Below, one piece after another: positions 1 through 64,000 of a stretch of DNA of 64,000 nt (position 1 is its first letter; each line of letters opens with the position of its first letter). A program made the translations under genes and the position numbers. The DNA lies in the NCBI RefSeq assembly GCF_000359745.1, contig NZ_AQHN01000072.1, forward strand, positions 186,001 through 250,000, given 5' to 3'. This DNA is from Rhizobium freirei PRF 81. Its GTDB lineage: Bacteria; Pseudomonadota; Alphaproteobacteria; Rhizobiales; Rhizobiaceae. Below the pieces are notes generated by a model. That model had not been told where the DNA came from and did not search any database. It saw only the letters and a list, made by a program, of their open reading frames with translations.

Positions 1-876
1 TTCGGCGTCAATGCGGCTCTTGAAAGCCAGCAGATCATTCCATGCAAGCCGCTTGTTGATAGGCGCGGTGAGCAATTCCTGCGGATGAAGGCTGGCAATC
101 GCCGGTATGGTTCGGCCAAGAATGCTGATATCCCGCCATTGTCCGCGCAACCCATGAATAGTTTCGGCGCTTCCGAAGAAATGCCGCGCGGTAAAATTGC
201 CGAGCAGCAACAAGGCCTTCGGTTCGGCAAGGGCAATCTGTCGTTCTATGAACGGGCGGCATATCTCGATTTCCGGTGCGGAGGGCGCGCGGTTGCCGGG
301 CGGGCGCCACGGAATGACGTTGGTGAGCAGAATCCCGTCCCGCTGCAAGCTGATAGCGGCCAGCATCTTGTCCAGCAGCTGACCGGCGCGGCCGGCAAAC
401 GGCGTACCTTCCCGATCGTCGTCGGCACTCGGCATCGGGCCGATCACCATGATTCGGCCTTCTGGCGTGCCGCTGGCAAAGATCGTCGAGCGGGCGCTGT
501 TCTTGAGATTGCAGCTGTTGAAGGCTTCGATCGCGGTCTTGAGCTCGCTGAGCGAGCGCGCGCTTTCAGCGGCGAAGCGGGCTTGTTCGACGGCCTGTTC
601 GTCAGGAATAGCAGGCGCATTGCGCGGTGAAGCGGGAGGCGGTGCCACGGCTGGCTTTGCGGACTGACGGCGATCCGGCTGCGCTTTTGCCGTGGGCTGC
701 GGTGCTTCCGGCCGAGGCGCCGCCGCCCTCGCCCCTTGCCGGGCGGCACGCATGGCCTCGAATTCGGCGAAACGATCGACCGGCTCATCTTCCAGCAGCC
801 AGTCGACGCCGGCATCTGCATGAAAATGCAGAAGGGCGGCAAGTTCGGCCGATGTGAGGTCGCTGGCGGAAATCAT
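1..876 (-). CDS. Uracil-DNA glycosylase, family 4/5 type (3' end beyond window)
   Basis: The reading frame runs from an ATG at 876 without a stop to the left edge, so 292 residues are visible and the C-terminus is missing. After an Ala/Pro-rich linker (about residues 45-90) comes the family 4 UDG fold. A phosphate-binding segment (GPMPSADDDREG, then PFAGRAGQLLD) is followed by NVIPWRPPGN, LLLLGNFTARHFFG, and near the edge SLHPQELLTAP before KRLAWNDLLAFK. These are the conserved blocks of iron-sulfur type UDGs, which remove uracil from DNA for base-excision repair. The low-complexity N-terminal extension is common in alphaproteobacterial members annotated as polymerase-related proteins. I did not identify the cluster cysteines with certainty, so the exact subfamily is inferred. 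It lies tail-on to an Hsp70-like gene on the same strand. Confidence 0.85.
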   Translation of the reverse strand, partial: MISASDLTSAELAALLHFHADAGVDWLLEDEPVDRFAEFEAMRAARQGARAAAPRPEAPQPTAKAQPDRRQSAKPAVAPPPASPRNAPAIPDEQAVEQARFAAESARSLSELKTAIEAFNSCNLKNSARSTIFASGTPEGRIMVIGPMPSADDDREGTPFAGRAGQLLDKMLAAISLQRDGILLTNVIPWRPPGNRAPSAPEIEICRPFIERQIALAEPKALLLLGNFTARHFFGSAETIHGLRGQWRDISILGRTIPAIASLHPQELLTAPINKRLAWNDLLAFKSRIDAE

Positions 877-887
877 GAGGGAACTCT

Positions 888-936
888 AGAGCAATTCCAG
901 GAAAAGTGCATAGCGGTTTTCCGTTCGGAATTGCGC
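888..936. repeat. Short palindromic intergenic repeat, copy 1
   Basis: The inverted arms gcaattcc (891-898) and ggaattgc (927-934) enclose an aaaagtgcatagcggtttt core. The same arms and a near-identical core recur at 29168-29211 and, in a more symmetrical form, at 38841-38881. It sits just upstream of the UDG start. It resembles the small mosaic repeats (RIME-like) that are abundant between genes in Rhizobiaceae; that family assignment is from memory. Confidence 0.7.
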
Positions 937-1029
937 GAAAAAAAGATAGAGCCTTTCGCGATTCGAAGAAAAGCGAAGGGATTCTAGCCAAAGCGGCGCG
1001 GGAACGAAAGGGTGAGGGAGCCCGCTATC

Positions 1030-2319
1030 TCACGCCGTCCACTGGCCGATGTCCTCGCGCTCGCCGATCAGGGCAAGACCATGGGCGATCGACAGCAACT
1101 CGCCGCCGGTCTCGATGCGCTCCTGGCCGAAACGTTCCGTGAAGATGCGGCGTACTGCCGGCACGAAGGACGTGCCGCCGGTTAGGAACACCTTGTCGAT
1201 GGCGTCGGGCGACGTGTTCGTGGTGGTCAGTACGTCGTCGAGGGCGCCTTCGATACGGGCGAGATCCTCGGCAATCCACGTTTCGAAATCGGCGCGGCGA
1301 ACGTGCCGACGGCCGGCCTTGCCGAGCGGCGGGAAGCTGAATTCCGCCTCCTCCTCGGCGGAAAGCGCCATCTTCGTCGCCGATACGGCCTGATAGAGCG
1401 GATAGCCTTCATCATGCTCGACGAGATCGATAAAGGTCTCGAGCTTTTCGGGCTCCAGGCTGCTGCGCACCAGCGTCTTCAGATCGGCATATTCGCGCGA
1501 GGTCTTGAAGATCGAGAGCTGGTTCCAGCGGCCGAAATTGGCGTAATAGGAGGAGGGCATTTCCAGCAGCTTGTCGAAGCTCTTGAAGAAGCTGCCCTTG
1601 CCGATAGCCGGCGAGACGATGTTGTCGATCATCCGGAAATCGAAATGATCGCCGGCGATACCCACACCGGAATGGCCGATGGGAGTAGCCGTGAGCTTTC
1701 CGGCGATGGTCTCGAAGCGGATGAGGGAATAGTCCGTCGTACCGCCGCCGAAGTCGGCCACCAGCACGGTCGCATCCTTCTTCAGGTTCTGCGCGAAGTA
1801 GAAGGCGGCGGCCACCGGCTCGTAGACATAGTGAATTTCGGGGAAGCCGAAGCGGGCCAGCGCGGCATTGTAGCGCTCCGTCGCGAGCGCCGGATCCGGG
1901 TTGGCTCCAGCGAAATGAACGGGCCGGCCGGTGACGATCCGGGAAACGTCGCCCGGCCAGCCCTCTCCGGCATAGGCGCGCAGCCGCCGCACGAAAATCT
2001 CCATCAGATCTTCGAAGCTGTGGCGCTTGGCGAAGATCAGCGTGCCCTGAAAGAGCGCGCTTGCGGCAAAGGTCTTGATCGATTGCAGGAAGCGGCAATC
2101 GCCGGGATTGTCGATGAACTGGCGGATGGCCGCATGCCCGGCCTCGACCTTCAGCGCTGCCGCTCCAAGCCCGGGGTCCTTCATGAAGGAAAGCGCCGTG
2201 CGCATGCTGTCTGCCGTACCTGTCGCACTGCTGAAGGCGACCGATTGCGTCGCGCGTCCATCGGCCATCGCCAGGACCGTATTCGTGGTGCCGAAGTCGA
2301 AACCAAGCGCCCGAGCCAT
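1030..2319 (-). CDS. Hsp70-family ATPase without substrate-binding domain (YegD-like)
   Basis: The 429-residue protein begins with the Hsp70/actin phosphate-1 motif DFGTTNT (residues 8-14). It has the second phosphate loop VADFGGGTTDYS and ends with the adenosine motif FLTGGTSFVPAVRRIF. It stops after the nucleotide-binding domain, so the peptide-binding and lid domains of DnaK are absent, as in the YegD family. The ATG at 2319 is preferred over one 78 bases upstream because a ggaaggga ribosome-binding site precedes it and the ATPase fold starts immediately. The role in the cell is unknown; no DnaJ or GrpE partner is adjacent. Confidence 0.85.
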   Translation of the reverse strand: MARALGFDFGTTNTVLAMADGRATQSVAFSSATGTADSMRTALSFMKDPGLGAAALKVEAGHAAIRQFIDNPGDCRFLQSIKTFAASALFQGTLIFAKRHSFEDLMEIFVRRLRAYAGEGWPGDVSRIVTGRPVHFAGANPDPALATERYNAALARFGFPEIHYVYEPVAAAFYFAQNLKKDATVLVADFGGGTTDYSLIRFETIAGKLTATPIGHSGVGIAGDHFDFRMIDNIVSPAIGKGSFFKSFDKLLEMPSSYYANFGRWNQLSIFKTSREYADLKTLVRSSLEPEKLETFIDLVEHDEGYPLYQAVSATKMALSAEEEAEFSFPPLGKAGRRHVRRADFETWIAEDLARIEGALDDVLTTTNTSPDAIDKVFLTGGTSFVPAVRRIFTERFGQERIETGGELLSIAHGLALIGEREDIGQWTA

Positions 2320-2523
2320 GCCCGCACTCCCTTCCGTCGAAATTGTATGGATTGGGGCAAAGCCCCTTATGAGGCGCAAGGCGTGCCCTTGTCGCAAAGA
2401 GGGCGCGTCATGACATGGCCGGACTTCAAGTTCAAGACGTGAAGGGGGTTTTATTTTCCCCTGCAGCAGATCCGTCGGCTACGCCACCGCATGTGATGTG
2501 CTTCGGCCCTCTCGCAAATGAAA

Positions 2524-2543
2524 CGGGCGCCTTTCGGCGCCCG
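2524..2543 (-). terminator. Terminator after RND operon
   Basis: cgggcgcc and ggcgcccg form an 8-bp GC stem with a ttt-c loop. Read on the minus strand it is followed by a short T run, just past the stop of the transporter gene. Confidence 0.7.
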
Positions 2544-2548
2544 CCATA

Positions 2549-5500
2549 TCATTCCGCGGCAATGGCTGTCGGCGGCTCCTTGTGATGCGGGTCCTTGTCC
2601 TTGCGCTTGCCGAAGCGGGCAAGGAAATCGTTCAGGCGGTTCATCTCAAGGAAGATGACCGGCGTGATGAACAGCGTCAGGATCTGCGAAACCACCAGGC
2701 CGCCGACCACTGCGATACCGAGCGGTTGACGCAGCTCCGAGCTCGCGCCGCCGCCGAGTGCGATTGGCAGGGCACCGAGCAGGGCGCAGAAGGTCGTCAT
2801 CATGATCGGGCGGAAACGACGGATACAAGCCTCGTGGATCGCTTCCGCCGGCGACATGCCCGTGGTCGAGCGCAAAGTTTCGAGCGCCACGTCGATCATC
2901 ATGATCGCGTTTTTCTTCACGATACCGATCAGCATCAGCAAGCCGATCAGCGCGATGATCGACAGGTCGAAGCCGAAGATCTTGAGGGCAAGCAGCGCTC
3001 CGAGAGCGGCAGCCGGCAGACCGGAGAGAATGGTCAGCGGATGGATGAAGCTCTCGTAGAGAACGCCCAGAACCACGTAGATCGTCAGCACCGCGGCCAG
3101 GATCAGATAAGGCGTGCTGCCCTGCGACTGCTGGAAGATCTGTGCCGTGCCGCCATAGGACGTGAAGACGTCCGCTGGCATGTTGAGATCCTTCTTGATC
3201 TGCTCAATCTGCGCCGTGGCATCGCCGAGAGCCTCGCCGGCCGGCAGGTTGAAGGAGACGGTGGTCGAAACGAGCTGGCCGGTCTGGTTGATGGTGACGG
3301 GGCCGGTCGTGCGTTCGACATGGGCGAAGTTGGACAGCGGAACGAGAACGCCGTTTGCAGAGGCGATCCGGACTTCCTGCAGCCTCTGATCATCCCAGGG
3401 CTTGGAGGTGTCGAACTCGACGATGACATTGTAGCTGTCGCCGGTCGACTGAATCTGCGCGGCGTTGTAACCGCCGAAGCCTTCCTCGAGCGACGTGCGC
3501 AACTGATTGTTGCTGATGCCGTAGGCCGAGGCCTTTTCCGTGTCGACGACGATATTGGCCTGCAGGGCGTTGTTCTGGGCATCGGAGGCGACGTCCGTGA
3601 AGCGCGGATCGCGCCGCATCTCGTCTTCGATCTTGCCGGCCCAGAGGTTCGTCTGGTCGGCGCTCAGGGCCTGAACGACGAGCTGATACTGGCTGGCCGT
3701 CTGGCGGCCGCCAAAGCGCAGGCTCTGCTGCGGTGTGATATAGGCCTTGAGGCCGGCAATCTTGCTGATGCTGCCGCGCAGTTCCCGCAGGGTCTGATCC
3801 AAGGGCTCGCGTTGATCCTTCGGTTTCAATTCGACATACATGGTGCCGTTGTTGAGCGGCTGGCGCGCATTGCCGCCGACGATGGACATGACGTGGGCGA
3901 CGGCCGAGTTCTGCTTGACGAGCGCGGCTGCCTGGTTCTGCAGATCCTGCATCGCCGGGTAGGAAATATCCTGCCGGGCCTGCGTCGAAATCGTCAGGCG
4001 GCCGATGTCTTCGGTCGGGAAGAAGCTGGCCGGCAATACCATGAACAGGTAGGCCGAGAGAGCGACGGAGGCGAGGAAGCTCATCAGCACCGTACCGCGA
4101 TGGCGCAGACACCAGGCAACGCCCCTGTCATAACCGCGCTGAGTCCAGTCGAAGCCTTTGTTGAAGAGACGCACCGGATAAGGCGCGTCGTCATGGCCGG
4201 CCGACAGGCGGGAGCTCAGCATCGGGGTGACGGTGAGCGATACGATCGCCGAGGATACGATCGCGATGGCGACGACCATACCGAATTCGTTGAAGATGCG
4301 CCCGACGACGCCGCCCATCAGCAGGATCGGAATGAAGACGGCGATCAGCGAGATCGACATCGAGATGATGGTATAGCTGACTTCGGCCGACCCCTTCAGC
4401 GCCGCCTCGAGCACCGGCATGCCTTCCTCGACATGCCGCAATATGTTCTCGAGCATGACGATGGCATCGTCCACCACAAGGCCGACCGCAAGCGTCAATC
4501 CGAGCAGAGAGATGTTATCGATACTGTATCCGAGCACATACATCATGCCGAAGGTCGCAACCAGCGACAGCGGCACGGCAAGGCCTGGAATAATCGTTGC
4601 CGTGACGTGGCCGGTGAAGAGATAGATCACCAGCACGACAAGGCCGATCGTCAGCAGCAGCGTGAACTTCACGTCCGAGATCGCATCACGGATCGGCTGG
4701 GCCGAATCGTTCATGACGATGGTCTTTACCGATGCCGGAATTTCCGCATGCAGCTGCGGCAGCTTGGCGTTGATGGCATCGACGACATCGACGGTGTTGG
4801 CGTCCGGCTGTCGCTGGATGGCGAGAATGATCGCCCGCTTGCCGTCGTACCAGGAGCCGGTATTGATGTTCTGCACGCTGTCCTGAACGTCGGCGACATC
4901 GCTCAGATGGATCGGCGCGCCCTTCGGATTCGCGATGACGAGCGAGCGGAATTCCGCGGCATTGGTGCGCTGTGTATTGGCATTGATGGTCATGCTCTGC
5001 GAATTGTTTTGCAGAGTGCCGACCGGGACCTGGCTATTGGCGGTCACGAGCGCGCTGTTGACGGTGTCGATGCCGATGCCGCGATTTTGCAGCTTGGCGG
5101 GGTCGACCTCGACGCGCACCGCGTAGGTTTGTGCGCCGAAAACAGTCACTTCGGCAACGCCGGGAAGCGTCGACAGCGATGGTGAGATGATGTCCTCGGC
5201 GATTTCGTCGAGCTTGCTGCGCGGCATGGTATCGCTCTGCACGGCAAGCAGCATGACCGGCGCATCGGCGGGGTTGGTCTTGCGGTAGCTCGGCGGCGTC
5301 GTCAGATTGTCTGGCAGCTGCCGTGTCGCGTGCGAGATCGCCGCCTGAACGTCGGCGGCCGCGGCATCGATATTGCGGTTGAGATCGAACTGCAGGACGA
5401 CGCTGGTATTGCCGAGCGAGTTGGTCGACGAGATTTCACTAATGCCCGGGATCGTTTCGAACTGCTTGATCAGCGGCGTCGAAACCGATGTCGCCATCGT

Positions 5501-5668
5501 TTGCGGCGAGGCGCCGCTCAACTGCGCGGTGACGTTAATGGTCGGGAAATCGACCTGCGGCAACGCCGCGACGGGCACGAGCTGATAACCCGCCATGCCC
5601 GCCAGGACCACGCCCAAGGCCAGAAGCGTCGTCGCGACCGGCCGCCTGATACAGAAACTGGGTATCAT
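2549..5668 (-). CDS. RND multidrug efflux permease, MdtB/MdtC (AcrB) family
   Basis: This 1039-residue inner-membrane proton antiporter has the standard length of the hydrophobe/amphiphile RND family. It starts with MIPSFCIRRPVATTLL and the first transmembrane helix. After a large periplasmic loop it shows the TM4 motif GLVVDDAIVMLEN with the paired aspartates used for proton relay. A second loop and a second set of helices follow (GIVKKNAIMMIDVA near TM10). The opening residues are closest in style to MdtB/MdtC. Enterobacteria carry two such permeases in tandem, but only one is present here. Its start overlaps the stop of the adaptor gene by four bases (ATGA), which indicates coupled translation. 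No outer-membrane channel gene is adjacent. Confidence 0.95.
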   Translation of the reverse strand: MIPSFCIRRPVATTLLALGVVLAGMAGYQLVPVAALPQVDFPTINVTAQLSGASPQTMATSVSTPLIKQFETIPGISEISSTNSLGNTSVVLQFDLNRNIDAAAADVQAAISHATRQLPDNLTTPPSYRKTNPADAPVMLLAVQSDTMPRSKLDEIAEDIISPSLSTLPGVAEVTVFGAQTYAVRVEVDPAKLQNRGIGIDTVNSALVTANSQVPVGTLQNNSQSMTINANTQRTNAAEFRSLVIANPKGAPIHLSDVADVQDSVQNINTGSWYDGKRAIILAIQRQPDANTVDVVDAINAKLPQLHAEIPASVKTIVMNDSAQPIRDAISDVKFTLLLTIGLVVLVIYLFTGHVTATIIPGLAVPLSLVATFGMMYVLGYSIDNISLLGLTLAVGLVVDDAIVMLENILRHVEEGMPVLEAALKGSAEVSYTIISMSISLIAVFIPILLMGGVVGRIFNEFGMVVAIAIVSSAIVSLTVTPMLSSRLSAGHDDAPYPVRLFNKGFDWTQRGYDRGVAWCLRHRGTVLMSFLASVALSAYLFMVLPASFFPTEDIGRLTISTQARQDISYPAMQDLQNQAAALVKQNSAVAHVMSIVGGNARQPLNNGTMYVELKPKDQREPLDQTLRELRGSISKIAGLKAYITPQQSLRFGGRQTASQYQLVVQALSADQTNLWAGKIEDEMRRDPRFTDVASDAQNNALQANIVVDTEKASAYGISNNQLRTSLEEGFGGYNAAQIQSTGDSYNVIVEFDTSKPWDDQRLQEVRIASANGVLVPLSNFAHVERTTGPVTINQTGQLVSTTVSFNLPAGEALGDATAQIEQIKKDLNMPADVFTSYGGTAQIFQQSQGSTPYLILAAVLTIYVVLGVLYESFIHPLTILSGLPAAALGALLALKIFGFDLSIIALIGLLMLIGIVKKNAIMMIDVALETLRSTTGMSPAEAIHEACIRRFRPIMMTTFCALLGALPIALGGGASSELRQPLGIAVVGGLVVSQILTLFITPVIFLEMNRLNDFLARFGKRKDKDPHHKEPPTAIAAE

Positions 5669-6906
5669 TGCTGCGCTCCGACGGAGATCGTTTCGGTTTT
5701 CTGCCCCGACTGATCGTCAGCCGAAGCAAGTTTCTGCGGTGCGGCGTCGCTGAATTGTTCGACGACGTTCTGGCCGTCGTTCAACTGCACCTGTCCTTCG
5801 GTAACGACATGATCGCCTTCCGCAAGGCCCTTGGCGAGAGCGGTGAATCCGCCGTTCTGCCGCGCCACGGTGACAGGGGTCATATGCACCTTGTTGTCCT
5901 TGACGACATAGGCGAAGAAGCCGTCCGGTCCTGGGCTGATCGCAACCGTGGGGGCGACGATGACGGGCTGGTTGTCGTTGAAATGCACGACGATGTTGAC
6001 CGACTGGCCGGGCCAGATGGCGCCGTTGGCATTGTCGAACTTCGCCTTGGCAAGAATGGTGCCGGAGGCGGCATCGACCTGGTTGTCATAGAAGCTCATC
6101 GCACCCTGGCGCGATTTGCCTTCCGCGGACCGCGGCACTGTGCTGACCGGCACGGCGCCTGCCTGCATGGCCTCTTCGAGCTCGCGGAGGTGGCTCTCCT
6201 GCAGATGGAACTTCACATAGATCGGATTGTATTGCGCGATCGAAACGATGGCCGTTCCTGCGCTGACATAGGCGCCGACGCTGAGCTGCACGTTGCCGAG
6301 GCGACCGTCATAGGGCGCGCGGATTTCGGTGTGTTCCAGAAGCACCTGATCGGATGCGAGCTGCGCCTTGTCGCCGTTGACCGTGGCGACTGCGGTATCG
6401 CGCGCGGCGACCGCCTGGTCGACGGTCTGCTGCGTGCCGGCATTGTTGAGCAGGCTCTTGGCGCGGGTGAGGGCTGTCTCTGCCGCCGTCAGCGTCGCCT
6501 GATCCTTGGCCAGCGTCGCCTGATCCTTTTCGACCGTGGCCTGTGCGGTGCGGGCATCGAGCTTGGCAATGAGGTCGCCGGCCTTGACCATGGCGCCGTC
6601 CTGCGCCTCGACCTCTACGATGAGCCCGGCTTCCTGGGCTGCGATCGTCGTCGTATCCTGTGCGTCGGCCCAGCCGGTGGCCGTCACGTCGTTCGGCAGC
6701 GCTCTCTTCACAACGGCAACCGTTTTGACGGCGGTGGGACCGGAATCGCGCTTGCGGCCACTTGCCTGTGTCGTCTTGCTGCTGCTCTTGGTGTCTGCGG
6801 AGGCCTTATCAACAAATGTGGAGAGAAAAGGAATACGATCGCGGTAGCCCCAGGCAAAAAGGGCTGCAACGACAAGAAGGCCGAGGGGAAGCCAAAATTT
6901 TTTCAT
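5665..6906 (-). CDS. RND efflux periplasmic adaptor (membrane fusion protein), MdtA-like
   Basis: A 413-residue adaptor that would link the downstream RND permease to an outer-membrane channel. It has an N-terminal membrane anchor (about residues 5-20). A lipoyl half-domain (GLIVEVEAQDGAMVKAGDLIAKLD) is followed by an alanine-rich alpha-hairpin (about 115-185), the second lipoyl half (IRAPYDGRLGNVQLSVGAYV), and beta-barrel and membrane-proximal domains. The hairpin region contains short duplicated segments (DQATLAKDQATL). It is the first gene of the operon, and its stop codon overlaps the permease start. No TetR or LysR regulator lies upstream. Confidence 0.93.
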   Translation of the reverse strand: MKKFWLPLGLLVVAALFAWGYRDRIPFLSTFVDKASADTKSSSKTTQASGRKRDSGPTAVKTVAVVKRALPNDVTATGWADAQDTTTIAAQEAGLIVEVEAQDGAMVKAGDLIAKLDARTAQATVEKDQATLAKDQATLTAAETALTRAKSLLNNAGTQQTVDQAVAARDTAVATVNGDKAQLASDQVLLEHTEIRAPYDGRLGNVQLSVGAYVSAGTAIVSIAQYNPIYVKFHLQESHLRELEEAMQAGAVPVSTVPRSAEGKSRQGAMSFYDNQVDAASGTILAKAKFDNANGAIWPGQSVNIVVHFNDNQPVIVAPTVAISPGPDGFFAYVVKDNKVHMTPVTVARQNGGFTALAKGLAEGDHVVTEGQVQLNDGQNVVEQFSDAAPQKLASADDQSGQKTETISVGAQQ

Positions 6907-7330
6907 ATTAAAGAACCGGTCAAAGCGAGTTGCAGAAAGCGCGATGACTTTGAGGTGTACTTATTGCGCCGCACAACAAAGACGAGCTTCGCCGCAATCC
7001 ATCACATCGCCGTTACCGCTAACGTTCGGTAATTCTGTCCCTATAACGTGAATTGGTGAACGCTGATCCAGTGCAATTTACCACAGTTCGGCGGGACGAA
7101 AAATTAAAGCTTGGAAAGCTTTCGCATTGCCTCGAATTGTGCGGCGCAGCAAACGGTCAAATGACTATTTTTTATTGCCGTTATGTAATAATTGGACGGC
7201 AGAGCATGCCTATACAGCATTTATAGTGGAGAGATGGGTCGCAAAGCTCATGGCGGCCGCTTTCATCGCTCACGCAATTGTGTTGTCGGACCCTGTTTAC
7301 AAGGGTCCGCTCTTCGGTCGTGCGACGACT
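6907..7330. other. Gene-free stretch upstream of the RND operon
   Basis: This 424-bp, comparatively AT-rich spacer must contain the efflux operon promoter. The only obvious structure is a small inverted repeat around aagcttggaaagctt (near 7108). No regulator gene or convincing small ORF was found; the open frames here have poor starts and no recognisable domains. Confidence 0.5.
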
Positions 7331-8119
7331 TCAAAGAGCGCGCGCCGCGCCGCCGTCGCAGCGGACCATCGTTCCCGTCACATAGCTTGCCGGTTCGCTG
7401 CACAGAAAGGCGGCCGTCGCTGCGAATTCCTCGATGCGCCCATAGCGGCCGGCCGGAATGCGCTGCTGACGCTCGGCGCTGATATCTTCCAGGCTTTTGC
7501 CGCTGCGCTTGGCCGCGGCCGCGTCGAGGTCTGCCAGCCGGTCGGTGGCGATGCTGCCGGGCAGAAGCATGTTCACGGTGATCCCATGCGCCGCCACCTC
7601 GCCGGCCAGTGTCTTGCTCCAGCCGACGAGAGCAGGGCGCAGCGTATTGGAGAGTGCCAGATTGGGGATCGGCTCGATGACGCCGGAGGAGGCGACGGTG
7701 AGGATGCGTCCCCAGCCTTGAGCCTTCATGCTCGGCAGCAACGTGTTGGTCAGGCTGATGATCCGGGCGACCATGGAGAAGAAGTAGGTTTCCAGCCGGT
7801 CGGCGGTGATGTCTTCCGCCGTTCCGGGTGTCGGGCCGCCGCTGTTGTTGACGAGAATGTCGATGCCGCCGAGCTTCTCGGTCACGGCCCTGCTGACTGT
7901 CTCGACGAAGTTCTCGTCGCTGAGATCCGCCCAGACCCAGTCGGCCCGGCCTTTGCCTTCGGCATTGATGGCCTTGCAATTGCTGTCAAGCCGTTCTCCG
8001 CTGCGGCCGCAGAGAAGGACGTTTACGCCCTCTCGCGCCAGCGCAACGGCGATGCCATGCCCCAGGCCCTTGGACGAGGCGAGCACCAGTGCACGTTTCC
8101 CATCAATCTGAAGATCCAT
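7331..8119 (-). CDS. Atypical SDR-family protein (3-oxoacyl-ACP reductase-like) lacking the catalytic Tyr/Lys
   Basis: The 262-residue Rossmann-fold protein has the cofactor loop ASSKGLGHGIA (residues 14-24) and the NNSGG variant of the NNAG motif (91-95). The catalytic-region Ser is at 144-145. Where classical SDRs have Y-x3-K it reads SNTLR (157-161), so both catalytic residues are replaced. The C-terminal GxxxR/CDGG region is intact. This matches a beta-ketoacyl-reductase-like SDR subgroup whose members lack the tyrosine. The ATG at 8119 is preferred over 8125 and a GTG at 8128 because gaaggg lies 8 bases before it. It is divergent from ETF-QO. The substrate is unknown, and ordinary dehydrogenase activity is doubtful. 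Confidence 0.82.
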   Translation of the reverse strand: MDLQIDGKRALVLASSKGLGHGIAVALAREGVNVLLCGRSGERLDSNCKAINAEGKGRADWVWADLSDENFVETVSRAVTEKLGGIDILVNNSGGPTPGTAEDITADRLETYFFSMVARIISLTNTLLPSMKAQGWGRILTVASSGVIEPIPNLALSNTLRPALVGWSKTLAGEVAAHGITVNMLLPGSIATDRLADLDAAAAKRSGKSLEDISAERQQRIPAGRYGRIEEFAATAAFLCSEPASYVTGTMVRCDGGAARAL

Positions 8120-8227
8120 GTTCATCACCCTTCATTCTATTCGGAACTCTCGACGCATACTTATAGAGCGCCACAGACCGCCTTTGAAAGCTCTACCGGG
8201 GTAGACGTCGCAAATGCGATCAAAATA

Positions 8228-8243
8228 TTGACGTTAACGTAAA
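8228..8243. promoter_or_regulatory. LiuR-like (MerR-family) operator upstream of ETF-QO
   Basis: ttgacgttaacgtaaa is a 16-bp near-palindrome with one mismatched pair. It fits the TTKACGTWWACGTMAA-type motif described for LiuR, the MerR-family regulator of branched-chain amino acid and fatty acid breakdown. ETF-QO is a logical target. The match is from memory, not from a motif scan. Confidence 0.5.
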
Positions 8244-8412
8244 GGTAATTTAACTTGATCGTCGCGTTGGGTGAATTGGAGGATTGCCTGTCGCTTCCCG
8301 GCTCGACAATCCCTTTCCATTTTGACAAGAGATATCTGAAACGGGGAAGATACCCAAAGGGGATGGGGCTGCGATCCAACAGAGTGGGATGCCGGCCAAG
8401 CGGAGAGAGTGA

Positions 8413-10077
8413 ATGACTGACGCGAGCGAGCTGCCGGAACGCGAGAGCATGGAATTCGACGTCGTGATTGTCGGGGCGGGTCCTGCGGGGCTGTCTGCGG
8501 CGATCCGGCTGAAGCAGGTCAATCCGGATCTGACGGTCGTCGTGCTCGAAAAGGGGGCAGAGGTCGGTGCGCATATCCTCTCTGGCGCCGTCGTCGATCC
8601 GATCGGCATCGATCGCCTGCTGCCGGGCTGGCGCGAAGAGGAGGGACATCCCTTCAAGACCGAGGTTAAGGACGATCACTTCCTCTTCCTCGGACCCGCC
8701 GGCGCCCTACGCCTCCCGAACTTCATGATGCCGCCGCTGATGAACAATCACGGCAATTATATCGTCTCGCTCGGCAATGTCTGTCGCTGGCTCGCCGAGA
8801 AGGCGGAAGCGCTTGGCGTCGAAATCTATCCCGGCTTTGCCGCAACCGAAGTGCTCTATAACGACGAAGGCGTCGTCATCGGCGTGGCGACCGGCGACAT
8901 GGGCATCGAGAAGAACGGCGAACCCGGACCGAACTACACGCGCGGCATGGCGCTGATGGGCAAGTATGTGCTGATCGGCGAGGGCGTGCGTGGCTCGCTC
9001 GCCAAGCAGCTCATCGCCAAGTTCGATTTGTCGAGAGACCGCGAGCCGCAAAAATTCGGCATCGGCATCAAGGAACTCTGGCAGGTCAAGCCCGAGAATC
9101 ACCACCAGGGCCTGGTGCAGCACTCCTTCGGCTGGCCGCTCGGCATGAAGACCGGCGGCGGCTCGTTCCTCTATCATCTGGAAGACAATCTGGTTGCCGT
9201 CGGTTTCGTCGTGCACCTCAATTACAAGAATCCCTATCTCTATCCTTTCGAGGAATTCCAGCGCTTCAAGACACATCCCGCCATTCGTGGCACCTTCGAG
9301 GGCGGCAAGCGCATCTCCTATGGCGCCCGCGCCATCACCGAGGGCGGCTACCAGTCGGTGCCGAAGCTGACCTTCCCCGGTGGCGCGCTGATCGGCTGTT
9401 CGGCCGGCTTCGTCAACGTTCCCCGCATCAAGGGCAGCCACAATGCGGTGTTGTCAGGCATGCTGGCGGCAGACAAGATCGCCGATGCGATTGCCGCCGG
9501 CCGCGCCAATGACGAAGTGATCGAGATCGAGAATGAATGGCGCCAGACGGATATCGGCAAGGATCTGAAGCGCGTCCGGAACGTCAAGCCGCTCTGGTCG
9601 AAGTTCGGCACGGCGGTCGGCGTGGCGCTCGGCGGCCTCGACATGTGGACGAACCAGCTGTTCGGCTTCTCCTTCTTCGGTACGCTGAAGCATGGCAAGA
9701 CGGATGCGGCCTCGCTGGAGCCTGCTTCCAAGCATCAGAAGATCGACTATCCGAAGCCGGATGGTATTTTGACCTTCGATCGCCTCTCCTCGGTGTTCCT
9801 GTCGAATACCAATCACGAGGAAGACCAGCCGGTGCATCTGCAGGTCAAGGATATGGCGCTGCAGGTATCGTCGGAGCATGACGTTTTTGCCGGTCCGTCG
9901 ACACGCTACTGTCCGGCAGGCGTCTATGAGTGGGTGGAGAAGGACGGCAAGGAAACGTTCGTCATCAATGCCCAGAACTGCGTCCACTGCAAGACCTGCG
10001 ACATCAAGGACCCCAACCAGAACATCAACTGGGTTCCGCCGCAGGGCGGCGAGGGACCGGTCTATCCGAATATGTGA
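8413..10077 (+). CDS. Electron transfer flavoprotein-ubiquinone oxidoreductase
   Basis: A 554-residue membrane-associated flavoprotein that passes electrons from reduced ETF (fed by acyl-CoA dehydrogenases) to ubiquinone. It shows the FAD dinucleotide motif VVIVGAGPAGLSAA (about residues 17-30) and the GAHILSGAV block. The family stretches GMKTGGGSFLYHL and GFVNVPRIKGSHNA are present. The C-terminal 4Fe-4S ferredoxin-like cysteines lie in RYCPAGVYE and NCVHCKTCDIKDP. Length and motif order are those of ETFDH. A good Shine-Dalgarno (ggagag) precedes the ATG. A LiuR-like site lies about 170 bases upstream. The ETF subunits are not in this window. Confidence 0.97.
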   Translation: MTDASELPERESMEFDVVIVGAGPAGLSAAIRLKQVNPDLTVVVLEKGAEVGAHILSGAVVDPIGIDRLLPGWREEEGHPFKTEVKDDHFLFLGPAGALRLPNFMMPPLMNNHGNYIVSLGNVCRWLAEKAEALGVEIYPGFAATEVLYNDEGVVIGVATGDMGIEKNGEPGPNYTRGMALMGKYVLIGEGVRGSLAKQLIAKFDLSRDREPQKFGIGIKELWQVKPENHHQGLVQHSFGWPLGMKTGGGSFLYHLEDNLVAVGFVVHLNYKNPYLYPFEEFQRFKTHPAIRGTFEGGKRISYGARAITEGGYQSVPKLTFPGGALIGCSAGFVNVPRIKGSHNAVLSGMLAADKIADAIAAGRANDEVIEIENEWRQTDIGKDLKRVRNVKPLWSKFGTAVGVALGGLDMWTNQLFGFSFFGTLKHGKTDAASLEPASKHQKIDYPKPDGILTFDRLSSVFLSNTNHEEDQPVHLQVKDMALQVSSEHDVFAGPSTRYCPAGVYEWVEKDGKETFVINAQNCVHCKTCDIKDPNQNINWVPPQGGEGPVYPNM

Positions 10078-10083
10078 GACGAA

Positions 10084-10611
10084 ATGACCGAGATCGAACA
10101 AGGCGCCTGGACGATCCGTTCGGCCAGGGCCGACGAGCTGCATTTGCTCGCCGCGATCGAGATGGATGCCTTCTGGGCTCTGCATGAGGCCGGCGCGGTT
10201 GCCTGCGAGCCTACCTCCCTGCCTCTCGATGTGCTGCGGCAATCTCTGGCGGAGCAGCAGCTGCTCGTTGCCGCTGATAGCGAAGATCAGCCATTCGGCT
10301 TTCTCGCCGGCATCCGCAAGGACGGTTGCGTTCACATCGCCGAAATCGATGTCGTCAGGCGCTGGCAGAAACAGGGCGTCGGAAGGCGGCTGCTGGAGGC
10401 TTCAATTGCGGCGGCGAAGGCACAAGGGGCTGCGGGCGTCACCTTGACGACGGACCGCCACGTCGCGTTCAACGCGCCTTTCTATGTTTCGGCGGGATTT
10501 CGCATCCTGGCTGAGGGAGAGAGGCCGAGCGTTCTCACGCAGATCCTCGAAGATGAAATCGCCCACGGTGCCGACCCGGCCAGACGCGTCGCAATGGCGC
10601 TCCGATTCTGA
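10084..10611 (+). CDS. GNAT-family N-acetyltransferase
   Basis: A 175-residue acetyltransferase with the acetyl-CoA binding motif A: VVRRWQKQGVGRRLLEASIAAAK (Q/R-x-x-G-x-G/A type), preceded by the beta4 strand VHIAEIDV. The later ATFYVSAGF-like block (NAPFYVSAGFRIL) is typical of GNAT proteins that act on small molecules. It starts 7 bases after ETF-QO and is probably co-transcribed, but nothing in the sequence ties it to that pathway. The substrate is unknown. Confidence 0.85.
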   Translation: MTEIEQGAWTIRSARADELHLLAAIEMDAFWALHEAGAVACEPTSLPLDVLRQSLAEQQLLVAADSEDQPFGFLAGIRKDGCVHIAEIDVVRRWQKQGVGRRLLEASIAAAKAQGAAGVTLTTDRHVAFNAPFYVSAGFRILAEGERPSVLTQILEDEIAHGADPARRVAMALRF

Positions 10612-10642
10612 TCCTTTTCCGGCGAGGCACGAGAGCAAATAG

Positions 10643-10673
10643 AAAAAGCGGCCCAAGGTTTACTCTGGGCCGC
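10643..10673 (-). terminator. Terminator between GNAT and EamA genes
   Basis: gcggccca (10648-10655) pairs with tgggccgc (10666-10673). On the minus strand the stem is followed by a run of T, so it mainly serves the EamA gene; the convergent GNAT gene could share the stem. Confidence 0.75.
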
Positions 10674-10705
10674 CGATCGAAGTGTCTGTATCCGCAGGGT
10701 GAGAT

Positions 10706-11620
10706 TCAATGCTGGGCGGGCTTGCGGGCGAGCAGGCCGGTAGAGAGGGCGACGCCAGCGCCGGTGACGATCGCGGCGGCGATGCCAGCCACGCCGATTT
10801 CCTCGCCGAGCAGGAAGCCGCCGCCGATAGTGGCGAGAACCGGCGTAATCGCGGTGAAAGCTGCGGCCTGCGTGCCACCGAGAGCCTGAACGGCGAGACC
10901 GTACGCGAGCGTTGCGGCAAGGCCGGACAGCAGGCCCTGGCTGACGATCTGCAGGCCGATTTCCGGCAGTGGCACCGAAGTCAGCGAGCTGCCGAAGATG
11001 GCTGCCAGACCAAGGTGGATCAGGAACGACCAGACGGCGATGACTGCGCTCGATTGCACCGCAGTCAGGCCCGAGCGGCGGAAGGCGTGCGTGTAGCTCG
11101 CCCAGAGCACGGCGGCGAGCGGCAGCAGCGTGAAGCCGGTCCAGGAAATCTGCACGCCATAGAGACTACGCGCCAGGAGGATCGCGACACCGGCGACGAT
11201 GCCGCCAAGGCCGAGCCAGCGGGTGATATCAAGCCGCTCGCGAAAGAGCAGGACGCCGATCAGCGCCGTTGCCAGCGGCATGGAGCCGCCGAGCAGGATG
11301 CCGGCCGACGAAGCTGGCGTGAACTGGATGGCGAAAGTGGTCAGCTGGAAGAAGAGGGCGCCGGAGCCACAGACCATCAGAGCCAGCAGCCTCAACGGCA
11401 CGCCTTTCGGGAAGAGGCCGGTCCGCCACCAGACGGGAGCCAGCACCAGGGCCGGCACGCCATAGCGGATCAGGCCGAGGTCGATCGTGCTCATTTGCGT
11501 CTCGGCCGTGTGGCGCGTGGCGAGGATCCAGTTCGCCCAGATCAACACCGTGACGACAGCGCCGGCATAGCCGATCGCGGTGGGAGTTGCCTTGCGGGTG
11601 GAGACAGACAAAGCGGTCAT
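10706..11620 (-). CDS. EamA/DMT-family transporter (RhaT-like exporter)
   Basis: A 304-residue inner-membrane protein with about ten predicted helices in two EamA repeats. The first repeat covers roughly residues 17-145 and the second 160-295. The residues GGSMPLATALIGVLLFRERLD and GGTQAAAFTAITPVLATIGGGFLLGEEI are the characteristic ends of each repeat (P..a...g...l.E). Such proteins usually export amino acids or related metabolites. It is divergent from an Lrp/AsnC regulator that starts 146 bases away, a pairing that suggests amino-acid-responsive control. Confidence 0.9.
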   Translation of the reverse strand: MTALSVSTRKATPTAIGYAGAVVTVLIWANWILATRHTAETQMSTIDLGLIRYGVPALVLAPVWWRTGLFPKGVPLRLLALMVCGSGALFFQLTTFAIQFTPASSAGILLGGSMPLATALIGVLLFRERLDITRWLGLGGIVAGVAILLARSLYGVQISWTGFTLLPLAAVLWASYTHAFRRSGLTAVQSSAVIAVWSFLIHLGLAAIFGSSLTSVPLPEIGLQIVSQGLLSGLAATLAYGLAVQALGGTQAAAFTAITPVLATIGGGFLLGEEIGVAGIAAAIVTGAGVALSTGLLARKPAQH

Positions 11621-11765
11621 CGACGTATCCTTTCCAACAATCCGGTTTATCGTTCGAATGAGGAAAACATAGCGCCAAAGGTGGAGGCATGTCCTTGCTA
11701 GTTATGGCTCGAAAACCATGCTATGGGCAATAATCTGCCAATATGAATAGTTGAGCTTCTCGAAT

Positions 11766-12239
11766 ATGCCAAAACTTGATAAATTCGATATTGCGATCCT
11801 CAACTGCCTTCAGGAGGATGCGCGCGCCACCAATGTCGAGATCGCCGAGCGCGTGAATCTCTCGCCGTCCCCCTGTCTTCGGCGCATTCGCAATCTGGAA
11901 AAATCGGGGCTGCTGCGTGGCTACAGAGCCGACATCGATCGCAAGGAGGCCGGTCTCGGTCTGACGGTCTTCGTCGAGCTCAAGGTAGGCCATCATTCGA
12001 AGGAGAATTCCGAAGCACAGCAGGCCGCTTTGCTTGCTATTCCGGAGATTGTCGCCTGCCATTTGATTTCGGGAACGGCCGATTTCCTGGCAGAAGTCGT
12101 CGTGGAGGACCTTGCCGCCTATGAGAAGGTGATGTCGGAAAAGCTTCTGGTTCTTCCCGGCGTGGTCGATCTGCGCTCTAATTTCGCGATCCGAACCATC
12201 AAGACCAACGGCGCGCTGAAGCTGCCAATGCCGGAGTGA
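11766..12239 (+). CDS. Lrp/AsnC-family transcriptional regulator
   Basis: A 157-residue regulator with an N-terminal winged helix-turn-helix (LDKFDIAILNCLQEDARATNVEIAERV, then LSPSPCLRRIRNLEKSGLL) and a C-terminal RAM effector domain. The ATG at 11766 is used because the protein then begins just before the conserved LDxxDxxIL block; a TTG 15 bases upstream is the alternative. Neither has a strong ribosome-binding site. Its divergent neighbour, an EamA exporter, is the likely target. Confidence 0.92.
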   Translation: MPKLDKFDIAILNCLQEDARATNVEIAERVNLSPSPCLRRIRNLEKSGLLRGYRADIDRKEAGLGLTVFVELKVGHHSKENSEAQQAALLAIPEIVACHLISGTADFLAEVVVEDLAAYEKVMSEKLLVLPGVVDLRSNFAIRTIKTNGALKLPMPE

Positions 12240-12245
12240 AAATGA

Positions 12246-12271
12246 AAAAGGGGCCGTTGCCGACCCCTTTG
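12246..12271. terminator. Bidirectional terminator between Lrp and mgtE
   Basis: aaagggg (12247-12253) and cccctttg (12264-12271) form a stem flanked by A and T runs, placed between two convergent genes. Confidence 0.8.
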
Positions 12272-12291
12272 CGATGAGAATTCGATTATCT

Positions 12292-13665
12292 TCAGAGCAT
12301 CGTGCCGCTGAGGATCATTAGTGCCACAGAGAAGTAGATTACCAGGCCCGTCACGTCGACGAGCGTCGCGACGAAGGGCGCCGATGCGCTGGCCGGGTCC
12401 AGCCGCAGCCTCTGCAGGATGAACGGCAGCATCGAGCCGGCGAGCGAGCCGAAGGTCACGATGCCGATCAGGGCTGCGAAGACGGTGAAGCCGACCAGCT
12501 GCCAGTGCGGGCCGTAGTCGAAGAGGCCGAGGCCCTGCCAGGTTACGATGCGGGCAAAGCCGACGAGGCCGAGGATCGCGCCGAGCACTATGCCGGTCGG
12601 CAGTTCGCGGAACGCGACCCTCCACCAGTCCGAAAGTTTCAGTTCGCCGAGCGCCAGCGCCCGGATGATCAGCGACGTAGCCTGAGAACCGGAATTGCCG
12701 CCCGAGCTCATGATCAGCGGGATAAACAACGTCAGAACGACGGCCTTTTCCAGCTCGCCCTCGAAATGCTGCATGGCGCTCGCGGTCAGCATTTCTCCGA
12801 GGAAGAGTGCTGCGAGCCAGCCGGCACGCTTGCGGATCATGCCGCCAAAGCTGATCTTCATGTAGGGCTGGCCGAGAGCTTCCATACCGCCGAATTTCTG
12901 CGCGTCCTCGGTGGTATCGGCGATCATCGTGTCGATGACGTCGTCGACGGTGACGATCCCCAGCATATGACCCTTGTCGTCGACGACGGGCAGCGCCAGC
13001 AGGTCGTGGCGCCGGATCAGACGAGCAACATCTTCCTGCTTCATCAGCGGCGGTGCCGTGACCGGCGTGCCCTTCTGGGCGACGGTGAGGATACAGGCAT
13101 CGGGCTCGCCGGTGATCAGGCGGCGCAGCGTTACGACGTGCATGAGCACATGCGTTTCGTCGTCCAGCACATAAATGGCATAGACCGTTTCGCGGGAGCG
13201 CTCGACCTGGCGAATGTGATCGAGCGTTTGCGCAACTGTCCAGCTTGCCGGCACGCTGACGAATTCCGTCGTCATGATGCCGCCGGCCGTGCGCGGCGGG
13301 TAGCCCATCAGTCCCTGGATCGCCTGCCGGGCGTGCTCGTCGAACGTGGCGAAGAGCCGTGCGCGGGTGTCGACGTCCATCTCCAGCAATACGTCGGCGA
13401 CGCGGTCGTTGGACATGCCATGCAGCAGCCGTGCGGCATCCGCATTGCCCATGACCTCAAGAATGCCGGATGCATTGCGCAGTTCCGGCCGGTCGAGAAT
13501 GCGCACGGCGCGCTCTTCCGGCATCTTGGCGAGGATGCGTGCGGCTTCGGCCGCATCGAGCACATTCAAGGACTCGACGCGTTCCGCGATGGTCACGCCG
13601 CGGTTGTTATTGATAAAGGCGCGAGCGGCATTGCCAGCCCGCATGGGAAAGCTGTTGATATTCAT
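12292..13665 (-). CDS. mgtE: Magnesium transporter MgtE
   Basis: The 457-residue protein has the MgtE layout. A cytosolic N domain (about residues 25-135, with AEAARILAKMPEERAVRIL repeats) is followed by a CBS-domain pair (about 136-260; GGIMTTEFVSVP and LPVVDDKGHMLGIVTVDDVID). Then come five transmembrane helices carrying PLIMSSGGNSGSQATSLIIR and SAPFVATLVDVTGLVIYF, the pore signatures. It imports Mg2+ and is gated by Mg2+ binding to the cytosolic domains. A long leader with an inverted repeat precedes it. No co-transcribed partner. Confidence 0.96.
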   Translation of the reverse strand: MNINSFPMRAGNAARAFINNNRGVTIAERVESLNVLDAAEAARILAKMPEERAVRILDRPELRNASGILEVMGNADAARLLHGMSNDRVADVLLEMDVDTRARLFATFDEHARQAIQGLMGYPPRTAGGIMTTEFVSVPASWTVAQTLDHIRQVERSRETVYAIYVLDDETHVLMHVVTLRRLITGEPDACILTVAQKGTPVTAPPLMKQEDVARLIRRHDLLALPVVDDKGHMLGIVTVDDVIDTMIADTTEDAQKFGGMEALGQPYMKISFGGMIRKRAGWLAALFLGEMLTASAMQHFEGELEKAVVLTLFIPLIMSSGGNSGSQATSLIIRALALGELKLSDWWRVAFRELPTGIVLGAILGLVGFARIVTWQGLGLFDYGPHWQLVGFTVFAALIGIVTFGSLAGSMLPFILQRLRLDPASASAPFVATLVDVTGLVIYFSVALMILSGTML

Positions 13666-14018
13666 TATAGCTCGCCTTTCCAGTCGATCCGCCGTCGTAG
13701 CGGATCGTGGCGAGCCGACAGGAGTCGGTTAGTGCACGAATGCTACTGACGGCAAAGGCAATCGACTACTACTGTCGCTAGGCATCGAAAGATGGCTCCG
13801 GTTAATCGGTATGGAAAAACGCTGTTCCCCATGTGCGGAGAAGTCGCGCCGAAGGCATAAAAAGTCAAGAGGTGGAAGCAGTTTAAGGCCCAGTGTCGCA
13901 AGAAAAATTTGCTTAGGCGGCTGAAACTTGTGCGATGCAGCAATTTGGGGTGTAACTCTGTAAAAATGCAATGGCCGGATGTCTTGCATCCGGCCCAAAT
14001 TGTTGTGAACTCTGTCGA
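13666..14018. other. Gene-free stretch upstream of mgtE
   Basis: The 353-bp region holds the mgtE leader and promoter, and at its right end the terminator of the convergent-side dehydrogenase. Close to the mgtE start is an 8-bp inverted repeat cgatccgc/gcggatcg (13685-13692 and 13700-13707). It could be an RNA stem or a protein site. I could not recognise a known magnesium riboswitch. Confidence 0.5.
13963..13995 (-). terminator. Terminator after the zinc-type dehydrogenase
   Basis: ggccggatg (13973-13981) pairs perfectly with catccggcc (13987-13995); on the minus strand the stem is followed by a T-rich tract. Confidence 0.8.
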
Positions 14019-15032
14019 TCAGAAGCCCGCCAGGACGACCTTGCCCTTCATCTTGCCGGTCTCGACAAGGGCATGCGCCTTCTTCAGATTGGCCGCGTTG
14101 ATCGTGCCCGCGGTCTCGGTCAGCGTCGAGCGAATCTTGCCCGCATCCACCAGCTCCGCGACCTTCGTCAGCAGCTTGTGCTGCTCGATCATGTCGGCGG
14201 TGTTGAACAGAGGGCGAGTGAACATCAGCTCCCAGTGGATCGACACGGCCTTGCGTTTGAAGGGCACGACATCGAGCGTCTTCGGGTCGTCGATCAGGGT
14301 GAACCGGCCCTGGGGCGCAATGGCGTCGACAATCGATGCGATGTGATCTGCGGTATTCGTCGTGGAGAAGATGAAGGCCGGTGCGCCGATGCCAAGCGCC
14401 TCGATCTGCGGCGCAAGCGGCTTCGAATGGTCGATAACGTAATGGGCGCCCAGCTCCTTGACCCAGGCCTGGGTTTCCGGCCGTGATGCCGTTGCGATGA
14501 CGGTGAGGTCGGTCAGGGCGCGCGCGATCTGGATGGCAACCGATCCCACGCCGCCCGCACCTCCGATGATAAGGATGGCGTTCGTCACGCCGGGCACGGG
14601 GTCCTGCACCTTCAGGCGGTCGAACAGGGCCTCATAGGCGGTGATGGAGGTCAGCGGCAGTGCCGCGGTAGCTGGGAAGTCGAGGCTCTTCGGCTTGGCG
14701 CCGACGATGCGCTCATCGACGAGATGGAACTCGGCATTTGACCCGCCGCGGTTGATGGCGCCTGCATAGAAGACCTCGTCTCCCGGCTTGAACATGGTGA
14801 CCTCGGGACCGACAGCCTTGACGATGCCGGCCGCATCCCAGCCGAGGATTTTGTACTCACCTTCGCTCGGAGCGACGTTGGCACGGACTTTGACATCGAC
14901 CGGATTGACGGAAACCGCCTTCACTTCGACGAGCAGGTCACGGCCCTTTGCTTCTGGCGTCGGCAGTTCGATATCGATCAGGGATGTCGCTGCGGAAATG
15001 GGTTGCGGTTGCTTGTAGGCGACTGCGCGCAT
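14019..15032 (-). CDS. Zinc-type alcohol dehydrogenase-like / quinone oxidoreductase (MDR superfamily)
   Basis: A 337-residue medium-chain dehydrogenase/reductase. The GroES-like half holds VSVNPVDVKVR and GWDAAGIVKAVGPEV. The Rossmann half holds the NADPH-binding motif IIGGAGGVGSVAIQIA and the block LGAHYVIDHSK. The catalytic-zinc cysteine/histidine set of classical alcohol dehydrogenases is not apparent, so it belongs with the quinone oxidoreductase-like, zinc-free members (TIGR02817 type). It is divergent from an HxlR regulator across a 104-bp spacer that contains a TGTAC-GTAG-GTACA palindrome. A role in handling quinones or other electrophiles is inferred from that context. Confidence 0.9.
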   Translation of the reverse strand: MRAVAYKQPQPISAATSLIDIELPTPEAKGRDLLVEVKAVSVNPVDVKVRANVAPSEGEYKILGWDAAGIVKAVGPEVTMFKPGDEVFYAGAINRGGSNAEFHLVDERIVGAKPKSLDFPATAALPLTSITAYEALFDRLKVQDPVPGVTNAILIIGGAGGVGSVAIQIARALTDLTVIATASRPETQAWVKELGAHYVIDHSKPLAPQIEALGIGAPAFIFSTTNTADHIASIVDAIAPQGRFTLIDDPKTLDVVPFKRKAVSIHWELMFTRPLFNTADMIEQHKLLTKVAELVDAGKIRSTLTETAGTINAANLKKAHALVETGKMKGKVVLAGF

Positions 15033-15107
15033 GGGAGAAGCTCCTCGGTTTGTTGCACAGAGGCTAGATGCGCATTATCGTCAAAAGGCGCAAGAATGCA
15101 CAATTTC

Positions 15108-15121
15108 TGTACGTAGGTACA
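15108..15121. promoter_or_regulatory. Probable HxlR operator
   Basis: tgtac-gtag-gtaca is a perfect 5-bp inverted repeat with a 4-base centre. It lies in the shared spacer between the dehydrogenase and the HxlR gene. GTAC half-sites separated by a short spacer are typical for HxlR-family regulators of quinone and aldehyde response genes. Confidence 0.6.
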
Positions 15122-15136
15122 AAAAGGATACTGTCG

Positions 15137-15541
15137 ATGTCGGTTCCCCGCTCCAAGCTTGTCAGGAATTTCCCGGGATGCCCGGTCGAGGCGACGCTGA
15201 GTCTGCTCGACGGTAAATGGAAGGGCGTGATCCTGTTTCACCTGATGGAGGGAACGCTGCGCTTCAACGAGATCCGCCGCAAATTGCCGTCGGTGACGCA
15301 GCGCATGCTGACGAAGCAATTGCGGGATTTGGAGGAATCCGGGCTGGTATCGCGCACCGTCTTTCCGGTCGTGCCGCCTCGTGTCGATTATGCGCTGACG
15401 CCGCTCGGCGCCAGCCTTCGGCCGATCATCAAGGCGATGGCCGAATGGGGCGAGGAGAATGTACTTTGCCACAACGGCCGGCAGGAGCTTGCCGCGCCGC
15501 CGATATCATGCGTGACCGGTGCGGCGCTCCAGGCCAACTGA
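15137..15541 (+). CDS. HxlR-family transcriptional regulator
   Basis: A 134-residue winged-helix protein with the HxlR hallmarks. These are an N-terminal cysteine in NFPGCPVEATLSLLDGKWKGVILFHL, then LRFNEIRRKLPSVTQRMLTKQLRDLEESGLVSR and YALTPLGASLRPII. Members of the family such as QorR and HypR sense quinones or oxidants through the conserved Cys, which is present here at about residue 16. The ATG at 15137 is preferred over 15068 because the upstream extension would translate the operator. Its 3' end overlaps that of the convergent MFS gene by 36 bases. Confidence 0.93.
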   Translation: MSVPRSKLVRNFPGCPVEATLSLLDGKWKGVILFHLMEGTLRFNEIRRKLPSVTQRMLTKQLRDLEESGLVSRTVFPVVPPRVDYALTPLGASLRPIIKAMAEWGEENVLCHNGRQELAAPPISCVTGAALQAN

Positions 15542-16723
15542 AAGAGCGAAAACGGCAAGTCCGCCGACGGAGAGAAGCGCGCCGACATAGCCGGTCGCAG
15601 CCGCGGTGAAGCCCCAGGAGATCACCAGCCCGCCGAGCCAGGCGCCAAGCGCATTGGCGATGTTGAAGGCGGAGTGATTGGAGGCGGCGGCCAGTGTCTG
15701 TGCATCGGCGGCAACATCCATCAGCCGGGTCTGTACGGCCGGGCAGGCAGCGAAGCCGCAGCCGATCAGGAAGACGCAGATGCAGAGCATGATGGGATTG
15801 GCAGCCGTCAGCGAAAACAGCGTCATGATGACGATGTTGAAGATCATCATGCCGCCGATCGTGCCCTTGATCGAGAGGTCGCCAAGGCGCGAACCGACGA
15901 TATTACCGACATTCATGCCGATGCCGAACAGCGCAAGCACGATCGGCACCATGGCGGAGCCGAGGCCCGCCACCTGGGTCGTGGTCGTCGCGACATAGCT
16001 GAAGATGGAAAACATGCCGCCGAAGCCGATGGCAGCGACGCCAAGCGACAGCCAGACCTGGATGCGCTTGAGCGCACCCAGTTCACGGGTGATGCTGGCG
16101 CCTTCCTCGACCTTGTCCTTTGGCAGGAACAGGGCGATGAGCAGCATGGTGACGAGGCCGACGCCGCCGACCATCATGAAGGCTGCGCGCCATTCGAGAA
16201 GCTGACCGAGATAGGTGGCGATCGGCGTGCCGATCAGCGTTGCGATCGTCAGGCCGAGCATAACCTGTCCGACGGCGCGAACGCGGCGATGGACCGGCAC
16301 CATGGAGGCGGCAACGAGCGCTGCGACGCCGAAATAGGCGCCATGCGGCAAGCCCGTAATGAAACGCAGCACCGTGAAGCTCTCGAAGGTGGGGGCAAAT
16401 GCGCTGGAAATATTGCCGGCGGCAAACAGCGCCATCATCAGCAGAAGCAGCGTGCGGCGCGCCATCTTGGCGGCAAGCACGGCAATAATGGGTGCGCCGA
16501 CGACGACGCCGAGCGCATAGGCGCTGATGACATGGCCCGCTTCCGGCGTCGTGACGCGGAAGGTATCGGCGACCTCGGGCAGAAGCCCCATAATGACGAA
16601 TTCGCCCGTGCCGATGCCGAAGCTGCCGACGGCCAACGCCAAAGTCACCAGTGCGATCGCGGTGCGCGACGGTGCTTCCAGGGAGGTTTGGGTATCGAGG
16701 GCCTCGACAGCAATATCGCTCAC
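15506..16723 (-). CDS. MFS transporter, DHA1 family (AraJ/YdhP-like)
   Basis: A 405-residue inner-membrane protein with twelve predicted helices. It shows the family motifs FGIGTGEFVIMGLLPEVA (helix 1) and GHVISAYALGVVVGAPIIAVL. The loop 2-3 motif is altered to KMARRTLLLLMM, and RFITGLPHGAYFGVAALVAA marks helix 4. This block order is that of AraJ-like sugar or drug efflux proteins. The GTG start at 16723 is chosen because aaggag lies seven bases upstream; longer starts would add a low-complexity tail. The substrate is unknown. It converges on and overlaps the HxlR gene, though being convergent it is not in that operon. Confidence 0.92.
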   Translation of the reverse strand: MSDIAVEALDTQTSLEAPSRTAIALVTLALAVGSFGIGTGEFVIMGLLPEVADTFRVTTPEAGHVISAYALGVVVGAPIIAVLAAKMARRTLLLLMMALFAAGNISSAFAPTFESFTVLRFITGLPHGAYFGVAALVAASMVPVHRRVRAVGQVMLGLTIATLIGTPIATYLGQLLEWRAAFMMVGGVGLVTMLLIALFLPKDKVEEGASITRELGALKRIQVWLSLGVAAIGFGGMFSIFSYVATTTTQVAGLGSAMVPIVLALFGIGMNVGNIVGSRLGDLSIKGTIGGMMIFNIVIMTLFSLTAANPIMLCICVFLIGCGFAACPAVQTRLMDVAADAQTLAAASNHSAFNIANALGAWLGGLVISWGFTAAATGYVGALLSVGGLAVFALSVGLERRTGHA

Positions 16724-17050
16724 GAAAACTCCTTGGGCGGTAATCGGGTCGAAGCACCGCGAATCGTGCGTCGGACCTTGTAACCAGGTACTCGGCGCAT
16801 CATGGGGAAATAAATGGACTGGGACGGCATGGACATGCCTCAAACGGTAATATCAATGATCGTACCATTTCTGTCCTGTGCATTTTTTGCAGCGCAGCAT
16901 ATCCATTGGCGCATAAGTGCCAACCGGTTCTGCTTCCCGCGCAGGCGGCGCAATGCTTGAAATCGCTTTGTCCGAAACCATCTCAGTGAAAGCGCACGGG
17001 GGCATCAGCCCCTTTTTGAGATAGAATTTGAGAGAAGACCAAGAGCCCCG
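16724..17050. other. Spacer between MFS and diacylglycerol-kinase genes
   Basis: This 327-bp divergent promoter region contains one candidate small minus-strand ORF (listed separately at 16853-17005). It also has a gggg-catca-cccc-ttttt hairpin (about 17008-17026) that looks like a terminator on the plus strand but has no obvious gene before it. Confidence 0.4.
16853..17005 (-). CDS. Candidate small CxxC protein (uncertain)
   Basis: A possible 50-residue protein ends MLRCKKCTGQKWYDH, with a CxxC pair and a terminal aromatic/His tail that look like half a zinc ribbon. A second in-frame ATG would give 42 residues. The aaggggctg before the first ATG is a poor and closely spaced ribosome-binding site. 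There is no operon support. It is listed because the C-terminal motif looks protein-like; no function is proposed. Confidence 0.3.
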   Translation of the reverse strand: MPPCAFTEMVSDKAISSIAPPAREAEPVGTYAPMDMLRCKKCTGQKWYDH

Positions 17051-17998
17051 ATGAAGCTGATCGGCTTTTTCAATCGTGATGGCGGCACGTTCCGCACGAC
17101 CGACATGGCTGCCTATGAGAAGAGGGCGGAGCAGGTCTTCCGTGACGCCGGTCACGATTTCGAAGCTGTGATCGTGGAGGGGCGCAACATCGTTTCGGCG
17201 ATGGAACGGGCCGCCCGGCGGAACGATATTGACGGCATCATCGCCGGCGGCGGCGACGGAACGATTTCGGCAGCCGCTGCGATTGCCTGGAGAAACGGCG
17301 TCGCCCTTGGCGTCGTTCCGGCTGGCACCATGAACCTCTTTGCCCGTTCGCTGCGATTGCCGCTCGACATCTGGCAGACGCTGAGCGTGCTGGCGACGGG
17401 CGAGGTCGACAATGTCGATATTGGCAGCGCCAACGGCCGCGCCTTCGTGCACCAGTTTTCCGCCGGCCTGCATGCGCGCATGGTGCGCTACCGCAACGGC
17501 TATACCTATCGCTCGCGCCTCGGAAAGATGTCGGCGAGCACCCGCGCGGCTTTCGGCGTTATTGCCAATCCGCCGGAGTTCGATGTGGACTTCGAGGCTG
17601 GCGGCATTCACGATCGCCGGCATGTGTCGGCGATCTCTGTCTCCAACAATCCCTTCGGAGCCAATGCGCTACTTTACGCGGATAGCCTGCGCAGCGGTGA
17701 GCTGGGCTTTTATACGGCAAAGCCCTTGCGACCGCTCGGCGTCGCCCGTCTGGCATTCGACATGCTGCGTGGCCGGGTCCGTGACAATACCGATGTCATG
17801 GTCATGCATGCGCCGGAGGTGCACCTGCATTTTCCGAAGCTGCGCCATCTCTCGAACTGCGTCATGGATGGCGAGTTGCTGCCGCTCGAGCGCGACGTGA
17901 CGCTCAAGGTCCATCCGGGGGAACTAAGGGTCATGGTGCGGCAAGGAACTGCCGCCAGCGTCACGCGCGAGGGTGTCATCGATAGCGTGGCTATCTGA
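17051..17998 (+). CDS. Diacylglycerol kinase-family lipid/sphingoid kinase
   Basis: A 315-residue protein of the DagK/YegS/LCB5 family, which phosphorylates lipid alcohols at the cytosolic membrane face. The nucleotide-binding signature GGGDGT lies at residues 66-71. It is followed by GVVPAGTMNLFARSL, the second conserved block (PxGTxNxxAR). The C-terminal beta-sandwich carries VMDGELLPLERDVTLKVHPGELRVMV (DGE motif). No membrane segment is evident. It is convergent with, and only five bases from, the glutamine synthetase-like gene. Confidence 0.92.
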   Translation: MKLIGFFNRDGGTFRTTDMAAYEKRAEQVFRDAGHDFEAVIVEGRNIVSAMERAARRNDIDGIIAGGGDGTISAAAAIAWRNGVALGVVPAGTMNLFARSLRLPLDIWQTLSVLATGEVDNVDIGSANGRAFVHQFSAGLHARMVRYRNGYTYRSRLGKMSASTRAAFGVIANPPEFDVDFEAGGIHDRRHVSAISVSNNPFGANALLYADSLRSGELGFYTAKPLRPLGVARLAFDMLRGRVRDNTDVMVMHAPEVHLHFPKLRHLSNCVMDGELLPLERDVTLKVHPGELRVMVRQGTAASVTREGVIDSVAI

Positions 17999-18003
17999 CG
18001 GGC

Positions 18004-19344
18004 TCAAAGGCGGGGCAGGTACGTCCTGTAGTCGAAATCGGACACGCTGCGCAGATGGCGGATCGCTTCCTTGTGCTTGGTATCGCCGTAAAGCTTCTGA
18101 TATCGCTCGCCGAAAATATCGGCGATGAAGGCTGACGCGCGGAAGCGCTCGACGGCGGTCAGGAAATCGTGTGTCAGCCGCGGTGCATCGGCCGGCACGC
18201 AAGCCGGCGTCGTCTCCGCACCGGGATCGAGGTCGTTCTCCAGGCCGAGCAGCATGCCGCCCAGGATAGCCGCCAGCATTAGATAGGGATTGGCATCCGC
18301 GCCCGCGACGCGGTGCTCGATGCGCGCGGCCGGCCCATCCTTTTCGGGAATGCGTACGGCCGTGCCGCGATGGCCGAAGCCCCAGGTCAGGTCGATGGGG
18401 GCGAACGAACCCGGCTGGAAGCGGCGGTAGGAATTGGCATAGGGCGCAAAGATGAGCTGCGCATCCTGCAGTGTCTGCAGCAGCCCGGCGCAGATCGACT
18501 TCAGTCTCCTCGGCTCGCCGCCCGCGGCATCGAGCACGTTGCGGCCTTGAGCGTCGATGATGCTGGCATGCACATGCAGTCCGGAGCCGGCATGGTCGGT
18601 ATAGGGCTTGGCCATACAGGTCGATTTCAGGCCATGCTTGCGGGCGGCCTGTTCGGCCACGCGCTTCAGCATGATGCAGTCGTCGGCGGCTGCCAGCACG
18701 TCCGGGCGATGCAGCAGGTTGACTTCGAACTGGCCTGGGCCGAATTCCGCCGTCGTCGCATCCGCCGGCAGCCCTTGCGCCCGCGCATAGCTGCGCAACG
18801 TCTCGAGGTAGTCGCCGAGAAGATCGACGGCATCCATGTCGTAGAGCTGAAAGCCGTTCGGCTCGCCCTGGTACGTCAGTGCTGCCGGCGGCGAGGGGAT
18901 GCCTCTTTCGCGCCAATCTCCGGCAAGCAGATAGAATTCCAGTTCTGTCGCAACGACGGGCGTCAGACCGAGCGCCCTGTAACGGTCGACCACACTAGCG
19001 AGGATGGCGCGTGGATCCTGAAAGCTTGGACTGCCGTCGAGCTCATGCATGGTAGCCAGCACTTGCTTCGATCCAGCCGGAGCCCAGGGCATGTCGGCGA
19101 GCGTGCGCTCATTGGCAACACATATCCCGTCCGGATCGCCGATCGTCAGCGACAGGCCGGTAATATCGTCGTTGTCGTCACCCCAGATATCGAGTGATTG
19201 TGTCGAAGTCGGCAGCCGCACGGCGCCGGACCACACCTTCTTTTCGGCCGAAATCGGGATCTGCTTGCCCCTGAGCCGGCCGTTCATGTCCGATATCAGC
19301 ACTTCGATGCGCGCGTTACCATCGGTTGCGTTGTCGGCTGCCAT
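18004..19344 (-). CDS. Glutamine synthetase-family protein, gamma-glutamylputrescine synthetase (PuuA)-like
   Basis: The 446-residue protein has the glutamine synthetase beta-grasp N-domain (RIEVLISDMNGRLRGKQIP). Its catalytic barrel shows ATELEFYLL, EFGPGQFEVNL, AGSGLHVHASI, RRFQPGSFAPIDLTWGFGHRGTAVRIPE and RVAGADANPYLMLAAIL. These contain the metal-ligand glutamates and histidine. Lacking the adenylylation-type C-terminus, it belongs to the GlnA3/PuuA branch that glutamylates amines such as putrescine. A class III aminotransferase of SpuC type lies head-to-head, supporting a polyamine role. An alternative ATG lies 18 bases upstream at 19362; neither start has an ideal ribosome-binding site. 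Confidence 0.88.
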   Translation of the reverse strand: MAADNATDGNARIEVLISDMNGRLRGKQIPISAEKKVWSGAVRLPTSTQSLDIWGDDNDDITGLSLTIGDPDGICVANERTLADMPWAPAGSKQVLATMHELDGSPSFQDPRAILASVVDRYRALGLTPVVATELEFYLLAGDWRERGIPSPPAALTYQGEPNGFQLYDMDAVDLLGDYLETLRSYARAQGLPADATTAEFGPGQFEVNLLHRPDVLAAADDCIMLKRVAEQAARKHGLKSTCMAKPYTDHAGSGLHVHASIIDAQGRNVLDAAGGEPRRLKSICAGLLQTLQDAQLIFAPYANSYRRFQPGSFAPIDLTWGFGHRGTAVRIPEKDGPAARIEHRVAGADANPYLMLAAILGGMLLGLENDLDPGAETTPACVPADAPRLTHDFLTAVERFRASAFIADIFGERYQKLYGDTKHKEAIRHLRSVSDFDYRTYLPRL

Positions 19345-19431
19345 GCTCTTGTAAATCCCCATTCCTCACGGCATGGTCGTAAACCAAGATAGTTTTCAGT
19401 CAAGTCTGGCTACGTTGCGGCTTTGTGCCAG

Positions 19432-19563
19432 GCCCCTCACCCTAACCCTCTCCCCGCACACGCGGGGAGAGGGGACTCTCCGATGCCCAGCCTCGCTCAA
19501 AACGGCACGTGGCACGAAAACTCCCTCTCCCCGTTCGACGGGGAGAGGGCTGGGGTGAGGGGC
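19432..19563. repeat. Paired CCCTCTCCCCG palindromic repeat (REP-like)
   Basis: There are two hairpins. ccctctccccgc/gcggggagaggg is at 19446-19473 and ccctctccccg/cggggagaggg at 19523-19549. They are enclosed by inverted outer arms (cccctcacc at 19433 and ggtgagggg at 19554). This double-hairpin unit is a common intergenic repeat in Rhizobiaceae. It lies in the divergent promoter region of the puuA-like and spuC-like genes. Confidence 0.8.
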
Positions 19564-19631
19564 ATGCACATAATCGCGGCGCTCAAGGACTTGCCTGACA
19601 GACACCAATCGCAATGAGGTGAGTTTCAGCC

Positions 19632-20999
19632 ATGTCCGACACACCAAGCCGCTCCAATCTCGCCGCCCTTGATGCCGCCCATCATCTCCACCCCTTTGCG
19701 GATATGCGCAAGCTCAATGCCGAGGGTGCCCGCGTCATCCAGCGCGGGGAGGGCGTCTATATTTTTGATGCGGATGGGCGGAAGTACCTCGATGGATTTG
19801 CCGGCCTCTGGTGCGTGAATATCGGCTATGGCCGCAGCGAAATCGCCGATGCCGTTGCCAGGCAGATGAACGAGCTGCCCTACTACAACACCTTCTTTGG
19901 CACCACGACGACGCCCGCGACACTGCTCGCCGAAAAGGTCTGCGCCCATGCCGGTCCGCAGTTCAACCACGCCTTCTTCACCAATTCCGGCTCGGAGGCC
20001 AATGACACCTGGTTCCGCATGGCGCGGGTCTATTGGGCCGCGGTCGGCAAGCCGACGAAGAAGGTCGTCATTGCCCGCAGGAACGGCTATCACGGCTCCA
20101 CCGTCGCCGGCGCCAGCATGGGCGGCATGAAGTACATGCACGAGCAGGGCGATCTGCCGATCGCAGGCATCGTCCATATCGGCCAGCCCTATTGGTATGC
20201 CGAGGGCGGCGATCTCTCGCCGGAAGAATTCGGCCTGAAAATCGCCCGCGAACTGGAAGAGAAGATCGACGAATTGGGCGAGGACAATGTCGCCGCTTTC
20301 ATCGCGGAACCCGTGCAAGGGGCAGGCGGCGTCATCATTCCGCCCTCCACCTACTGGCCCGAGATCGCGCGCATCTGCAAGGCGAGGAACATTCTTCTCG
20401 TGAGCGACGAAGTCATCTGCGGCTTCGGTCGCCTTGGCTCATGGTTCGGCCATCAGCATTTCGGCGTCGAGCCCGATCTTGCGCCGATCGCCAAGGGGCT
20501 TTCCTCCGGCTATCTGCCGATCGGCGGCGTGCTCGTCAGCGATCGCATCGCCGATGTGTTGATCAACGAGGTCGGGGAATTCAATCACGGCTTCACCTAT
20601 TCGGGCCATCCGGTTTGCGCGGCCGCCGCTCTGGAGAATTTGAGGATCATCGAGGAGGAACGGCTGGTCGAGCGCGTTCGCGACGACATCGGCCCTTACT
20701 TCGCCAAGGCCTGGGGTAGCCTCGCTGATCACGACATGGTCGGCGAAGCCGTCAGCGTCGGTCTCATGGGTGCATTGCAGCTTGCCGCCGACAAATCCAC
20801 GCGCCGTCGGTTTGAGAAGCCGGATGCAATAGGTTCGGCCGTGCGCAACCATGCCCTGGCAAACGGTCTCGTGCTGCGGGCAACAGGAGACCGCATGCTG
20901 GCCTCGCCGCCGCTCATCATCAGCCATGAGGAGGTGGATACGATGGTGCGGATCGCGCGGCAGGCGCTCGATGCCGTTTGGGGCGACATGCGCTCGTAA
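19632..20999 (+). CDS. Class III aminotransferase, putrescine/omega-amino acid type (SpuC-like)
   Basis: A 455-residue PLP enzyme. It has FFTNSGSEANDT (phosphate-binding loop, about 115-126), YHGSTVAGASMGG, LLVSDEVICGFGRLG with the cofactor aspartate at 259, and the Schiff-base lysine 288 in APIAKGLSSGYLPIGG. The block pattern is that of the aspartate aminotransferase-family proteins that transfer amino groups from putrescine or beta-alanine to pyruvate. It is divergent from a gamma-glutamylputrescine synthetase-like gene, so polyamine breakdown is a reasonable inference. Substrate specificity cannot be fixed from sequence. Confidence 0.92.
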   Translation: MSDTPSRSNLAALDAAHHLHPFADMRKLNAEGARVIQRGEGVYIFDADGRKYLDGFAGLWCVNIGYGRSEIADAVARQMNELPYYNTFFGTTTTPATLLAEKVCAHAGPQFNHAFFTNSGSEANDTWFRMARVYWAAVGKPTKKVVIARRNGYHGSTVAGASMGGMKYMHEQGDLPIAGIVHIGQPYWYAEGGDLSPEEFGLKIARELEEKIDELGEDNVAAFIAEPVQGAGGVIIPPSTYWPEIARICKARNILLVSDEVICGFGRLGSWFGHQHFGVEPDLAPIAKGLSSGYLPIGGVLVSDRIADVLINEVGEFNHGFTYSGHPVCAAAALENLRIIEEERLVERVRDDIGPYFAKAWGSLADHDMVGEAVSVGLMGALQLAADKSTRRRFEKPDAIGSAVRNHALANGLVLRATGDRMLASPPLIISHEEVDTMVRIARQALDAVWGDMRS

Positions 21000-21092
21000 G
21001 CGGCGCTTCGTTTCAACGACGGCCGTGCGCCATAGGACGGCGCACGGAGGGTGCGATCATGAAGCCGGCAGCCCGGCATTCAGATTGGAAGC

Positions 21093-22115
21093 CTAGGCAT
21101 CCTGATGATCGCGGTCGAAGATCTTGCGCACGATATAGTTCGGCGAAAGATCGTCGCGATAATAGATGCGGGCGATCATTTCGGCGAGAATGCCTGTCGT
21201 GATCATCTGAACGGACGACAGCAGCAGCACGACGCCGACCATCAGCAGCGGACGGCTGCCGATATCGTCACCGAAGATGAACTTGTCGATAAACAGCCAG
21301 AACAGGATAATCGCTGCAAGCGCGCCAAGGCCAAGGCCAAGCGAACCGAAGAAATGCCCCGGCCGCGCCTTGTAGCGCATGAAGAACATCACCGACAGCA
21401 GATCGAGAATGACGCGGAAGGTGCGCGAGATCCCGTATTTCGACGTGCCGTGCTGGCGGGCATGGTGGGTGACGGGCACTTCGCCGATGCGCGAGCTCGG
21501 TACGACGCCGGCGACCCAGGCCGGAATGAAGCGGTGCATCTCGCCCATCAGCTTGACCTGCTTGATGATGGAGGCGCGATAGATCTTCAGGCTGCAGCCA
21601 TAATCGTGCAGCTTGACGCCGGTGATGCGGCCGATCAGGTAGTTGGCGCACCAGGAGGGGATCTTGCGCAGCAGGAGGCCATCCTGGCGGTTCTTGCGCC
21701 AGCCGACGAGCAGGTCGAGCTGACGCCGCTCCAATTCATCGACCATCGAAGGAATATCCTTCGGATCGTTCTGCAGGTCGCCGTCCATGGTGGCGATGAG
21801 GCGGCCGTCGGCGGCATCGATGCCGGCCTGCATGGCTGCCGTCTGGCCGAAATTGCGCTGCAATTCGACGATGCGCAGGATCAGCCCGTCGCGCGTCAGC
21901 GACCGGCGCGCATTGGCAAGCGTCGCATCCGTGCTGCCGTCATCGACGAGGATCAGCTCCCACGGTTTGGTAAAACCGGTCATCGCCGTACAGATACGCT
22001 CGATCAGCGGTCCGACGCTTTCTTCCTCGTTGAAGACGGGTACGACCAGCGAAAGCTCTAGAGGGTCTGCCGCATCGGCCTGGGGGAGGGGCGACTCTGC
22101 CGTTGTCTGCAACAC
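21093..22115 (-). CDS. GT2 glycosyltransferase, GtrB/ArnC/DPM1-like, membrane anchored
   Basis: The 340-residue protein has a catalytic GT-A domain: LSLVVPVFNEEESVG, ELILVDDGSTDAT, and MDGDLQNDP with the DxD-type metal site. It continues with VGWRKNRQDG and the QRNFGQ block shared with DPM1/ArnC/GtrB. Two hydrophobic helices follow (about 260-285 and 295-320). Such enzymes load a sugar onto polyprenyl phosphate on the cytosolic face of the inner membrane. The divergent neighbour is a flippase-like integral membrane protein, a pairing seen for envelope glycan modification. Confidence 0.92.
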   Translation of the reverse strand: MLQTTAESPLPQADAADPLELSLVVPVFNEEESVGPLIERICTAMTGFTKPWELILVDDGSTDATLANARRSLTRDGLILRIVELQRNFGQTAAMQAGIDAADGRLIATMDGDLQNDPKDIPSMVDELERRQLDLLVGWRKNRQDGLLLRKIPSWCANYLIGRITGVKLHDYGCSLKIYRASIIKQVKLMGEMHRFIPAWVAGVVPSSRIGEVPVTHHARQHGTSKYGISRTFRVILDLLSVMFFMRYKARPGHFFGSLGLGLGALAAIILFWLFIDKFIFGDDIGSRPLLMVGVVLLLSSVQMITTGILAEMIARIYYRDDLSPNYIVRKIFDRDHQDA

Positions 22116-22208
22116 TTCTTTCTCCTAAAAGACCGACAGAACTTGCCGGACGAAACGAGCGAAAAGTCCGGTTTGAAGCCTCCGCTCGCATTTGGGTGCC
22201 CTAACTAC

Positions 22209-23168
22209 ATGAAGACTCCCATGGTGGCCAGCCGACAGAATTGGTTTATTCGCAACCGAATGATGCTGCTGACCCTCGCCGTTGTCGTGGCTTATGCCGC
22301 TTTCATCGAATGGTTCTGGGGCTGGAGTTCCATCCTGGCGCAATGGAGCAAGGTCGGCGCTCTGCCGATCCTTACGGCGCTCGCGCTTCTGACCGGCACC
22401 TATTTCCTGCGCACATGGCGCATCTACGACTACTTCCCGAAAGAAACGACCGGCCGCTTCACCTCGTTGTTTCGCGTGACGCAGGTGCATAACCTGCTGA
22501 ATATCATGATGCCTTTCCGCACGGGCGAGACCAGCTTCCCGGTGCTGATGCGCTCGGAATTCGGCATTCCGCTGGCGCGCGGCACATCGGCGCTGTTCGT
22601 CATGCGGCTGCTCGATCTGCACGCGCTGCTGACCGCAGCCGGTGTCGGCCTCGCGCTTGCTTCGCCCTATCGCGCTCTTTCCTGGATCGCATGGGCGATT
22701 TTTCTGCTGCTGCCCGTCGTGGGCTTTGCGTCCCGCAGGCCGTTGATCCGCCTTGCCGCCCGTACCCTGCCGAAGAAGGCTCAGGGGCTGGTTCACGAGC
22801 TGGAGCGTGGCCTGCCGGTTGATATCAGCGCCTTCGCGCGCGCCTGGCTGGCGACCGTCGTCAACTGGCTGGTCAAGGTCGTGGTGCTGGCCTGGGCGCT
22901 TGGCCTCATGAATGTCACGCCGCTTTCGGCAAGCTTCGGCGGCGCGCTCGGTGGCGAATTGTCATCCGTCCTGCCGGTGCATGCGCCGGGCGGCGTCGGC
23001 ACCTATCCGGCCGGTATCACTGCCGGCGCCATGGCCTTCGGGGCTTCGAGTGCGAAGGCGGCAATCGAGAATCTCGCTCAGGCGAGCATCAATGCCCATC
23101 TGCTGATCGTGGTGTCGGCGCTGACGGGAACGGCGATCGGATTGCTGGTCGGGCGCAAGCGTGCCTGA
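22209..23168 (+). CDS. Lysylphosphatidylglycerol synthetase-TM/UPF0104 family membrane protein
   Basis: A 319-residue polytopic protein with about eight hydrophobic segments. It shows family features such as VTQVHNLLNIMMPFRTGE (the polar membrane-embedded motif) and LPVHAPGGVGTYPAGITAGAM. The domain is the flippase-like transmembrane part of MprF and related proteins, here without a synthetase domain. The ATG at 22209 is used; the frame can be opened to a TTG at 22143, but the extension is not hydrophobic. The divergent gene encodes a GtrB-like transferase, so flipping of a lipid-linked sugar or lipid is a plausible role. Confidence 0.85.
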   Translation: MKTPMVASRQNWFIRNRMMLLTLAVVVAYAAFIEWFWGWSSILAQWSKVGALPILTALALLTGTYFLRTWRIYDYFPKETTGRFTSLFRVTQVHNLLNIMMPFRTGETSFPVLMRSEFGIPLARGTSALFVMRLLDLHALLTAAGVGLALASPYRALSWIAWAIFLLLPVVGFASRRPLIRLAARTLPKKAQGLVHELERGLPVDISAFARAWLATVVNWLVKVVVLAWALGLMNVTPLSASFGGALGGELSSVLPVHAPGGVGTYPAGITAGAMAFGASSAKAAIENLAQASINAHLLIVVSALTGTAIGLLVGRKRA

Positions 23169-23173
23169 TCCGG

Positions 23174-24421
23174 CTATCGACGAGCCGCCTCATCAAGCTC
23201 CGCCAACCGCTTGCGCAGGAAGGCCTGTTCCGGCGCCTGCTGGCAGAGCGATAGCGCTATTTCGTAGGATTGCCGGGCCTCGTCCAACCGTCCGATCTGC
23301 CGCAGGAAATCTGCCTTCGCGGCATGGGTCAGGTGATACCGCGCCATACGCTCCTCTTGCAGCAGCCCGTCGACAATCGAAAGTGCGGCCGCCGGGCCGT
23401 CGCGGATCGAGACGGCGACTGACCGATTGAGCTCGATCACCGGGGAGGGGGTCGCCGTTAGCAGCAGGTCGTAGAGCATCACCAGTTGCCGCCAGTCGAT
23501 ATCGTCAGCGGTCACGGCACGGGCATGCTCCGCTGCGATCGCCGCCTGCAGCGCGTAGCTGCCGACGCTCTCCGCCGCCATCGCTCTTGCCGACAGCATC
23601 AGGCCCTCACGGATCTGGCTGCGATCCCAGAGCGCGCGATCCTGATCGACAAGCAACACCAGATTGCCTGATGTATCGGTGCGCGCCAGTCGCCGCGAAT
23701 CCTGCAGCAGCATGATCGCAAGCAACCCTTCGACCTCCGGATCCGGCAATAGCTGCAGCAAGAGCCTGCCGAGCCGGATTGCCTCGGCGGCAAGGTCGGC
23801 CCGCACGATCGCAGAGCCTGACGATGCCGAATAGCCCTCATTGAAAACGAGGTAGATGACATGCAGCACCTGCGCCAGCCGCTCCGGCAATTCGGTCTTG
23901 CCGGGTACTTCATAGGGAATATGGGCGGCGCGAATGCGGTTCTTGGCGCGAACGATGCGCTGGGCGACGGTCGGCGCCGGGGTCAGGAAGGCATGGGCGA
24001 TCTCTTCCGTCGTTAGCCCGCAAACCTCCCGCAATGCCATCGCCATGCGCGCTTCGGCGGGCACGAGGGGATGGCAGCAAGTGAAGATCAGCCGCAGCAT
24101 GTCGTCTTCGATCTCTTCGTGTTCCGAGGTCTCCATCGCCTCTCCCTGCGGATAAAGGCTGTCGGCAATGTCCGAGCGGGACGCATCGAAGCGCGTCCGG
24201 CGCCTGATGTGATCGATGGCGCGAAAGCGGCCGGCGGAGACAAGCCAGGCATAGGGATTGGCAGGGATCGTCTCCGCCGTCCATTGCTGCGCCGCTGCCG
24301 CAAAGGCGTCGTGGAGCGCTTCCTCTGCCCGGTCGAAATCGCCAAGCAGACGGATGAGCGTCGCCAGCACGCGGCGCGAGTGGCTGCGATAGATGCTTTC
24401 GATGGTCTGGTTCAGCGACAC
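23174..24421 (-). CDS. ECF42-type RNA polymerase sigma factor with C-terminal TPR-like domain
   Basis: A 415-residue sigma factor, about twice the usual ECF length. Region 2 (RRVLATLIRLLGDFDRAEEALHDAFAAAAQQW, IDHIRRR) and region 4 (LRLIFTCCHPLVPAEARMAMALREVCGLTTEEIAHAFL, TVAQRIVRAKNRIR) are followed by a roughly 200-residue helical domain. That domain includes YLVFNEGYSASSGS and TPR-like repeats near the end. This is the ECF42 architecture, in which no anti-sigma factor is known and the target is a DGPF gene. It is the last gene of an operon whose three earlier genes all encode DGPF proteins, four bases from the nearest. Confidence 0.95.
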   Translation of the reverse strand: MSLNQTIESIYRSHSRRVLATLIRLLGDFDRAEEALHDAFAAAAQQWTAETIPANPYAWLVSAGRFRAIDHIRRRTRFDASRSDIADSLYPQGEAMETSEHEEIEDDMLRLIFTCCHPLVPAEARMAMALREVCGLTTEEIAHAFLTPAPTVAQRIVRAKNRIRAAHIPYEVPGKTELPERLAQVLHVIYLVFNEGYSASSGSAIVRADLAAEAIRLGRLLLQLLPDPEVEGLLAIMLLQDSRRLARTDTSGNLVLLVDQDRALWDRSQIREGLMLSARAMAAESVGSYALQAAIAAEHARAVTADDIDWRQLVMLYDLLLTATPSPVIELNRSVAVSIRDGPAAALSIVDGLLQEERMARYHLTHAAKADFLRQIGRLDEARQSYEIALSLCQQAPEQAFLRKRLAELDEAARR

Positions 24422-24425
24422 GGCG

Positions 24426-24803
24426 TCAACGATTCCTCGCCAGGTCTCCCCTAAGGGTCAGGGTGCGCACCGGACGGATCTCGATCGCGCCGTAACGCGC
24501 CGAGGGAATTCGCTTGGCAATGTCCGTCGCGCTTTCCAGATCAGGTGCATCGATAAGATAGAAACCGGCCAGATATTCCTTCGTCTCCACGAATGGCCCG
24601 TCCGTGACCGAAAACGCGTCTCCATCCGGCCGGATAACGATCGATTTGTTGCGGAGTTCCAGCGCATCCGAAACGATCAGGGTGCCGTCCTGCCGCAATC
24701 CCTCATCATAGACGAAATGCTCGGCGATCAGGTAGTTCATCTCGCTTTGGTCCAAGCGTCCGTCGACGTCAACGGATGTGTAGATCAGGCATAGAAACCG
24801 CAT
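24426..24803 (-). CDS. YCII-related DGPF-domain protein (third of three)
   Basis: A 125-residue ferredoxin-like-fold protein with the signature VTDGPFVETKEYLAGFYLIDA (about residues 66-86). It has the usual N-terminal strand (MRFLCLIYTS) and the C-terminal GAIEIRPV. DGPF proteins are small cytosolic proteins of unknown biochemical function, commonly linked to ECF41/ECF42 sigma factors. It lies 4 bases upstream of the sigma gene and 17 bases after the previous paralog. It is more divergent from the other two copies than they are from each other. Confidence 0.92.
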   Translation of the reverse strand: MRFLCLIYTSVDVDGRLDQSEMNYLIAEHFVYDEGLRQDGTLIVSDALELRNKSIVIRPDGDAFSVTDGPFVETKEYLAGFYLIDAPDLESATDIAKRIPSARYGAIEIRPVRTLTLRGDLARNR

Positions 24804-24820
24804 GTGTTTTCCTTTCTCAA

Positions 24821-25183
24821 CTATTCGTCCGGAAAGCGGATGTCGTAGGCGGCGCGCACCTCGATCATGCCATATTGCGCGACGGGGAAGGTGGCTGCAA
24901 TTTCAGTCGCCTCCTCCATGTCCCGTGCCTCGATCAGGACGAAGCCGCCGAGATGCTCTTTCATTTCGGCAAAGGGGCCGTCGGTAACAGCAGTTTCGCC
25001 CCGGCGCACCCGAACCGTTCTGGCGGCTTGCGGTTCGCGCAGGGCATTGGCGACGATGACATGGCCGCTTTCGCGCAGCCGGTTATCGTTGTCGATCGAA
25101 TCCTGCGTCAGCTTTCGTCCTTCCTCTTCGGAAAGCTTGGCGATCTCGGCGGTCTCGAACCAGACCTGGCAAAGAAACTTCAT
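24821..25183 (-). CDS. YCII-related DGPF-domain protein (second of three)
   Basis: A 120-residue paralog beginning MKFLCQVWFE. It contains VRRGETAVTDGPFAEMKEHLGGFVLIEARD and ends YGMIEVRAAY. The ATG at 25183 is chosen over a longer frame because it aligns with the starts of the neighbouring paralogs and leaves a 10-base spacer to the preceding gene. The biochemical role is unknown; the operon context points to an ECF42 stress-response module. Confidence 0.92.
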   Translation of the reverse strand: MKFLCQVWFETAEIAKLSEEEGRKLTQDSIDNDNRLRESGHVIVANALREPQAARTVRVRRGETAVTDGPFAEMKEHLGGFVLIEARDMEEATEIAATFPVAQYGMIEVRAAYDIRFPDE

Positions 25184-25193
25184 CTGAGCCTCC

Positions 25194-25553
25194 TCAAACG
25201 TCAGGGCCGAAGGAATAGATCGGCCGCACCTCGATGGCGCCGAGCTTGGCGAGTGGAATGCCGGCGGCAATGCGGATGGCATCGTTCAGGTCTTTCGCTT
25301 CGATCAGGATGAAGCCGCCAAGATACTCCTTGGTTTCGATGAAGGGACCGTCAGTCACAGACGTCTCGCCGTTGCGGACCCGCACCGTCACCGCTGAGCT
25401 TGGCGATTGCAGTGCTTCAGCGTGGATCATGTTGCCACTCGCCATCAGATCGCGGTCATAGCCGAGCGAATCCGAATCGAGCTTGTACTTTTCCTCCTTG
25501 GTCATGACGTCGAGCGTCGTACCATCGAACCAAACCTGGCAGAGATATTTCAT
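25194..25553 (-). CDS. YCII-related DGPF-domain protein (first of three)
   Basis: A 119-residue DGPF protein (MKYLCQVWFDG; VTDGPFIETKEYLGGFILIEAKD; GAIEVRPI). It is the first gene of the ECF42 operon. A candidate sigma-dependent promoter (TGTCGA-N17-CGTC) ends 37 bases upstream of its ATG, and gaaagaggaag near the start can act as ribosome-binding site. Its strong similarity to the second copy indicates local duplication. Confidence 0.93.
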   Translation of the reverse strand: MKYLCQVWFDGTTLDVMTKEEKYKLDSDSLGYDRDLMASGNMIHAEALQSPSSAVTVRVRNGETSVTDGPFIETKEYLGGFILIEAKDLNDAIRIAAGIPLAKLGAIEVRPIYSFGPDV

Positions 25554-25589
25554 TGCAGCGCTTCCTCTTTCAATTTGCTGACGGCCCTA

Positions 25590-25616
25590 GACGAGTGGCT
25601 GCCAAGCAAATCGACA
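25590..25616 (-). promoter_or_regulatory. Candidate ECF42 promoter
   Basis: On the minus strand TGTCGA (25616-25611), a 17-base spacer and CGTC (25593-25590) precede the first DGPF gene. This fits the TGTCGA / CG[A/T]C elements reported for ECF42 sigma factors, so the sigma factor at the operon's end probably activates its own operon. Confidence 0.65.
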
Positions 25617-25709
25617 TCCCGATCCGCAGCATGGCAAAAATTTTGATCGCTGTCGAAAAAGCCCGTCGCCGGTCGACCAGTTGCGTCAACACGACAAGGA
25701 GAGACGGAA

Positions 25710-25940
25710 ATGTACAGTCTGGAAGCCGCAATCGTACATTGCTGGCAAAGGAAGACTCTGTCGGAAGAGGAGCTGCTGGACGCGGCGGATGTCGGAAGGG
25801 TTGTTTACCGCATCTGGATCGGATTTGCGGGCTTTGCCTTCTTGATCCTGTGCCTGAGTTTGGGTGCACAGCCAAACGGCGAACGGCCGCAAGTCGCGGC
25901 CGTTGCCAATATTCATTCTGCGCCCGCAGAAGGGCGTTAG
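25710..25940 (+). CDS. Small single-span membrane protein of unknown function
   Basis: A 76-residue ORF with a strong ribosome-binding site (aaggaga, 25696-25702) eight bases before its ATG. One hydrophobic helix spans about residues 36-52 (WIGFAGFAFLILCLSL), preceded by an acidic helix (LSEEELLDAADVGRVV). It is divergent from the DGPF/ECF42 operon and convergent with amn. No domain was recognised. The ribosome-binding site and the amphipathic-plus-TM layout make a real gene likely. Confidence 0.7.
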   Translation: MYSLEAAIVHCWQRKTLSEEELLDAADVGRVVYRIWIGFAGFAFLILCLSLGAQPNGERPQVAAVANIHSAPAEGR

Positions 25941-25957
25941 GGCAGGAGCCTTGGCGC

Positions 25958-27460
25958 TTATTGGAACGCCGTTTCGAAGAAGCTGCGCAGCTTGCGCGAA
26001 TGCAGCGCCTCCGGCGGCATGGCTGCCAGCTTCTGGATGGCGCGGATGCCGATCTGTAGATGCTGGTTCACCTGGGTGCGGTAGAAGGCGGTTGCCATGC
26101 CCGGCAGCTTCAGTTCGCCATGCAGAGGCTTGTCCGAAACGCAGAGCAGCGTGCCGTAGGGAACGCGGAAGCGGAAGCCGTTTGCGGCAATCGTTGCCGA
26201 TTCCATGTCGAGCGCGACGGCTCGCGCCTGAGATAGCCGTTTGACGGGGCCAGCCTGATCGCGCAGTTCCCAGTTGCGGTTGTCGATGGTGCCGACGGTG
26301 CCCGTACGCATGATGCGCTTCAGCTCGAAGCCCTCATAGCCGGTGATTTCGGCAACGGCCGCCTCCAGCGCCACCTGCACTTCGGCCAGAGCCGGGATCG
26401 GCACCCAAACCGGCAGGTCGTCGTCGAGAACGTGGTCTTCGCGCATATAGGCATGGGCAAGCACATAGTCGCCGAGACGCTGGCTGTTGCGCAGACCGGC
26501 GCAGTGGCCAAGCATCAGCCAGGCATGCGGGCGCAGCACGGCAACGTGGTCGGTGATCGTCTTGGCGTTCGACGGGCCGACGCCGATGTTGATCATGGTG
26601 ATGCCGGCATGGCCCTTCTTCTTCAGATGGTAGGCCGGCATTTGTGGCAGCCGCGGTGCGGTCACATCGCCTTCGGGGTGGCTGGAGCCAGCCTTGGTGA
26701 TGATGTTGCCCGGCTCGACGAATTCGGTATAGCCGTCTCCGCCGCTGGCCATCAGGTCACGCGCCCATTTGCAGAATTCGTCGATATAGAACTGATAGTT
26801 CGTGAACAGCACGAAGTTCTGGAAATGCGACGCGCTGGTGGCCGTATAGTGGACGAGGCGGGCCAGCGAATAGTCGATGCGCTGCGCTGTGAACGGCGCG
26901 AGCGGCGAGGGCTCGCCCGGCGGCGGGATATATTCGCCGTTGGCGATCTCGTCGTCGGTGGTGTTCAGATCGGGCGTATCGAAGAGATCGCGCAGCGGAA
27001 TATCCTCGAATACCGTAGCGGATGCCTCGACATGAGCTCCTTCGCCAAAGGCGAAGTGCAGGGGGATCGGCGTATTCGATTCCGATACTACTACCGGAAC
27101 CTTGTGGCTGCGCATCAGGAGCGCCAGCTGCTCCTTGAGATAATGCTTGAAGAGCTGCGGGCGGGTAATGGTCGTCGTATAGACGCCGGGCGCCGTGACA
27201 TGGCCGTAGGAAAGGCGGGAATCGACATGGCCGAAGCTCGTCGTTTCGATGCTGACCTGCGGATAGAAGGCGCGATAGCGCGCCTTGATCGGCGCACCCT
27301 GGGCGAGCTTGGTGAAATTATCGATCAGGAACGCCGTATTGCGTTCGTAAAGCTCCGTCAGCGCTTCGACGGCTTTTCCTGGATCGTCGAAAGTCCGCGG
27401 CTGGAACGGAGTGGGAGAGGAAACGTCGAGGGGCGAAAAAGAAGAGATTCGGTTGCTCAT
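25958..27460 (-). CDS. amn: AMP nucleosidase
   Basis: The 500-residue enzyme hydrolyses AMP to adenine and ribose 5-phosphate in purine balance. The N-terminal domain (about 25-190) contains YERNTAFLIDNFTKLAQG and YPQVSIETT. The C-terminal nucleoside phosphorylase-like domain contains ITMINIGVGPSNAKTITDHVAVLRP, WLMLGHCAGLRNSQRLGDYVLA and ALDMESATIAANGFRFRVPYGTLLCVSDKPLHGE. Length and motif order are those of Amn. Monocistronic. Confidence 0.97.
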   Translation of the reverse strand: MSNRISSFSPLDVSSPTPFQPRTFDDPGKAVEALTELYERNTAFLIDNFTKLAQGAPIKARYRAFYPQVSIETTSFGHVDSRLSYGHVTAPGVYTTTITRPQLFKHYLKEQLALLMRSHKVPVVVSESNTPIPLHFAFGEGAHVEASATVFEDIPLRDLFDTPDLNTTDDEIANGEYIPPPGEPSPLAPFTAQRIDYSLARLVHYTATSASHFQNFVLFTNYQFYIDEFCKWARDLMASGGDGYTEFVEPGNIITKAGSSHPEGDVTAPRLPQMPAYHLKKKGHAGITMINIGVGPSNAKTITDHVAVLRPHAWLMLGHCAGLRNSQRLGDYVLAHAYMREDHVLDDDLPVWVPIPALAEVQVALEAAVAEITGYEGFELKRIMRTGTVGTIDNRNWELRDQAGPVKRLSQARAVALDMESATIAANGFRFRVPYGTLLCVSDKPLHGELKLPGMATAFYRTQVNQHLQIGIRAIQKLAAMPPEALHSRKLRSFFETAFQ

Positions 27461-27548
27461 GCGCCATTATAGAGAGTCGTTGGTTACAAGCAAACGACGT
27501 TGCGGACGGCGGCCCCGGATTTTCGCAGCTATTTTGCAGTCATAACCA

Positions 27549-27566
27549 CACGCGGCGATCCGCGTG
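27549..27566 (-). terminator. Hairpin after the small secreted protein
   Basis: cacgcgg (27549-27555) pairs with ccgcgtg (27560-27566), 16 bases past the stop of the small gene; a T-run is weak. Confidence 0.45.
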
Positions 27567-27581
27567 CGGCGAGGTGTTTGC

Positions 27582-27758
27582 TTACTGTACCGTCGTGCAA
27601 TAGGGAGCGCCGGTCTGCACGCAGGTGAAGCTTGCGCCGAAATGCGATTGTGCGCCGCTGCGGCCGGCATGTTCGACGGCAACCGAAAAGCTGAATGCGA
27701 AAACAGCGGCAAATAGCATGATGACGACAAAACGCCGTGCGATAATCATCAAGTTCAT
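27582..27758 (-). CDS. Small secreted/periplasmic protein with two cysteines, unknown function
   Basis: A 58-residue ORF starting MNLMIIARRFVVIM. A basic pair is followed by a hydrophobic stretch (about residues 10-28) that looks like a signal peptide, with a likely cleavage site after the Ala/Val-rich end. The mature part is about 30 residues and contains SFTCVQTGAPYCTTVQ, with two cysteines eight residues apart that could form a disulfide. A hairpin follows the stop. The ribosome-binding site is weak (aggg). No family was recognised. Confidence 0.55.
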   Translation of the reverse strand: MNLMIIARRFVVIMLFAAVFAFSFSVAVEHAGRSGAQSHFGASFTCVQTGAPYCTTVQ

Positions 27759-27962
27759 GGTTCTGGCCCTACCCGTGCCCTATACTGGACACTGTTTTGC
27801 CATGGTCAGGCTGAACAGGTGCTGAGATACCGGTTCATCCAGCGTTCATGAATCTTACCAGAGCTGATCGCGCATCCGCTGGCAGTAACGAACAGCAAAA
27901 AGCCTGCCCGAAGAGTGACGGGCAGGCATAGAGCGGAGTGCTTTTCTTGGGCTGCGTGCTCT

Positions 27963-28301
27963 CTAGAGCCTCGTCCAGGTCTGCGACTTGCAGAATACCT
28001 TCAGAACGCAGCCCTTCATCCTGACGGTATTGCCGCTCACCGTGCCGGAGCCGCTATAGGTCTTGTCCTCGGATGGGTCGGTGAGCTCGCCCGTGTAGCT
28101 TCCGCCCGTGCCCTGCATCTTGCCGATCTGTTTGCCGGCATATTTGCCTGTCTTCAGCGTCACGCAATAGCTGTCGCCGCAGGGCGCGATGGCGGCGGTA
28201 TCGCCGGCAACGGTTTTCCAGTTGCCGACGATCGGCTCGTCGGCGTAGGCGGTACTGGCGCTGACGAACAGCGCCGCGGCAAGAATGATAACACGGATCA
28301 T
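27963..28301 (-). CDS. DUF2147-type secreted protein
   Basis: The 112-residue protein has a clear signal peptide (MIRVIILAAALFVSASTAYA, cleavage after AYA). The mature domain begins with EPIVGNWKT and contains KTYSGSGTVSGNTVRMKGCVLKVFCKSQTWTR. This matches the lipocalin-like DUF2147 pattern (IxGxW..., GxVL.. ..C.xxxWxR). Four cysteines in the mature protein may form disulfides. Periplasmic location is likely; function unknown. Confidence 0.8.
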   Translation of the reverse strand: MIRVIILAAALFVSASTAYADEPIVGNWKTVAGDTAAIAPCGDSYCVTLKTGKYAGKQIGKMQGTGGSYTGELTDPSEDKTYSGSGTVSGNTVRMKGCVLKVFCKSQTWTRL

Positions 28302-28762
28302 ATTATTACTCCTCCCCAGGCACTTGCCGGTTCGACGGCTGGAAACGGCGTGAGATTATCTAACGCGAACGTAAAGGTAAATATGGTCTCCAAGCGCAAA
28401 TTCCCTGTTTTACAGCCTTGGCGTCCTGTCGAAAAACATCGCATCCGATCACTGCGGCTTTTTTCGTGGTGAATGAACGGTTTAAATCCAGATCCTAACG
28501 AAAGGTAAAACTCGCTCGAAAATCCTTAATTTGCAAGGGAAGCGATGTTTAACAAAAACCGAAGTTTACCAAGCATTTGTACTTTGTTTGCATCGAATTA
28601 AGCATGCATTTTAGCCGTTTTTTGAAAGCCGTCTGCGATAGTGAAGCCATCAAACGAGCGGGGCAAACCCGCCGGCCGGAAGAACCGGAAAGCCGCGAAC
28701 GACGGCAAGGTTCGGACGGAAAACAGGGCAGATACGAACGGAAGTAAACAGGGATAAAACCG
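28302..28762. other. Spacer between the DUF2147 and Sel1-like genes
   Basis: The 461-bp AT-richer region contains aacgtaaaggtaa at about 28367, the same 13-mer that overlaps the LiuR-like box upstream of ETF-QO, and a partial copy (aacgaaaggtaa) near 28497. No ORF with a convincing start or domain was found. Confidence 0.45.
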
Positions 28763-29026
28763 ATGGCACGCTTCGAAACACCGATGTCTGAAATGGCCAT
28801 GTTGGGTGGCAACAGCGCCGATGCCCTTTGCGAACTGGGCGTGAACTACGCGACTGGTCGGGGCTGCTCCGCAGATCTCGTCGCCGCCCATAAATGGTTG
28901 AATATCGCCGCCATTCGTGGCAGCGCGCGGGCCGCCGAACTTCGTGCCGACGTCGCGGCAACCTTGACCAAGATGCAGCTCGCGACCGCGCTCCGCGCCG
29001 CCCGCGAGTGGATGACGACGCACTGA
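28763..29026 (+). CDS. Small Sel1-like repeat protein
   Basis: An 87-residue protein with one recognisable Sel1/TPR-like unit: ALCELGVNYATGRGCSADLVAAHKWLNIAAIRGSARAAELR. It continues into a helical tail (LTKMQLATALRAAREWM). The family mediates protein contacts. No signal peptide, so probably cytosolic. Expression as a single gene is suggested by the terminator that follows. Confidence 0.85.
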   Translation: MARFETPMSEMAMLGGNSADALCELGVNYATGRGCSADLVAAHKWLNIAAIRGSARAAELRADVAATLTKMQLATALRAAREWMTTH

Positions 29027-29112
29027 AGCGTGCCGCAAAGAAATCGACTTCCTGACTGACCTCGAAGGAGGGGATGTCGGCGATCGATGGAGAGGCGACC
29101 GCCGAATGATGA

Positions 29113-29148
29113 AAACCGCGACCAGCCGGAACAAGGCTGGCGCGGTTT
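29113..29148 (+). terminator. Terminator after the Sel1-like gene
   Basis: aaaccgcg-a-ccagcc (29113-29127) pairs with ggctgg-cgcggttt (29135-29148), a long stem with one bulge and T-rich end. Confidence 0.8.
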
Positions 29149-29162
29149 CGTCGTTTATGGCT

Positions 29163-29215
29163 CCAGAGCAATTCCAGCAAAAGTGTGCAGCGGTTTTTCG
29201 TCCGGAATTGCGTAA
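29163..29215. repeat. Short palindromic intergenic repeat, copy 2
   Basis: The arms gcaattcc (29168-29175) and ggaattgc (29204-29211) enclose agcaaaagtgtgcagcggtt-type core, nearly identical to the copy at 888-936. Confidence 0.7.
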
Positions 29216-29241
29216 GACAAAGAGCTGGAACGGGAACCGTT

Positions 29242-30354
29242 CTAACCGATCGCCTTCAGCACCTGGGGCAGCGCTTCGGCGAAGAGATCCAGATCCTGCT
29301 TCGGGCCGACGCTGACGCGGATGCAGCGGTTCAGTGGGGCTACCCCCGGCATGCGGATGAAGACGCCATGCTGGATCAACCCGTCGACGATCGCACGGGC
29401 ATGGACGCCGTCGCGGCCGCAATCGATGGCGACGAAGTTCGTGGCGGAGGCAAGCGGCAGCAACCCATTGTCTCGGGCGATCGTCCCGATAGCCTCACGC
29501 GCGGCCTGGATCTTGCCGACCACCTCGGCGAGATAGGCCTGGTCCTTCAGGGCGGCGAGGGCGGCTGCGGTCGCGAGCCTGTTCATGCCGAAATGGTTGC
29601 GGATCTTGTCGAAGGTCAGCACCGTCTCGGGCGCGCCGATGGCATAGCCGACGCGGGCGCCGGCAAGGCCGTAAGCCTTGGAGAAGGTGCGGGTGCGCAG
29701 TACGTTCGGCAGGTCGATCAGGGCTGAGATATCAGGCAGCGAGCTGTCCGGCCCCGTCTCGCTATAGGCTTCGTCGAGGATCAGCAGGCAGTTCTCCGGC
29801 AGCGCGCGGGCAAAGGCGACGACCTTTTCGGCATCCCACCAGCTTCCCATCGGGTTGTCGGGATTGGCGAAATAGACGAGCGGCGCGTTCTCGCGCTTCA
29901 CAGCTTCGAGCAGCCCGTCGAGATTCTCACGATCATCGACATAGGGCACGGTAACGAGGCGGCCGCCGAAGCCTGCGACATGGAAATTGAAGGTGGGATA
30001 GCCGCCGAGCGAGGTGACGACGGGCGTGCCTGGCTCGATGATCATGCGCGCGATCAGGCCGAGCAGGCTGTCGATGCCTTCGCCGACGGCGATATTGGCC
30101 GGCTGGATGCCGAGATGCGCCGCAAGTGCCTGCTTCAGTTCGAAATTTTCCGGATCGTTATACATCCAGATATCGCCGGCTCTTTCGCGCATGGCCGCGA
30201 TAACGGAAGGCGCAGGCCCGAAGCCGTTTTCATTGGCGCCGATGCGGGCTTTGACCGTCAGCCCGCGCTGACGCTCCAGCGCTTCGGGGCCGACGAAAGG
30301 CACGGTGGAGGGAAGGGCGCTGATCAGCGGCGTGAAGCGCGAGAAGGCGGACAT
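29242..30354 (-). CDS. Histidinol-phosphate aminotransferase-like PLP enzyme
   Basis: A 370-residue fold-type I aminotransferase of the HisC family. It has ARIGANENGFGPAPSVIAAM, YNDPENFELKQALAAHLG and VGEGIDSLLGLIARM. The cofactor residues lie in YFANPDNPMGSW and LILDEAYSETG. The Schiff-base lysine is in TRTFSKAYGLAGARVGYAIG, and RVSVGPKQDLDLF near the end carries the substrate arginine. The ATG at 30354 is used: the frame stays open for 900 bases further upstream, but that sequence is antisense to the next gene. A histidine-pathway role is unproven, since stand-alone HisC paralogs also act on aromatic amino acids. Confidence 0.9.
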   Translation of the reverse strand: MSAFSRFTPLISALPSTVPFVGPEALERQRGLTVKARIGANENGFGPAPSVIAAMRERAGDIWMYNDPENFELKQALAAHLGIQPANIAVGEGIDSLLGLIARMIIEPGTPVVTSLGGYPTFNFHVAGFGGRLVTVPYVDDRENLDGLLEAVKRENAPLVYFANPDNPMGSWWDAEKVVAFARALPENCLLILDEAYSETGPDSSLPDISALIDLPNVLRTRTFSKAYGLAGARVGYAIGAPETVLTFDKIRNHFGMNRLATAAALAALKDQAYLAEVVGKIQAAREAIGTIARDNGLLPLASATNFVAIDCGRDGVHARAIVDGLIQHGVFIRMPGVAPLNRCIRVSVGPKQDLDLFAEALPQVLKAIG

Positions 30355-30596
30355 GCTGGCTCTGTTTCCCGAATTCAGTTGCGAGGTGCGGCAGAATAGG
30401 CCCTTGGCGGGTAGTTGCAAGGGCGGAAAGCTTTGCTTTCGAACTGCGCCAGCTGCAGGCATTGCAACCGACGAAGGATCATCTGTTCGATAGTCCATAA
30501 AGGCCGAGGAAACACTCCGCACCAGACGATAACACATTCTCCTTAATGCATGGCTGGGATCGGAACCGCGGCATCCATGGGCCGCTACTGCTCCGA

Positions 30597-31349
30597 TTAC
30601 AAACCTGCCTCGGCCATCCAAAGCTCGGCATCCGCACCGCCCGGAATTCGCAGCGGGGCGAATGGATCGGTGGCAGCCCGCCAGACCGCCTTCGCCACGT
30701 CGGAAGCATGGGTCACGGGACCGGTGTCGTCCTGCACACTCCTTATGAATTGCTGGATCAGTGGCGCATAATCCGGATCGTCCAAACCACGTAAATGTGG
30801 ACGCGCATTCTCCCCAAAACGCGTTTCCGGCGAGCGGCCTGGCAAGACAATATGCACCCGCACGCCAAACGGCTGCATCTCGACCGACAAGGACTCGGTG
30901 AAGGCGTTCACCGCTGCCTTGCTCGCCCGGTAGATCCCAATCACCGGTAGAGTCTTGACGGTCACCGTGGAGGTGACGTTGACGATGACTCCAGCTCTGC
31001 GTTGACGCATCTGCGGCAATATGGCTTGAACCATCGCCAATGTGCCGATCGTATTTGTCTGGAACAGCGACTGCACCGTCTCCGACGCGGTCAGCTCGAT
31101 TGGTGCTGGTGCTCCAAAACCGGCATTGTTGACCAGTACGTCTATGGGACCGGCACTCATAACGGCCTCCGCAATGCTTGCTGGATCGGTGACGTCGAGT
31201 GCCAGAATTCGCAGGCGTTCGGAAGCCGGTAGCAGCCCGGGATTGGGTGTGCGCATTGTCGCGATCACGTCCCATCCTCGTTCAAGGAACAGTTTTGCGG
31301 TCTCCAGACCAAAGCCAGATGAGCAACCGGTGATCAATATTGTAGACAT
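30597..31349 (-). CDS. Classical SDR oxidoreductase
   Basis: A 250-residue short-chain dehydrogenase with an intact TGCSSGFG cofactor loop (residues 8-15), the NNAGFG motif, the catalytic Ser in NVTSTVTVKT, and YRASK (Y-x3-K). The ATG at 31349 (MSTILITGCSSG) is chosen because it aligns with the family start; the upstream extension to 31379 has no support. It is divergent from an AraC-family activator 96 bases away, which is probably its regulator. The substrate is unknown. Confidence 0.9.
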   Translation of the reverse strand: MSTILITGCSSGFGLETAKLFLERGWDVIATMRTPNPGLLPASERLRILALDVTDPASIAEAVMSAGPIDVLVNNAGFGAPAPIELTASETVQSLFQTNTIGTLAMVQAILPQMRQRRAGVIVNVTSTVTVKTLPVIGIYRASKAAVNAFTESLSVEMQPFGVRVHIVLPGRSPETRFGENARPHLRGLDDPDYAPLIQQFIRSVQDDTGPVTHASDVAKAVWRAATDPFAPLRIPGGADAELWMAEAGL

Positions 31350-31445
31350 GAGTTTCTCCAAACAAAGGAATGACGCCATGGTAGTGACCGAGCGAGAGAC
31401 TTTGTATATGCTACAGTCTCTATTTCTTTAGCCTCAGTCCTGATT

Positions 31446-32354
31446 ATGGCCGTCGATCCTCTTGCCGAAATTGTCACGCTGCTGCAGCCGACCGCGCGCT
31501 TTTCGAAGCTGGTGGAATGCGCCGGCTCCTGGCGAATTCATCGAGAGGCCACAGGCGAACCATTCTACTGCGCAATCCTTGAGGGGCGCTGCCGCGTAGC
31601 GTTTGGTCGACATCAACCTTTCATCCTCCAGGCCGGTGACTTCGTGCTCGCGCCGGCCATGCGCGATCTCATCAACGAGAGCGTCGACGCACCGGTCGAT
31701 CTGCCCGCCATGGTTCCGACGCAGTTGAGTGGCGGCCGTTTCCGTGTCGGCCGCCTCGAAGGGCCGGCGGATCTGCGCATGCGCATAGGGCATTGCAGCT
31801 TCGGCGCGCCGGATGCGGCCCTGCTCGTTTCTCTCTTGCCTGAGGTGGTTATCGTTCGCAATGAGCCGCGACTTGCTACGCTGATGCAATTGGTCGGGGA
31901 GGAAACACGCGAGCGCAGGCCGGCGCGCGAACTCGTGCTGGAACGGCTGCTGGAGGTGTTGTTGATCGAGGCGTTGCGATCCGGCACTAAAACCACCGCT
32001 GCGCCGGGCTTGAGTCGCGGCCTTGCCGATGAACGCTTGGCGGCAGCGCTTCACGCCATGCATGCGCGCCCTGCCTATCCCTGGACGGTGGCGGATCTTG
32101 CAACCGAAGCGGCCCTGTCACGATCGGCTTTCTTCGCGCGTTTCAGCCGCGTTGTCGGCCGGCCGCCAATGGAATATCTGCTGGCTTGGCGCATGGCTCT
32201 TGCAAAGCAGCTATTGCGCAGTCGCGAATTGGGCATGGATCAAGTGGCCGAACGCGTAGGTTACGGATCGGCAAGCACTTTTAGCGTTGCCTTTGCGCGA
32301 TACGCAGGCATGCCGCCCGCTCGATATGCCCGCAAAAGCTTAGGAAGCGATTGA
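31446..32354 (+). CDS. AraC-family transcriptional regulator with cupin N-domain
   Basis: The 302-residue regulator has an N-terminal AraC-binding-type cupin domain (about 10-190; WRIHREATGEPFYCAILEGRCRV, LQAGDFVLAPA). The C-terminal pair of helix-turn-helix motifs contains WTVADLATEAALSRSAFFARFSRVVGRPPMEYLLAWRMALAKQLL and VAERVGYGSASTFSVAFARYAGMPPARY. This domain pair (cupin_6 plus HTH_18) is common next to SDR genes it activates, and the adjacent divergent gene is an SDR. Confidence 0.93.
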   Translation: MAVDPLAEIVTLLQPTARFSKLVECAGSWRIHREATGEPFYCAILEGRCRVAFGRHQPFILQAGDFVLAPAMRDLINESVDAPVDLPAMVPTQLSGGRFRVGRLEGPADLRMRIGHCSFGAPDAALLVSLLPEVVIVRNEPRLATLMQLVGEETRERRPARELVLERLLEVLLIEALRSGTKTTAAPGLSRGLADERLAAALHAMHARPAYPWTVADLATEAALSRSAFFARFSRVVGRPPMEYLLAWRMALAKQLLRSRELGMDQVAERVGYGSASTFSVAFARYAGMPPARYARKSLGSD

Positions 32355-32464
32355 GGACGTGACGTCATCAGTTAGCATCACGAGGTAGTCCCGCCAGACC
32401 AATATGGGACTAGCGGCTTCGGGCCGAACGCAGCCGCCGGCTGCATTCCCAAATCTCACCTGAA

Positions 32465-32863
32465 TTATACCAATTGCCGCTTGCCGCGCGCGGCCAGTGC
32501 TTCGACGTTGCCGATCATGAAATCGGCGCGTACGACGCGACGCAATGTCTCTGGCTCGATCAGGTTGATGAAGCGGACTTGGACGCGGTTGCCGTTACGG
32601 CTGACTTCGGCGCAGGCGATGCGATAGGCTAGCCCGAGGATGTTCAGATAGTAGTGGCTCGGCAGACCGACGGTCGTGCCGACGATAAAGCTGGCGCCGC
32701 CGCGCGAGATATCGGTAATCTCGGCGCTTCGCATCGAGATGCCGGTCAGGCAGGGCCGCACCGCCACCAGGCGTGCAGGTCGCTGGACGTAGAAGCGTTC
32801 CCAGCGTCGTTCGTAGACTTCGGATTTGACTTTCGCCAGATGCGTTGCGCGAAGCATTGTCAT
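32465..32863 (-). CDS. PilZ-domain protein
   Basis: A 132-residue stand-alone PilZ-like protein. ERRWERFYVQRPARLV resembles the RxxxR c-di-GMP contact region, and EITDISRGGASFIVG matches the D/NxSxxG motif. Together these would bind cyclic di-GMP. No other domain is present. The partner or output process cannot be read from the context. Confidence 0.85.
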   Translation of the reverse strand: MTMLRATHLAKVKSEVYERRWERFYVQRPARLVAVRPCLTGISMRSAEITDISRGGASFIVGTTVGLPSHYYLNILGLAYRIACAEVSRNGNRVQVRFINLIEPETLRRVVRADFMIGNVEALAARGKRQLV

Positions 32864-33172
32864 TCCCTGTTGAAGAACAGACCGAATTCATCTCGGTTAC
32901 TCTACGAACCTTGCACGGAGATTTTGCCGAAGCGTCAAATGCATTGGTAGAATTTTAACGGGTTCGTCTTTTGTGCCGATTTTGGTGCATCTTGACAGCG
33001 GGATCGGCTTGGATCATACGACCTCTCGGTTCGAGACGCCTGCCGCTCGCGGATGAAAATCCAAGGTGAAGTCCTCGCAGTTTTGGTCACAGCCATATAG
33101 GGCATGCTGACTGACGGTAATGCGAGCCCCGTTTCACGGTCGTAATTGCGTGCCTTAGCAAAGGCTGATCCT
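32864..33172. other. Gene-free spacer between PilZ and the next gene
   Basis: This 309-bp divergent promoter region has no convincing ORF, hairpin or repeat. Confidence 0.4.
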
Positions 33173-33607
33173 ATGACGACGTATCCGTCCATAGATGAAT
33201 TGAAGGCTCAGGCCCGGCGTCTGCGCCAGGCGATGGCCGAGCGCGGCGACGACATGAGCCACAGCACCGCGCTGGAACTGATCGCAAAGCAACATGGGCT
33301 GCGCGACTGGAACACGCTGTCGGCGCTCGCGGCAAAGCCGAATGACGGGCCGGATGCGCCCTTCGATGTCGGCTCTGCCGTTCGCGGGCGTTACCTGAAC
33401 CAGCCGTTCACGGGCAGGGTTCTGGCAATGTCGGCAAAATCCGGCGGTCTTTACAAGATCACTATTCATTTCGACGAGCCGGTCGATGTGGTGGAATTCG
33501 AGAGTTTCTCGGCCTTCCGCCAGCGCATCAATGCCCAGGTCGATGCCGATGGGGTTTCGCCGCGCAAGACGTCGAACGGCGTGCCCCATCTTATTCTCGA
33601 CATCTGA
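33173..33607 (+). CDS. Glyoxalase-superfamily-like small protein (DWNTLSA family)
   Basis: A 144-residue protein whose N-terminal segment (SIDELKAQARRLRQAMAERG, STALELIAKQHGLRDWNTLSALAA) defines a family often labelled glyoxalase superfamily protein. The C-terminal half (VGSAVRGRYLNQPFTGRVLAMSAK, KITIHFDEPVDVVEFESFSAFRQRI) forms a beta-rich domain with no metal-site motif that I can identify. The ATG at 33173 is used in preference to one 27 bases upstream. The molecular function is unknown. Confidence 0.7.
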   Translation: MTTYPSIDELKAQARRLRQAMAERGDDMSHSTALELIAKQHGLRDWNTLSALAAKPNDGPDAPFDVGSAVRGRYLNQPFTGRVLAMSAKSGGLYKITIHFDEPVDVVEFESFSAFRQRINAQVDADGVSPRKTSNGVPHLILDI

Positions 33608-33660
33608 CATTCATCTTTCATCACTAGATCTTCATCCTCGCCAATAACGAGCGATTTCGT

Positions 33661-35040
33661 GTGGATACCACCATGACACGTCATGCTGAAAATAACATGT
33701 TCCTCACCGGCTGGCTGCCAGGCGTCTTTGCCAAAACCGCTGCGCCGATCATCGTCATCACGACAGTCAGCGGCCTCTTTGCCGTCGTCGATGCCTATTT
33801 CCTCGGTGTCTATGTCGGGGCCGACGCGTTGTCTGCCGTCAGCCTCATCTTCCCTGCGCTCATGCTGCTGGTCGCGCTGCAGACGCTGGTTTCGAACGGC
33901 ATGGCGAGCATTCTCGCGCGCCGCCTCGGAGCCGGAGATCGCAAAGGGGCGAGGTCCGTGTTCACGGGCGCCCATACGCTGGCGATCGCCGTCGTCGTGA
34001 TCATCAATCTTGTCTACTGGCTCGCGGCCCGGCAGTTCATTTCCGTGGCCGCGGCGGGAAACGCCGATGTCGCTCGCAGCGGCGCAGCCTTCATGGGCGT
34101 CATGGTCGCCTTCGCGCCGATCAGCTTCTTCCTCTCGCTGCATCTCGATGGGCTGCGTTGCGAGGGAAAGCTCGGCTTCATGACGCTGGTGACGCTTGCC
34201 TCGACGCTGCTCAACATCCTGGCAAACTGGCTGCTGATGGCCGTCGCTCATTGGGGCGTGGTCGGCTCCGCCGGCGGCTCGATCCTGGCGCAGTTCATCT
34301 GCCTGATGGTCGTCATCGTCTATCGTCTCCGTCGACCCGATGGGCTTTGGGTTGACACGGCGCTGCATGTTCGCGAGTGGCGCGGCATCTTTGCCTTCGG
34401 CGCGCCGATGAGCCTCGGCTTCATCGGCATTTCGCTGAGTTCGGCTGCGATCCTCTTCAACCTGTCGATCTGGCACCAGGGGGATTATGTTGCGACCGTC
34501 GGTGCCTACGGGATCGTCACGCGGGTGATGACCTTCGCCTATCTGCCGCTGCTGGGCCTGAGCATCGCGCTGCAAACCATCTCGGGCCATAATCATGGCG
34601 CAGCACTTCCGGCTCGCGTCGGCCATAGCGTTCTGATCGCCATGATCTCGGCCCTGGTCTATTGCGCCGCCGTCGAACTTGTCGTCGAACTGCTGGCGAG
34701 GCATCTGGGCTCGATCTTCGTGGCCGATCCGGTGATCGTCGAGGAAGTCGGCCGCATCCTGCCCTGGACGATCGGCGCCTATTTCCTCTTCGGCCAGGCG
34801 ATCATCCTATCGTCCTATTTCCAGTCGATCGGCGATGCGAAACGCGGCGCGATCTTCGGCCTGTCACGGTCCTATCTGTTCACGCTGCCGCTGACATTCC
34901 TGCTGCCGTTCGTCTTCGGCGAACGCGGGATCTGGATGACGCCGATCTTCGCGGAAGCGGGGATGATCCTCCTCACCTGGCTCGTGCTGTCGCGCAATGC
35001 CAGGGATCGGAAATGGCGCTACGGCTTGTTGCCCGCATAA
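33661..35040 (+). CDS. MATE-family efflux transporter
   Basis: A 459-residue inner-membrane protein with about twelve helices in two MATE repeats (roughly 15-225 and 240-450). It shows family-style stretches such as FLGVYVGADALSAVSLIFPALMLLVALQTLVSNGMASILARRLGAGDR and FGAPMSLGFIGISLSSAAI. It is likely a cation- or proton-coupled multidrug exporter. The GTG at 33661 is listed; an ATG at 33673 is equally possible. No regulator is adjacent. Confidence 0.92.
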   Translation: MDTTMTRHAENNMFLTGWLPGVFAKTAAPIIVITTVSGLFAVVDAYFLGVYVGADALSAVSLIFPALMLLVALQTLVSNGMASILARRLGAGDRKGARSVFTGAHTLAIAVVVIINLVYWLAARQFISVAAAGNADVARSGAAFMGVMVAFAPISFFLSLHLDGLRCEGKLGFMTLVTLASTLLNILANWLLMAVAHWGVVGSAGGSILAQFICLMVVIVYRLRRPDGLWVDTALHVREWRGIFAFGAPMSLGFIGISLSSAAILFNLSIWHQGDYVATVGAYGIVTRVMTFAYLPLLGLSIALQTISGHNHGAALPARVGHSVLIAMISALVYCAAVELVVELLARHLGSIFVADPVIVEEVGRILPWTIGAYFLFGQAIILSSYFQSIGDAKRGAIFGLSRSYLFTLPLTFLLPFVFGERGIWMTPIFAEAGMILLTWLVLSRNARDRKWRYGLLPA

Positions 35041-35046
35041 GAATGG

Positions 35047-35076
35047 AAAAGGCCGCGTTTCTGGGCGCGGCCATTT
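35047..35076. terminator. Terminator between MATE and iolB
   Basis: ggccgcg (35051-35057) and cgcggcc (35066-35072) form a stem flanked by an A run before and T-rich sequence after; it can serve both convergent genes. Confidence 0.75.
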
Positions 35077-35099
35077 CGTTATGAGTGTGCGGGCGCCGC

Positions 35100-35897
35100 T
35101 CAGGACTTGAGGAGCCATTCATGCTCCACGGCATTGTGGAATTTCCAGATGCGCTTCGGCCCAGCCATGACATTCAGGTAGTAGAGATCATAGCCGTGGC
35201 AGGCAGCGCACGGATGATATCCCTTCGGCACCAACGTCACATCGCCATCTTCGAGCACCATGGCTTCGTCGAGCGAGCGGTCATCGGTATAGACCCGCTG
35301 GAAGCCAAAACCCTGTGGCGGATTGAGGCGATGATAGTAGGTCTCCTCGAGGAAGCTTTCGTTCGGGAGATTGTCCTGATCGTGCTTATGGGGAGGGTAG
35401 GATGACGTGTGACCACCCGGCGTGATCACCTCTACCACCAGCAGCGAATGCGCCGCCCCGTCGTCTTCCGGCATGATGTTGTTGACGTGGCGGACATTGG
35501 TGCCTTTGCCGCGCGTCAGAGCCGGATGGGTGCCCGGCGGAATGGCGCGCGCTTCATAGGAGCCGCCGCCCGGTGCCGAGCACACGGCCAATTCCAGATC
35601 GGTCTCGGCCGTCACCGACCAGCTCGAGCCGGCTGGAATATAGAGCGCGTGGGGCGCGCCCTCGAAGGGGCTCATGCGCTCGCCGAGCGAGCCGAAATCC
35701 TTCGCACCCGCCTTGGCACGTCCCTTGCCACTGACCCAGACGAGGCAGACCTCGCGATCGCCGGTTTCGGCCGAAGCCGTCTCGCCCGGCTTCAGGCGAT
35801 GGAGATCGAAGCCGACATAGGTCCAGCCGGCGCTTTCGGGCGTGACGTGGGTGACGCGGCCATGGGAGCCATCAGGTTTGACCTTGAGATTTGGCAT
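35100..35897 (-). CDS. iolB: 5-deoxy-glucuronate isomerase IolB
   Basis: A 265-residue cupin-type enzyme converting 5-deoxy-glucuronate to 5-dehydro-2-deoxy-gluconate in myo-inositol catabolism. It shows the duplicated cupin fold. VEVITPGGHTSSYPPHKHDQDN carries the metal-binding histidines and LEETYYHRLNPPQGFGFQRVYTDDRSLDEAMV the next block, with LVPKGYHPCAACHGYDLYYLNVMAGP near the end. The start at 35897 follows ggaggaa by six bases. It is the last gene of iolCDEB. Confidence 0.96.
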   Translation of the reverse strand: MPNLKVKPDGSHGRVTHVTPESAGWTYVGFDLHRLKPGETASAETGDREVCLVWVSGKGRAKAGAKDFGSLGERMSPFEGAPHALYIPAGSSWSVTAETDLELAVCSAPGGGSYEARAIPPGTHPALTRGKGTNVRHVNNIMPEDDGAAHSLLVVEVITPGGHTSSYPPHKHDQDNLPNESFLEETYYHRLNPPQGFGFQRVYTDDRSLDEAMVLEDGDVTLVPKGYHPCAACHGYDLYYLNVMAGPKRIWKFHNAVEHEWLLKS

Positions 35898-35924
35898 GGG
35901 TTCTTCCTCCATTGCTTGGCAAAA

Positions 35925-35957
35925 CGCTCCTCGCCACTCTTGGATGGGCGAGGGGCG
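35925..35957 (-). other. Intercistronic stem-loop between iolE and iolB
   Basis: cgctcctcgcc (35925-35935) pairs with ggcgaggggcg (35947-35957) with one wobble, in the 71-base spacer. It may affect mRNA stability or partial termination inside the operon. Confidence 0.55.
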
Positions 35958-35968
35958 CTAAGCTCTAG

Positions 35969-36886
35969 CTATCCCTTGGGAAAGCCTTCGGTTTCCACGG
36001 TGTAGCCAGCTGCCGTCATGACGCGCATCAGCTCGGCATGGCCGATCTCGGCCATTTTCTGCGGCGGTGCCTTGCGCGGGTCCTGCTCGGCCTCGACGAC
36101 GAACCAGCCTTCATAGCCGTAGTCGGCGAAGCGCTTGACGATCGCGCCGAAATCGAGCGAGCCGTCGCCCGGCACCGTGAACGCGCCGAGCGCCACAGCA
36201 TCGAGGAAGGATTGCCGGCTGCGATCCAGGCCATCGACGACGGACTTGCGGATATCCTTGACGTGGACGTGATTGATGCGGGCGTGGTGGTTGTCGATCG
36301 CGCGCAGCACATCGCCGCCGGCAAAGGCGAGATGGCCGGCATCGAGCAGCAGCGGAATGCCTTCGCCGGAATTGCGCATGAAGGCGTCAAGTTCCGGCTC
36401 GGTTTCGACGACGGCTGCCATGTGATGGTGATAAGAGAGCGGCATGCCCTGCGAAGCGCACCATTCGCCGAATTCTGTGACGCGGCGGGCATATGCCTTC
36501 ATCTCGTCATCCGAAAGGCGCGGCTTGGTGGCGAGCGGCTTGGAACGGTCGCCCTGGATGGAGCGGCCGACTTCGCCATAGACGATGCAAGGCGCGTTGA
36601 CGGCCTTGAACAGTTCGATCATCGGAGCGATGCGGTCCTTGTTGGCGGCAAGCTCCTCATTGACGAGCGTGCCGGAGAACCAGCCGCCGCAGAGCGTCAC
36701 ATCGGCGGCGCGCAGGATCGGCAGCATCTCGTCGGGATTGCTGGGGAAGCGCCGGCCTTGCTCCATGCCGGTGAAGCCCGCTCCACGCGACTGCCGCAGG
36801 CATTCCTCTAGCGATACGTCGTCGCTGAGCTCCGGAAGATCGTCGTTCCACCAGGCGATGGGCGACATGCCGAGTTTGGCCTTCAT
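35969..36886 (-). CDS. iolE: Myo-inosose-2 dehydratase IolE
   Basis: A 305-residue TIM-barrel (xylose isomerase-like) enzyme that dehydrates 2-keto-myo-inositol. It begins MKAKLGMSPIAWWNDDLPELSDDVSLEECLRQSRGAGFTGME, diagnostic of IolE. LLLDAGHLAFAGGD and INHVHVKDIRKSV hold metal ligands, and GDGSLDFGAIVKRFADYGYEGWFVVEAEQDP lies near the end. The ATG at 36886 is preceded by aaggag at good spacing. Confidence 0.96.
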   Translation of the reverse strand: MKAKLGMSPIAWWNDDLPELSDDVSLEECLRQSRGAGFTGMEQGRRFPSNPDEMLPILRAADVTLCGGWFSGTLVNEELAANKDRIAPMIELFKAVNAPCIVYGEVGRSIQGDRSKPLATKPRLSDDEMKAYARRVTEFGEWCASQGMPLSYHHHMAAVVETEPELDAFMRNSGEGIPLLLDAGHLAFAGGDVLRAIDNHHARINHVHVKDIRKSVVDGLDRSRQSFLDAVALGAFTVPGDGSLDFGAIVKRFADYGYEGWFVVEAEQDPRKAPPQKMAEIGHAELMRVMTAAGYTVETEGFPKG

Positions 36887-36911
36887 CAATAGACTCCTTG
36901 AAAACAGTGTT

Positions 36912-36933
36912 GGAGGAGCGTCTCAGCTCCTCC
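36912..36933 (-). other. Intercistronic stem-loop between iolD and iolE
   Basis: ggaggagc (36912-36919) and gctcctcc (36926-36933) form a perfect 8-bp hairpin with a six-base loop in the iolD-iolE spacer. Confidence 0.55.
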
Positions 36934-36953
36934 GGAGAAGTGTCGGAAATCGA

Positions 36954-38804
36954 TCAGCCGATGCGCTGGGAGGCGCGCGCTTTCTCATAGGCGGCGCGGG
37001 CCTTGTTGACCTCGGCGCGCGGGCTGACTTCGGGAACGGCGACATCCCACCAGTGGCCGCCTTCTTCCGTGGTGATCAGCGGGTCGGTGTCGATGACGAT
37101 GACCGAACTGCGGTCGTTCTTCTTCGACGCTTCGATCGCCTGTTCCAGCTCGGTGATAGAGGAAACCTTGACCGCAATCGCGCCCATGCTTTCAGCATGC
37201 GCGCGGAAGTCGATCTCCGGCATCACTTCGAAGCGCGAATCCTTCAGCAGATTGTTGAAGTTTGCTCCGCCGGTCGCCATCTGCAGGCGGTTGATGCAGC
37301 CATAGCCGCGGTTGTCGAGCAGAACGACGGTGATCTTCAGGCCGAGCATGACCGAGGTCGCCAGTTCGGAATTCAGCATCATGTAGGAGCCATCGCCAAC
37401 CATGACGACGACTTCCTTTTCCGGATGGGCCATCTTCGCGCCGAGCCCGCCGGCAATCTCGTAACCCATGCAGGAGAAGCCGTATTCCATATGGTAGCTG
37501 CCGGGCACGGTTGCTGGCCAAAGCTTGTGCAGCTCGCCCGGCAGGCCGCCAGCGGCACAAAGCACGATGGTCTTCTCGCCGCCGATCGTGCGCGTGACCG
37601 CACCGATCACCTGGGCGTCGGAGGGCAGGGCGGCGTTCGTGGTCGCCATTGCCCGAGCGGCGGCTTCAATCCAGATCTTCTTTTCCTGCGTTGCCCTCTC
37701 GGCAAGCGCTGCCGGAGCGCGCCAGCCCACCAAGCCGGCGGAAAGCGCCTTCAGCCCCTCGCGCGCATCCGTCACCAGCGGGTGACTATTGTGCTTCAGC
37801 GCATCATAGGCCGCGATGTTGAGGCCGATCATCGCCAGCTTCTCGTTCTTGAACAGCGCCCAGGAGCCGGTGGTGAAATCCTGGCAGCGCGTGCCGACGG
37901 CGATCACCAGATCGGTATCCTCGGCAACGGCATTGGCCGCCGAAGTGCCTGTTACCCCGACCGAGCCGAGCGCCAGAGGATGCCTTTCGTCGATGGCCGA
38001 CTTGCCCGCCTGCGTGACGACGACAGGGATGCCATGCGCTTCAGCGAAAGCTGTTAGTTCTTTGGTGGCTTGTGAATAGAGCACGCCGCCGCCGGCCAGA
38101 ATGACAGGCTTTTCCGAGCGGCGGATGAGCGCGATCGCGTTGGCGAGCTCGTCGGCATCCGGCTGCGGGCGACGCGGCACCCAGACATGCTCCTCGAAGA
38201 AGCTTTCCGGATAATCATAGGCTTCGGCCTGGACGTCCTGGCAGAGCGAAAGCGTCACCGGCCCGCAGTCAAGCGGATCGGTCAGCACCTGCATGGCGCG
38301 CTTTAGCGCCGACATGATCTGCTCGGGACGGGTGATGCGGTCGAAATAGCGCGAGACCGGACGGAAAGCGTCGTTGGCGGAGACGGTGCCGTCGCCGAAA
38401 TCCTCGATCTGCTGCAGCACCGGATCCGGTGCGCGGTTGGCGAAGACGTCGCCGGGCAGGAAGAGAACGGGGATGCGATTGACGTGCGCCACGCCGGCAG
38501 CCGTCACCATGTTGAGCGCGCCGGGGCCGATGGAGGTCGTGCAGGCCATGAAGCGCTGACGGAAGCTCGCCTTGGCATAGGCGATGGCGGCATGGGCCAT
38601 GCCCTGCTCGTTGTGAGCGCGGAAGGTCGGCAGTTCCTCGCGCACCTGATAGAGCGCTTCGCCGATGCCGGCGACATTGCCGTGACCGAAGATCGCCCAG
38701 ACGCCACCGAAGATCGGCTGCCTCTGCCCGTCGATGATGGTCATCTGCTTCTTGAGGAAATGCGCGACAGCCTGTGCCATCGTCAATCGGATCGTCTTGC
38801 CCAT
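36954..38804 (-). CDS. iolD: 3D-(3,5/4)-trihydroxycyclohexane-1,2-dione hydrolase IolD
   Basis: A 616-residue thiamin diphosphate enzyme that opens the inositol ring product. The N-terminal PYR domain holds RAHNEQGMAHAAIAYAKA with the cofactor-activating glutamate and TTSIGPGALNMVTAAG. A central domain (VILAGGGVLYSQA) follows. The C-terminal PP domain has the ThDP motif GDGSYMMLNSELATSV..VVLLDN. The ATG at 38804 follows ggagg; an upstream ATG at 38840 would add twelve residues without support. Confidence 0.96.
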   Translation of the reverse strand: MGKTIRLTMAQAVAHFLKKQMTIIDGQRQPIFGGVWAIFGHGNVAGIGEALYQVREELPTFRAHNEQGMAHAAIAYAKASFRQRFMACTTSIGPGALNMVTAAGVAHVNRIPVLFLPGDVFANRAPDPVLQQIEDFGDGTVSANDAFRPVSRYFDRITRPEQIMSALKRAMQVLTDPLDCGPVTLSLCQDVQAEAYDYPESFFEEHVWVPRRPQPDADELANAIALIRRSEKPVILAGGGVLYSQATKELTAFAEAHGIPVVVTQAGKSAIDERHPLALGSVGVTGTSAANAVAEDTDLVIAVGTRCQDFTTGSWALFKNEKLAMIGLNIAAYDALKHNSHPLVTDAREGLKALSAGLVGWRAPAALAERATQEKKIWIEAAARAMATTNAALPSDAQVIGAVTRTIGGEKTIVLCAAGGLPGELHKLWPATVPGSYHMEYGFSCMGYEIAGGLGAKMAHPEKEVVVMVGDGSYMMLNSELATSVMLGLKITVVLLDNRGYGCINRLQMATGGANFNNLLKDSRFEVMPEIDFRAHAESMGAIAVKVSSITELEQAIEASKKNDRSSVIVIDTDPLITTEEGGHWWDVAVPEVSPRAEVNKARAAYEKARASQRIG

Positions 38805-38840
38805 CGGGCGCCTCCCAAATGCCGTATCTGTTTGCTTCAA

Positions 38841-38881
38841 GCAATTCCAGCAAAACCGTTATGCACTTTTGCTGGAATTGC
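38841..38881. repeat. Short palindromic intergenic repeat, copy 3 (perfect 15-bp arms)
   Basis: gcaattccagcaaaa (38841-38855) pairs exactly with ttttgctggaattgc (38867-38881) around an 11-base loop, in the iolC-iolD spacer. It shares arms with copies 1 and 2 but is fully symmetrical, so it may also fold in the operon mRNA. Confidence 0.75.
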
Positions 38882-38890
38882 TCCAGAATT

Positions 38891-40825
38891 TCACAGGCCG
38901 CGGGTTTTGAGCCACGCTGCCGTCAATTGCCGGAAGCGGCCGGCCATGTCGGCAATCGCTTCCTCGTCGTTCATGCCGCCCGAGAGCCACGCGCGGGCCG
39001 CATCGGAGAAGATGGTTCGCCCGACGGCGAAGCCCTTGACCGAAGGCGCTGCCAGCGTCGCCTCGAAGCTGCGGATCAGTTCTTCCGCCGGCGCCTCCAG
39101 GCCGAGCAGTACGATACCGCGGCACAATGGATCATTTTTGGCGATCACGGCATCGATTTTTTTCCATGCGGTGGTCGATTCCTGCGGCTCCAGCTTCCAC
39201 CAGTCCGGTTTGATGCCGAGCGCATAGAGCTCTTCCAGCGCCGTCGGGATCGTGTCGTCGGTCAGCGGCCCGTTCTTGCTGGCGATGATCTCGACCAAAA
39301 GCTCGCGACCGACCTTGCGGGCGGCTTCGAAGAGCGTCCGCAACTTCTCCTGCTGCTCCTCCTTCAATTCCTTCGGATCGTCCGGATGGTAGAAGCACAG
39401 GCATTTGATGCAATGGCTAAGCGGCCATTCGACGAGTTGCGAGCCGATATCCTGGCTAAATTCGAATCTCAGCGGCTTCGATCCCGGCAGCTCGACGGGG
39501 CGCCCGATCCAGGAGAAGTTCTTGGTGGCCGCATCGAAGAAGGCATCACGGCCGAAGCGCTCATCGATGAGCATGCCATAGCCGGAGCGGCCGTCCGCTA
39601 CCCGCGCCGCCGCCTCGACGGCAAGCTGCTTGAAAGCAACGATCTTGTCGTGACCGATGCCCAGCTCATCGCAGACACTGACGAGCTGCGAGCGATGATC
39701 GATGGCAAGCGCCATCAGCAGCGGGATTTCTTCGCTGCGGCGGGTCGTTGCCCAATGGATATGGTTGATCGCCTCGTCCTTGCGCAGCGCCCGGTGCTTG
39801 CTGCCGGTCTTCAGGAAGAAGTCGAGCTCTGCCCACGTTGGATACTCCGGCGAGCAGAGCAGGCGGGAAACGGCAAAGGCGCCGCAGGCATTCGCCCAGG
39901 TGGCGCTGGTCTTCAGCGGCTCGCCGCGCAGATAGCCGCGCAGGAAGCCGGACATGAAGGCGTCGCCGGCGCCGAGAACGTTGAACACCTCGATCGGGAA
40001 TCCCTCACCGACGATGCCGGCTTCGAGATCATCCGAAATCGGGCCTTCATAGACGATGCAGCCCATCGCGCCGCGCTTCAGCACGATGACGGCGGAAGAA
40101 AGGCGGCGGATTTCCTTCAGCGCGCCGAGCACGTCGTCGGCGCCGGAGGCGATCATGATCTCTTCTTCCGTACCGACGATCAGATCGCAATCCGGCAGCG
40201 TCTCCTTCATCTTGGAGGACACACGGTCCGACTTTACATAGCGCTCGAAGCCTTCGGCATGGCCGGCAAGGCCCCAAAGATTCGGCCGATAATCGATGTC
40301 GAAGATCACCTTGCGGCCGTTCGCCTTGGCGATGCGGATCGCCTTGCGCTGGGCCGCTTCGGTGTTGGGCTTGGAAAAATGCGTGCCGGAAACGAGGACT
40401 GCGTTTGAGGACTTGATGAAGCTTTCGTCGATGTCGTCTTCATTCAGCGCCATGTCGGCGCAGTCGGAGCGATAGAAGATCATCGGCGAGACGCCTTCGG
40501 CTTCGACTGCGAGCAGAACCAGCGCCGTCAGGCGTTCCTTGTCGGTGGCGATCCCATCGACGGCAACGCCTTCGCGTGCTGCCTGCTCGCGGATGAAGCG
40601 GCCCATCTGCTCGTCGCCGACGCGGGTGATGAGGCCGGATTTCAGCCCGAGCCGCGCCGTGCCGATGGCGATATTGGCCGGGCAGCCGCCGACGGACTTG
40701 GCGAAGGAGGCAATATCCTCAAGCTTCGATCCTATCTGCTGACCATAGAGATCAACGGAGGACCGTCCGATGGTGATCACATCGAGTCTTGCCTCCGGCT
40801 CAGCGCCAGAATTGCCGTGTGTCAT
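38891..40825 (-). CDS. iolC: IolC kinase fused to DUF2090 aldolase-like domain
   Basis: A 644-residue two-domain enzyme. The N-terminal half (about 20-330) is a PfkB kinase for 5-dehydro-2-deoxygluconate: TIGRSSVDLYG, FAKSVGGCPANIAIGTARLG, and the catalytic FNVLGAGDAFMSGFLRGYL. The C-terminal half (about 345-640) is a DUF2090 domain starting LLMALAIDHRSQL and ending SVKGFAVGRTIFSDAARAWL. It is predicted to be the aldolase that splits the phosphorylated product into dihydroxyacetone phosphate and malonate semialdehyde. This fits the absence of iolJ nearby. Start at 40825 with gggagg upstream. Confidence 0.95.
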   Translation of the reverse strand: MTHGNSGAEPEARLDVITIGRSSVDLYGQQIGSKLEDIASFAKSVGGCPANIAIGTARLGLKSGLITRVGDEQMGRFIREQAAREGVAVDGIATDKERLTALVLLAVEAEGVSPMIFYRSDCADMALNEDDIDESFIKSSNAVLVSGTHFSKPNTEAAQRKAIRIAKANGRKVIFDIDYRPNLWGLAGHAEGFERYVKSDRVSSKMKETLPDCDLIVGTEEEIMIASGADDVLGALKEIRRLSSAVIVLKRGAMGCIVYEGPISDDLEAGIVGEGFPIEVFNVLGAGDAFMSGFLRGYLRGEPLKTSATWANACGAFAVSRLLCSPEYPTWAELDFFLKTGSKHRALRKDEAINHIHWATTRRSEEIPLLMALAIDHRSQLVSVCDELGIGHDKIVAFKQLAVEAAARVADGRSGYGMLIDERFGRDAFFDAATKNFSWIGRPVELPGSKPLRFEFSQDIGSQLVEWPLSHCIKCLCFYHPDDPKELKEEQQEKLRTLFEAARKVGRELLVEIIASKNGPLTDDTIPTALEELYALGIKPDWWKLEPQESTTAWKKIDAVIAKNDPLCRGIVLLGLEAPAEELIRSFEATLAAPSVKGFAVGRTIFSDAARAWLSGGMNDEEAIADMAGRFRQLTAAWLKTRGL

Positions 40826-40996
40826 GATGTCCTCCCGTCCATGCATGACCTCTTTTGCTCTTCAAACTGCGCCGAGATCATGCGTCATTGAAAGTGCCGG
40901 TATTCGTTTCGTCCCGGTTGCGGCGGATTGGCCGGCCGTCTTTGCGGCCGCTATCCTGGGCGTAGTGAAACATCGGTTCCGAGTTTTTGTCAATTC

Positions 40997-41010
40997 GGAA
41001 TATTTATTCC
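40997..41010. promoter_or_regulatory. IolR operator upstream of iolC
   Basis: ggaatatttattcc is a perfect 6-bp inverted repeat around tt and fits GGAA-N6-TTCC, the motif reported for IolR of Sinorhizobium meliloti. It overlaps the iolR stop codon, about 170 bases before iolC. Confidence 0.8.
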
Positions 41011-41876
41011 ATTTTCGTTTTGTCGGCTTTTGCTGCACCTTTTCTCCTCCGCTCGGCGATTGCGACAGGGAAGGCCATGACCAGAGCCATCGATGCCGAC
41101 ATCGAGCGGAAGCCGGCGAAGTCGGTCTCGGCGACCTCGAACCAGTGGGTTGCGCAGGCCGTGAGCGGCGAGAAGGCCGAATCGGTAATGGCAATGACCG
41201 GCACGTTGCGTGAGGCGAGATCCTGCGCCTGCGCCAGGCTGTCTGCGGCGTAGGGGGAAAAGCTTGCCGCGATCGCTGCATCCTTTTCCGTGGCGAAGCG
41301 GGCGATCTCGCTATCGATGCCGTTCGGCGAGGCGACGATCTGATGGCGTATATTCAGCTTGGAAAAGGCATAGGCCATATGGGCGGTGAGCGGATAGGAG
41401 CGGCGCTTGGCAATGAGATAGATGGTCTCGGCCGCCGCAAGCGTGTCGACTGCCTTGGCGAAGGTCTCCGTCTCGATGGTTGCGGCCAGCTTGTTGACCG
41501 ACTGGCTGGCCGCAGACAGGAAGCCGGATAGAATGCTGGCCTCCTCATTCTCTGTGCCGGAACGTTCGAGTGTCACCAGGCGCTCTTCATAGCTCAGCGT
41601 CCGGTCGCGCAGCCTCTCGCGAAAGATGCTTTGCAAGTCAGAGAAGCCCTCGTAACCCAGGTGGTGGGCAAGACGTACCAGCGTCGAAGGCTGGACTTCG
41701 GCGGCGGCCGCGATGCTCGCCGTAGTGCCGAAGGCAATTTCATCGGGATTGCCGAGCGCGAAGGCGGCAACCTGCGCCAGTCGCTTCGGCATGGCATTCT
41801 TGCGCTCTATGATGTTGCTGCGCAGGCTTTCGAAGTCGCGCGGCACCCTTGTCTGCGTGTCGATACCGTTATCCAT
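41004..41876 (-). CDS. iolR: RpiR-family repressor of inositol catabolism
   Basis: A 290-residue regulator with an N-terminal HTH_6 domain (RLAQVAAFALGNPDEIAFGTTASIAAAAEVQPSTLVRLAHHLGYEGFSDLQSIFRERL). A C-terminal SIS sugar-phosphate domain follows (AETIYLIAKRRSYPLTAHMAYAFSKL, VIAITDSAFSPLTACATHWFEVAE). The ATG at 41876 is preferred because ggaagg precedes it. The longest frame opens at 41930 but would translate the operator palindrome. It sits upstream of iolCDEB on the same strand and has GGAA-N6-TTCC operators at its own promoter and before iolC. Confidence 0.93.
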   Translation of the reverse strand: MDNGIDTQTRVPRDFESLRSNIIERKNAMPKRLAQVAAFALGNPDEIAFGTTASIAAAAEVQPSTLVRLAHHLGYEGFSDLQSIFRERLRDRTLSYEERLVTLERSGTENEEASILSGFLSAASQSVNKLAATIETETFAKAVDTLAAAETIYLIAKRRSYPLTAHMAYAFSKLNIRHQIVASPNGIDSEIARFATEKDAAIAASFSPYAADSLAQAQDLASRNVPVIAITDSAFSPLTACATHWFEVAETDFAGFRSMSASMALVMAFPVAIAERRRKGAAKADKTKME

Positions 41877-41904
41877 GCCTGCCCTTCCGCCATTCATGCC
41901 TATG

Positions 41905-41922
41905 ATGGAATAAGTATTCCAT
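41905..41922. promoter_or_regulatory. IolR operator at the iolR promoter
   Basis: atggaataagtattccat has 8-bp inverted arms with a two-base centre and contains GGAA-N6-TTCC (41907-41920). It lies 29 bases before the iolR start and between iolR and the divergent dehydrogenase, so it could control both. Confidence 0.8.
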
Positions 41923-42105
41923 ATTTGCAAAGATAGCGGATTTCGATTTGATCGGCACGAATATTTTTAAGATAATGATTTTAAACACATAATTTAGATG
42001 CCCATCGAAATCTCATGTCGGCGATACGAAATGTGCGCTTGCCAAAACGGTCTAAACATTCCAAAAATGAGCCAGCTTCGAGAGGAAGCGGAGGAGGACA
42101 GGCAA

Positions 42106-43221
42106 ATGAAGCCGTTGGGCGTTGGACTGATCGGTACGGGCTATATGGGCAAATGCCACGCGCTCGCGTGGAATGCGGTCAAGACCGTGTTCGGCGATGT
42201 GGCGCGACCTCGTCTTGTCCACCTTGCCGAAGCGAATGCCGATTTGGCGAAGACGCGCGGAGATGAGTTCGGCTTCGAGAAGGCAACGGCCGACTGGCGC
42301 GATCTCATTGCGGATCCCGATGTCGATGTCGTCTCGGTCACGACACCCAACCAGTTCCACCCGGAAATGGCGATCGCGGCCCTCGAGGCTGGCAAGCACG
42401 TCTGGTGCGAAAAGCCCATGGCGCCGGTTTATGATGATGCCGAACGCATGCTGGCGGCGGCCAAGGCTTCCGGCAAGATCGCCATTCTCGGCTACAATTA
42501 TATCCAGAACCCTGTGATGCGGCACATCAAGTCGCTGATCGAAGAGGGCGCGATCGGTACGGTCAATCATGTCCGCGTCGAGATGGACGAGGATTTCATG
42601 GCCGATCCGAACGGCTTGTTCTACTGGAAGAGCGAGCTAGCCTCCGGCTACGGCGCTTTGGACGATTTTGCCGTGCATCCACTCTCGCTGCTCTGGTTTC
42701 TCTTCGGTCATGTGGAGGCCGTCATCACCGATATGGTGAAGCCCTATGCCGAGCGGCCATTGAAGGACGGCGGCAGCCGTGCCGTCGAAAACCACGATCT
42801 GGCTAACGTGCTGATGCGGCTTGGCGGCGGCATTTCCGCCGTGCTCATGGCCAACCGGTCGGCCTGGGGCCGCAAGGGACGGATCGCCCTGCAGATCTTC
42901 GGCTCAAGGGGCTCCATTTCCTACGATCAGGAGCGCATGAACGAATTCGAACTCTATCAGGCCGAGGGCAGGGATACGGAACAAGGATTCCGCAAGATCC
43001 TCGCGGCGCCTGCTCACAAGCCCTACGATCGTTTCATCCCCGCACCCGGCCATGGTCTCGGCTTCAACGATCTGAAGATCATCGAATGCCGCGAACTGAT
43101 CCGCGCCATCTCCGGCGAGGCTGCGTCAGTCGTGGCTTTCAAAGATGGCCTGCGCATCGAGAAGTCGGTGCATGCCATGGCGCAATCCTTCCATGAACGG
43201 CGGTGGATCGAGATCGCCTAG
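42106..43221 (+). CDS. Gfo/Idh/MocA-family oxidoreductase linked to inositol genes
   Basis: A 371-residue NAD(P)-dependent dehydrogenase. The Rossmann motif is VGLIGTGYMGKCHALAWN (about residues 5-22). It has VSVTTPNQFHPEMAIAALEAGKHVWCEKPMA with the EKP signature. The C-terminal half has SELASGYGALDDFAVHPLSLLWFLFG (the GxxxDxxxH-type catalytic block). The ATG at 42106 has gaggagg upstream; longer frames lack support. Divergent from iolR. It appears to be the counterpart of the dehydrogenase next to iolR in S. meliloti (SMc01163), implicated in inositol catabolism. Its exact substrate is not certain. Confidence 0.9.
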   Translation: MKPLGVGLIGTGYMGKCHALAWNAVKTVFGDVARPRLVHLAEANADLAKTRGDEFGFEKATADWRDLIADPDVDVVSVTTPNQFHPEMAIAALEAGKHVWCEKPMAPVYDDAERMLAAAKASGKIAILGYNYIQNPVMRHIKSLIEEGAIGTVNHVRVEMDEDFMADPNGLFYWKSELASGYGALDDFAVHPLSLLWFLFGHVEAVITDMVKPYAERPLKDGGSRAVENHDLANVLMRLGGGISAVLMANRSAWGRKGRIALQIFGSRGSISYDQERMNEFELYQAEGRDTEQGFRKILAAPAHKPYDRFIPAPGHGLGFNDLKIIECRELIRAISGEAASVVAFKDGLRIEKSVHAMAQSFHERRWIEIA

Positions 43222-43422
43222 ATCATTGCGGCCATGCGCACCCCACCTGGCGTCGCAGAAATGCGGCCGGAGAAAAGAAGTCGTGGCCCAACTTTCTCCC
43301 GATCCGGGGCGCAGGGTCAGTCATGATTGACGCTTGCCGGCGCAGGCGTTACCCCTGAGGCCGAGGTGCATCCTCCGCATTCACGCGGATTGGATCGCCA
43401 TAATAACAATGGAGTACGGATC

Positions 43423-44640
43423 GTGACGGGCAGATTGGTCATTGTCGGGGCCGGGCAGGCGGGTTTTGCTCTTGCGGCCAAATTGCGGGCGCTTGGTGAT
43501 TCGAGGCCGATTACCATTGTGGGTGCAGAGGAGAGCCTGCCGTACCAGCGGCCGCCATTGACCAAAAAATATCTCCTCGGCGAAATGAGCTTCGACCGCC
43601 TGCTGTTCCGTCCGGAACATTGGTATGCCGACAATAATGTAGAGATTCGTCTGTCCACCTGGGTCGAGCAGATCGATCGCGCTGCAAAGCAGATCGTCAT
43701 GCAGGATGGTTCGAGGCTGGATTACGAGACGCTGGCGCTTGCGACCGGCTCCACGCCGCGCCGCCTTCCGCCATCCGTCGGCGGCGCGCTCGAAGGCGTC
43801 TATGTTGCTCGCGACAAGCGCGATGCCGATCTGCTGGCGGACGAAATGCGCCCCGGACGCCGGGTTCTCATCATCGGTGGGGGATATATAGGTCTCGAGG
43901 CGGCGGCCGTCGCGCGCCATCGCGGCCTTGAGGTCACCCTCATCGAAATGAGCGACCGAATCCTCCAGCGGGTTGCGGCCAAGGAAACGGCCGATATCTT
44001 CCGATCGATCCACCAGAAGCATGATGTCGTCATTCGCGAGAAGACCGGGCTGAAGCAGCTCGTCGGCAGGAACGGTCATGTCGCCGCTGCGGAGCTCTCC
44101 GATGGGGCCACTATAGATATAGACTTCGTCGTCGTCGGCATCGGCGTCGCGCCGAACGATAGGCTGGCCAAGGAAGCAGGCCTGGAGGTCGGCAACGGTA
44201 TTGTTGTCGATTCGTTCGCCCGCACATCCGACCCATCCATCTTCGCTATGGGCGATTGCGTCGAGCTGCCATGGGATGGAGCGCGAATCCGGCTCGAATC
44301 GGTCCAGAACGCGGTCGACCAGGCAGACGCCGCCGCCGAGATCATCGCCGGCGGCGATCAGGCCTATGATCCGAAACCATGGTTCTGGTCGGATCAGTAT
44401 GACGTGAAGCTGCAGATTGCCGGCTTCAATCTCGGTTATGACGAGACCCTGCTGCGTCCCGGCGCGCGCGAAGGCGCCGCCTCCGTCTGGTATTTCAAGC
44501 AGGGCCGCTTCATCGCCGTCGATGCCGTAAACGACGCGAAGGCCTATGTTACCGGCAAGAAGCTGCTGGAAAGCGGCGTCAATCCGTCCAAAGCGATTCT
44601 TTCCGACCCGGCTGCCGACCTCAAGCAACTGCTGGCCTGA
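43423..44640 (+). CDS. FAD-dependent ferredoxin/rubredoxin reductase-like oxidoreductase
   Basis: A 405-residue pyridine nucleotide-disulfide-type flavoprotein. It has the FAD motif LVIVGAGQAGFALAAKLR, then LPYQRPPLTKKYLLGE, and LALATGSTPRRLP. The NAD motif is VLIIGGGYIGLEAAAVARHRGLEVTLIE, and DPSIFAMGDC is the second FAD contact. The C-terminal reductase domain contains WFWSDQYDVKLQIAG. The pattern is that of reductases serving ferredoxins of cytochrome P450 or dioxygenase systems. The GTG start at 43423 gives the usual family length and has ggag upstream; the frame is open from 43327. No partner ferredoxin is nearby. Confidence 0.9.
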   Translation: MTGRLVIVGAGQAGFALAAKLRALGDSRPITIVGAEESLPYQRPPLTKKYLLGEMSFDRLLFRPEHWYADNNVEIRLSTWVEQIDRAAKQIVMQDGSRLDYETLALATGSTPRRLPPSVGGALEGVYVARDKRDADLLADEMRPGRRVLIIGGGYIGLEAAAVARHRGLEVTLIEMSDRILQRVAAKETADIFRSIHQKHDVVIREKTGLKQLVGRNGHVAAAELSDGATIDIDFVVVGIGVAPNDRLAKEAGLEVGNGIVVDSFARTSDPSIFAMGDCVELPWDGARIRLESVQNAVDQADAAAEIIAGGDQAYDPKPWFWSDQYDVKLQIAGFNLGYDETLLRPGAREGAASVWYFKQGRFIAVDAVNDAKAYVTGKKLLESGVNPSKAILSDPAADLKQLLA

Positions 44641-44745
44641 CGCGCCACATTCGACAGCCGGCTATCGCCAAATCTCGGAAAGAACGTGGGTGGAGGCGAA
44701 AAAGCGCTTGCGTCGATAAATGAATGGCCCTATCAGGGCCGCACC

Positions 44746-44835
44746 GGAGAGGTGGCCGAGTGGTCGAAGGCGCTCCCCTGCTAAGGGAGTATACCAGAAA
44801 TGGTATCGTGGGTTCGAATCCCATCTTCTCCGCCA
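44746..44835 (+). tRNA. tRNA-Ser (anticodon GCT)
   Basis: The 90-base gene folds as a class II tRNA. The acceptor stem is GGAGAGG/CTTCTCC with encoded GCCA. The D arm is GGCCGAGTGGTCGAAGGC-like, and the anticodon stem CTCCC/GGGAG carries loop CTGCTAA. It has a long variable arm (TATACC..GGTATCG) and the T arm GTGGGTTCGAATCCCAT. The long variable arm and GCT anticodon identify tRNA-Ser for AGC/AGU codons. Confidence 0.98.
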
Positions 44836-45781
44836 TGATGACCTTGTCCATACCGAACACATTTCCCTCAGCTCCGGTGCCAGATGGTCGGCTTGGCGAT
44901 TGCCTACCTTCCGATCGCAGACCCTTTGTTCGGGTTGCGGATCGAACCGCATCGGTTTGCGGCGCTCAGGAAATGGCGGACCGTCTCGGCAACTCCCACA
45001 TTGATCGGCGTCACATCCAACGAAAAGCGGGCCGTAAACTTTATCGCATCGATATGGCAGGGACGGTCGAAGAGGAACGCATATCATGCACCTCGCGCTG
45101 GATCGGCAAAGTCATCCGGAATGCCGGCTGAAGGATGGCCGGGATCGTCCGGATGCGCGGCGTCCGAGCCATCGCCACTGATTCCGGAGCCGTTTTTCGT
45201 CCCGCTGGCTTGGAACCGCCGCCGCTCCGCTGCTCCCGCTCTCGTCCGATTCCGCCAACTGATACGCGAAGCCGCATCAACAGTTGTTGGATAGGCGCGC
45301 GCAGACGAATCGGCGCTGTTGGGAATCATTTGGCTACGTGCATCGTTTCGGGACGGCCAGGGAACTCTGGCAGTGGCGCGCGTCATCGGCCGACGGCTCG
45401 GCAAATGTCGTAATAGGCCTGCAGAGCGTCGCAAACCCCCGCAAATTGCCATGTGATGGCCATCTGAGCGCCCATTTCAATTCTTTGCCAATATTTGGGC
45501 GGTCCTTATAACCCCCCGTAGACTAAGGCTTTTCTTAACAAAGTCTAAACCAATATTGCCGCCGGTTCGTCGTTTTGTGTCCTTTCGGCAACAGGGCTCA
45601 CGGAAGGCTTACGCAAATCACCCTTTCCGGCAAGATGTCGATTGCGTGACAGAGCGCGTCTTGTATTTTCACTCTCGGAAGCGAGGGCGATTGATCGTCC
45701 ACTTCTTGAAACACGGAGATGGGACAGGGAATACCTTCGGGTAGTTCTCATTTTCGATTAAAACTTTGACTGGAGGTCAAT
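44836..45781. other. Long gene-poor stretch between tRNA-Ser and the first porin
   Basis: Nearly 950 bases hold no ORF that I can support. Both strands have open frames up to about 136 residues, but their translations are Arg/Ser/Pro-rich and lack domains. The part nearest the porin (about 45480-45781) is AT-richer and carries its promoter and leader. No repeat of the tRNA 3' end was found in the window, so there is no direct evidence for an integrated element; decayed coding DNA remains possible. Confidence 0.5.
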
Positions 45782-46831
45782 ATGAACATCAAGAGCCTTC
45801 TTCTCGGCTCCGCTGCTGCCTTCGCAGCAGTATCCGGCGCTCAGGCAGCTGATGCCATCGTCGCCGCTCAGCCGGAGCCGCTCGAATACGTCCGCATCTG
45901 CGACGCATACGGCGCTGGCTACTTCTTCATTCCGGGCACCGAAACCTGCCTCAAGATCGGCGGTAAGGTTCGTACCGAAGGCAAGTGGTACGACGCTTAC
46001 ACCCCGAACACCCACATCGGCACTCTTTGGCACACCCGCGCTGAGCTGCAGCTGCAGACGGCTTCGGACACCGAATACGGCCCGCTGAAGACCAACACCG
46101 AAATGCGTTGGGATTGGCAGGAAGGTGGTTCGACCAAGACGAACCTGCTGCACGCCAGCATCAGCCTCGGTGGCTTCACCGTTGGTAAGGAAGACTCGCA
46201 GTTCAACGTATTCACCGGTTATGCTGGCGACGTCATCAACGACGACGTGATCGGCGACGGCCCGTACGAACTGAACCAGATCACCTACAACTACGACGCC
46301 GGCAACGGCTTCACGGCTGTGATCTCGGTTGAAGACAGCAACTCCGGCGCGGGTGCTGTTGGCGCTAACGGCGAAGACAGCCACAACCACTACGCTCCTG
46401 ACGCTGTTGCCGGTGTTGGCTACAAGGCCGGCGCATGGGCCTTCAAGCTCGTTGGCGGTTATGACTCGATCGTTGAAGAAGGCGCTATCAAGGCTCGTGT
46501 TGACGCTGACTTCGGCGTATTCTCTGCCTTCTTGATGGGCGGCTGGAACACCGACGGCAGCAAGCTCAACAAGTATGCGAATGGCGACTCGATCGGCCAG
46601 AGCTGGGGTGACTGGGCAGTTTGGGGCGGTGCTAGCGTTCCGATCAATGAAAAGCTGAAGTGGAACCTGCAGCTCGCCTACACCGACAACAAGACCTTCG
46701 CTGCTACGACGAACGTCAAGTGGAACCCGGTTAAGAACCTGCTCGTCATGCCGGAAGTATCCTACACCAACTGGGACTCCATCAATCAGGACCAGTGGGC
46801 TGGTATTCTCCGCTTCCAGCGCAGCTTCTAA
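45782..46831 (+). CDS. RopA-like outer-membrane porin (first of tandem pair)
   Basis: A 349-residue porin of the alphaproteobacterial Porin_2 family. The signal peptide is MNIKSLLLGSAAAFAAVSGAQA, followed by ADAIVAAQPEPLEYVRICDAYGAGYFFIPGTETCLKIGG, with two cysteines likely linked. Alternating beta strands end in the aromatic terminus WAGILRFQRSF (terminal Phe, needed for outer-membrane assembly). A strong ctggagg ribosome-binding site and a robust terminator indicate high expression. Most of the protein is near-identical to the porin 468 bases downstream. Confidence 0.95.
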   Translation: MNIKSLLLGSAAAFAAVSGAQAADAIVAAQPEPLEYVRICDAYGAGYFFIPGTETCLKIGGKVRTEGKWYDAYTPNTHIGTLWHTRAELQLQTASDTEYGPLKTNTEMRWDWQEGGSTKTNLLHASISLGGFTVGKEDSQFNVFTGYAGDVINDDVIGDGPYELNQITYNYDAGNGFTAVISVEDSNSGAGAVGANGEDSHNHYAPDAVAGVGYKAGAWAFKLVGGYDSIVEEGAIKARVDADFGVFSAFLMGGWNTDGSKLNKYANGDSIGQSWGDWAVWGGASVPINEKLKWNLQLAYTDNKTFAATTNVKWNPVKNLLVMPEVSYTNWDSINQDQWAGILRFQRSF

Positions 46832-47299
46832 TCTAGTATGACTTCGGTCATATGAGATTTCTCACTTCGGTGAGGAAAAGCCCGGTCGAAAGGCCGGGCT
46901 TTTTGCTTTGTCTGTGGCAGCATTTCTTTCTGATATCGGAAGGATAGAGCCGACTGTCTTGGTGCGGCACACTTTCCCCGCGGATATTGCTTATGGGGCG
47001 AAAGTTTTTTCCATATAATTTTAAGTGGAATTCGCTCTGGACGCGTCAGCAATATGACGAATTTGCGACGTGATCTTTGTGCAACGCGCTCTTTGAAACG
47101 CGCGTCATAAATACCGATTGTTTGTATCCGATATTGCTCTGCAAAAAACGATCTGTAGGGTGCAAATCGGAAGCAAGGCTTATTGTCTTGGTTCTCCCAG
47201 ATCAGGGGTCAACTTTGAAAAACTTTAGGTGGGGTGGGGCGCGTCGATTCTCTCGGCGTGATTTCCTGTGCCTAATCGATATTGAAACTGGAGTTTACA
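46832..47299. other. Spacer between the two porins
   Basis: The 468-bp region begins with the first porin's terminator and then becomes AT-rich (about 46980-47120), consistent with a separate promoter for the second porin. No ORF supported. Confidence 0.5.
46877..46905 (+). terminator. Terminator of the first porin gene
   Basis: aaagcccgg (46877-46885) pairs with ccgggcttt (46894-46902), and the T run extends to 46904; a smaller ctcac/gtgag hairpin precedes it. Confidence 0.9.
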
Positions 47300-48388
47300 A
47301 TGAACATCAAGAGCCTTCTTCTCGGCTCCGCTGCTGCGCTGGCAGCAGTATCCGGTGCCCAGGCAGCTGACGCTATCGTCGCTGCTCAGCCGGAGCCGCT
47401 GGAATACGTTCGCATCTGCGACGCATACGGTGCGGGCTACTTCTTCATTCCGGGCACCGAAACCTGCCTCAAGGTCGGCGGCATGGTCCGTACCGAAGGC
47501 AAGTGGTACGATGCCTACAACCCGAATACCCACAACGGCACTATCTGGCATACCCGCGCTCAGCTGAGCCTCGACACTGCATCGGACACCGAATACGGTC
47601 CGTTGAAGACCAACACGGTCATCCGTTGGGATTGGCAGGAAGGCAACACCACCACCACGAAGCTGCTCTGGGCTAACATCAGCCTCGGTGGCTTCCTCGT
47701 CGGTAAGGCTGATTCGCAGTACAACGCCTTCACCGGTTATGCCGGCGACGTCATCAACGACGACGTGGTCTATGACGGCCCGTACGAACTGAACCAGATC
47801 ACCTACAACTACGACGCGGGCAACGGCTTCACGGCTGTGGTCTCCGTTGAAGACAGCAACTCCGGTGCGGATGCCTCTTCCTTCGGCGGCGCCTGGGTTA
47901 AGTCGGAATCTAACCACTATGCTCCGAACGCTGTTGCCGGTATCGGTTACAAGGCTGGCAACTTCGGCTTCAAGGTCGTCGGCGGTTACGACTCCATCGT
48001 CGAAGAAGGCGCTATCAAGGCTCGCGTCGATGCCGACTTCGGCGTCTTCAAGGCCTTCTTGATGGGCGGCTGGAACACCGACGGCAAGAAGCTGAACCAG
48101 TATGCCGGTTCGAACCTGGATGCGTCTGCTTGCCCGGTTGGCCGTGGCGATCTCTGCGGCTGGGGTGACTGGGCAGTTTGGGGTGGCATTGGCGTTCCGG
48201 TCAACGACAAGCTGAAGTGGAACCTCCAGCTCGCCTACACCGACAGCAAGATCTTCGCCGCTACCACGAACCTGAAGTGGAACCCGGTTAAGAACCTGCT
48301 CGTCGAGCCGGAAGTATCCTACACCAACTTCGATTCTGTGAACCAGGATCAGTGGGCTGGTATCCTCCGCTTCCAGCGCAGCTTCTAA
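47300..48388 (+). CDS. RopA-like outer-membrane porin (second of tandem pair)
   Basis: A 362-residue paralog of the upstream porin with the same signal peptide, N-terminal domain and C-terminal RFQRSF. It differs mainly in predicted loops. An insertion around residues 190-205 (SSFGGAWVKSES) replaces a shorter segment, and a longer loop near residue 280 (NLDASACPVGRGDLCGWGD) adds two cysteines absent from the first porin. The ATG at 47300 is used because it aligns with the paralog; a TTG 18 bases upstream opens the frame. Ribosome-binding site ctggag. Confidence 0.95.
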   Translation: MNIKSLLLGSAAALAAVSGAQAADAIVAAQPEPLEYVRICDAYGAGYFFIPGTETCLKVGGMVRTEGKWYDAYNPNTHNGTIWHTRAQLSLDTASDTEYGPLKTNTVIRWDWQEGNTTTTKLLWANISLGGFLVGKADSQYNAFTGYAGDVINDDVVYDGPYELNQITYNYDAGNGFTAVVSVEDSNSGADASSFGGAWVKSESNHYAPNAVAGIGYKAGNFGFKVVGGYDSIVEEGAIKARVDADFGVFKAFLMGGWNTDGKKLNQYAGSNLDASACPVGRGDLCGWGDWAVWGGIGVPVNDKLKWNLQLAYTDSKIFAATTNLKWNPVKNLLVEPEVSYTNFDSVNQDQWAGILRFQRSF

Positions 48389-48448
48389 TTCGGTCCGCCG
48401 AATCGACTTTGACGAATTTTCTGATCTGACCTCCGATCAGAAAGGGAC

Positions 48449-48476
48449 AGGCCCGGTTTTCCCAACCGGGCCTTTT
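48449..48476 (+). terminator. Terminator of the second porin gene
   Basis: aggcccggtt (48449-48458) pairs with aaccgggcct (48464-48473) followed by T; a ctgatc/gatcag hairpin lies just before it (48421-48440). Confidence 0.9.
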
Positions 48477-48514
48477 CATTGTTTGCCGCCTCCCGGAAGC
48501 GAGAGGGGTTGTTG

Positions 48515-49408
48515 TCAAACCGCCGAAAGAAAGCTCCGAATTACCTCCGGAGTATCGCCGAGATGCAGAATGGGGGCATGGCCCTGTCCTGCCACCGTCT
48601 TGACGACTGTTCCATGATGACGGCGCGCCATTTCTTCCGTGACGACCGTGCTCAGCAGTCCGGAGTTCTCGCCGCGAATCACCATCAAGGGAATGCCGTT
48701 GAATCCCTCGAATTGCGGCCATAGGTCCGCGAGAGGGGCTTCCAGGTCAAGCGATTGCAGCTGTTCGGCGATGGCCGGATCATAGTCAGCCACGGGCTTG
48801 CCATCGACGAAGGCATAGATCGCCTCCGCCATGTCCTGCCAGTCATCGTCGCCGAGTGCGGTAAAAGTGCCTCCATGGTTCTCGCGCAGAATGGCAACGG
48901 CATCGTCTCGGTCGATGGGCTTCCTGTCACGATTGAGGTAGTCGCGAATATCGGCTAGGCCAGCTTTCTCAATCGCAGGACCGATATCATTGAGAATGGC
49001 CGCTTTCAGGATATCCGGACGGCTGGCTGCCAGCAGATGCATGACGAGACCGCCGCGTGACGTGCCGATGAAGATTGCCTGCGGGATATCAAGCGTCGCG
49101 CAGAGGGTCAGGACGTCCTGAGTTTCGACGGCAAGATTGTAGTGGGATTTGTCCGCATCGCGTTCGGATTGGCCGCGTCCGCGCGCATCGAGCGTGATCA
49201 CCCTATAGGGATCAGTCGGATGCCGGGCCAAAAGCAGTGCTAATTGGTGGAAGTCCCGCGAATTGCGGGTCAGGCCCGGCAGGCAGATGACAGGCGGCCG
49301 CGCCCGCATTGCCGATGCATCGCCCATATAGTCTCGAGCATAGAGCTTCAGGCCGTCCTGGGTGGATATCGTTCGGGCAAGGAAGCCGCTTTCGTCGTCG
49401 CTGCGCAT
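48515..49408 (-). CDS. Alpha/beta hydrolase
   Basis: A 297-residue hydrolase. It has PPVICLPGLTRNSRDF (oxyanion-hole region) and VITLDARGRGQSERD. The nucleophile elbow is IFIGTSRGGLVMH (G-x-S-x-G, Ser about 117). An acid-containing segment and a terminal catalytic histidine in GQGHAPILHLGDTPEVI complete the set. Cytosolic, no signal peptide. The substrate is unknown; similar proteins are esterases or lactonases. Confidence 0.9.
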   Translation of the reverse strand: MRSDDESGFLARTISTQDGLKLYARDYMGDASAMRARPPVICLPGLTRNSRDFHQLALLLARHPTDPYRVITLDARGRGQSERDADKSHYNLAVETQDVLTLCATLDIPQAIFIGTSRGGLVMHLLAASRPDILKAAILNDIGPAIEKAGLADIRDYLNRDRKPIDRDDAVAILRENHGGTFTALGDDDWQDMAEAIYAFVDGKPVADYDPAIAEQLQSLDLEAPLADLWPQFEGFNGIPLMVIRGENSGLLSTVVTEEMARRHHGTVVKTVAGQGHAPILHLGDTPEVIRSFLSAV

Positions 49409-49489
49409 GCATCATGCCTCGTGCCTGGGATAGGACGAGAGATGTAACGCGATTTCGCCGGCTTTCACAACCGTGCACTTGCGGGCCAT

Positions 49490-51544
49490 TTAGCTGCGGC
49501 CGTTGACGAGATCCTGCACGATATCGGTCTTCTGGCCGAGCCGCGCCTTGTAGACCTGATAGTTCTCCATGACGCGCTGAACATAGTTGCGTGTCTCGGG
49601 GAAGGGGATGCGCTCGATCCAGTCGATCACATCGTCAAGCGACTTGCCGCGCGGATCCCCGTAGCGGCTGATCCATTCCGGCACTTTGTTCGGTCCGGCA
49701 TTGTAGGCGATGAAAGTGAGAATGTAGGAGCCGCCAAAGGTGTCAATCTGTTCGCCGAGATAGTGGGCGCCAAGCGTGGCGTTGTAGCCGGCATCCTGCG
49801 TCAGCTTGTCGGCGGAGTAGGCAATTCCATGCCGGCCTGCGACCGCCTTGGCCGTCTTCGGCAGCAGTTGCAGCAGGCCACGCGCGTTGGCCGAAGAGAT
49901 GGCTGATGGATTGAAGGCACTTTCCTGCCGGGCGATGGCATAGGCGAGCGCCTTGCCGGAGCCGGCGATATTCGCATTCTGCGGAATGACGCCGATCGGG
50001 AAGGCCAAGGCCGCCACGTCGATGCCGCGTCCATAGGCGATCTTTCCGATCTGCAGCGAGAGCTGGTGGTTGCCGGAGCGTTCGGCCTGGGCCGTCAGCA
50101 AGGCAATCTCGCCCGGGCTCTCCAGCTGTCTCGCCAGTGCGCGATAGAGCGTTTCGGCACGCCAGCCATGCCCTGCCGCTTCGAGCCGCGAAATGGCCTG
50201 CACGGCTTCACGGTCCTGGAAGCCTCGGCGATCGGCAGGCGAGGGAGCGGGATAGGTGACGTTCAGCGTGCGTCGACCGAGCTTTTCGGCGGCAAGCTGG
50301 CCGTAGAACGTGCTCGGATAGGAGGCGGCCTTGGCATAGAAATCGGCTGCCTTGCCCGGGCCGCCGGCCTCGGCGGCGCGACCGAGCCAGTACCAGCCGC
50401 GCGACTGCGAGATCGGCCCGTTCGATACCTGCAGGATCTTGCGGAAATGGGTCGCCGCGCTCGCGCCGTCCTGCAGGCCGCGCAAAGCGTACCATCCAGC
50501 ATGGAATTCGGCTTCGCCGACATCTTGCGGGCTTTCCGCAACGCTGGCGTCGACGATGCGATAGGCATCCTTAAAGTCGCCCTGATCCACCAGGCCGCGG
50601 CTGACAATGCGCTGCTCGTTCCACCATTGGTCGGGATTGACGAGCACGCCGCGATCGCGCGGCATCTGCGCCAGCAGATTGGCGGCATCGTCATATTTGT
50701 TCTGACGGCGCAGGTTTTCGATCCGCATGAAGAGATAAGCGGGGTCCTTGCGCCATTGGGCGTCGATGCCGGCAATCAGCCCGTCGGCCTTGTCCGAGCG
50801 CTCGTTGACCGCAGCCCAGGCCTTGTAGAGCGACTGCGCTTTCCCGAGATCGCCGAAGCGCTTCGCCTGAGCAGTACGGTCGCGGTAAAGCAGATAGTCC
50901 ATACGTGCCTTATGATCGGCCGGCGACAACAGCGCGGAGAATTCCGCGAGGATCTTGTCCTCGAAGGACTTGTCCAGCGTTTCATTGCGCCAGATCTTGC
51001 GGATCAATTTCGCAGCCTGCGCCGACGAGCCGCGCGCCATGAGGGCGCGAGCCAGGATCACCGAGCCTTCGACGGTTTCCGGTTGCGTGCTGCCGAAGGC
51101 GGCAAGGATTTGATCCGTCGGCGGATTTTCGGCGTAGAGCGCCCGTTCCGAGTTTGCCCGGAGGCTGCCGAGACCCGGCCAGCCCACCAGCTCGCGCGCA
51201 GCGGCGGCAATTTCTCCGGAAGGAGTGCCGGGTTGGCCGGAGGTGGCAATCGCCCAGGTCAGAATATGGCGATCGAGGGTGCCTTGGCTCATGCCGTTGC
51301 GGATGGCGAGCGCCTGCATCGGGTTTTTGTTGGAAAGCGCATCAAGACCCGCCTTCAGGTCACCATTGACCGGGGCGATGGGGCCGCCGCGCGGTATGGA
51401 GGCGGTGCTTATCGGATCCGGCATCGTCATCGCGACGTCGGAGCGATCGCTGGTCAAGGTCTGTTGGCCGGAAAGCTGAGACGCAAAAGCGCCCCATGCG
51501 ACCGCCAAGCCTACGGCGGTCCAGATCATCGCGGGTCTTTTCAT
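49490..51544 (-). CDS. Soluble lytic murein transglycosylase (Slt-like)
   Basis: A 684-residue periplasmic enzyme. A hydrophobic N-terminal segment (MIWTAVGLAVAWGAFA) acts as signal or anchor. A long alpha-helical superhelical region (about 60-490) is followed by the Slt70-type lysozyme-like domain. That domain shows ARQESAFNPSAISSANARGLLQLLPKTAKAVAG (catalytic Glu in ES-F, then the GLLQL block) and FIAYNAGPNKVPEWI. It cleaves peptidoglycan glycan strands to anhydro-muropeptides. The ATG at 51544 is preferred over 51592, although neither has a strong ribosome-binding site. It is divergent from dapA. Confidence 0.93.
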   Translation of the reverse strand: MKRPAMIWTAVGLAVAWGAFASQLSGQQTLTSDRSDVAMTMPDPISTASIPRGGPIAPVNGDLKAGLDALSNKNPMQALAIRNGMSQGTLDRHILTWAIATSGQPGTPSGEIAAAARELVGWPGLGSLRANSERALYAENPPTDQILAAFGSTQPETVEGSVILARALMARGSSAQAAKLIRKIWRNETLDKSFEDKILAEFSALLSPADHKARMDYLLYRDRTAQAKRFGDLGKAQSLYKAWAAVNERSDKADGLIAGIDAQWRKDPAYLFMRIENLRRQNKYDDAANLLAQMPRDRGVLVNPDQWWNEQRIVSRGLVDQGDFKDAYRIVDASVAESPQDVGEAEFHAGWYALRGLQDGASAATHFRKILQVSNGPISQSRGWYWLGRAAEAGGPGKAADFYAKAASYPSTFYGQLAAEKLGRRTLNVTYPAPSPADRRGFQDREAVQAISRLEAAGHGWRAETLYRALARQLESPGEIALLTAQAERSGNHQLSLQIGKIAYGRGIDVAALAFPIGVIPQNANIAGSGKALAYAIARQESAFNPSAISSANARGLLQLLPKTAKAVAGRHGIAYSADKLTQDAGYNATLGAHYLGEQIDTFGGSYILTFIAYNAGPNKVPEWISRYGDPRGKSLDDVIDWIERIPFPETRNYVQRVMENYQVYKARLGQKTDIVQDLVNGRS

Positions 51545-51761
51545 CCGGCTACTCACAAAACAATCAGGCCCCTTCCATTTGCCTAATGCCATATTAACGA
51601 AACCTTACCGGCGGTCAGAATTTCAATCAATTATGATATCGGAAACTGCCCCAAACCAATCAAAGCGCGCTTGTCCCCGTCAAGCCGGCACTCTATGGTG
51701 CGCAGATTCATAACCATGGATTGCGGCTGAAGCATGAAAGCAGTGCCGCTAGGAGACTTGT

Positions 51762-52646
51762 ATGTTCCAGGGGTCCATTCCCGCACTCGTTACGCCCTTT
51801 ACTGACGCCGGCAAGTTCGATGAGGCTTCTTTCGCCTCCCATGTCGAGTGGCAGATAAAAGAGGGTAGCCGCGGCTTGGTGCCCGTAGGCACGACGGGCG
51901 AATCGCCGACTTTGTCGCATGACGAGCACAAGCGCGTCGTCGAGCTTTGCATCGAGGTAGCGAACAAGCGCGTTCCCGTCATGGCCGGAGCAGGCTCGAA
52001 CAATACCCGCGAAGCGATCGAGCTTGCTCAGCATGCCGAGAAGGTGGGTGCCAACGCGGTTCTCGTCGTTACGCCCTATTACAACAAGCCGACGCAGAAG
52101 GGCCTTTACGCGCATTTCGCGGCCATTGCCGAAGCGGTGAAGCTGCCGATCTACATCTACAATATTCCGGGCCGCTCGGTCGTCGACATGACGCCGGAGA
52201 CGATGGGCGCACTCGTCAAGGCCTATGGCAATATCGTTGGCGTGAAGGATGCGACCGGCAAGATCGAGCGCGTCTCCGAGCAGCGCATCGCCTGCGGCAC
52301 CGGTTTCCGCCAGCTTTCCGGCGAGGATGCGACGGCGCTCGGCTTCAATGCTCATGGCGGCGTCGGCTGTATTTCTGTGACGGCCAATATCGCGCCGCGC
52401 CTGTGCGCCGAATTTCAGGCGGCAACGCTTGCCGGCGATTATGCCAAGGCCCTCGAGTATCAGGACCGTCTGATGCCGCTGCACAAGGCGATCTTTATGG
52501 AGCCCGGCGTTTGCGGCGCCAAATACGGTCTTTCGCGCCTCGGCCGCATGAGCCGCAACGTCCGCTCGCCGCTGCTGTCGACCCTCGAGCCTGCGACGGA
52601 AGCTGCGATCGACGCAGCCATGCGCCACGCGGGCCTTCTGAACTGA
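51762..52646 (+). CDS. dapA: 4-hydroxy-tetrahydrodipicolinate synthase
   Basis: The 294-residue class I aldolase condenses pyruvate and aspartate semialdehyde in lysine and meso-diaminopimelate synthesis. Catalytic residues match the E. coli enzyme: the GTTGE substrate loop (43-47), Tyr133 and Arg138 in YIYNIPGRS, and Schiff-base Lys162 in GVKDATG. Length and the N-terminal [10 protein letters not shown] are typical. Divergent from the lytic transglycosylase; smpB follows 133 bases later. Confidence 0.97.
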
Positions 52647-52779
52647 CGGCAACGCGCGCAAGGCTGAAGCTCTATCGGGCCGCTCCCTTCACAAAGAGGG
52701 CGGCCTCGCTTATTTAGGGTGCAGGAACTTGGCGCGCCGATGGCTGCAGCCGGAATGACGTAAGAAAAGAAGAAGAATC

Positions 52780-53259
52780 ATGGCCCCCAAAGGCAGCCAG
52801 CGCGTAGTGAATAAGATCGTGGCGGAGAACCGCAAGGCCCGCTTCAACTACGAGATCATCGATACCTATGAGGCTGGCCTCGTGCTGAAGGGCACCGAGG
52901 TCAAATCTCTGCGCGAGGGCAAGGCCAACATCGCCGAATCCTACGCCTCCGACGAGGACGGCGAGATCTGGCTCATCAATTCCTATTTGCCTGAATATCT
53001 GCAGGCGAACCGCTTCAATCACGAGCCGCGCCGCCGCCGCAAATTGCTGCTTTCCGGTCGAGAAATCGGCCGGTTGCGCTCTGCCGTCAATCGCGAGGGC
53101 ATGACGCTGGTGCCGTTGAAGATCTATTTCAACGACAGCGGCCGCGCGAAGCTGGAACTGGCTCTCGCCAAGGGTAAAAAGCTGCACGACAAGCGCGAAT
53201 CCGAGAAGGAACGCGACTGGAACCGGCAGAAGAGCCGCCTGCTGAAGGACAATGGCTGA
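52780..53259 (+). CDS. smpB: SsrA-binding protein SmpB
   Basis: A 159-residue tmRNA-binding protein for rescue of stalled ribosomes. It has [43 protein letters not shown], the OB-fold core with the GTEVKSLR motif. [36 protein letters not shown] forms the basic C-terminal tail that enters the ribosome. Preceded by dapA, the usual rhizobial order. The tmRNA gene itself is not in the window. Confidence 0.97.
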
Positions 53260-53300
53260 CCGAGAACGCTCCGCCGGTTGGCGTTTAGCCGAGACCGGCC

Positions 53301-53322
53301 GGGGTAGGGGTAGGGGTAGGGG
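53301..53322 (+). other. G-quadruplex-capable tandem repeat
   Basis: Three consecutive GGGGTA units followed by GGGG give four G4 tracts with two-base TA loops, in the spacer after smpB and before the convergent NYN gene. It is a perfect intramolecular G-quadruplex motif on the plus strand. Confidence 0.75.
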
Positions 53323-53387
53323 CGAGGTTAAGGATCAGTGGTAATAGCGCAGGAGTTCAAAAGCCGGAGGTCAGGAATTTCCCGACC

Positions 53388-53972
53388 TTATTGTTCGGCA
53401 TCCGCTTCTGCGTGATTGGCCTCCGTGGCACGGTGCGGGCGTTCGGAGGGTTCGCGTCCGATTTCCGCTTTCAGCGACACGAGATCGATGAAGTGATCGG
53501 CCTGGCGGCGCAGATCATCCGCGATCATGGGCGGCTGGGTCGCCATGGTCGAAATGACCGACACCTTGCGGCCGCGACGCTGCAGAGCCTCTACCAGCGT
53601 CGTAAAATCGCCGTCGCCGGAGAAGATAACCAGATGATCGACGGTCTCGGATTGTTCCATGGCGTCGATCGCCAGTTCGATGTCCATGTTGCCCTTGATC
53701 TTGCGGCGTCCCATGGAGTCGGTGAATTCTTTCGCCGGCTTGGTAACGACCTTGTAGCCGTTGTAATCGAGCCAATCGATCAACGGACGGATCGAGGAAT
53801 ATTCCTGATCCTCGATAAGGGCGGTGTAGTAATAGGCGCGCAGCAGATATCCACGTTTCTGGAACGCCTTCAGGAGCTTGCGGTAGTCGATGTCAAAGCC
53901 GAGGCTCTTGGAAGCAGCGTAGAGATTGGCGCCGTCGATAAAAAGTGCGATTTTCTCGCGTGGGTCAAACAT
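53388..53972 (-). CDS. NYN-domain (LabA/DUF88-like) putative RNase
   Basis: The 194-residue protein has the PIN-like NYN fold: KIALFIDGANLYAASKSLG with the first acidic residue, GNMDIELAIDAME with the central acids, and VIFSGDGDFTTLVEALQRRGRKVSVI. These acidic residues are placed as in metal-dependent ribonucleases. Single domain with a polar C-terminal tail. Located between smpB and rpoZ, a placement conserved in related genomes as far as I recall. The target RNA is unknown. Confidence 0.9.
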   Translation of the reverse strand: MFDPREKIALFIDGANLYAASKSLGFDIDYRKLLKAFQKRGYLLRAYYYTALIEDQEYSSIRPLIDWLDYNGYKVVTKPAKEFTDSMGRRKIKGNMDIELAIDAMEQSETVDHLVIFSGDGDFTTLVEALQRRGRKVSVISTMATQPPMIADDLRRQADHFIDLVSLKAEIGREPSERPHRATEANHAEADAEQ

Positions 53973-54282
53973 CGCTTACATATCCACTGTTACAAAACGT
54001 AATCTTTTTATTCAAAGGTAAGCTAAAACAAAGCCTTGTACAGCGTCCAAGAATAATTCGAATTACTTTATGAATTATTCATATAATCGAGATTTAGGGC
54101 ACGTTACGCGATATTCCAAGCAACCTTAGGTGGAATGCACCGTTTGTCTAGGAGAATTTTAGCACTTTATGGGATGGTGCGAAGGGGCTCAAACAGGAAA
54201 AACTTGAATTTGCCATCGTTTGCTTGTATCGGCGTGCTACTCCGAGACATGATGAAGACATCACGACCGCAAAGGACAGGCA
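53973..54282. other. AT-rich divergent promoter region between NYN gene and rpoZ
   Basis: This 310-bp region is unusually AT-rich for the window. It carries a 9-bp inverted repeat gaataattc/gaattattc (54051-54059 and 54072-54080). It should hold promoters for both neighbours; no ORF or recognisable RNA gene was seen. Confidence 0.5.
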
Positions 54283-54684
54283 ATGGCCCGTGTCACAGTT
54301 GAAGATTGCATTGATAAAGTAGAAAACCGGTTCGAGCTCGTGCTGCTTGCCAGCCACCGCGCTCGCCTGATTTCGCAGGGCTCCTCGATCACGATCGACC
54401 GCGACAACGACAAGAATCCGGTCGTTGCTCTGCGCGAAATCGCCGACGAGACGCTGTCTCCCGATGACCTCAAGGAAGACCTGATCCATTCGCTGCAGAA
54501 GCATGTCGAAGTGGACGAGCCCGAGCCCGATCCGGCAAGCCTGCTCGCCGCCAGCGGCGCCGCTGCCTCCGGCGACGAGGAAGAAGATCTTCCGGAAGCC
54601 GTTACTTTCGACCAGATGTCGGAAGAAGAGCTTCTGGCTGGCATCGAAGGTCTTGTTCCGCCAGAAAAAAGCGACGATTACTGA
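54283..54684 (+). CDS. rpoZ: RNA polymerase omega subunit
   Basis: A 133-residue omega subunit. [31 protein letters not shown] and [35 protein letters not shown] are diagnostic. The C-terminus is a longer acidic tail typical of rhizobia. An aagga site precedes the ATG. A terminator separates it from relA/spoT, which starts 100 bases later. Confidence 0.97.
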
Positions 54685-54729
54685 TCGTCGATCTTGATGC
54701 TCCGGGCAGGAGCGATATGATGATGAGAT

Positions 54730-54762
54730 GCGTGCGCCGGTCATAAGACTGGCGCGCTTTTG
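54730..54762 (+). terminator. Terminator between rpoZ and relA/spoT
   Basis: gcgccggtc (54734-54742) pairs with gactggcgc (54747-54755) with one G-U, followed by gctttt. Confidence 0.7.
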
Positions 54763-54784
54763 TTTGTGCGGGAGTAGTCTTGGA

Positions 54785-57001
54785 ATGATGCGGCAATATG
54801 AGCTTGTTGAGCGGGTGCAGAAGTACAAGCCCGATGCCAACGAAGCGCTGCTCAACAAGGCCTACGTCTATGCGATGCAGAAGCATGGTCAGCAGAAACG
54901 CGCCAGCGGCGACCCCTATATTTCCCATCCCCTCGAAGTTGCCGCCATTCTCACCGACATGCGTCTGGACGAATCGACGATCGCCGTCGCACTCCTCCAC
55001 GACACCATCGAGGATACGACTGCGACGCGCGCCGAGATCGACGAGTTGTTCGGCGAAGACATTGGTCGTCTGGTCGAGGGGCTGACCAAGATCAAGAAGC
55101 TCGATCTCGTCACCAAGAAGGCGAAGCAGGCGGAAAATCTGCGCAAGCTGCTGCTCGCCATCTCCGACGATGTCCGCGTGCTTCTGGTGAAGCTTGCCGA
55201 CCGTCTGCACAACATGCGCACGCTGGACCATATGTCGCCGGAAAAGCGGGCCCGCATTTCCGAAGAGACGATGGAAATCTATGCGCCGCTTGCCGGCCGC
55301 ATGGGCATGCAGGACATGCGCGAGGAGCTCGAGGAGCTTTCTTTTCGCCACATCAATCCCGAGGCGCACGATACCGTCACCAAGCGGCTCGAAGAGCTGT
55401 CGCGGCGCAATGAGGGTCTCGTCAAGAAGATCGAGACCGAGCTGCGCGACCTGCTGGTCGCCAACGGCCTTGCCAACGCCATGGTCAAGGGCCGGCTGAA
55501 GAAGCCTTACTCAGTCTTCCGCAAGATGCAGTCGAAGTCGCTCTCCTTCGAGCAGCTTTCGGATATTTACGGTTTCCGTCTTCTCGTCGACGACATACCG
55601 TCCTGCTATCGCGCGCTCGGTATCGTGCACACCCGCTGGCGCGTCGTCCCCGGCCGCTTCAAGGACTATATCTCGACGCCGAAGCAGAACGACTACCGCT
55701 CGCTGCACACCACGATCGTCGGCCCGTCCAGTCAGCGTATCGAACTGCAGATCCGCACCAAGCGCATGCATGAGATCGCCGAATTCGGCATCGCCGCCCA
55801 CACGCTCTACAAGGATGGCACGAACGGCAATGGCGACGGCGAGGTCCTGTCGCGGGAAAGCAGCGCCTATTCCTGGCTACGGCACACCATCGAGGCGCTG
55901 GCCGAGGGCGACAGCCCGGAAGAATTCCTTGAACATACCAAGCTCGAGCTGTTCCAGGATCAGGTTTTCTGCTTCACGCCCAAGGGCAAGCTGATCGCTC
56001 TGCCGCGCGGCGCCACGCCGATCGATTTTGCCTATGCCGTCCATACGAATATCGGCGACACCACTGTCGGCGCAAAGATCAACGGCCGCATCATGCCGCT
56101 GGTGACGCGACTGACCAATGGCGACGAGGTGGAGATCATCCGCTCCGGCGTTCAGGTGCCGCCGGCTGCCTGGGAAGAGATCGTCGTGACCGGCAAGGCG
56201 CGCGCGGCCATTCGCCGTGCGACCCGGCTTGCCATCCGCAAGCAATATGCCGGCCTTGGCCATCGCATTCTCGAGCGCACCTTCGAGCGTGCCGGCAAGG
56301 TCTTCTCGCGGGATGCCTTGAAGCCTGCTCTGCATCGCCTCGGTCAGAAGGATGTGGAGGATGCCATTGCCGCCGTCGGGCGAGGGGAGATGTCGTCGCT
56401 CGATGTTCTGCGCGCGGTTTACCCCGATCATCAGGACGAGCGGGTGACCGTCAAGCCGGCCGGCGACGAGGGCTGGTTCAATGTGCACAGCGCCGCCGGC
56501 ATGATTTTCAAGATCCCCGGCAAGAACAAGGCCGATCTCGCCGACGGGATCGAGACGCCACCGATCCGTGGCCTCGCAGCAAATGTCGAAGTGCATTTCG
56601 CACCGACAGGCGCCGTCCCCGGCGATCGCATCGTCGGCATCATGGAAAAGGGCAAGGGGATCACCATATATCCCATACAGTCGCCGGTCCTGCAGCGGTT
56701 CGACGATGAGCCGGAACGGTGGATCGATGTGCGCTGGGATCTGGACGAAGCCAACAAGTCCCGCTTTGCCGCCCGCGTCCTGATCAACGCGCTGAACGAA
56801 CCAGGTACTCTGGCCAAGGTCGCGCAGACCGTCGCCGATGTCGACGTCAATATCCGCGTTCTCAATACGGTTCGCGTCGCCGCCGATTTCACCGAAATGG
56901 CGCTCGATGTCGAAGTCTGGGATCTGCGCCAGCTCAACCAGCTTCTCGTGCAGCTCAAGGAGCTCGATTGCATCGCGACGGTGAAGCGCCTTTACGAGTG
57001 A
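54785..57001 (+). CDS. Bifunctional (p)ppGpp synthetase/hydrolase RelA/SpoT
   Basis: The 738-residue stringent-response enzyme has four regions. An HD hydrolase domain (HD at 72-73 in LLHDTIEDT; KLADRLHNMRTL) comes first. The synthetase domain has YGFRLLVDD and ISTPKQNDYRSLHTTI, and a TGS domain spans about 390-450 (FTPKGKLIALPRGATPIDFAYAVHTNIGD). A C-terminal ACT domain contains INALNEPGTLAKVAQTVADVDVNI. As the only family member seen, next to rpoZ, it is the usual Rsh of alphaproteobacteria. The ATG at 54785 (or 54788) is preferred over 54728, which lies inside the rpoZ terminator. Confidence 0.96.
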   Translation: MMRQYELVERVQKYKPDANEALLNKAYVYAMQKHGQQKRASGDPYISHPLEVAAILTDMRLDESTIAVALLHDTIEDTTATRAEIDELFGEDIGRLVEGLTKIKKLDLVTKKAKQAENLRKLLLAISDDVRVLLVKLADRLHNMRTLDHMSPEKRARISEETMEIYAPLAGRMGMQDMREELEELSFRHINPEAHDTVTKRLEELSRRNEGLVKKIETELRDLLVANGLANAMVKGRLKKPYSVFRKMQSKSLSFEQLSDIYGFRLLVDDIPSCYRALGIVHTRWRVVPGRFKDYISTPKQNDYRSLHTTIVGPSSQRIELQIRTKRMHEIAEFGIAAHTLYKDGTNGNGDGEVLSRESSAYSWLRHTIEALAEGDSPEEFLEHTKLELFQDQVFCFTPKGKLIALPRGATPIDFAYAVHTNIGDTTVGAKINGRIMPLVTRLTNGDEVEIIRSGVQVPPAAWEEIVVTGKARAAIRRATRLAIRKQYAGLGHRILERTFERAGKVFSRDALKPALHRLGQKDVEDAIAAVGRGEMSSLDVLRAVYPDHQDERVTVKPAGDEGWFNVHSAAGMIFKIPGKNKADLADGIETPPIRGLAANVEVHFAPTGAVPGDRIVGIMEKGKGITIYPIQSPVLQRFDDEPERWIDVRWDLDEANKSRFAARVLINALNEPGTLAKVAQTVADVDVNIRVLNTVRVAADFTEMALDVEVWDLRQLNQLLVQLKELDCIATVKRLYE

Positions 57002-57193
57002 CACCGCACGGCCTCGCGGCCGATCCGGTGCAGGCTGCATATTTTGTGATCATTTTATGACCGAAAACGAGCAGCTTTCCGGAGTGATATGCGTATAGCG
57101 CATGGCTGCATCAATTTTAGAGAGGTGGTAATTAACCTTTGTCAAGCCTATCTTCTGGTCATCGAAGAAATGAAACAGAGATGAGAGAAGACA

Positions 57194-57343
57194 ATGTTTA
57201 GCCCGATCAAGAAAATCGCCCGTGCCCTGCGCGTTCCGAGTGTTGAAGAGCGTGAAATGGCATATCTGAATGGCTCGCACGACCGTTTTGACCTTGAATA
57301 TCGTCAGCGTCAGGTTGACCGCGGTCTGTTCCGCCAGCGTTAA
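57194..57343 (+). CDS. Small DUF3563-family protein
   Basis: A 49-residue protein (MFSPIKKIARALRVPSVEER, then MAYLNGSHDRFDLEYRQRQVDRG). It matches the short DUF3563 family, whose core is a YLNxSxDxxDLExRxRxxDRG stretch. A ribosome-binding site (gagaaga) precedes the ATG. It is basic and probably cytosolic; the function is unknown. A hairpin follows its stop. Confidence 0.85.
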   Translation: MFSPIKKIARALRVPSVEEREMAYLNGSHDRFDLEYRQRQVDRGLFRQR

Positions 57344-57369
57344 TCGCTGCCAATACTTATAAGACCAGG

Positions 57370-57392
57370 AGGGCGCGTCGCTGTTGCGCCCT
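57370..57392 (+). terminator. Hairpin after the DUF3563 gene
   Basis: agggcgc (57370-57376) and gcgccct (57386-57392) form a stem 26 bases past the stop, but without a T run. Confidence 0.45.
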
Positions 57393-57563
57393 TGGAGCAT
57401 CCCGATACTCCGGGATTGCTTCCCGTAAAATGGGAGAGCGTCCGGCTTTTTGCAGCGCAAGCGGGCGACGTTCCCAAAAAGGGCCGCACTTTCGGTTCTT
57501 AATCAGTGCGTGATCCGCTGGCCGGTCTTGTCACGACGGCCCCCATTGCACTAGATAAGCCGC

Positions 57564-58154
57564 ATGCTATTTCGTCGCCGAAAACCACTGACATTCAAGG
57601 AAAAACTGCGGGAGCACCTTTGGCCCCGCAAGGGTTTCGTTCGCTCATTCCAATATTTCGGCAAGCGCCTCGTTCGCCTCGCTGCCTCGCCGCATTCGAT
57701 TGCGGCCGGATTTGCAGCGGGGATCGTCGTGTCCTGGACGCCGTTCATCGGCGTGCATTTCGTGATGGCGATCATCATCGCCTATCTGGTCGGTGGCAAT
57801 GTCATTGCTTCCGCGCTCGGCTGCCTGGCCGCCGGCAACCCCATTACCTATCCCTTCATCTGGGCGTTCACCTGGGAAATCGGTCATCTGATCCTGGCAC
57901 GCGACAGCGGCGGCCGTAGTGCTGCCGGCATAGATCTACCGGCGCTGTGGCACAAGGGCGACCTTCTGCAGATTTGGGACCCGGTTTTGAAGCCGATGCT
58001 GATCGGCGGTATTCCGCCGGCGATTGTCTCAGGCATCATCGTCTATGCGCTGACCTATTACGGTGTGAAGACTTTCAAGACGCGCCGCAAGGAGCGGCTG
58101 ATGGAGCGCGCGCGCGAGCGCATGGCGCTTGCCGACAACGCGTCGAGCGTCTGA
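57564..58154 (+). CDS. DUF2062-domain membrane protein
   Basis: A 196-residue protein with a basic N-terminus (MLFRRRKPLTFKEKLREHLWPRKGFVRSFQYFGKRL). The DUF2062 core has hydrophobic helices and IAAGFAAGIVVSWTPFIGVHFVMAIIIAYLVGGNVIASALGCLAAGNPITYPFIW. The C-terminal tail is basic. It is an inner-membrane protein of unknown function, commonly found near relA and acpS in Rhizobiales. Confidence 0.9.
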   Translation: MLFRRRKPLTFKEKLREHLWPRKGFVRSFQYFGKRLVRLAASPHSIAAGFAAGIVVSWTPFIGVHFVMAIIIAYLVGGNVIASALGCLAAGNPITYPFIWAFTWEIGHLILARDSGGRSAAGIDLPALWHKGDLLQIWDPVLKPMLIGGIPPAIVSGIIVYALTYYGVKTFKTRRKERLMERARERMALADNASSV

Positions 58155-58193
58155 CGAGCCCGACATCGTCCGGGCCGCCAGGAGGGCCGCATC

Positions 58194-58598
58194 ATGATCA
58201 TCGGTATAGGTAGCGATCTTATCGACATCCGCCGCGTCGAAAAGACGATGGAGCGTTTCGGCGCCCGCTTCACCGAGCGCTGTTTTACCGATATCGAACG
58301 CGCCAAGTCGGAGGGGCGCAAGAACAAGGCGGCGTCTTACGCCAAGCGCTTTGCCGCCAAGGAGGCCTGCTCCAAGGCTTTGGGCACCGGATTGGCGCAG
58401 GGCGTCTTCTGGCGCGACATGGGCATCGTCAATCTGCCGAGCGGCAAGCCCACCATGCAATTGACAGGTGGAGCAGCCGAAAGGCTGGCAGCCATGCTGC
58501 CCAAAAATCATCGCGCCGCCATTCATTTGACGATAACGGATGATTTCCCTCTCGCGCAGGCCTTCGTGATCATCGAGGCGCTGCCGATAGAGGGCTGA
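58194..58598 (+). CDS. acpS: Holo-[acyl-carrier-protein] synthase
   Basis: A 134-residue phosphopantetheinyl transferase that activates acyl carrier protein. The start [16 protein letters not shown] has Asp8, and [15 protein letters not shown] has Glu57; these are the magnesium-binding residues of AcpS. Followed after about 115 bases by lepB. Confidence 0.96.
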
Positions 58599-58713
58599 AT
58601 CGCTGCTTGATGTTGCTTTTGGCGCCAGCGCCATTGCCGCAGTGATATGAAGCGAGTAGAGAGTGCGTGAATGCAAGTTGCGCCGGTGGGGTGCGAAAAA
58701 GGAACAAGACTGC

Positions 58714-59460
58714 GTGTCCGAGAAAGCCGTAAAACAGCAGAACGCCCTGTGGGAGAACATTAAGGTCATCGTGCAGGCGCTCGTCCTGGCCATGATCATC
58801 CGCACGGTTCTCTTTCAGCCATTCACTATTCCGTCCGGCTCGATGATGCCGACGCTTCTTGTCGGCGACTATATCTTCGTCAACAAGTTTGCTTATGGCT
58901 ATTCGAAGTATTCGCTGCCGTTCTCGCCGAACCTGTTCAGCGGCCGCATCTTCAGCAGTGAGCCGAAGCGCGGCGACGTCGTCGTCTTCCGCTTCCCGCC
59001 GAATCCCGATGTCGACTACATCAAGCGCGTCATGGGCCTGCCTGGCGATCGCATCCAGGTTAAGAACGATATCCTTTACATCAACGGCCAGGCCGTGCCG
59101 CGCGAGCCGCATGGCACTTTCTCGTCGGACTACAGCCAGGAGCCGGGCGATCACATCCCGGTCTATAGCGAGCGGTTGGCGGATACCGGCAAGGTCTATG
59201 ACACGCTGGATCTTTCGCCGAATTCGCGCGGCGACAACACGCAGGAATATGTCGTTCCGGCCGGGCATTATTTCATGATGGGCGACAATCGCGACAATTC
59301 CGACGATAGCCGTTTCGACGTCGGTTATGTGCCGGCTGAAAATCTCATCGGTCGCGCCAGCGTCATCTTCTTCTCGCTCGGTCACGACACGTCGTTCCGG
59401 GAAATCTGGAAATGGCCGACCAACATGCGTTGGGATCGCCTCTTCAAGGTTGTCGAATGA
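58714..59460 (+). CDS. lepB: Signal peptidase I
   Basis: A 248-residue inner-membrane protease that removes Sec signal peptides. One N-terminal helix (VIVQALVLAMIIRTVLF) is followed by the catalytic box PSGSMMPTL with Ser43. The general base Lys104 is in DYIKRVMGLPGD, and the GDNRDNSDDSR box lies near residue 190. The GTG at 58714 has aagga upstream; extending to 58663 is not supported. Its stop overlaps the rnc start (ATGA). Confidence 0.96.
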   Translation: MSEKAVKQQNALWENIKVIVQALVLAMIIRTVLFQPFTIPSGSMMPTLLVGDYIFVNKFAYGYSKYSLPFSPNLFSGRIFSSEPKRGDVVVFRFPPNPDVDYIKRVMGLPGDRIQVKNDILYINGQAVPREPHGTFSSDYSQEPGDHIPVYSERLADTGKVYDTLDLSPNSRGDNTQEYVVPAGHYFMMGDNRDNSDDSRFDVGYVPAENLIGRASVIFFSLGHDTSFREIWKWPTNMRWDRLFKVVE

Positions 59461-60176
59461 CGAAAGCGCAGGCCCTCTCGCAAGCGGATCGTGCCAAGCT
59501 TGAATCGGCGATAGGCTACGAGTTCGTCGAGAAGGATCGTCTTCATTGGGCGCTGACGCATGCCAGCGCCCGCACGCACAAGACGGGCAATTACGAGCGG
59601 CTGGAATTTCTCGGCGACCGGGTTCTCGGCCTGTGCATCGCCGAACTTCTGTTCCGGACCTTCGGGAACGCGACCGAAGGCGAGCTTTCGGTGCGCCTCA
59701 ACCAGCTGGTCAGCGCTGATACCTGTGCCGAGGTCGCCGACGAGATGCAGCTGCATCTCTATATCCGCACCGGCGCCGACGTGAAGAAGCTCACCGGCAA
59801 GCGCATGCTCAACGTGCGCGCCGACGTCGTCGAAAGCCTGATCGCAGCGCTTTATCTGGATGGTGGCCTCGAAGTGGCCCGCACCTTCATTCTGCGCTAT
59901 TGGGAGCGCCGGGCGGTTCGGCCCGACGGCGCAAGGCGCGATGCCAAGACGGAATTGCAGGAATGGGCGCATGCGAAATTCGGCGTCACCCCGGTCTACA
60001 GGGTTGATGATCGCAGCGGACCGGATCATGATCCCCGCTTCACGGTGACCGTGGCAGTGGCGGGAACCGCGCCCGAGACAGGAATTGAACGCTCCAAGCG
60101 TGCGGCCGAACAGGTGGCGGCGACGCGGATTTTGGAGCGCGAAGGTGTATGGCAGCCTCAGTCGACTGAGAAGTGA
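59457..60176 (+). CDS. rnc: Ribonuclease III
   Basis: A 239-residue double-strand RNA endonuclease. The RNase III signature ERLEFLGDRVL lies at residues 47-57. The second acidic cluster is in ADVVESLIAALYLDGG. A C-terminal dsRNA-binding domain contains DAKTELQEWAHAKFGVTPVY and SKRAAEQVAATRILE. The start overlaps the lepB stop, so translation is coupled. Confidence 0.97.
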   Translation: MTKAQALSQADRAKLESAIGYEFVEKDRLHWALTHASARTHKTGNYERLEFLGDRVLGLCIAELLFRTFGNATEGELSVRLNQLVSADTCAEVADEMQLHLYIRTGADVKKLTGKRMLNVRADVVESLIAALYLDGGLEVARTFILRYWERRAVRPDGARRDAKTELQEWAHAKFGVTPVYRVDDRSGPDHDPRFTVTVAVAGTAPETGIERSKRAAEQVAATRILEREGVWQPQSTEK

Positions 60177-60198
60177 CTGCCTAGAAACGACGGAAAAG

Positions 60199-61143
60199 AT
60201 GACCAATCAGCAAGATACGCCCGCCGACGATGGTGCGGTTGAACAGAGCGGCCCGACCCATTCCGGCTTCGTGGCTCTCATCGGCCCGACAAATGCCGGG
60301 AAGTCGACACTGCTCAACCGGCTCGTCGGCGCCAAGGTTTCGATCGTCAGCCACAAGGTGCAGACGACGCGCGCAGTCGTTCGCGGCATCGCCATTCACA
60401 ACAATGCACAGATCGTATTCATGGATACGCCCGGCATCTTCAAGCCGCGCCGCCGCCTCGACCGCGCAATGGTGACATCGGCCTGGGGCGGCGCCAAGGA
60501 TGCCGATCTCATCATGCTGCTGATCGATAGCGAGCGCGGTTTACGCGGCGATGCCGAAGCTATTCTGGAAGGGCTGAAAGAAGTCCCGCAGCGGAAAATC
60601 CTCGTGCTCAACAAGATCGATCGCGTCCGCCGCGAGGACCTGCTGGCGCTTGCTGCTGCCGCCAACGAGAAGATCGCCTTCGACCAGACTTTCATGATCT
60701 CGGCTGAAAACGGCTCCGGTTGCGAGGATGTGATGGACTATCTGGCAAAGACCTTGCCGGAAGGACCCTGGTACTATCCCGAGGACCAGATTTCCGATCT
60801 GCCGATGCGCCAGCTCGCTGCCGAAATCACCCGCGAAAAGCTGTTTCTGCGCCTGCATCAGGAGCTTCCCTATTCCTCGCATGTCGAGACGGAGAAGTGG
60901 GAAGAGCGCAAGGATGGCTCTGTTCGTATCGAACAGGTGATCTATGTCGAGCGCGAGAGCCAGAAGAAAATTGCGCTGGGCAAAGGTGGCGAAGCGATCA
61001 AATCGATCTCGACTGCATCGCGCAAGGAACTCTCCGAGATCCTGGAGCAGCCGGTTCACCTCTTCCTTTTCGTCAAGGTGCGCGAGAATTGGGGCGACGA
61101 TCCCGAGCGCTTCCGGGAAATGGGTCTCGACTTCCCGCACTGA
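60199..61143 (+). CDS. era: GTPase Era
   Basis: A 314-residue ribosome-assembly GTPase. G1 is GPTNAGKS (29-36), G3 is MDTPGIF, and G4 is NKID. A C-terminal KH domain contains GKGGEAIKSISTASRKELSEILEQPVHLFLFVKV for 16S rRNA binding. The ATG at 60199 is preferred over 60085, which lies inside rnc. In related genomes recO follows closely, but here about 1.5 kb intervenes. Confidence 0.97.
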   Translation: MTNQQDTPADDGAVEQSGPTHSGFVALIGPTNAGKSTLLNRLVGAKVSIVSHKVQTTRAVVRGIAIHNNAQIVFMDTPGIFKPRRRLDRAMVTSAWGGAKDADLIMLLIDSERGLRGDAEAILEGLKEVPQRKILVLNKIDRVRREDLLALAAAANEKIAFDQTFMISAENGSGCEDVMDYLAKTLPEGPWYYPEDQISDLPMRQLAAEITREKLFLRLHQELPYSSHVETEKWEERKDGSVRIEQVIYVERESQKKIALGKGGEAIKSISTASRKELSEILEQPVHLFLFVKVRENWGDDPERFREMGLDFPH

Positions 61144-61228
61144 TGGAACTTTGCTCCCCTGAGCGCTATATATTGCAACAGTTTATCGGGCGCCTTGCCT
61201 GAGCTGACGCAACTTGGGGGAACGCTTC

Positions 61229-61877
61229 ATGGCGAAAGCAGCAATGACGCATGGGGTGCCAACGCCATATCAGCAATGTCCGTCGCGTTCCCTTCCTCAT
61301 CTTCGGGAGTTCGTGCGCGATGAGCTGAGTTTCGTCAGCGCTTTCAATCTGTCCGGCTGAGCTTCCGCTGCAATATGCTTGAGGACGGTCGCCGGCAGAC
61401 CCTCAACCATGCCATGCCCGGTGATCTGATCGGCTTGCAAGGCTCGGTCACGGGGGAGATGCAGCATTTGACCGAAGCCGCTCGCTCTCGCCGGTTTTGC
61501 TTTGCGTTTTCGAGCGCACTGAATTGATGACGCTTTCCAATTCCCATGCGCCGCTGGCCTTCGGTCCCAGCTGAATTGCGGCTCAGGAAGAGCGGATGTT
61601 GGACGAGCACATCGGGCGCCGACCGGCTCTGGAACGAGCAGCCTGTCTCATGGCCCATCACTATCGGCGCGCAAACGCGCTTCGCCTGTTCAACGGCGGC
61701 GGGGTCATTCCGATCACGCAGCAGCATGCTGCCGATACGCTCGGCCTTTCCGCTGTCCACACCAATAAGACCTTGAAAAAAGTTGGCCGGATGACGACCG
61801 ATGCTCTGGCAGGAGTGCTGCTGCGGCGTCCTGGGCGCCAAAGGCCTCGCAGATGTAGCCGGATGGGACAATCCTGA
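61229..61877 (+). pseudogene. Decayed Crp/Fnr-family transcriptional regulator
   Basis: Pieces of one Crp/Fnr regulator appear in order but in shifting frames. A good start with ggggg upstream (61229; MAKAAMTHGVPTPYQQCPS...FVSAF) runs into a TGA at 61358. The cyclic-nucleotide-domain fragment MLEDGRRQTL, then AMPGDLIGLQGSVTGEMQH follows in another frame. A further shift near 61465 leads to LLCVFERTELMTL, with an in-frame TGA at 61572. The helix-turn-helix part ERMLDEH, ALERAACLMAHHYRRA, IPITQQHAADTLGLSAVHTNKTLKK follows. The expected end (KGLADVAGWDN) is again out of frame near 61800. Part of the N-terminal beta-roll is deleted. It is therefore inactive. Confidence 0.88.
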
Positions 61878-62233
61878 TTCGGGCAAGCGGCCCTTCATTT
61901 GAAGATATTTATTGTGATCGGCGACATGTCTTTTTTCAATGTCGGCCTCAACTGTATCAGCTTAGATTACTATGACCGTCACTTTTCGACCAGTTTCACC
62001 CTTTACTAACCCCCGCGGTAAAAGCGACGGGAGCACGTCGACGAGCCCATAGTCCCGCAATGCAAAAAGTGCGAAGCGGGTTTTAGGCGAGGTCATGTCA
62101 CAACAGACCGAGCCGGGACGGATGGGAGAAAACCATCCATTCAATACGGGCCGATGATTGGCGCCGGAGGGATTGATGTGGAATTTCTTAACGGGCGCAC
62201 CGCTCGACGCACGCATGCCGGGATGGCGTTGAT
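61878..62233. other. Gene-free stretch between the Crp/Fnr remnant and the response regulator
   Basis: The 356-bp spacer has no supported ORF; it probably includes the promoter of the response regulator. An 84-codon minus-strand frame here lacks any recognisable motif. Confidence 0.4.
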
Positions 62234-62608
62234 ATGACGGTTCAACGAGTCCTGATTCTCGAAGACAATCTGATTATTGCTATGGAGGCGGAGGAAATAC
62301 TGCGCCTTGTCGGGATCGGGCAAGTCGAGATTGCCTCGAATCTGGAACAGGCGGTCAACGCCGTTCATGCTGGTGATTATGATTTTGCGATGCTGGACGT
62401 CAATCTCGGGGAGTCGACAAGCTTCGGCTTCGCCCGTCTGCTGATGGAGCGCGGCATCGCCTTCGGCTTCGTCAGCGGTTATTCCGATACGCTCGATTTT
62501 CCGCCGGACCTGCGGCATGTGCCGCTTTTGAACAAACCTTTCGATGAGCAGGCCATGCGCCTGTTTGTTCAGACACTGGCGGAGGCCGGCAAATCCTCGG
62601 GCATGTGA
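62234..62608 (+). CDS. Single-domain response regulator (receiver only)
   Basis: A 124-residue CheY-like receiver: acidic pair Glu10-Asp11 (LILEDN), phosphoacceptor Asp55 (MLDVNLG), and Lys101 in LNKPFDE. The beta4-alpha4 segment reads FGFVSGYSD (79-85 for FVSGYSD), close to the FATGUY motif that marks alphaproteobacterial receivers linked to stress phosphorelays. No output domain and no adjacent kinase. It acts either as a phosphate sink or by protein contact. Confidence 0.9.
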   Translation: MTVQRVLILEDNLIIAMEAEEILRLVGIGQVEIASNLEQAVNAVHAGDYDFAMLDVNLGESTSFGFARLLMERGIAFGFVSGYSDTLDFPPDLRHVPLLNKPFDEQAMRLFVQTLAEAGKSSGM

Positions 62609-62668
62609 CAGCCGCTGCCATTTGTCCTAAACTCGAATCGCGACAATCCTCTTGAGGCAGACCAGCCG

Positions 62669-63448
62669 ATGCAGTGGCAGGACCACGCGATCATCTTGGG
62701 CGTCAAGCGCCTTGGAGAAACCAGCGTCATCGCCGAGGTGATGACGCGCGCGCGCGGCCGGCATATGGGCATGGTGCGAGGAGGGCGCTCTCGCTCCATG
62801 CAACCGGTGCTGCAGGCGGGCAATCTGGTCGAAGTGACCTGGCGGGCGAGGCTGCACGAGCATCTTGGCGAATTCCGCATGGAGCCCGTCGCGTTGCGAG
62901 CGGCGCGGCTGATGGAGACCGCGACCGCCGTCTATGGCGTGCAGGCAATGGGCGCGCTTTTGCGGCTGCTGCCAGAGCGCGATCCGCACCCGCATCTCTA
63001 CGATGCGCTCGATGTCATCCTTGAGAGCCTGCAGAACCCGGCCGATGCCGGCGAGCTTTTCGTCCGTTTCGAGCTTGCCGTGCTCAACGATCTCGGTTTC
63101 GGCCTCGATTTGACCGAATGCGCGGCAACTGGCGTGCGCGAGGATCTGGCCTTCGTTTCGCCGAAAACCGGGCGTGCCGTATGCCGTTCAGCCGGTATGC
63201 CATGGGCGGATAAGATGCTGACCTTGCCGCCCTTTCTTGCTGCCGGAGCCGTGGTCGCGGCCGATAGCGAAGGCCTTTCTGCGGCTTTCCGGCTAACGGG
63301 CTTTTTCCTGCATCGCCATGTCTACGAACCGCGCGGCATTCAGATCGCCGTGGCGCGCGACGGCTTTATTCAGGCGGCGTTGAAGGCGCTGGATGCGGTG
63401 TCGTTGGAGGCGCCGCAGGAGCGGCCGGCCGTTGCCGCGAAAATATAG
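62669..63448 (+). CDS. recO: DNA repair protein RecO
   Basis: The 259-residue recombination mediator has an N-terminal OB fold: [41 protein letters not shown]. The helical domain contains [37 protein letters not shown] and the usual C-terminal [13 protein letters not shown]. It loads RecA together with RecR. Closest conserved partner era lies about 1.5 kb upstream. Confidence 0.95.
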
Positions 63449-63488
63449 AGCATGATCTCGCAAGCACGCAGCGGATAGGATCATGCTC
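63448..63488. repeat. Inverted repeat between convergent recO and peroxiredoxin-like genes
   Basis: gagcatgatc (63448-63457) pairs exactly with gatcatgctc (63479-63488) around a 21-base loop. It sits at the recO stop and may serve as a bidirectional transcription end or belong to a dispersed repeat family. Confidence 0.65.
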
Positions 63489-63521
63489 AAGGCGTGTTTC
63501 CAAGCTGAAAGACCGCTCGCT

Positions 63522-64000
63522 TCAGACAGCCATATTCGAGGCGGCCGACATCACCTCCCGCGGGGCGGGAATGCCGAACATATGACGACCGGCCTCTTCG
63601 GCCTCGGTGAAACACCAGCGGACGACGCCATCCCGGTCGAGCAGGAACTCGCCGACGAGCTGGCCTTCGCCGGTGGCAACCATATGTTTGTCATCCTCCG
63701 TGATTTCATAGCCGTCCGCCTTGTCGAGGAACTCCATCGCTGACATCGGATCCATCGGCTGTGGAAGTTCGCTCGGCATTTCGATGCGCATCGACCGCAC
63801 GGCGCTTATGCCGACCTTGCGCGGCCAGTCGGTCTCATCTTCGGTGAACTGGACGTTCGGCAGGCCGAAAGCCCTGTGCGATACCCGCTCCGGATCGGAA
63901 GCGGCCAGTAGATTGGGAAGCGGATGGTACCGGAAGTAAAGCCGGGCGCGTTCGATCGGCGTGTTGACGACAGTCAGGCTGTCGATGCCCTTCTCCTGCA
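63522..64000 (-). CDS. Peroxiredoxin-like (AhpC/TSA) family protein, 5' part beyond window
   Basis: 158 residues of the C-terminal part are visible before the stop at 63522; the frame continues past the right edge without a start. The segment TVVNTPIERARLYFRYHPLPNLLAASDPERVSHRAFGLP resembles the post-active-site region of AhpC/TSA-like thioredoxin folds. The tail GEFLLDRDGVVRWCFTEAEEAGRHMFGIPAP fits the last strands. The catalytic cysteine lies outside the window, so assignment is moderate. Confidence 0.7.
   Translation of the reverse strand, partial: QEKGIDSLTVVNTPIERARLYFRYHPLPNLLAASDPERVSHRAFGLPNVQFTEDETDWPRKVGISAVRSMRIEMPSELPQPMDPMSAMEFLDKADGYEITEDDKHMVATGEGQLVGEFLLDRDGVVRWCFTEAEEAGRHMFGIPAPREVMSAASNMAV

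Follow-up and report, generated by a model that had tools for sequence, protein, structure and literature searches.

Organization of the locus

The window analyzed here is a stretch of 64,000 nucleotides from Rhizobium freirei PRF 81. It contains an operon of three YCII/DGPF genes, named D1, D2 and D3, followed by a sigma factor gene. All four genes lie on the minus strand, from 25553 to 23174, with spacers of only 10, 17 and 4 bases. A promoter-like element precedes D1, and beyond it a second element and a small open reading frame (ORF) are oriented in the opposite direction (Table 1). The start of D2 was taken as 25183, where it aligns with the family, instead of the upstream position 25282 given in the ORF list. 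The flanking genes of known families encode an LPG_synthase_TM protein, downstream of the sigma factor gene and convergent with it, and an AMP nucleosidase on the other flank; the small divergent membrane ORF, also adjacent, belongs to no known family.

Table 1. Features of the operon and its divergent neighbor in the window.
Feature	Position	Strand	Evidence
D1, first YCII/DGPF gene, 119 aa	25194..25553	-	Pfam YCII, 73.7 bits; phmmer match to 1s7i
D2, second YCII/DGPF gene, 120 aa	24821..25183	-	Pfam YCII, 66.2 bits; 55% identity with D1
D3, third YCII/DGPF gene, 125 aa	24426..24803	-	Pfam YCII, 70.4 bits; 41% identity with D1, 40% with D2
ECF42-type sigma factor, 415 aa, GTG start	23174..24421	-	sigma2, sigma4, DUF6596 and TPR-like C-terminal tail (Pfam, AlphaFold2, Foldseek)
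Putative operon promoter, TGTCGA-N17-CGTC	25590..25616	-	exact in 68/70 loci; class and spacer as in mapped Sinorhizobium meliloti RpoE10 promoters
Divergent promoter-like site, TGTCGA-N17-CGAC, near-palindromic	25651..25677	+	conserved in 67/70 loci; asymmetric footprint
Small ORF, 76 aa, one predicted TM segment at about residues 35-53	25710..25940	+	no Pfam or NCBIfam family

The three DGPF proteins scored 66-74 bits against a Pfam YCII cut-off of 24 bits. D1 matched the solved structure of the YCII/DGPF protein PA1349 (1s7i) over residues 1-113 (phmmer, E 3.2e-28); what differs here is the presence of three diverged paralogues in one operon. For each of the D1, D2 and D3 clades, 66 rows were compared, and the TDGP stretch was retained in 95% or more of them.

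In the sigma factor, Sigma70_r2 (36 bits), Sigma70_r4_2 (32.5 bits) and DUF6596 (121 bits) all exceeded their Pfam cut-offs, and TPR_7 scored 19.5, below its cut-off of 27.9. The AlphaFold2 model (mean pLDDT 82.6, 34 sequences) has a helical C-terminal tail, and the best Foldseek matches of the predicted structure were TPR proteins, including 2pl2 with a target TM score of 0.70. By the DUF6596 match, the model and the Foldseek matches, the protein has the extension of TPR-like repeats, some 200 residues long at the C terminus, that is expected of ECF42. Sigma2 and sigma4 are the only sigma regions, YCII/DGPF genes (three) adjoin the sigma factor gene, and the promoter is of the form TGTCG(A/G)-N17-CGTC, all of which supports assignment of the protein to the ECF42 type. 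The initial annotation had described three tandem DGPF genes tightly packed with a 415-residue ECF42 sigma factor carrying a TPR-like tail, and this description was borne out by the coordinates and spacers, the Pfam matches, the AlphaFold2 model and the Foldseek search.

According to the available part of a review (PMC8999054), ECF42 sigma factors with a long TPR tail also include Sven_0747, Sven_4377 and Sven_7131 of Streptomyces venezuelae and ECF-10 of Pseudomonas putida, and the tail is needed for the activity of the ECF42 sigma factors in both species. Unlike those systems, the present one pairs a single sigma factor with three DGPF genes, and a divergent gene for a membrane protein is linked to it.

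Cys115-Cys116-His117-Pro118 and Cys134 of the sigma factor were invariant in 34 sequences across phyla, and could serve metal or redox sensing. Relatives of the sigma factor with an in-frame stop were seen in two genomes of the genus (G030 and G159) and four of the family (G232, G210, G305 and G240); these are perhaps decaying genes or sequencing errors.

Three DGPF paralogues

A sigma factor orthologue was present in 133 of 148 genomes of the genus (E 1e-150). The same 133 genomes had D2-like matches (E 1e-30), two in each except for G075 with one and G131 with three. For detailed comparison we used 70 loci, namely the window and 69 orthologues: the best 29 other sigma matches (L066-L094, 82-94% identity) and 40 loci picked by hand from the remainder of the 133 (L125-L164). 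D1 and D2 were encoded together with the sigma factor in all 70 loci and D3 in 67; the copy missing from the three loci with only two DGPF genes (L147, L159 and L162) was always D3, and L077 carried four, two of which were D1. Where three copies were present (66 loci), the D1, D2 and D3 sequences separated into three clades with no mixing (support 0.77, 0.93 and 0.997).

We also examined named loci across many phyla, taking the best 80 of 589 confirmed. The nearest of these named loci come from Rhizobium or Rhizobiales, and all 12 such loci among the 80 had three YCII genes. By these comparisons, this operon in Rhizobium as a rule has three DGPF genes in fixed order, belonging to three separate clades. 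The other 68 of the 80 loci had no YCII gene (6 loci), one (39), two (13), three (7) or four (3), counted on the strand of the sigma factor and within the stretch, some stretches ending at contig ends. In other genera of the family, 26 loci (L168-L193) were drawn from the 29 of 199 genomes that matched the sigma factor at E 1e-100; upstream YCII genes numbered none in 2 loci, one in 16, two in 7 and three in 1. On account of the counts in the named loci, several YCII genes can be regarded as a recurrent feature of ECF42 loci. It had been remarked in the initial annotation that three copies exceed the simplest case. The three diverged paralogues were confirmed, but we rejected the idea that their number is exceptional, as it is the rule in Rhizobium and three or four YCII genes lie near ECF42 in 10 of the 68 non-Rhizobium loci.

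One of the loci from other genera, L181, has an ECF42 relative in a stop-free frame of 2067 codons, for which an upstream YCII gene was not found; only sigma4 and DUF6596 were recognized in 867 residues.

We know of no biochemical role of DGPF proteins, and no paper naming ECF42 together with DGPF was found in the literature searched. The three proteins are most likely downstream effectors, that is, small-molecule-handling proteins of the YCII fold, which may each have acquired a lasting role of their own or have become different subunits of mixed oligomers. Less probably, they sense ligands and adjust the activity of the sigma factor by binding to its TPR tail, the three copies representing three inputs. 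The part of the review available to us suggests that the conserved YCII neighbor takes part in ECF42 control (PMC8999054), and the constant company of D1 and D2 and the near-constant company of D3 fit such a role. The position of the DGPF genes downstream of the presumed promoter of the sigma factor, however, fits effectors or feedback equally, and in two of the three loci lacking D3 (L162 and L147) the sigma factor frame is free of stops, so that D3 at least looks dispensable. We prefer effectors to regulators, considering them roughly twice as probable.

The putative operon promoter

The element TGTCGA-N17-CGTC lies 63 bases 5' of the ATG of D1. A search of the 200 bases before the first gene found its exact form at 59-66 bases in 64 of the 70 loci and at 166 bases in four (L150, L152, L153 and L156). 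Of the two remaining loci, L074, read by eye, has CGAC as its core instead of CGTC, and in L077 the upstream of the first gene is outside the stretch, the element being present in a larger stretch of that genome. Within the operon bodies, TGTCGN-N17-CGTC occurred 0 times on the operon strand and twice on the opposite strand in 228,312 bases. With the 64 loci aligned on this motif, the letters used in the search were invariant by construction, and two letters that had not been selected for were conserved as well: T before the core in 63/64 and A two bases past the core in 64/64. Among the named loci with testable upstream sequence, 12/12 Rhizobium/Rhizobiales loci but only 4/19 others had TGTCNN-N17-CG[AT]C at most 200 bases from the first YCII gene. 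From these comparisons we regard the class of the operon promoter in Rhizobium as firm. The ECF42 promoter class of S. venezuelae is reportedly TGTCGA / CG(A/T)C.

In the four loci with the element at 166 bases, an insert of about 104 bases with inverted repeats directly follows the -10 core; it is missing in L151 and L154. It resembles a rhizobial intergenic repeat element, RIME.

In the 64-kb window, TGTCGA-N17-CG[AT]C was observed three times against 0.49 expected, and 3 of 100 shuffles reached three, so this count by itself is weak evidence. The third match, at 14013-14039 on the plus strand, overlaps an ORF that looks dehydrogenase-like by eye, at its 3' end, and was taken as chance. A search of 22900-26100 for sigma-70-type promoter-like sites found none, with just 0.6 expected by chance.

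Other ECF42 operons and proposed self-activation

The genome of strain PRF 81 has six DUF6596 sigma genes, the most among 61 genomes compared. The five other ECF42 operons (L027-L031, on contigs C57, C58, C86, C57 and C64) each have one YCII gene just upstream of the sigma factor gene. Upstream of these operons we found TGTCGA-N17-CGTC in three, TGTCGG-N17-CGTC in one and CGTCGA-N17-CGTC in one (by eye). The TGTCGG-N17-CGTC site sits inside the longest possible YCII frame, and the true YCII start must thus be further on. Since the promoters of the six operons are nearly identical, crosstalk among the six ECF42 sigma factors is likely. The genome also has a YCII match (L032, C92:4970-5305) on a contig with no DUF6596 sigma gene listed; the upstream frame on the opposite strand is glyoxalase-like by eye.

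A genome-wide search with TGTCGA-N14..19-CGTC for a larger regulon returned 474 sites (251 + 223), with 90 in the reversed-pattern control, and was rejected as too loose. When the T of the footprint was included, TGTCGA-N16-TCGTC gave 7 sites (control 1) and TGTCGA-N16-TCGAC 11 (control 1). A genome scan for further sites had been proposed beforehand; it did reveal sites before ECF42 operons. Every one of the 13 sites not ahead of an ECF42 operon overlaps a real or spurious ORF of 150 aa or more. By eye, one of them (L195) also lies 57 bases before a major-facilitator-transporter-like ORF, and another (L203) 137 bases before an efflux-adaptor-like ORF; the other ORFs flagged downstream of the 13 sites look spurious.

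The operon resembles that of Sinorhizobium meliloti RpoE10 (SMc01150) and SMc01151, which likewise has a TPR-tailed ECF42 sigma factor and a YCII gene upstream in the operon. In the portion of that work available (PMC6180224), RpoE10 raised SMb20475 and SMc01149, and the mapped promoters were TGTCGG-N17-CGTC; the two activated promoters have T two bases past the core, and T before the core in one only. S. meliloti has one YCII gene where Rhizobium has three, and overexpression of RpoE10 did not raise its own SMc01151-rpoE10 operon, where the motif overlaps the start site.

The initial annotation had pointed to TGTCGA-N17-CGTC ahead of the first gene as a sign of self-activation. The element is there, and its conservation and its match to the RpoE10 promoters support this reading, from which we infer that the Rhizobium operon would be activated by its own sigma factor. 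The precedent of RpoE10, which raised two other operons and not SMc01151 (PMC6180224, as far as available), would instead favor an operon driven by another sigma factor or regulator, with ECF42 acting on other targets. We consider this unlikely in Rhizobium, where the distance between the site and the ATG is long enough for a leader and the site is conserved in nearly all of the loci, and where three of the seven TGTCGA-N16-TCGTC sites in the genome stand ahead of ECF42 operons; each of the other four overlaps an ORF of 150 aa or more.

A divergent site and a small membrane-protein gene

The second site faces away from the operon. There are 32 bases between the end of its core and the ATG of the small ORF, and its spacer has the same length as that of the operon promoter. 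NGTCGA-N17-CG[AT]C was found upstream in 67 of the 70 loci, beginning with T in 63. The loci missed were L077, where the site is present in a larger stretch, L126 with a spacer of 16, and L139 with CGAT, the last two judged by eye. Both letters conserved around the core of the operon promoter recur here, T before CG(A/T)C in 62/67 and A two bases past the core in 67/67. The two bases after the first arm are both A (67/67 and 63/67), and the mirror positions of these two and of the A past the core are not near-invariant.

Thirty of the 67 sites are perfect 6+6 palindromes and 62 contain the 5+5 palindrome GTCGA-N16-TCGAC, as might be expected of an operator for another dimeric regulator instead of a divergent ECF42 promoter. 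An operator is nevertheless quite improbable: the conservation is one-sided, the site shares with the operon promoter its spacer and the letters before and beyond the core, and it is placed a short distance 5' of the small ORF.

The ATG of the 76-residue ORF is preceded by AAGGAG. A profile of the ORF matched 69 of the 70 loci, the exception being L077, where the stretch is too short. In the genus, 132 of 148 genomes had a match, and the ORF was adjacent and divergent to the sigma factor gene in 131 of the 133 genomes with the sigma factor; in the other two, the contig ends (G003) or the ORF is in a diverged form (G035, by eye). None of the 15 genus genomes without a sigma factor orthologue had a match. 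There was also none in nine stretches around other ECF42 and YCII genes of the same genome, nor in 13 other ECF42 loci of relatives (sigma factors at most 48% identical), where the stretches are short. These 13 are the non-orthologue loci among 29 DUF6596 stretches (L036-L064); the other 16 are sigma factor orthologues whose stretches end before the position of the ORF. Among the best 80 of 589 named loci, the site and the ORF were both found in 11 of 12 Rhizobium/Rhizobiales loci, and the ORF profile matched 0 of the 68 non-Rhizobium loci. In L256, a Rhizobiales locus, the first letter of the divergent site is G and an internal stop interrupts the ORF; the operon promoter is kept there, as are the three DGPF genes. 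L289 has an ORF of 64 residues that looks related and is placed after the same site.

The median dN/dS of the ORF was 0.30 and 0.48 in two groups of 34 and 33 sequences, which indicates purifying selection; these 67 are what remained of the 70 ORFs after removal of L077 and of two others by a start-motif filter. A hydrophobic stretch of 19 residues above 1.6 on the Kyte-Doolittle scale was present in 65 of the 67. Searches of Pfam and NCBIfam gave weak matches of single members only and no fitting family, and no match was found in plasmid records. A chance open frame, as its shortness, its absence from the family libraries searched and its stop in L256 might suggest, is scarcely credible for an ORF under purifying selection, linked almost completely to the sigma factor gene and preceded by AAGGAG.

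The divergent site and the selected, sigma-linked ORF together indicate that the module is probably bidirectional. Both are new here, being absent from the initial annotation, although we do not claim that the ORF is absent from print. For the S. meliloti RpoE10 locus, neither is mentioned in the available part of PMC6180224.

A model of the module

We consider it fairly likely that the locus is a self-contained Rhizobium ECF42 module with a bidirectional control region, built on the gene order, domains, conserved sites, three-clade DGPF set and co-occurring small ORF described above. The regulatory TPR tail of the sigma factor would replace a separate anti-sigma factor. A signal, probably acting through the tail, would leave the sigma factor active; this input through the tail is drawn from the parts of PMC8999054 and PMC9023288 available to us. 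The active holoenzyme would then read TGTCGA-N17-CG(T/A)C in both directions. On one side, transcription of D1-D2-D3-sigma would yield more sigma factor, as positive feedback, and the three YCII-fold proteins. On the other side, the small single-TM membrane protein would be produced.

We suggest, with low confidence, that the small protein is the membrane arm of the ECF42 system, made under the same sigma factor and tethering or inhibiting the TPR-tailed sigma factor or the DGPF proteins. It could also be a membrane stress protein without a part in the control of the sigma factor. The partner of the ECF42 tail is described as unidentified in the part of the review at hand (PMC8999054). If the membrane-arm reading is true, it would provide a dedicated membrane partner for a group thought to work without separate anti-sigma factors.

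The operon is of a known kind, a stress-type sigma factor operon, and is conserved across Rhizobium; the gene for the small membrane protein may be a component of the system that had been missed. Sigma factors of the ECF42 type are widespread. Present throughout the genus, the module combines its three constant DGPF clades with a closely linked membrane microprotein and a pair of recognizable promoter sites, and is small enough for signal, feedback and effector to be told apart by genetic means. Should the small protein be the membrane partner, the module would show how a tail-controlled ECF sigma factor is linked to the envelope.
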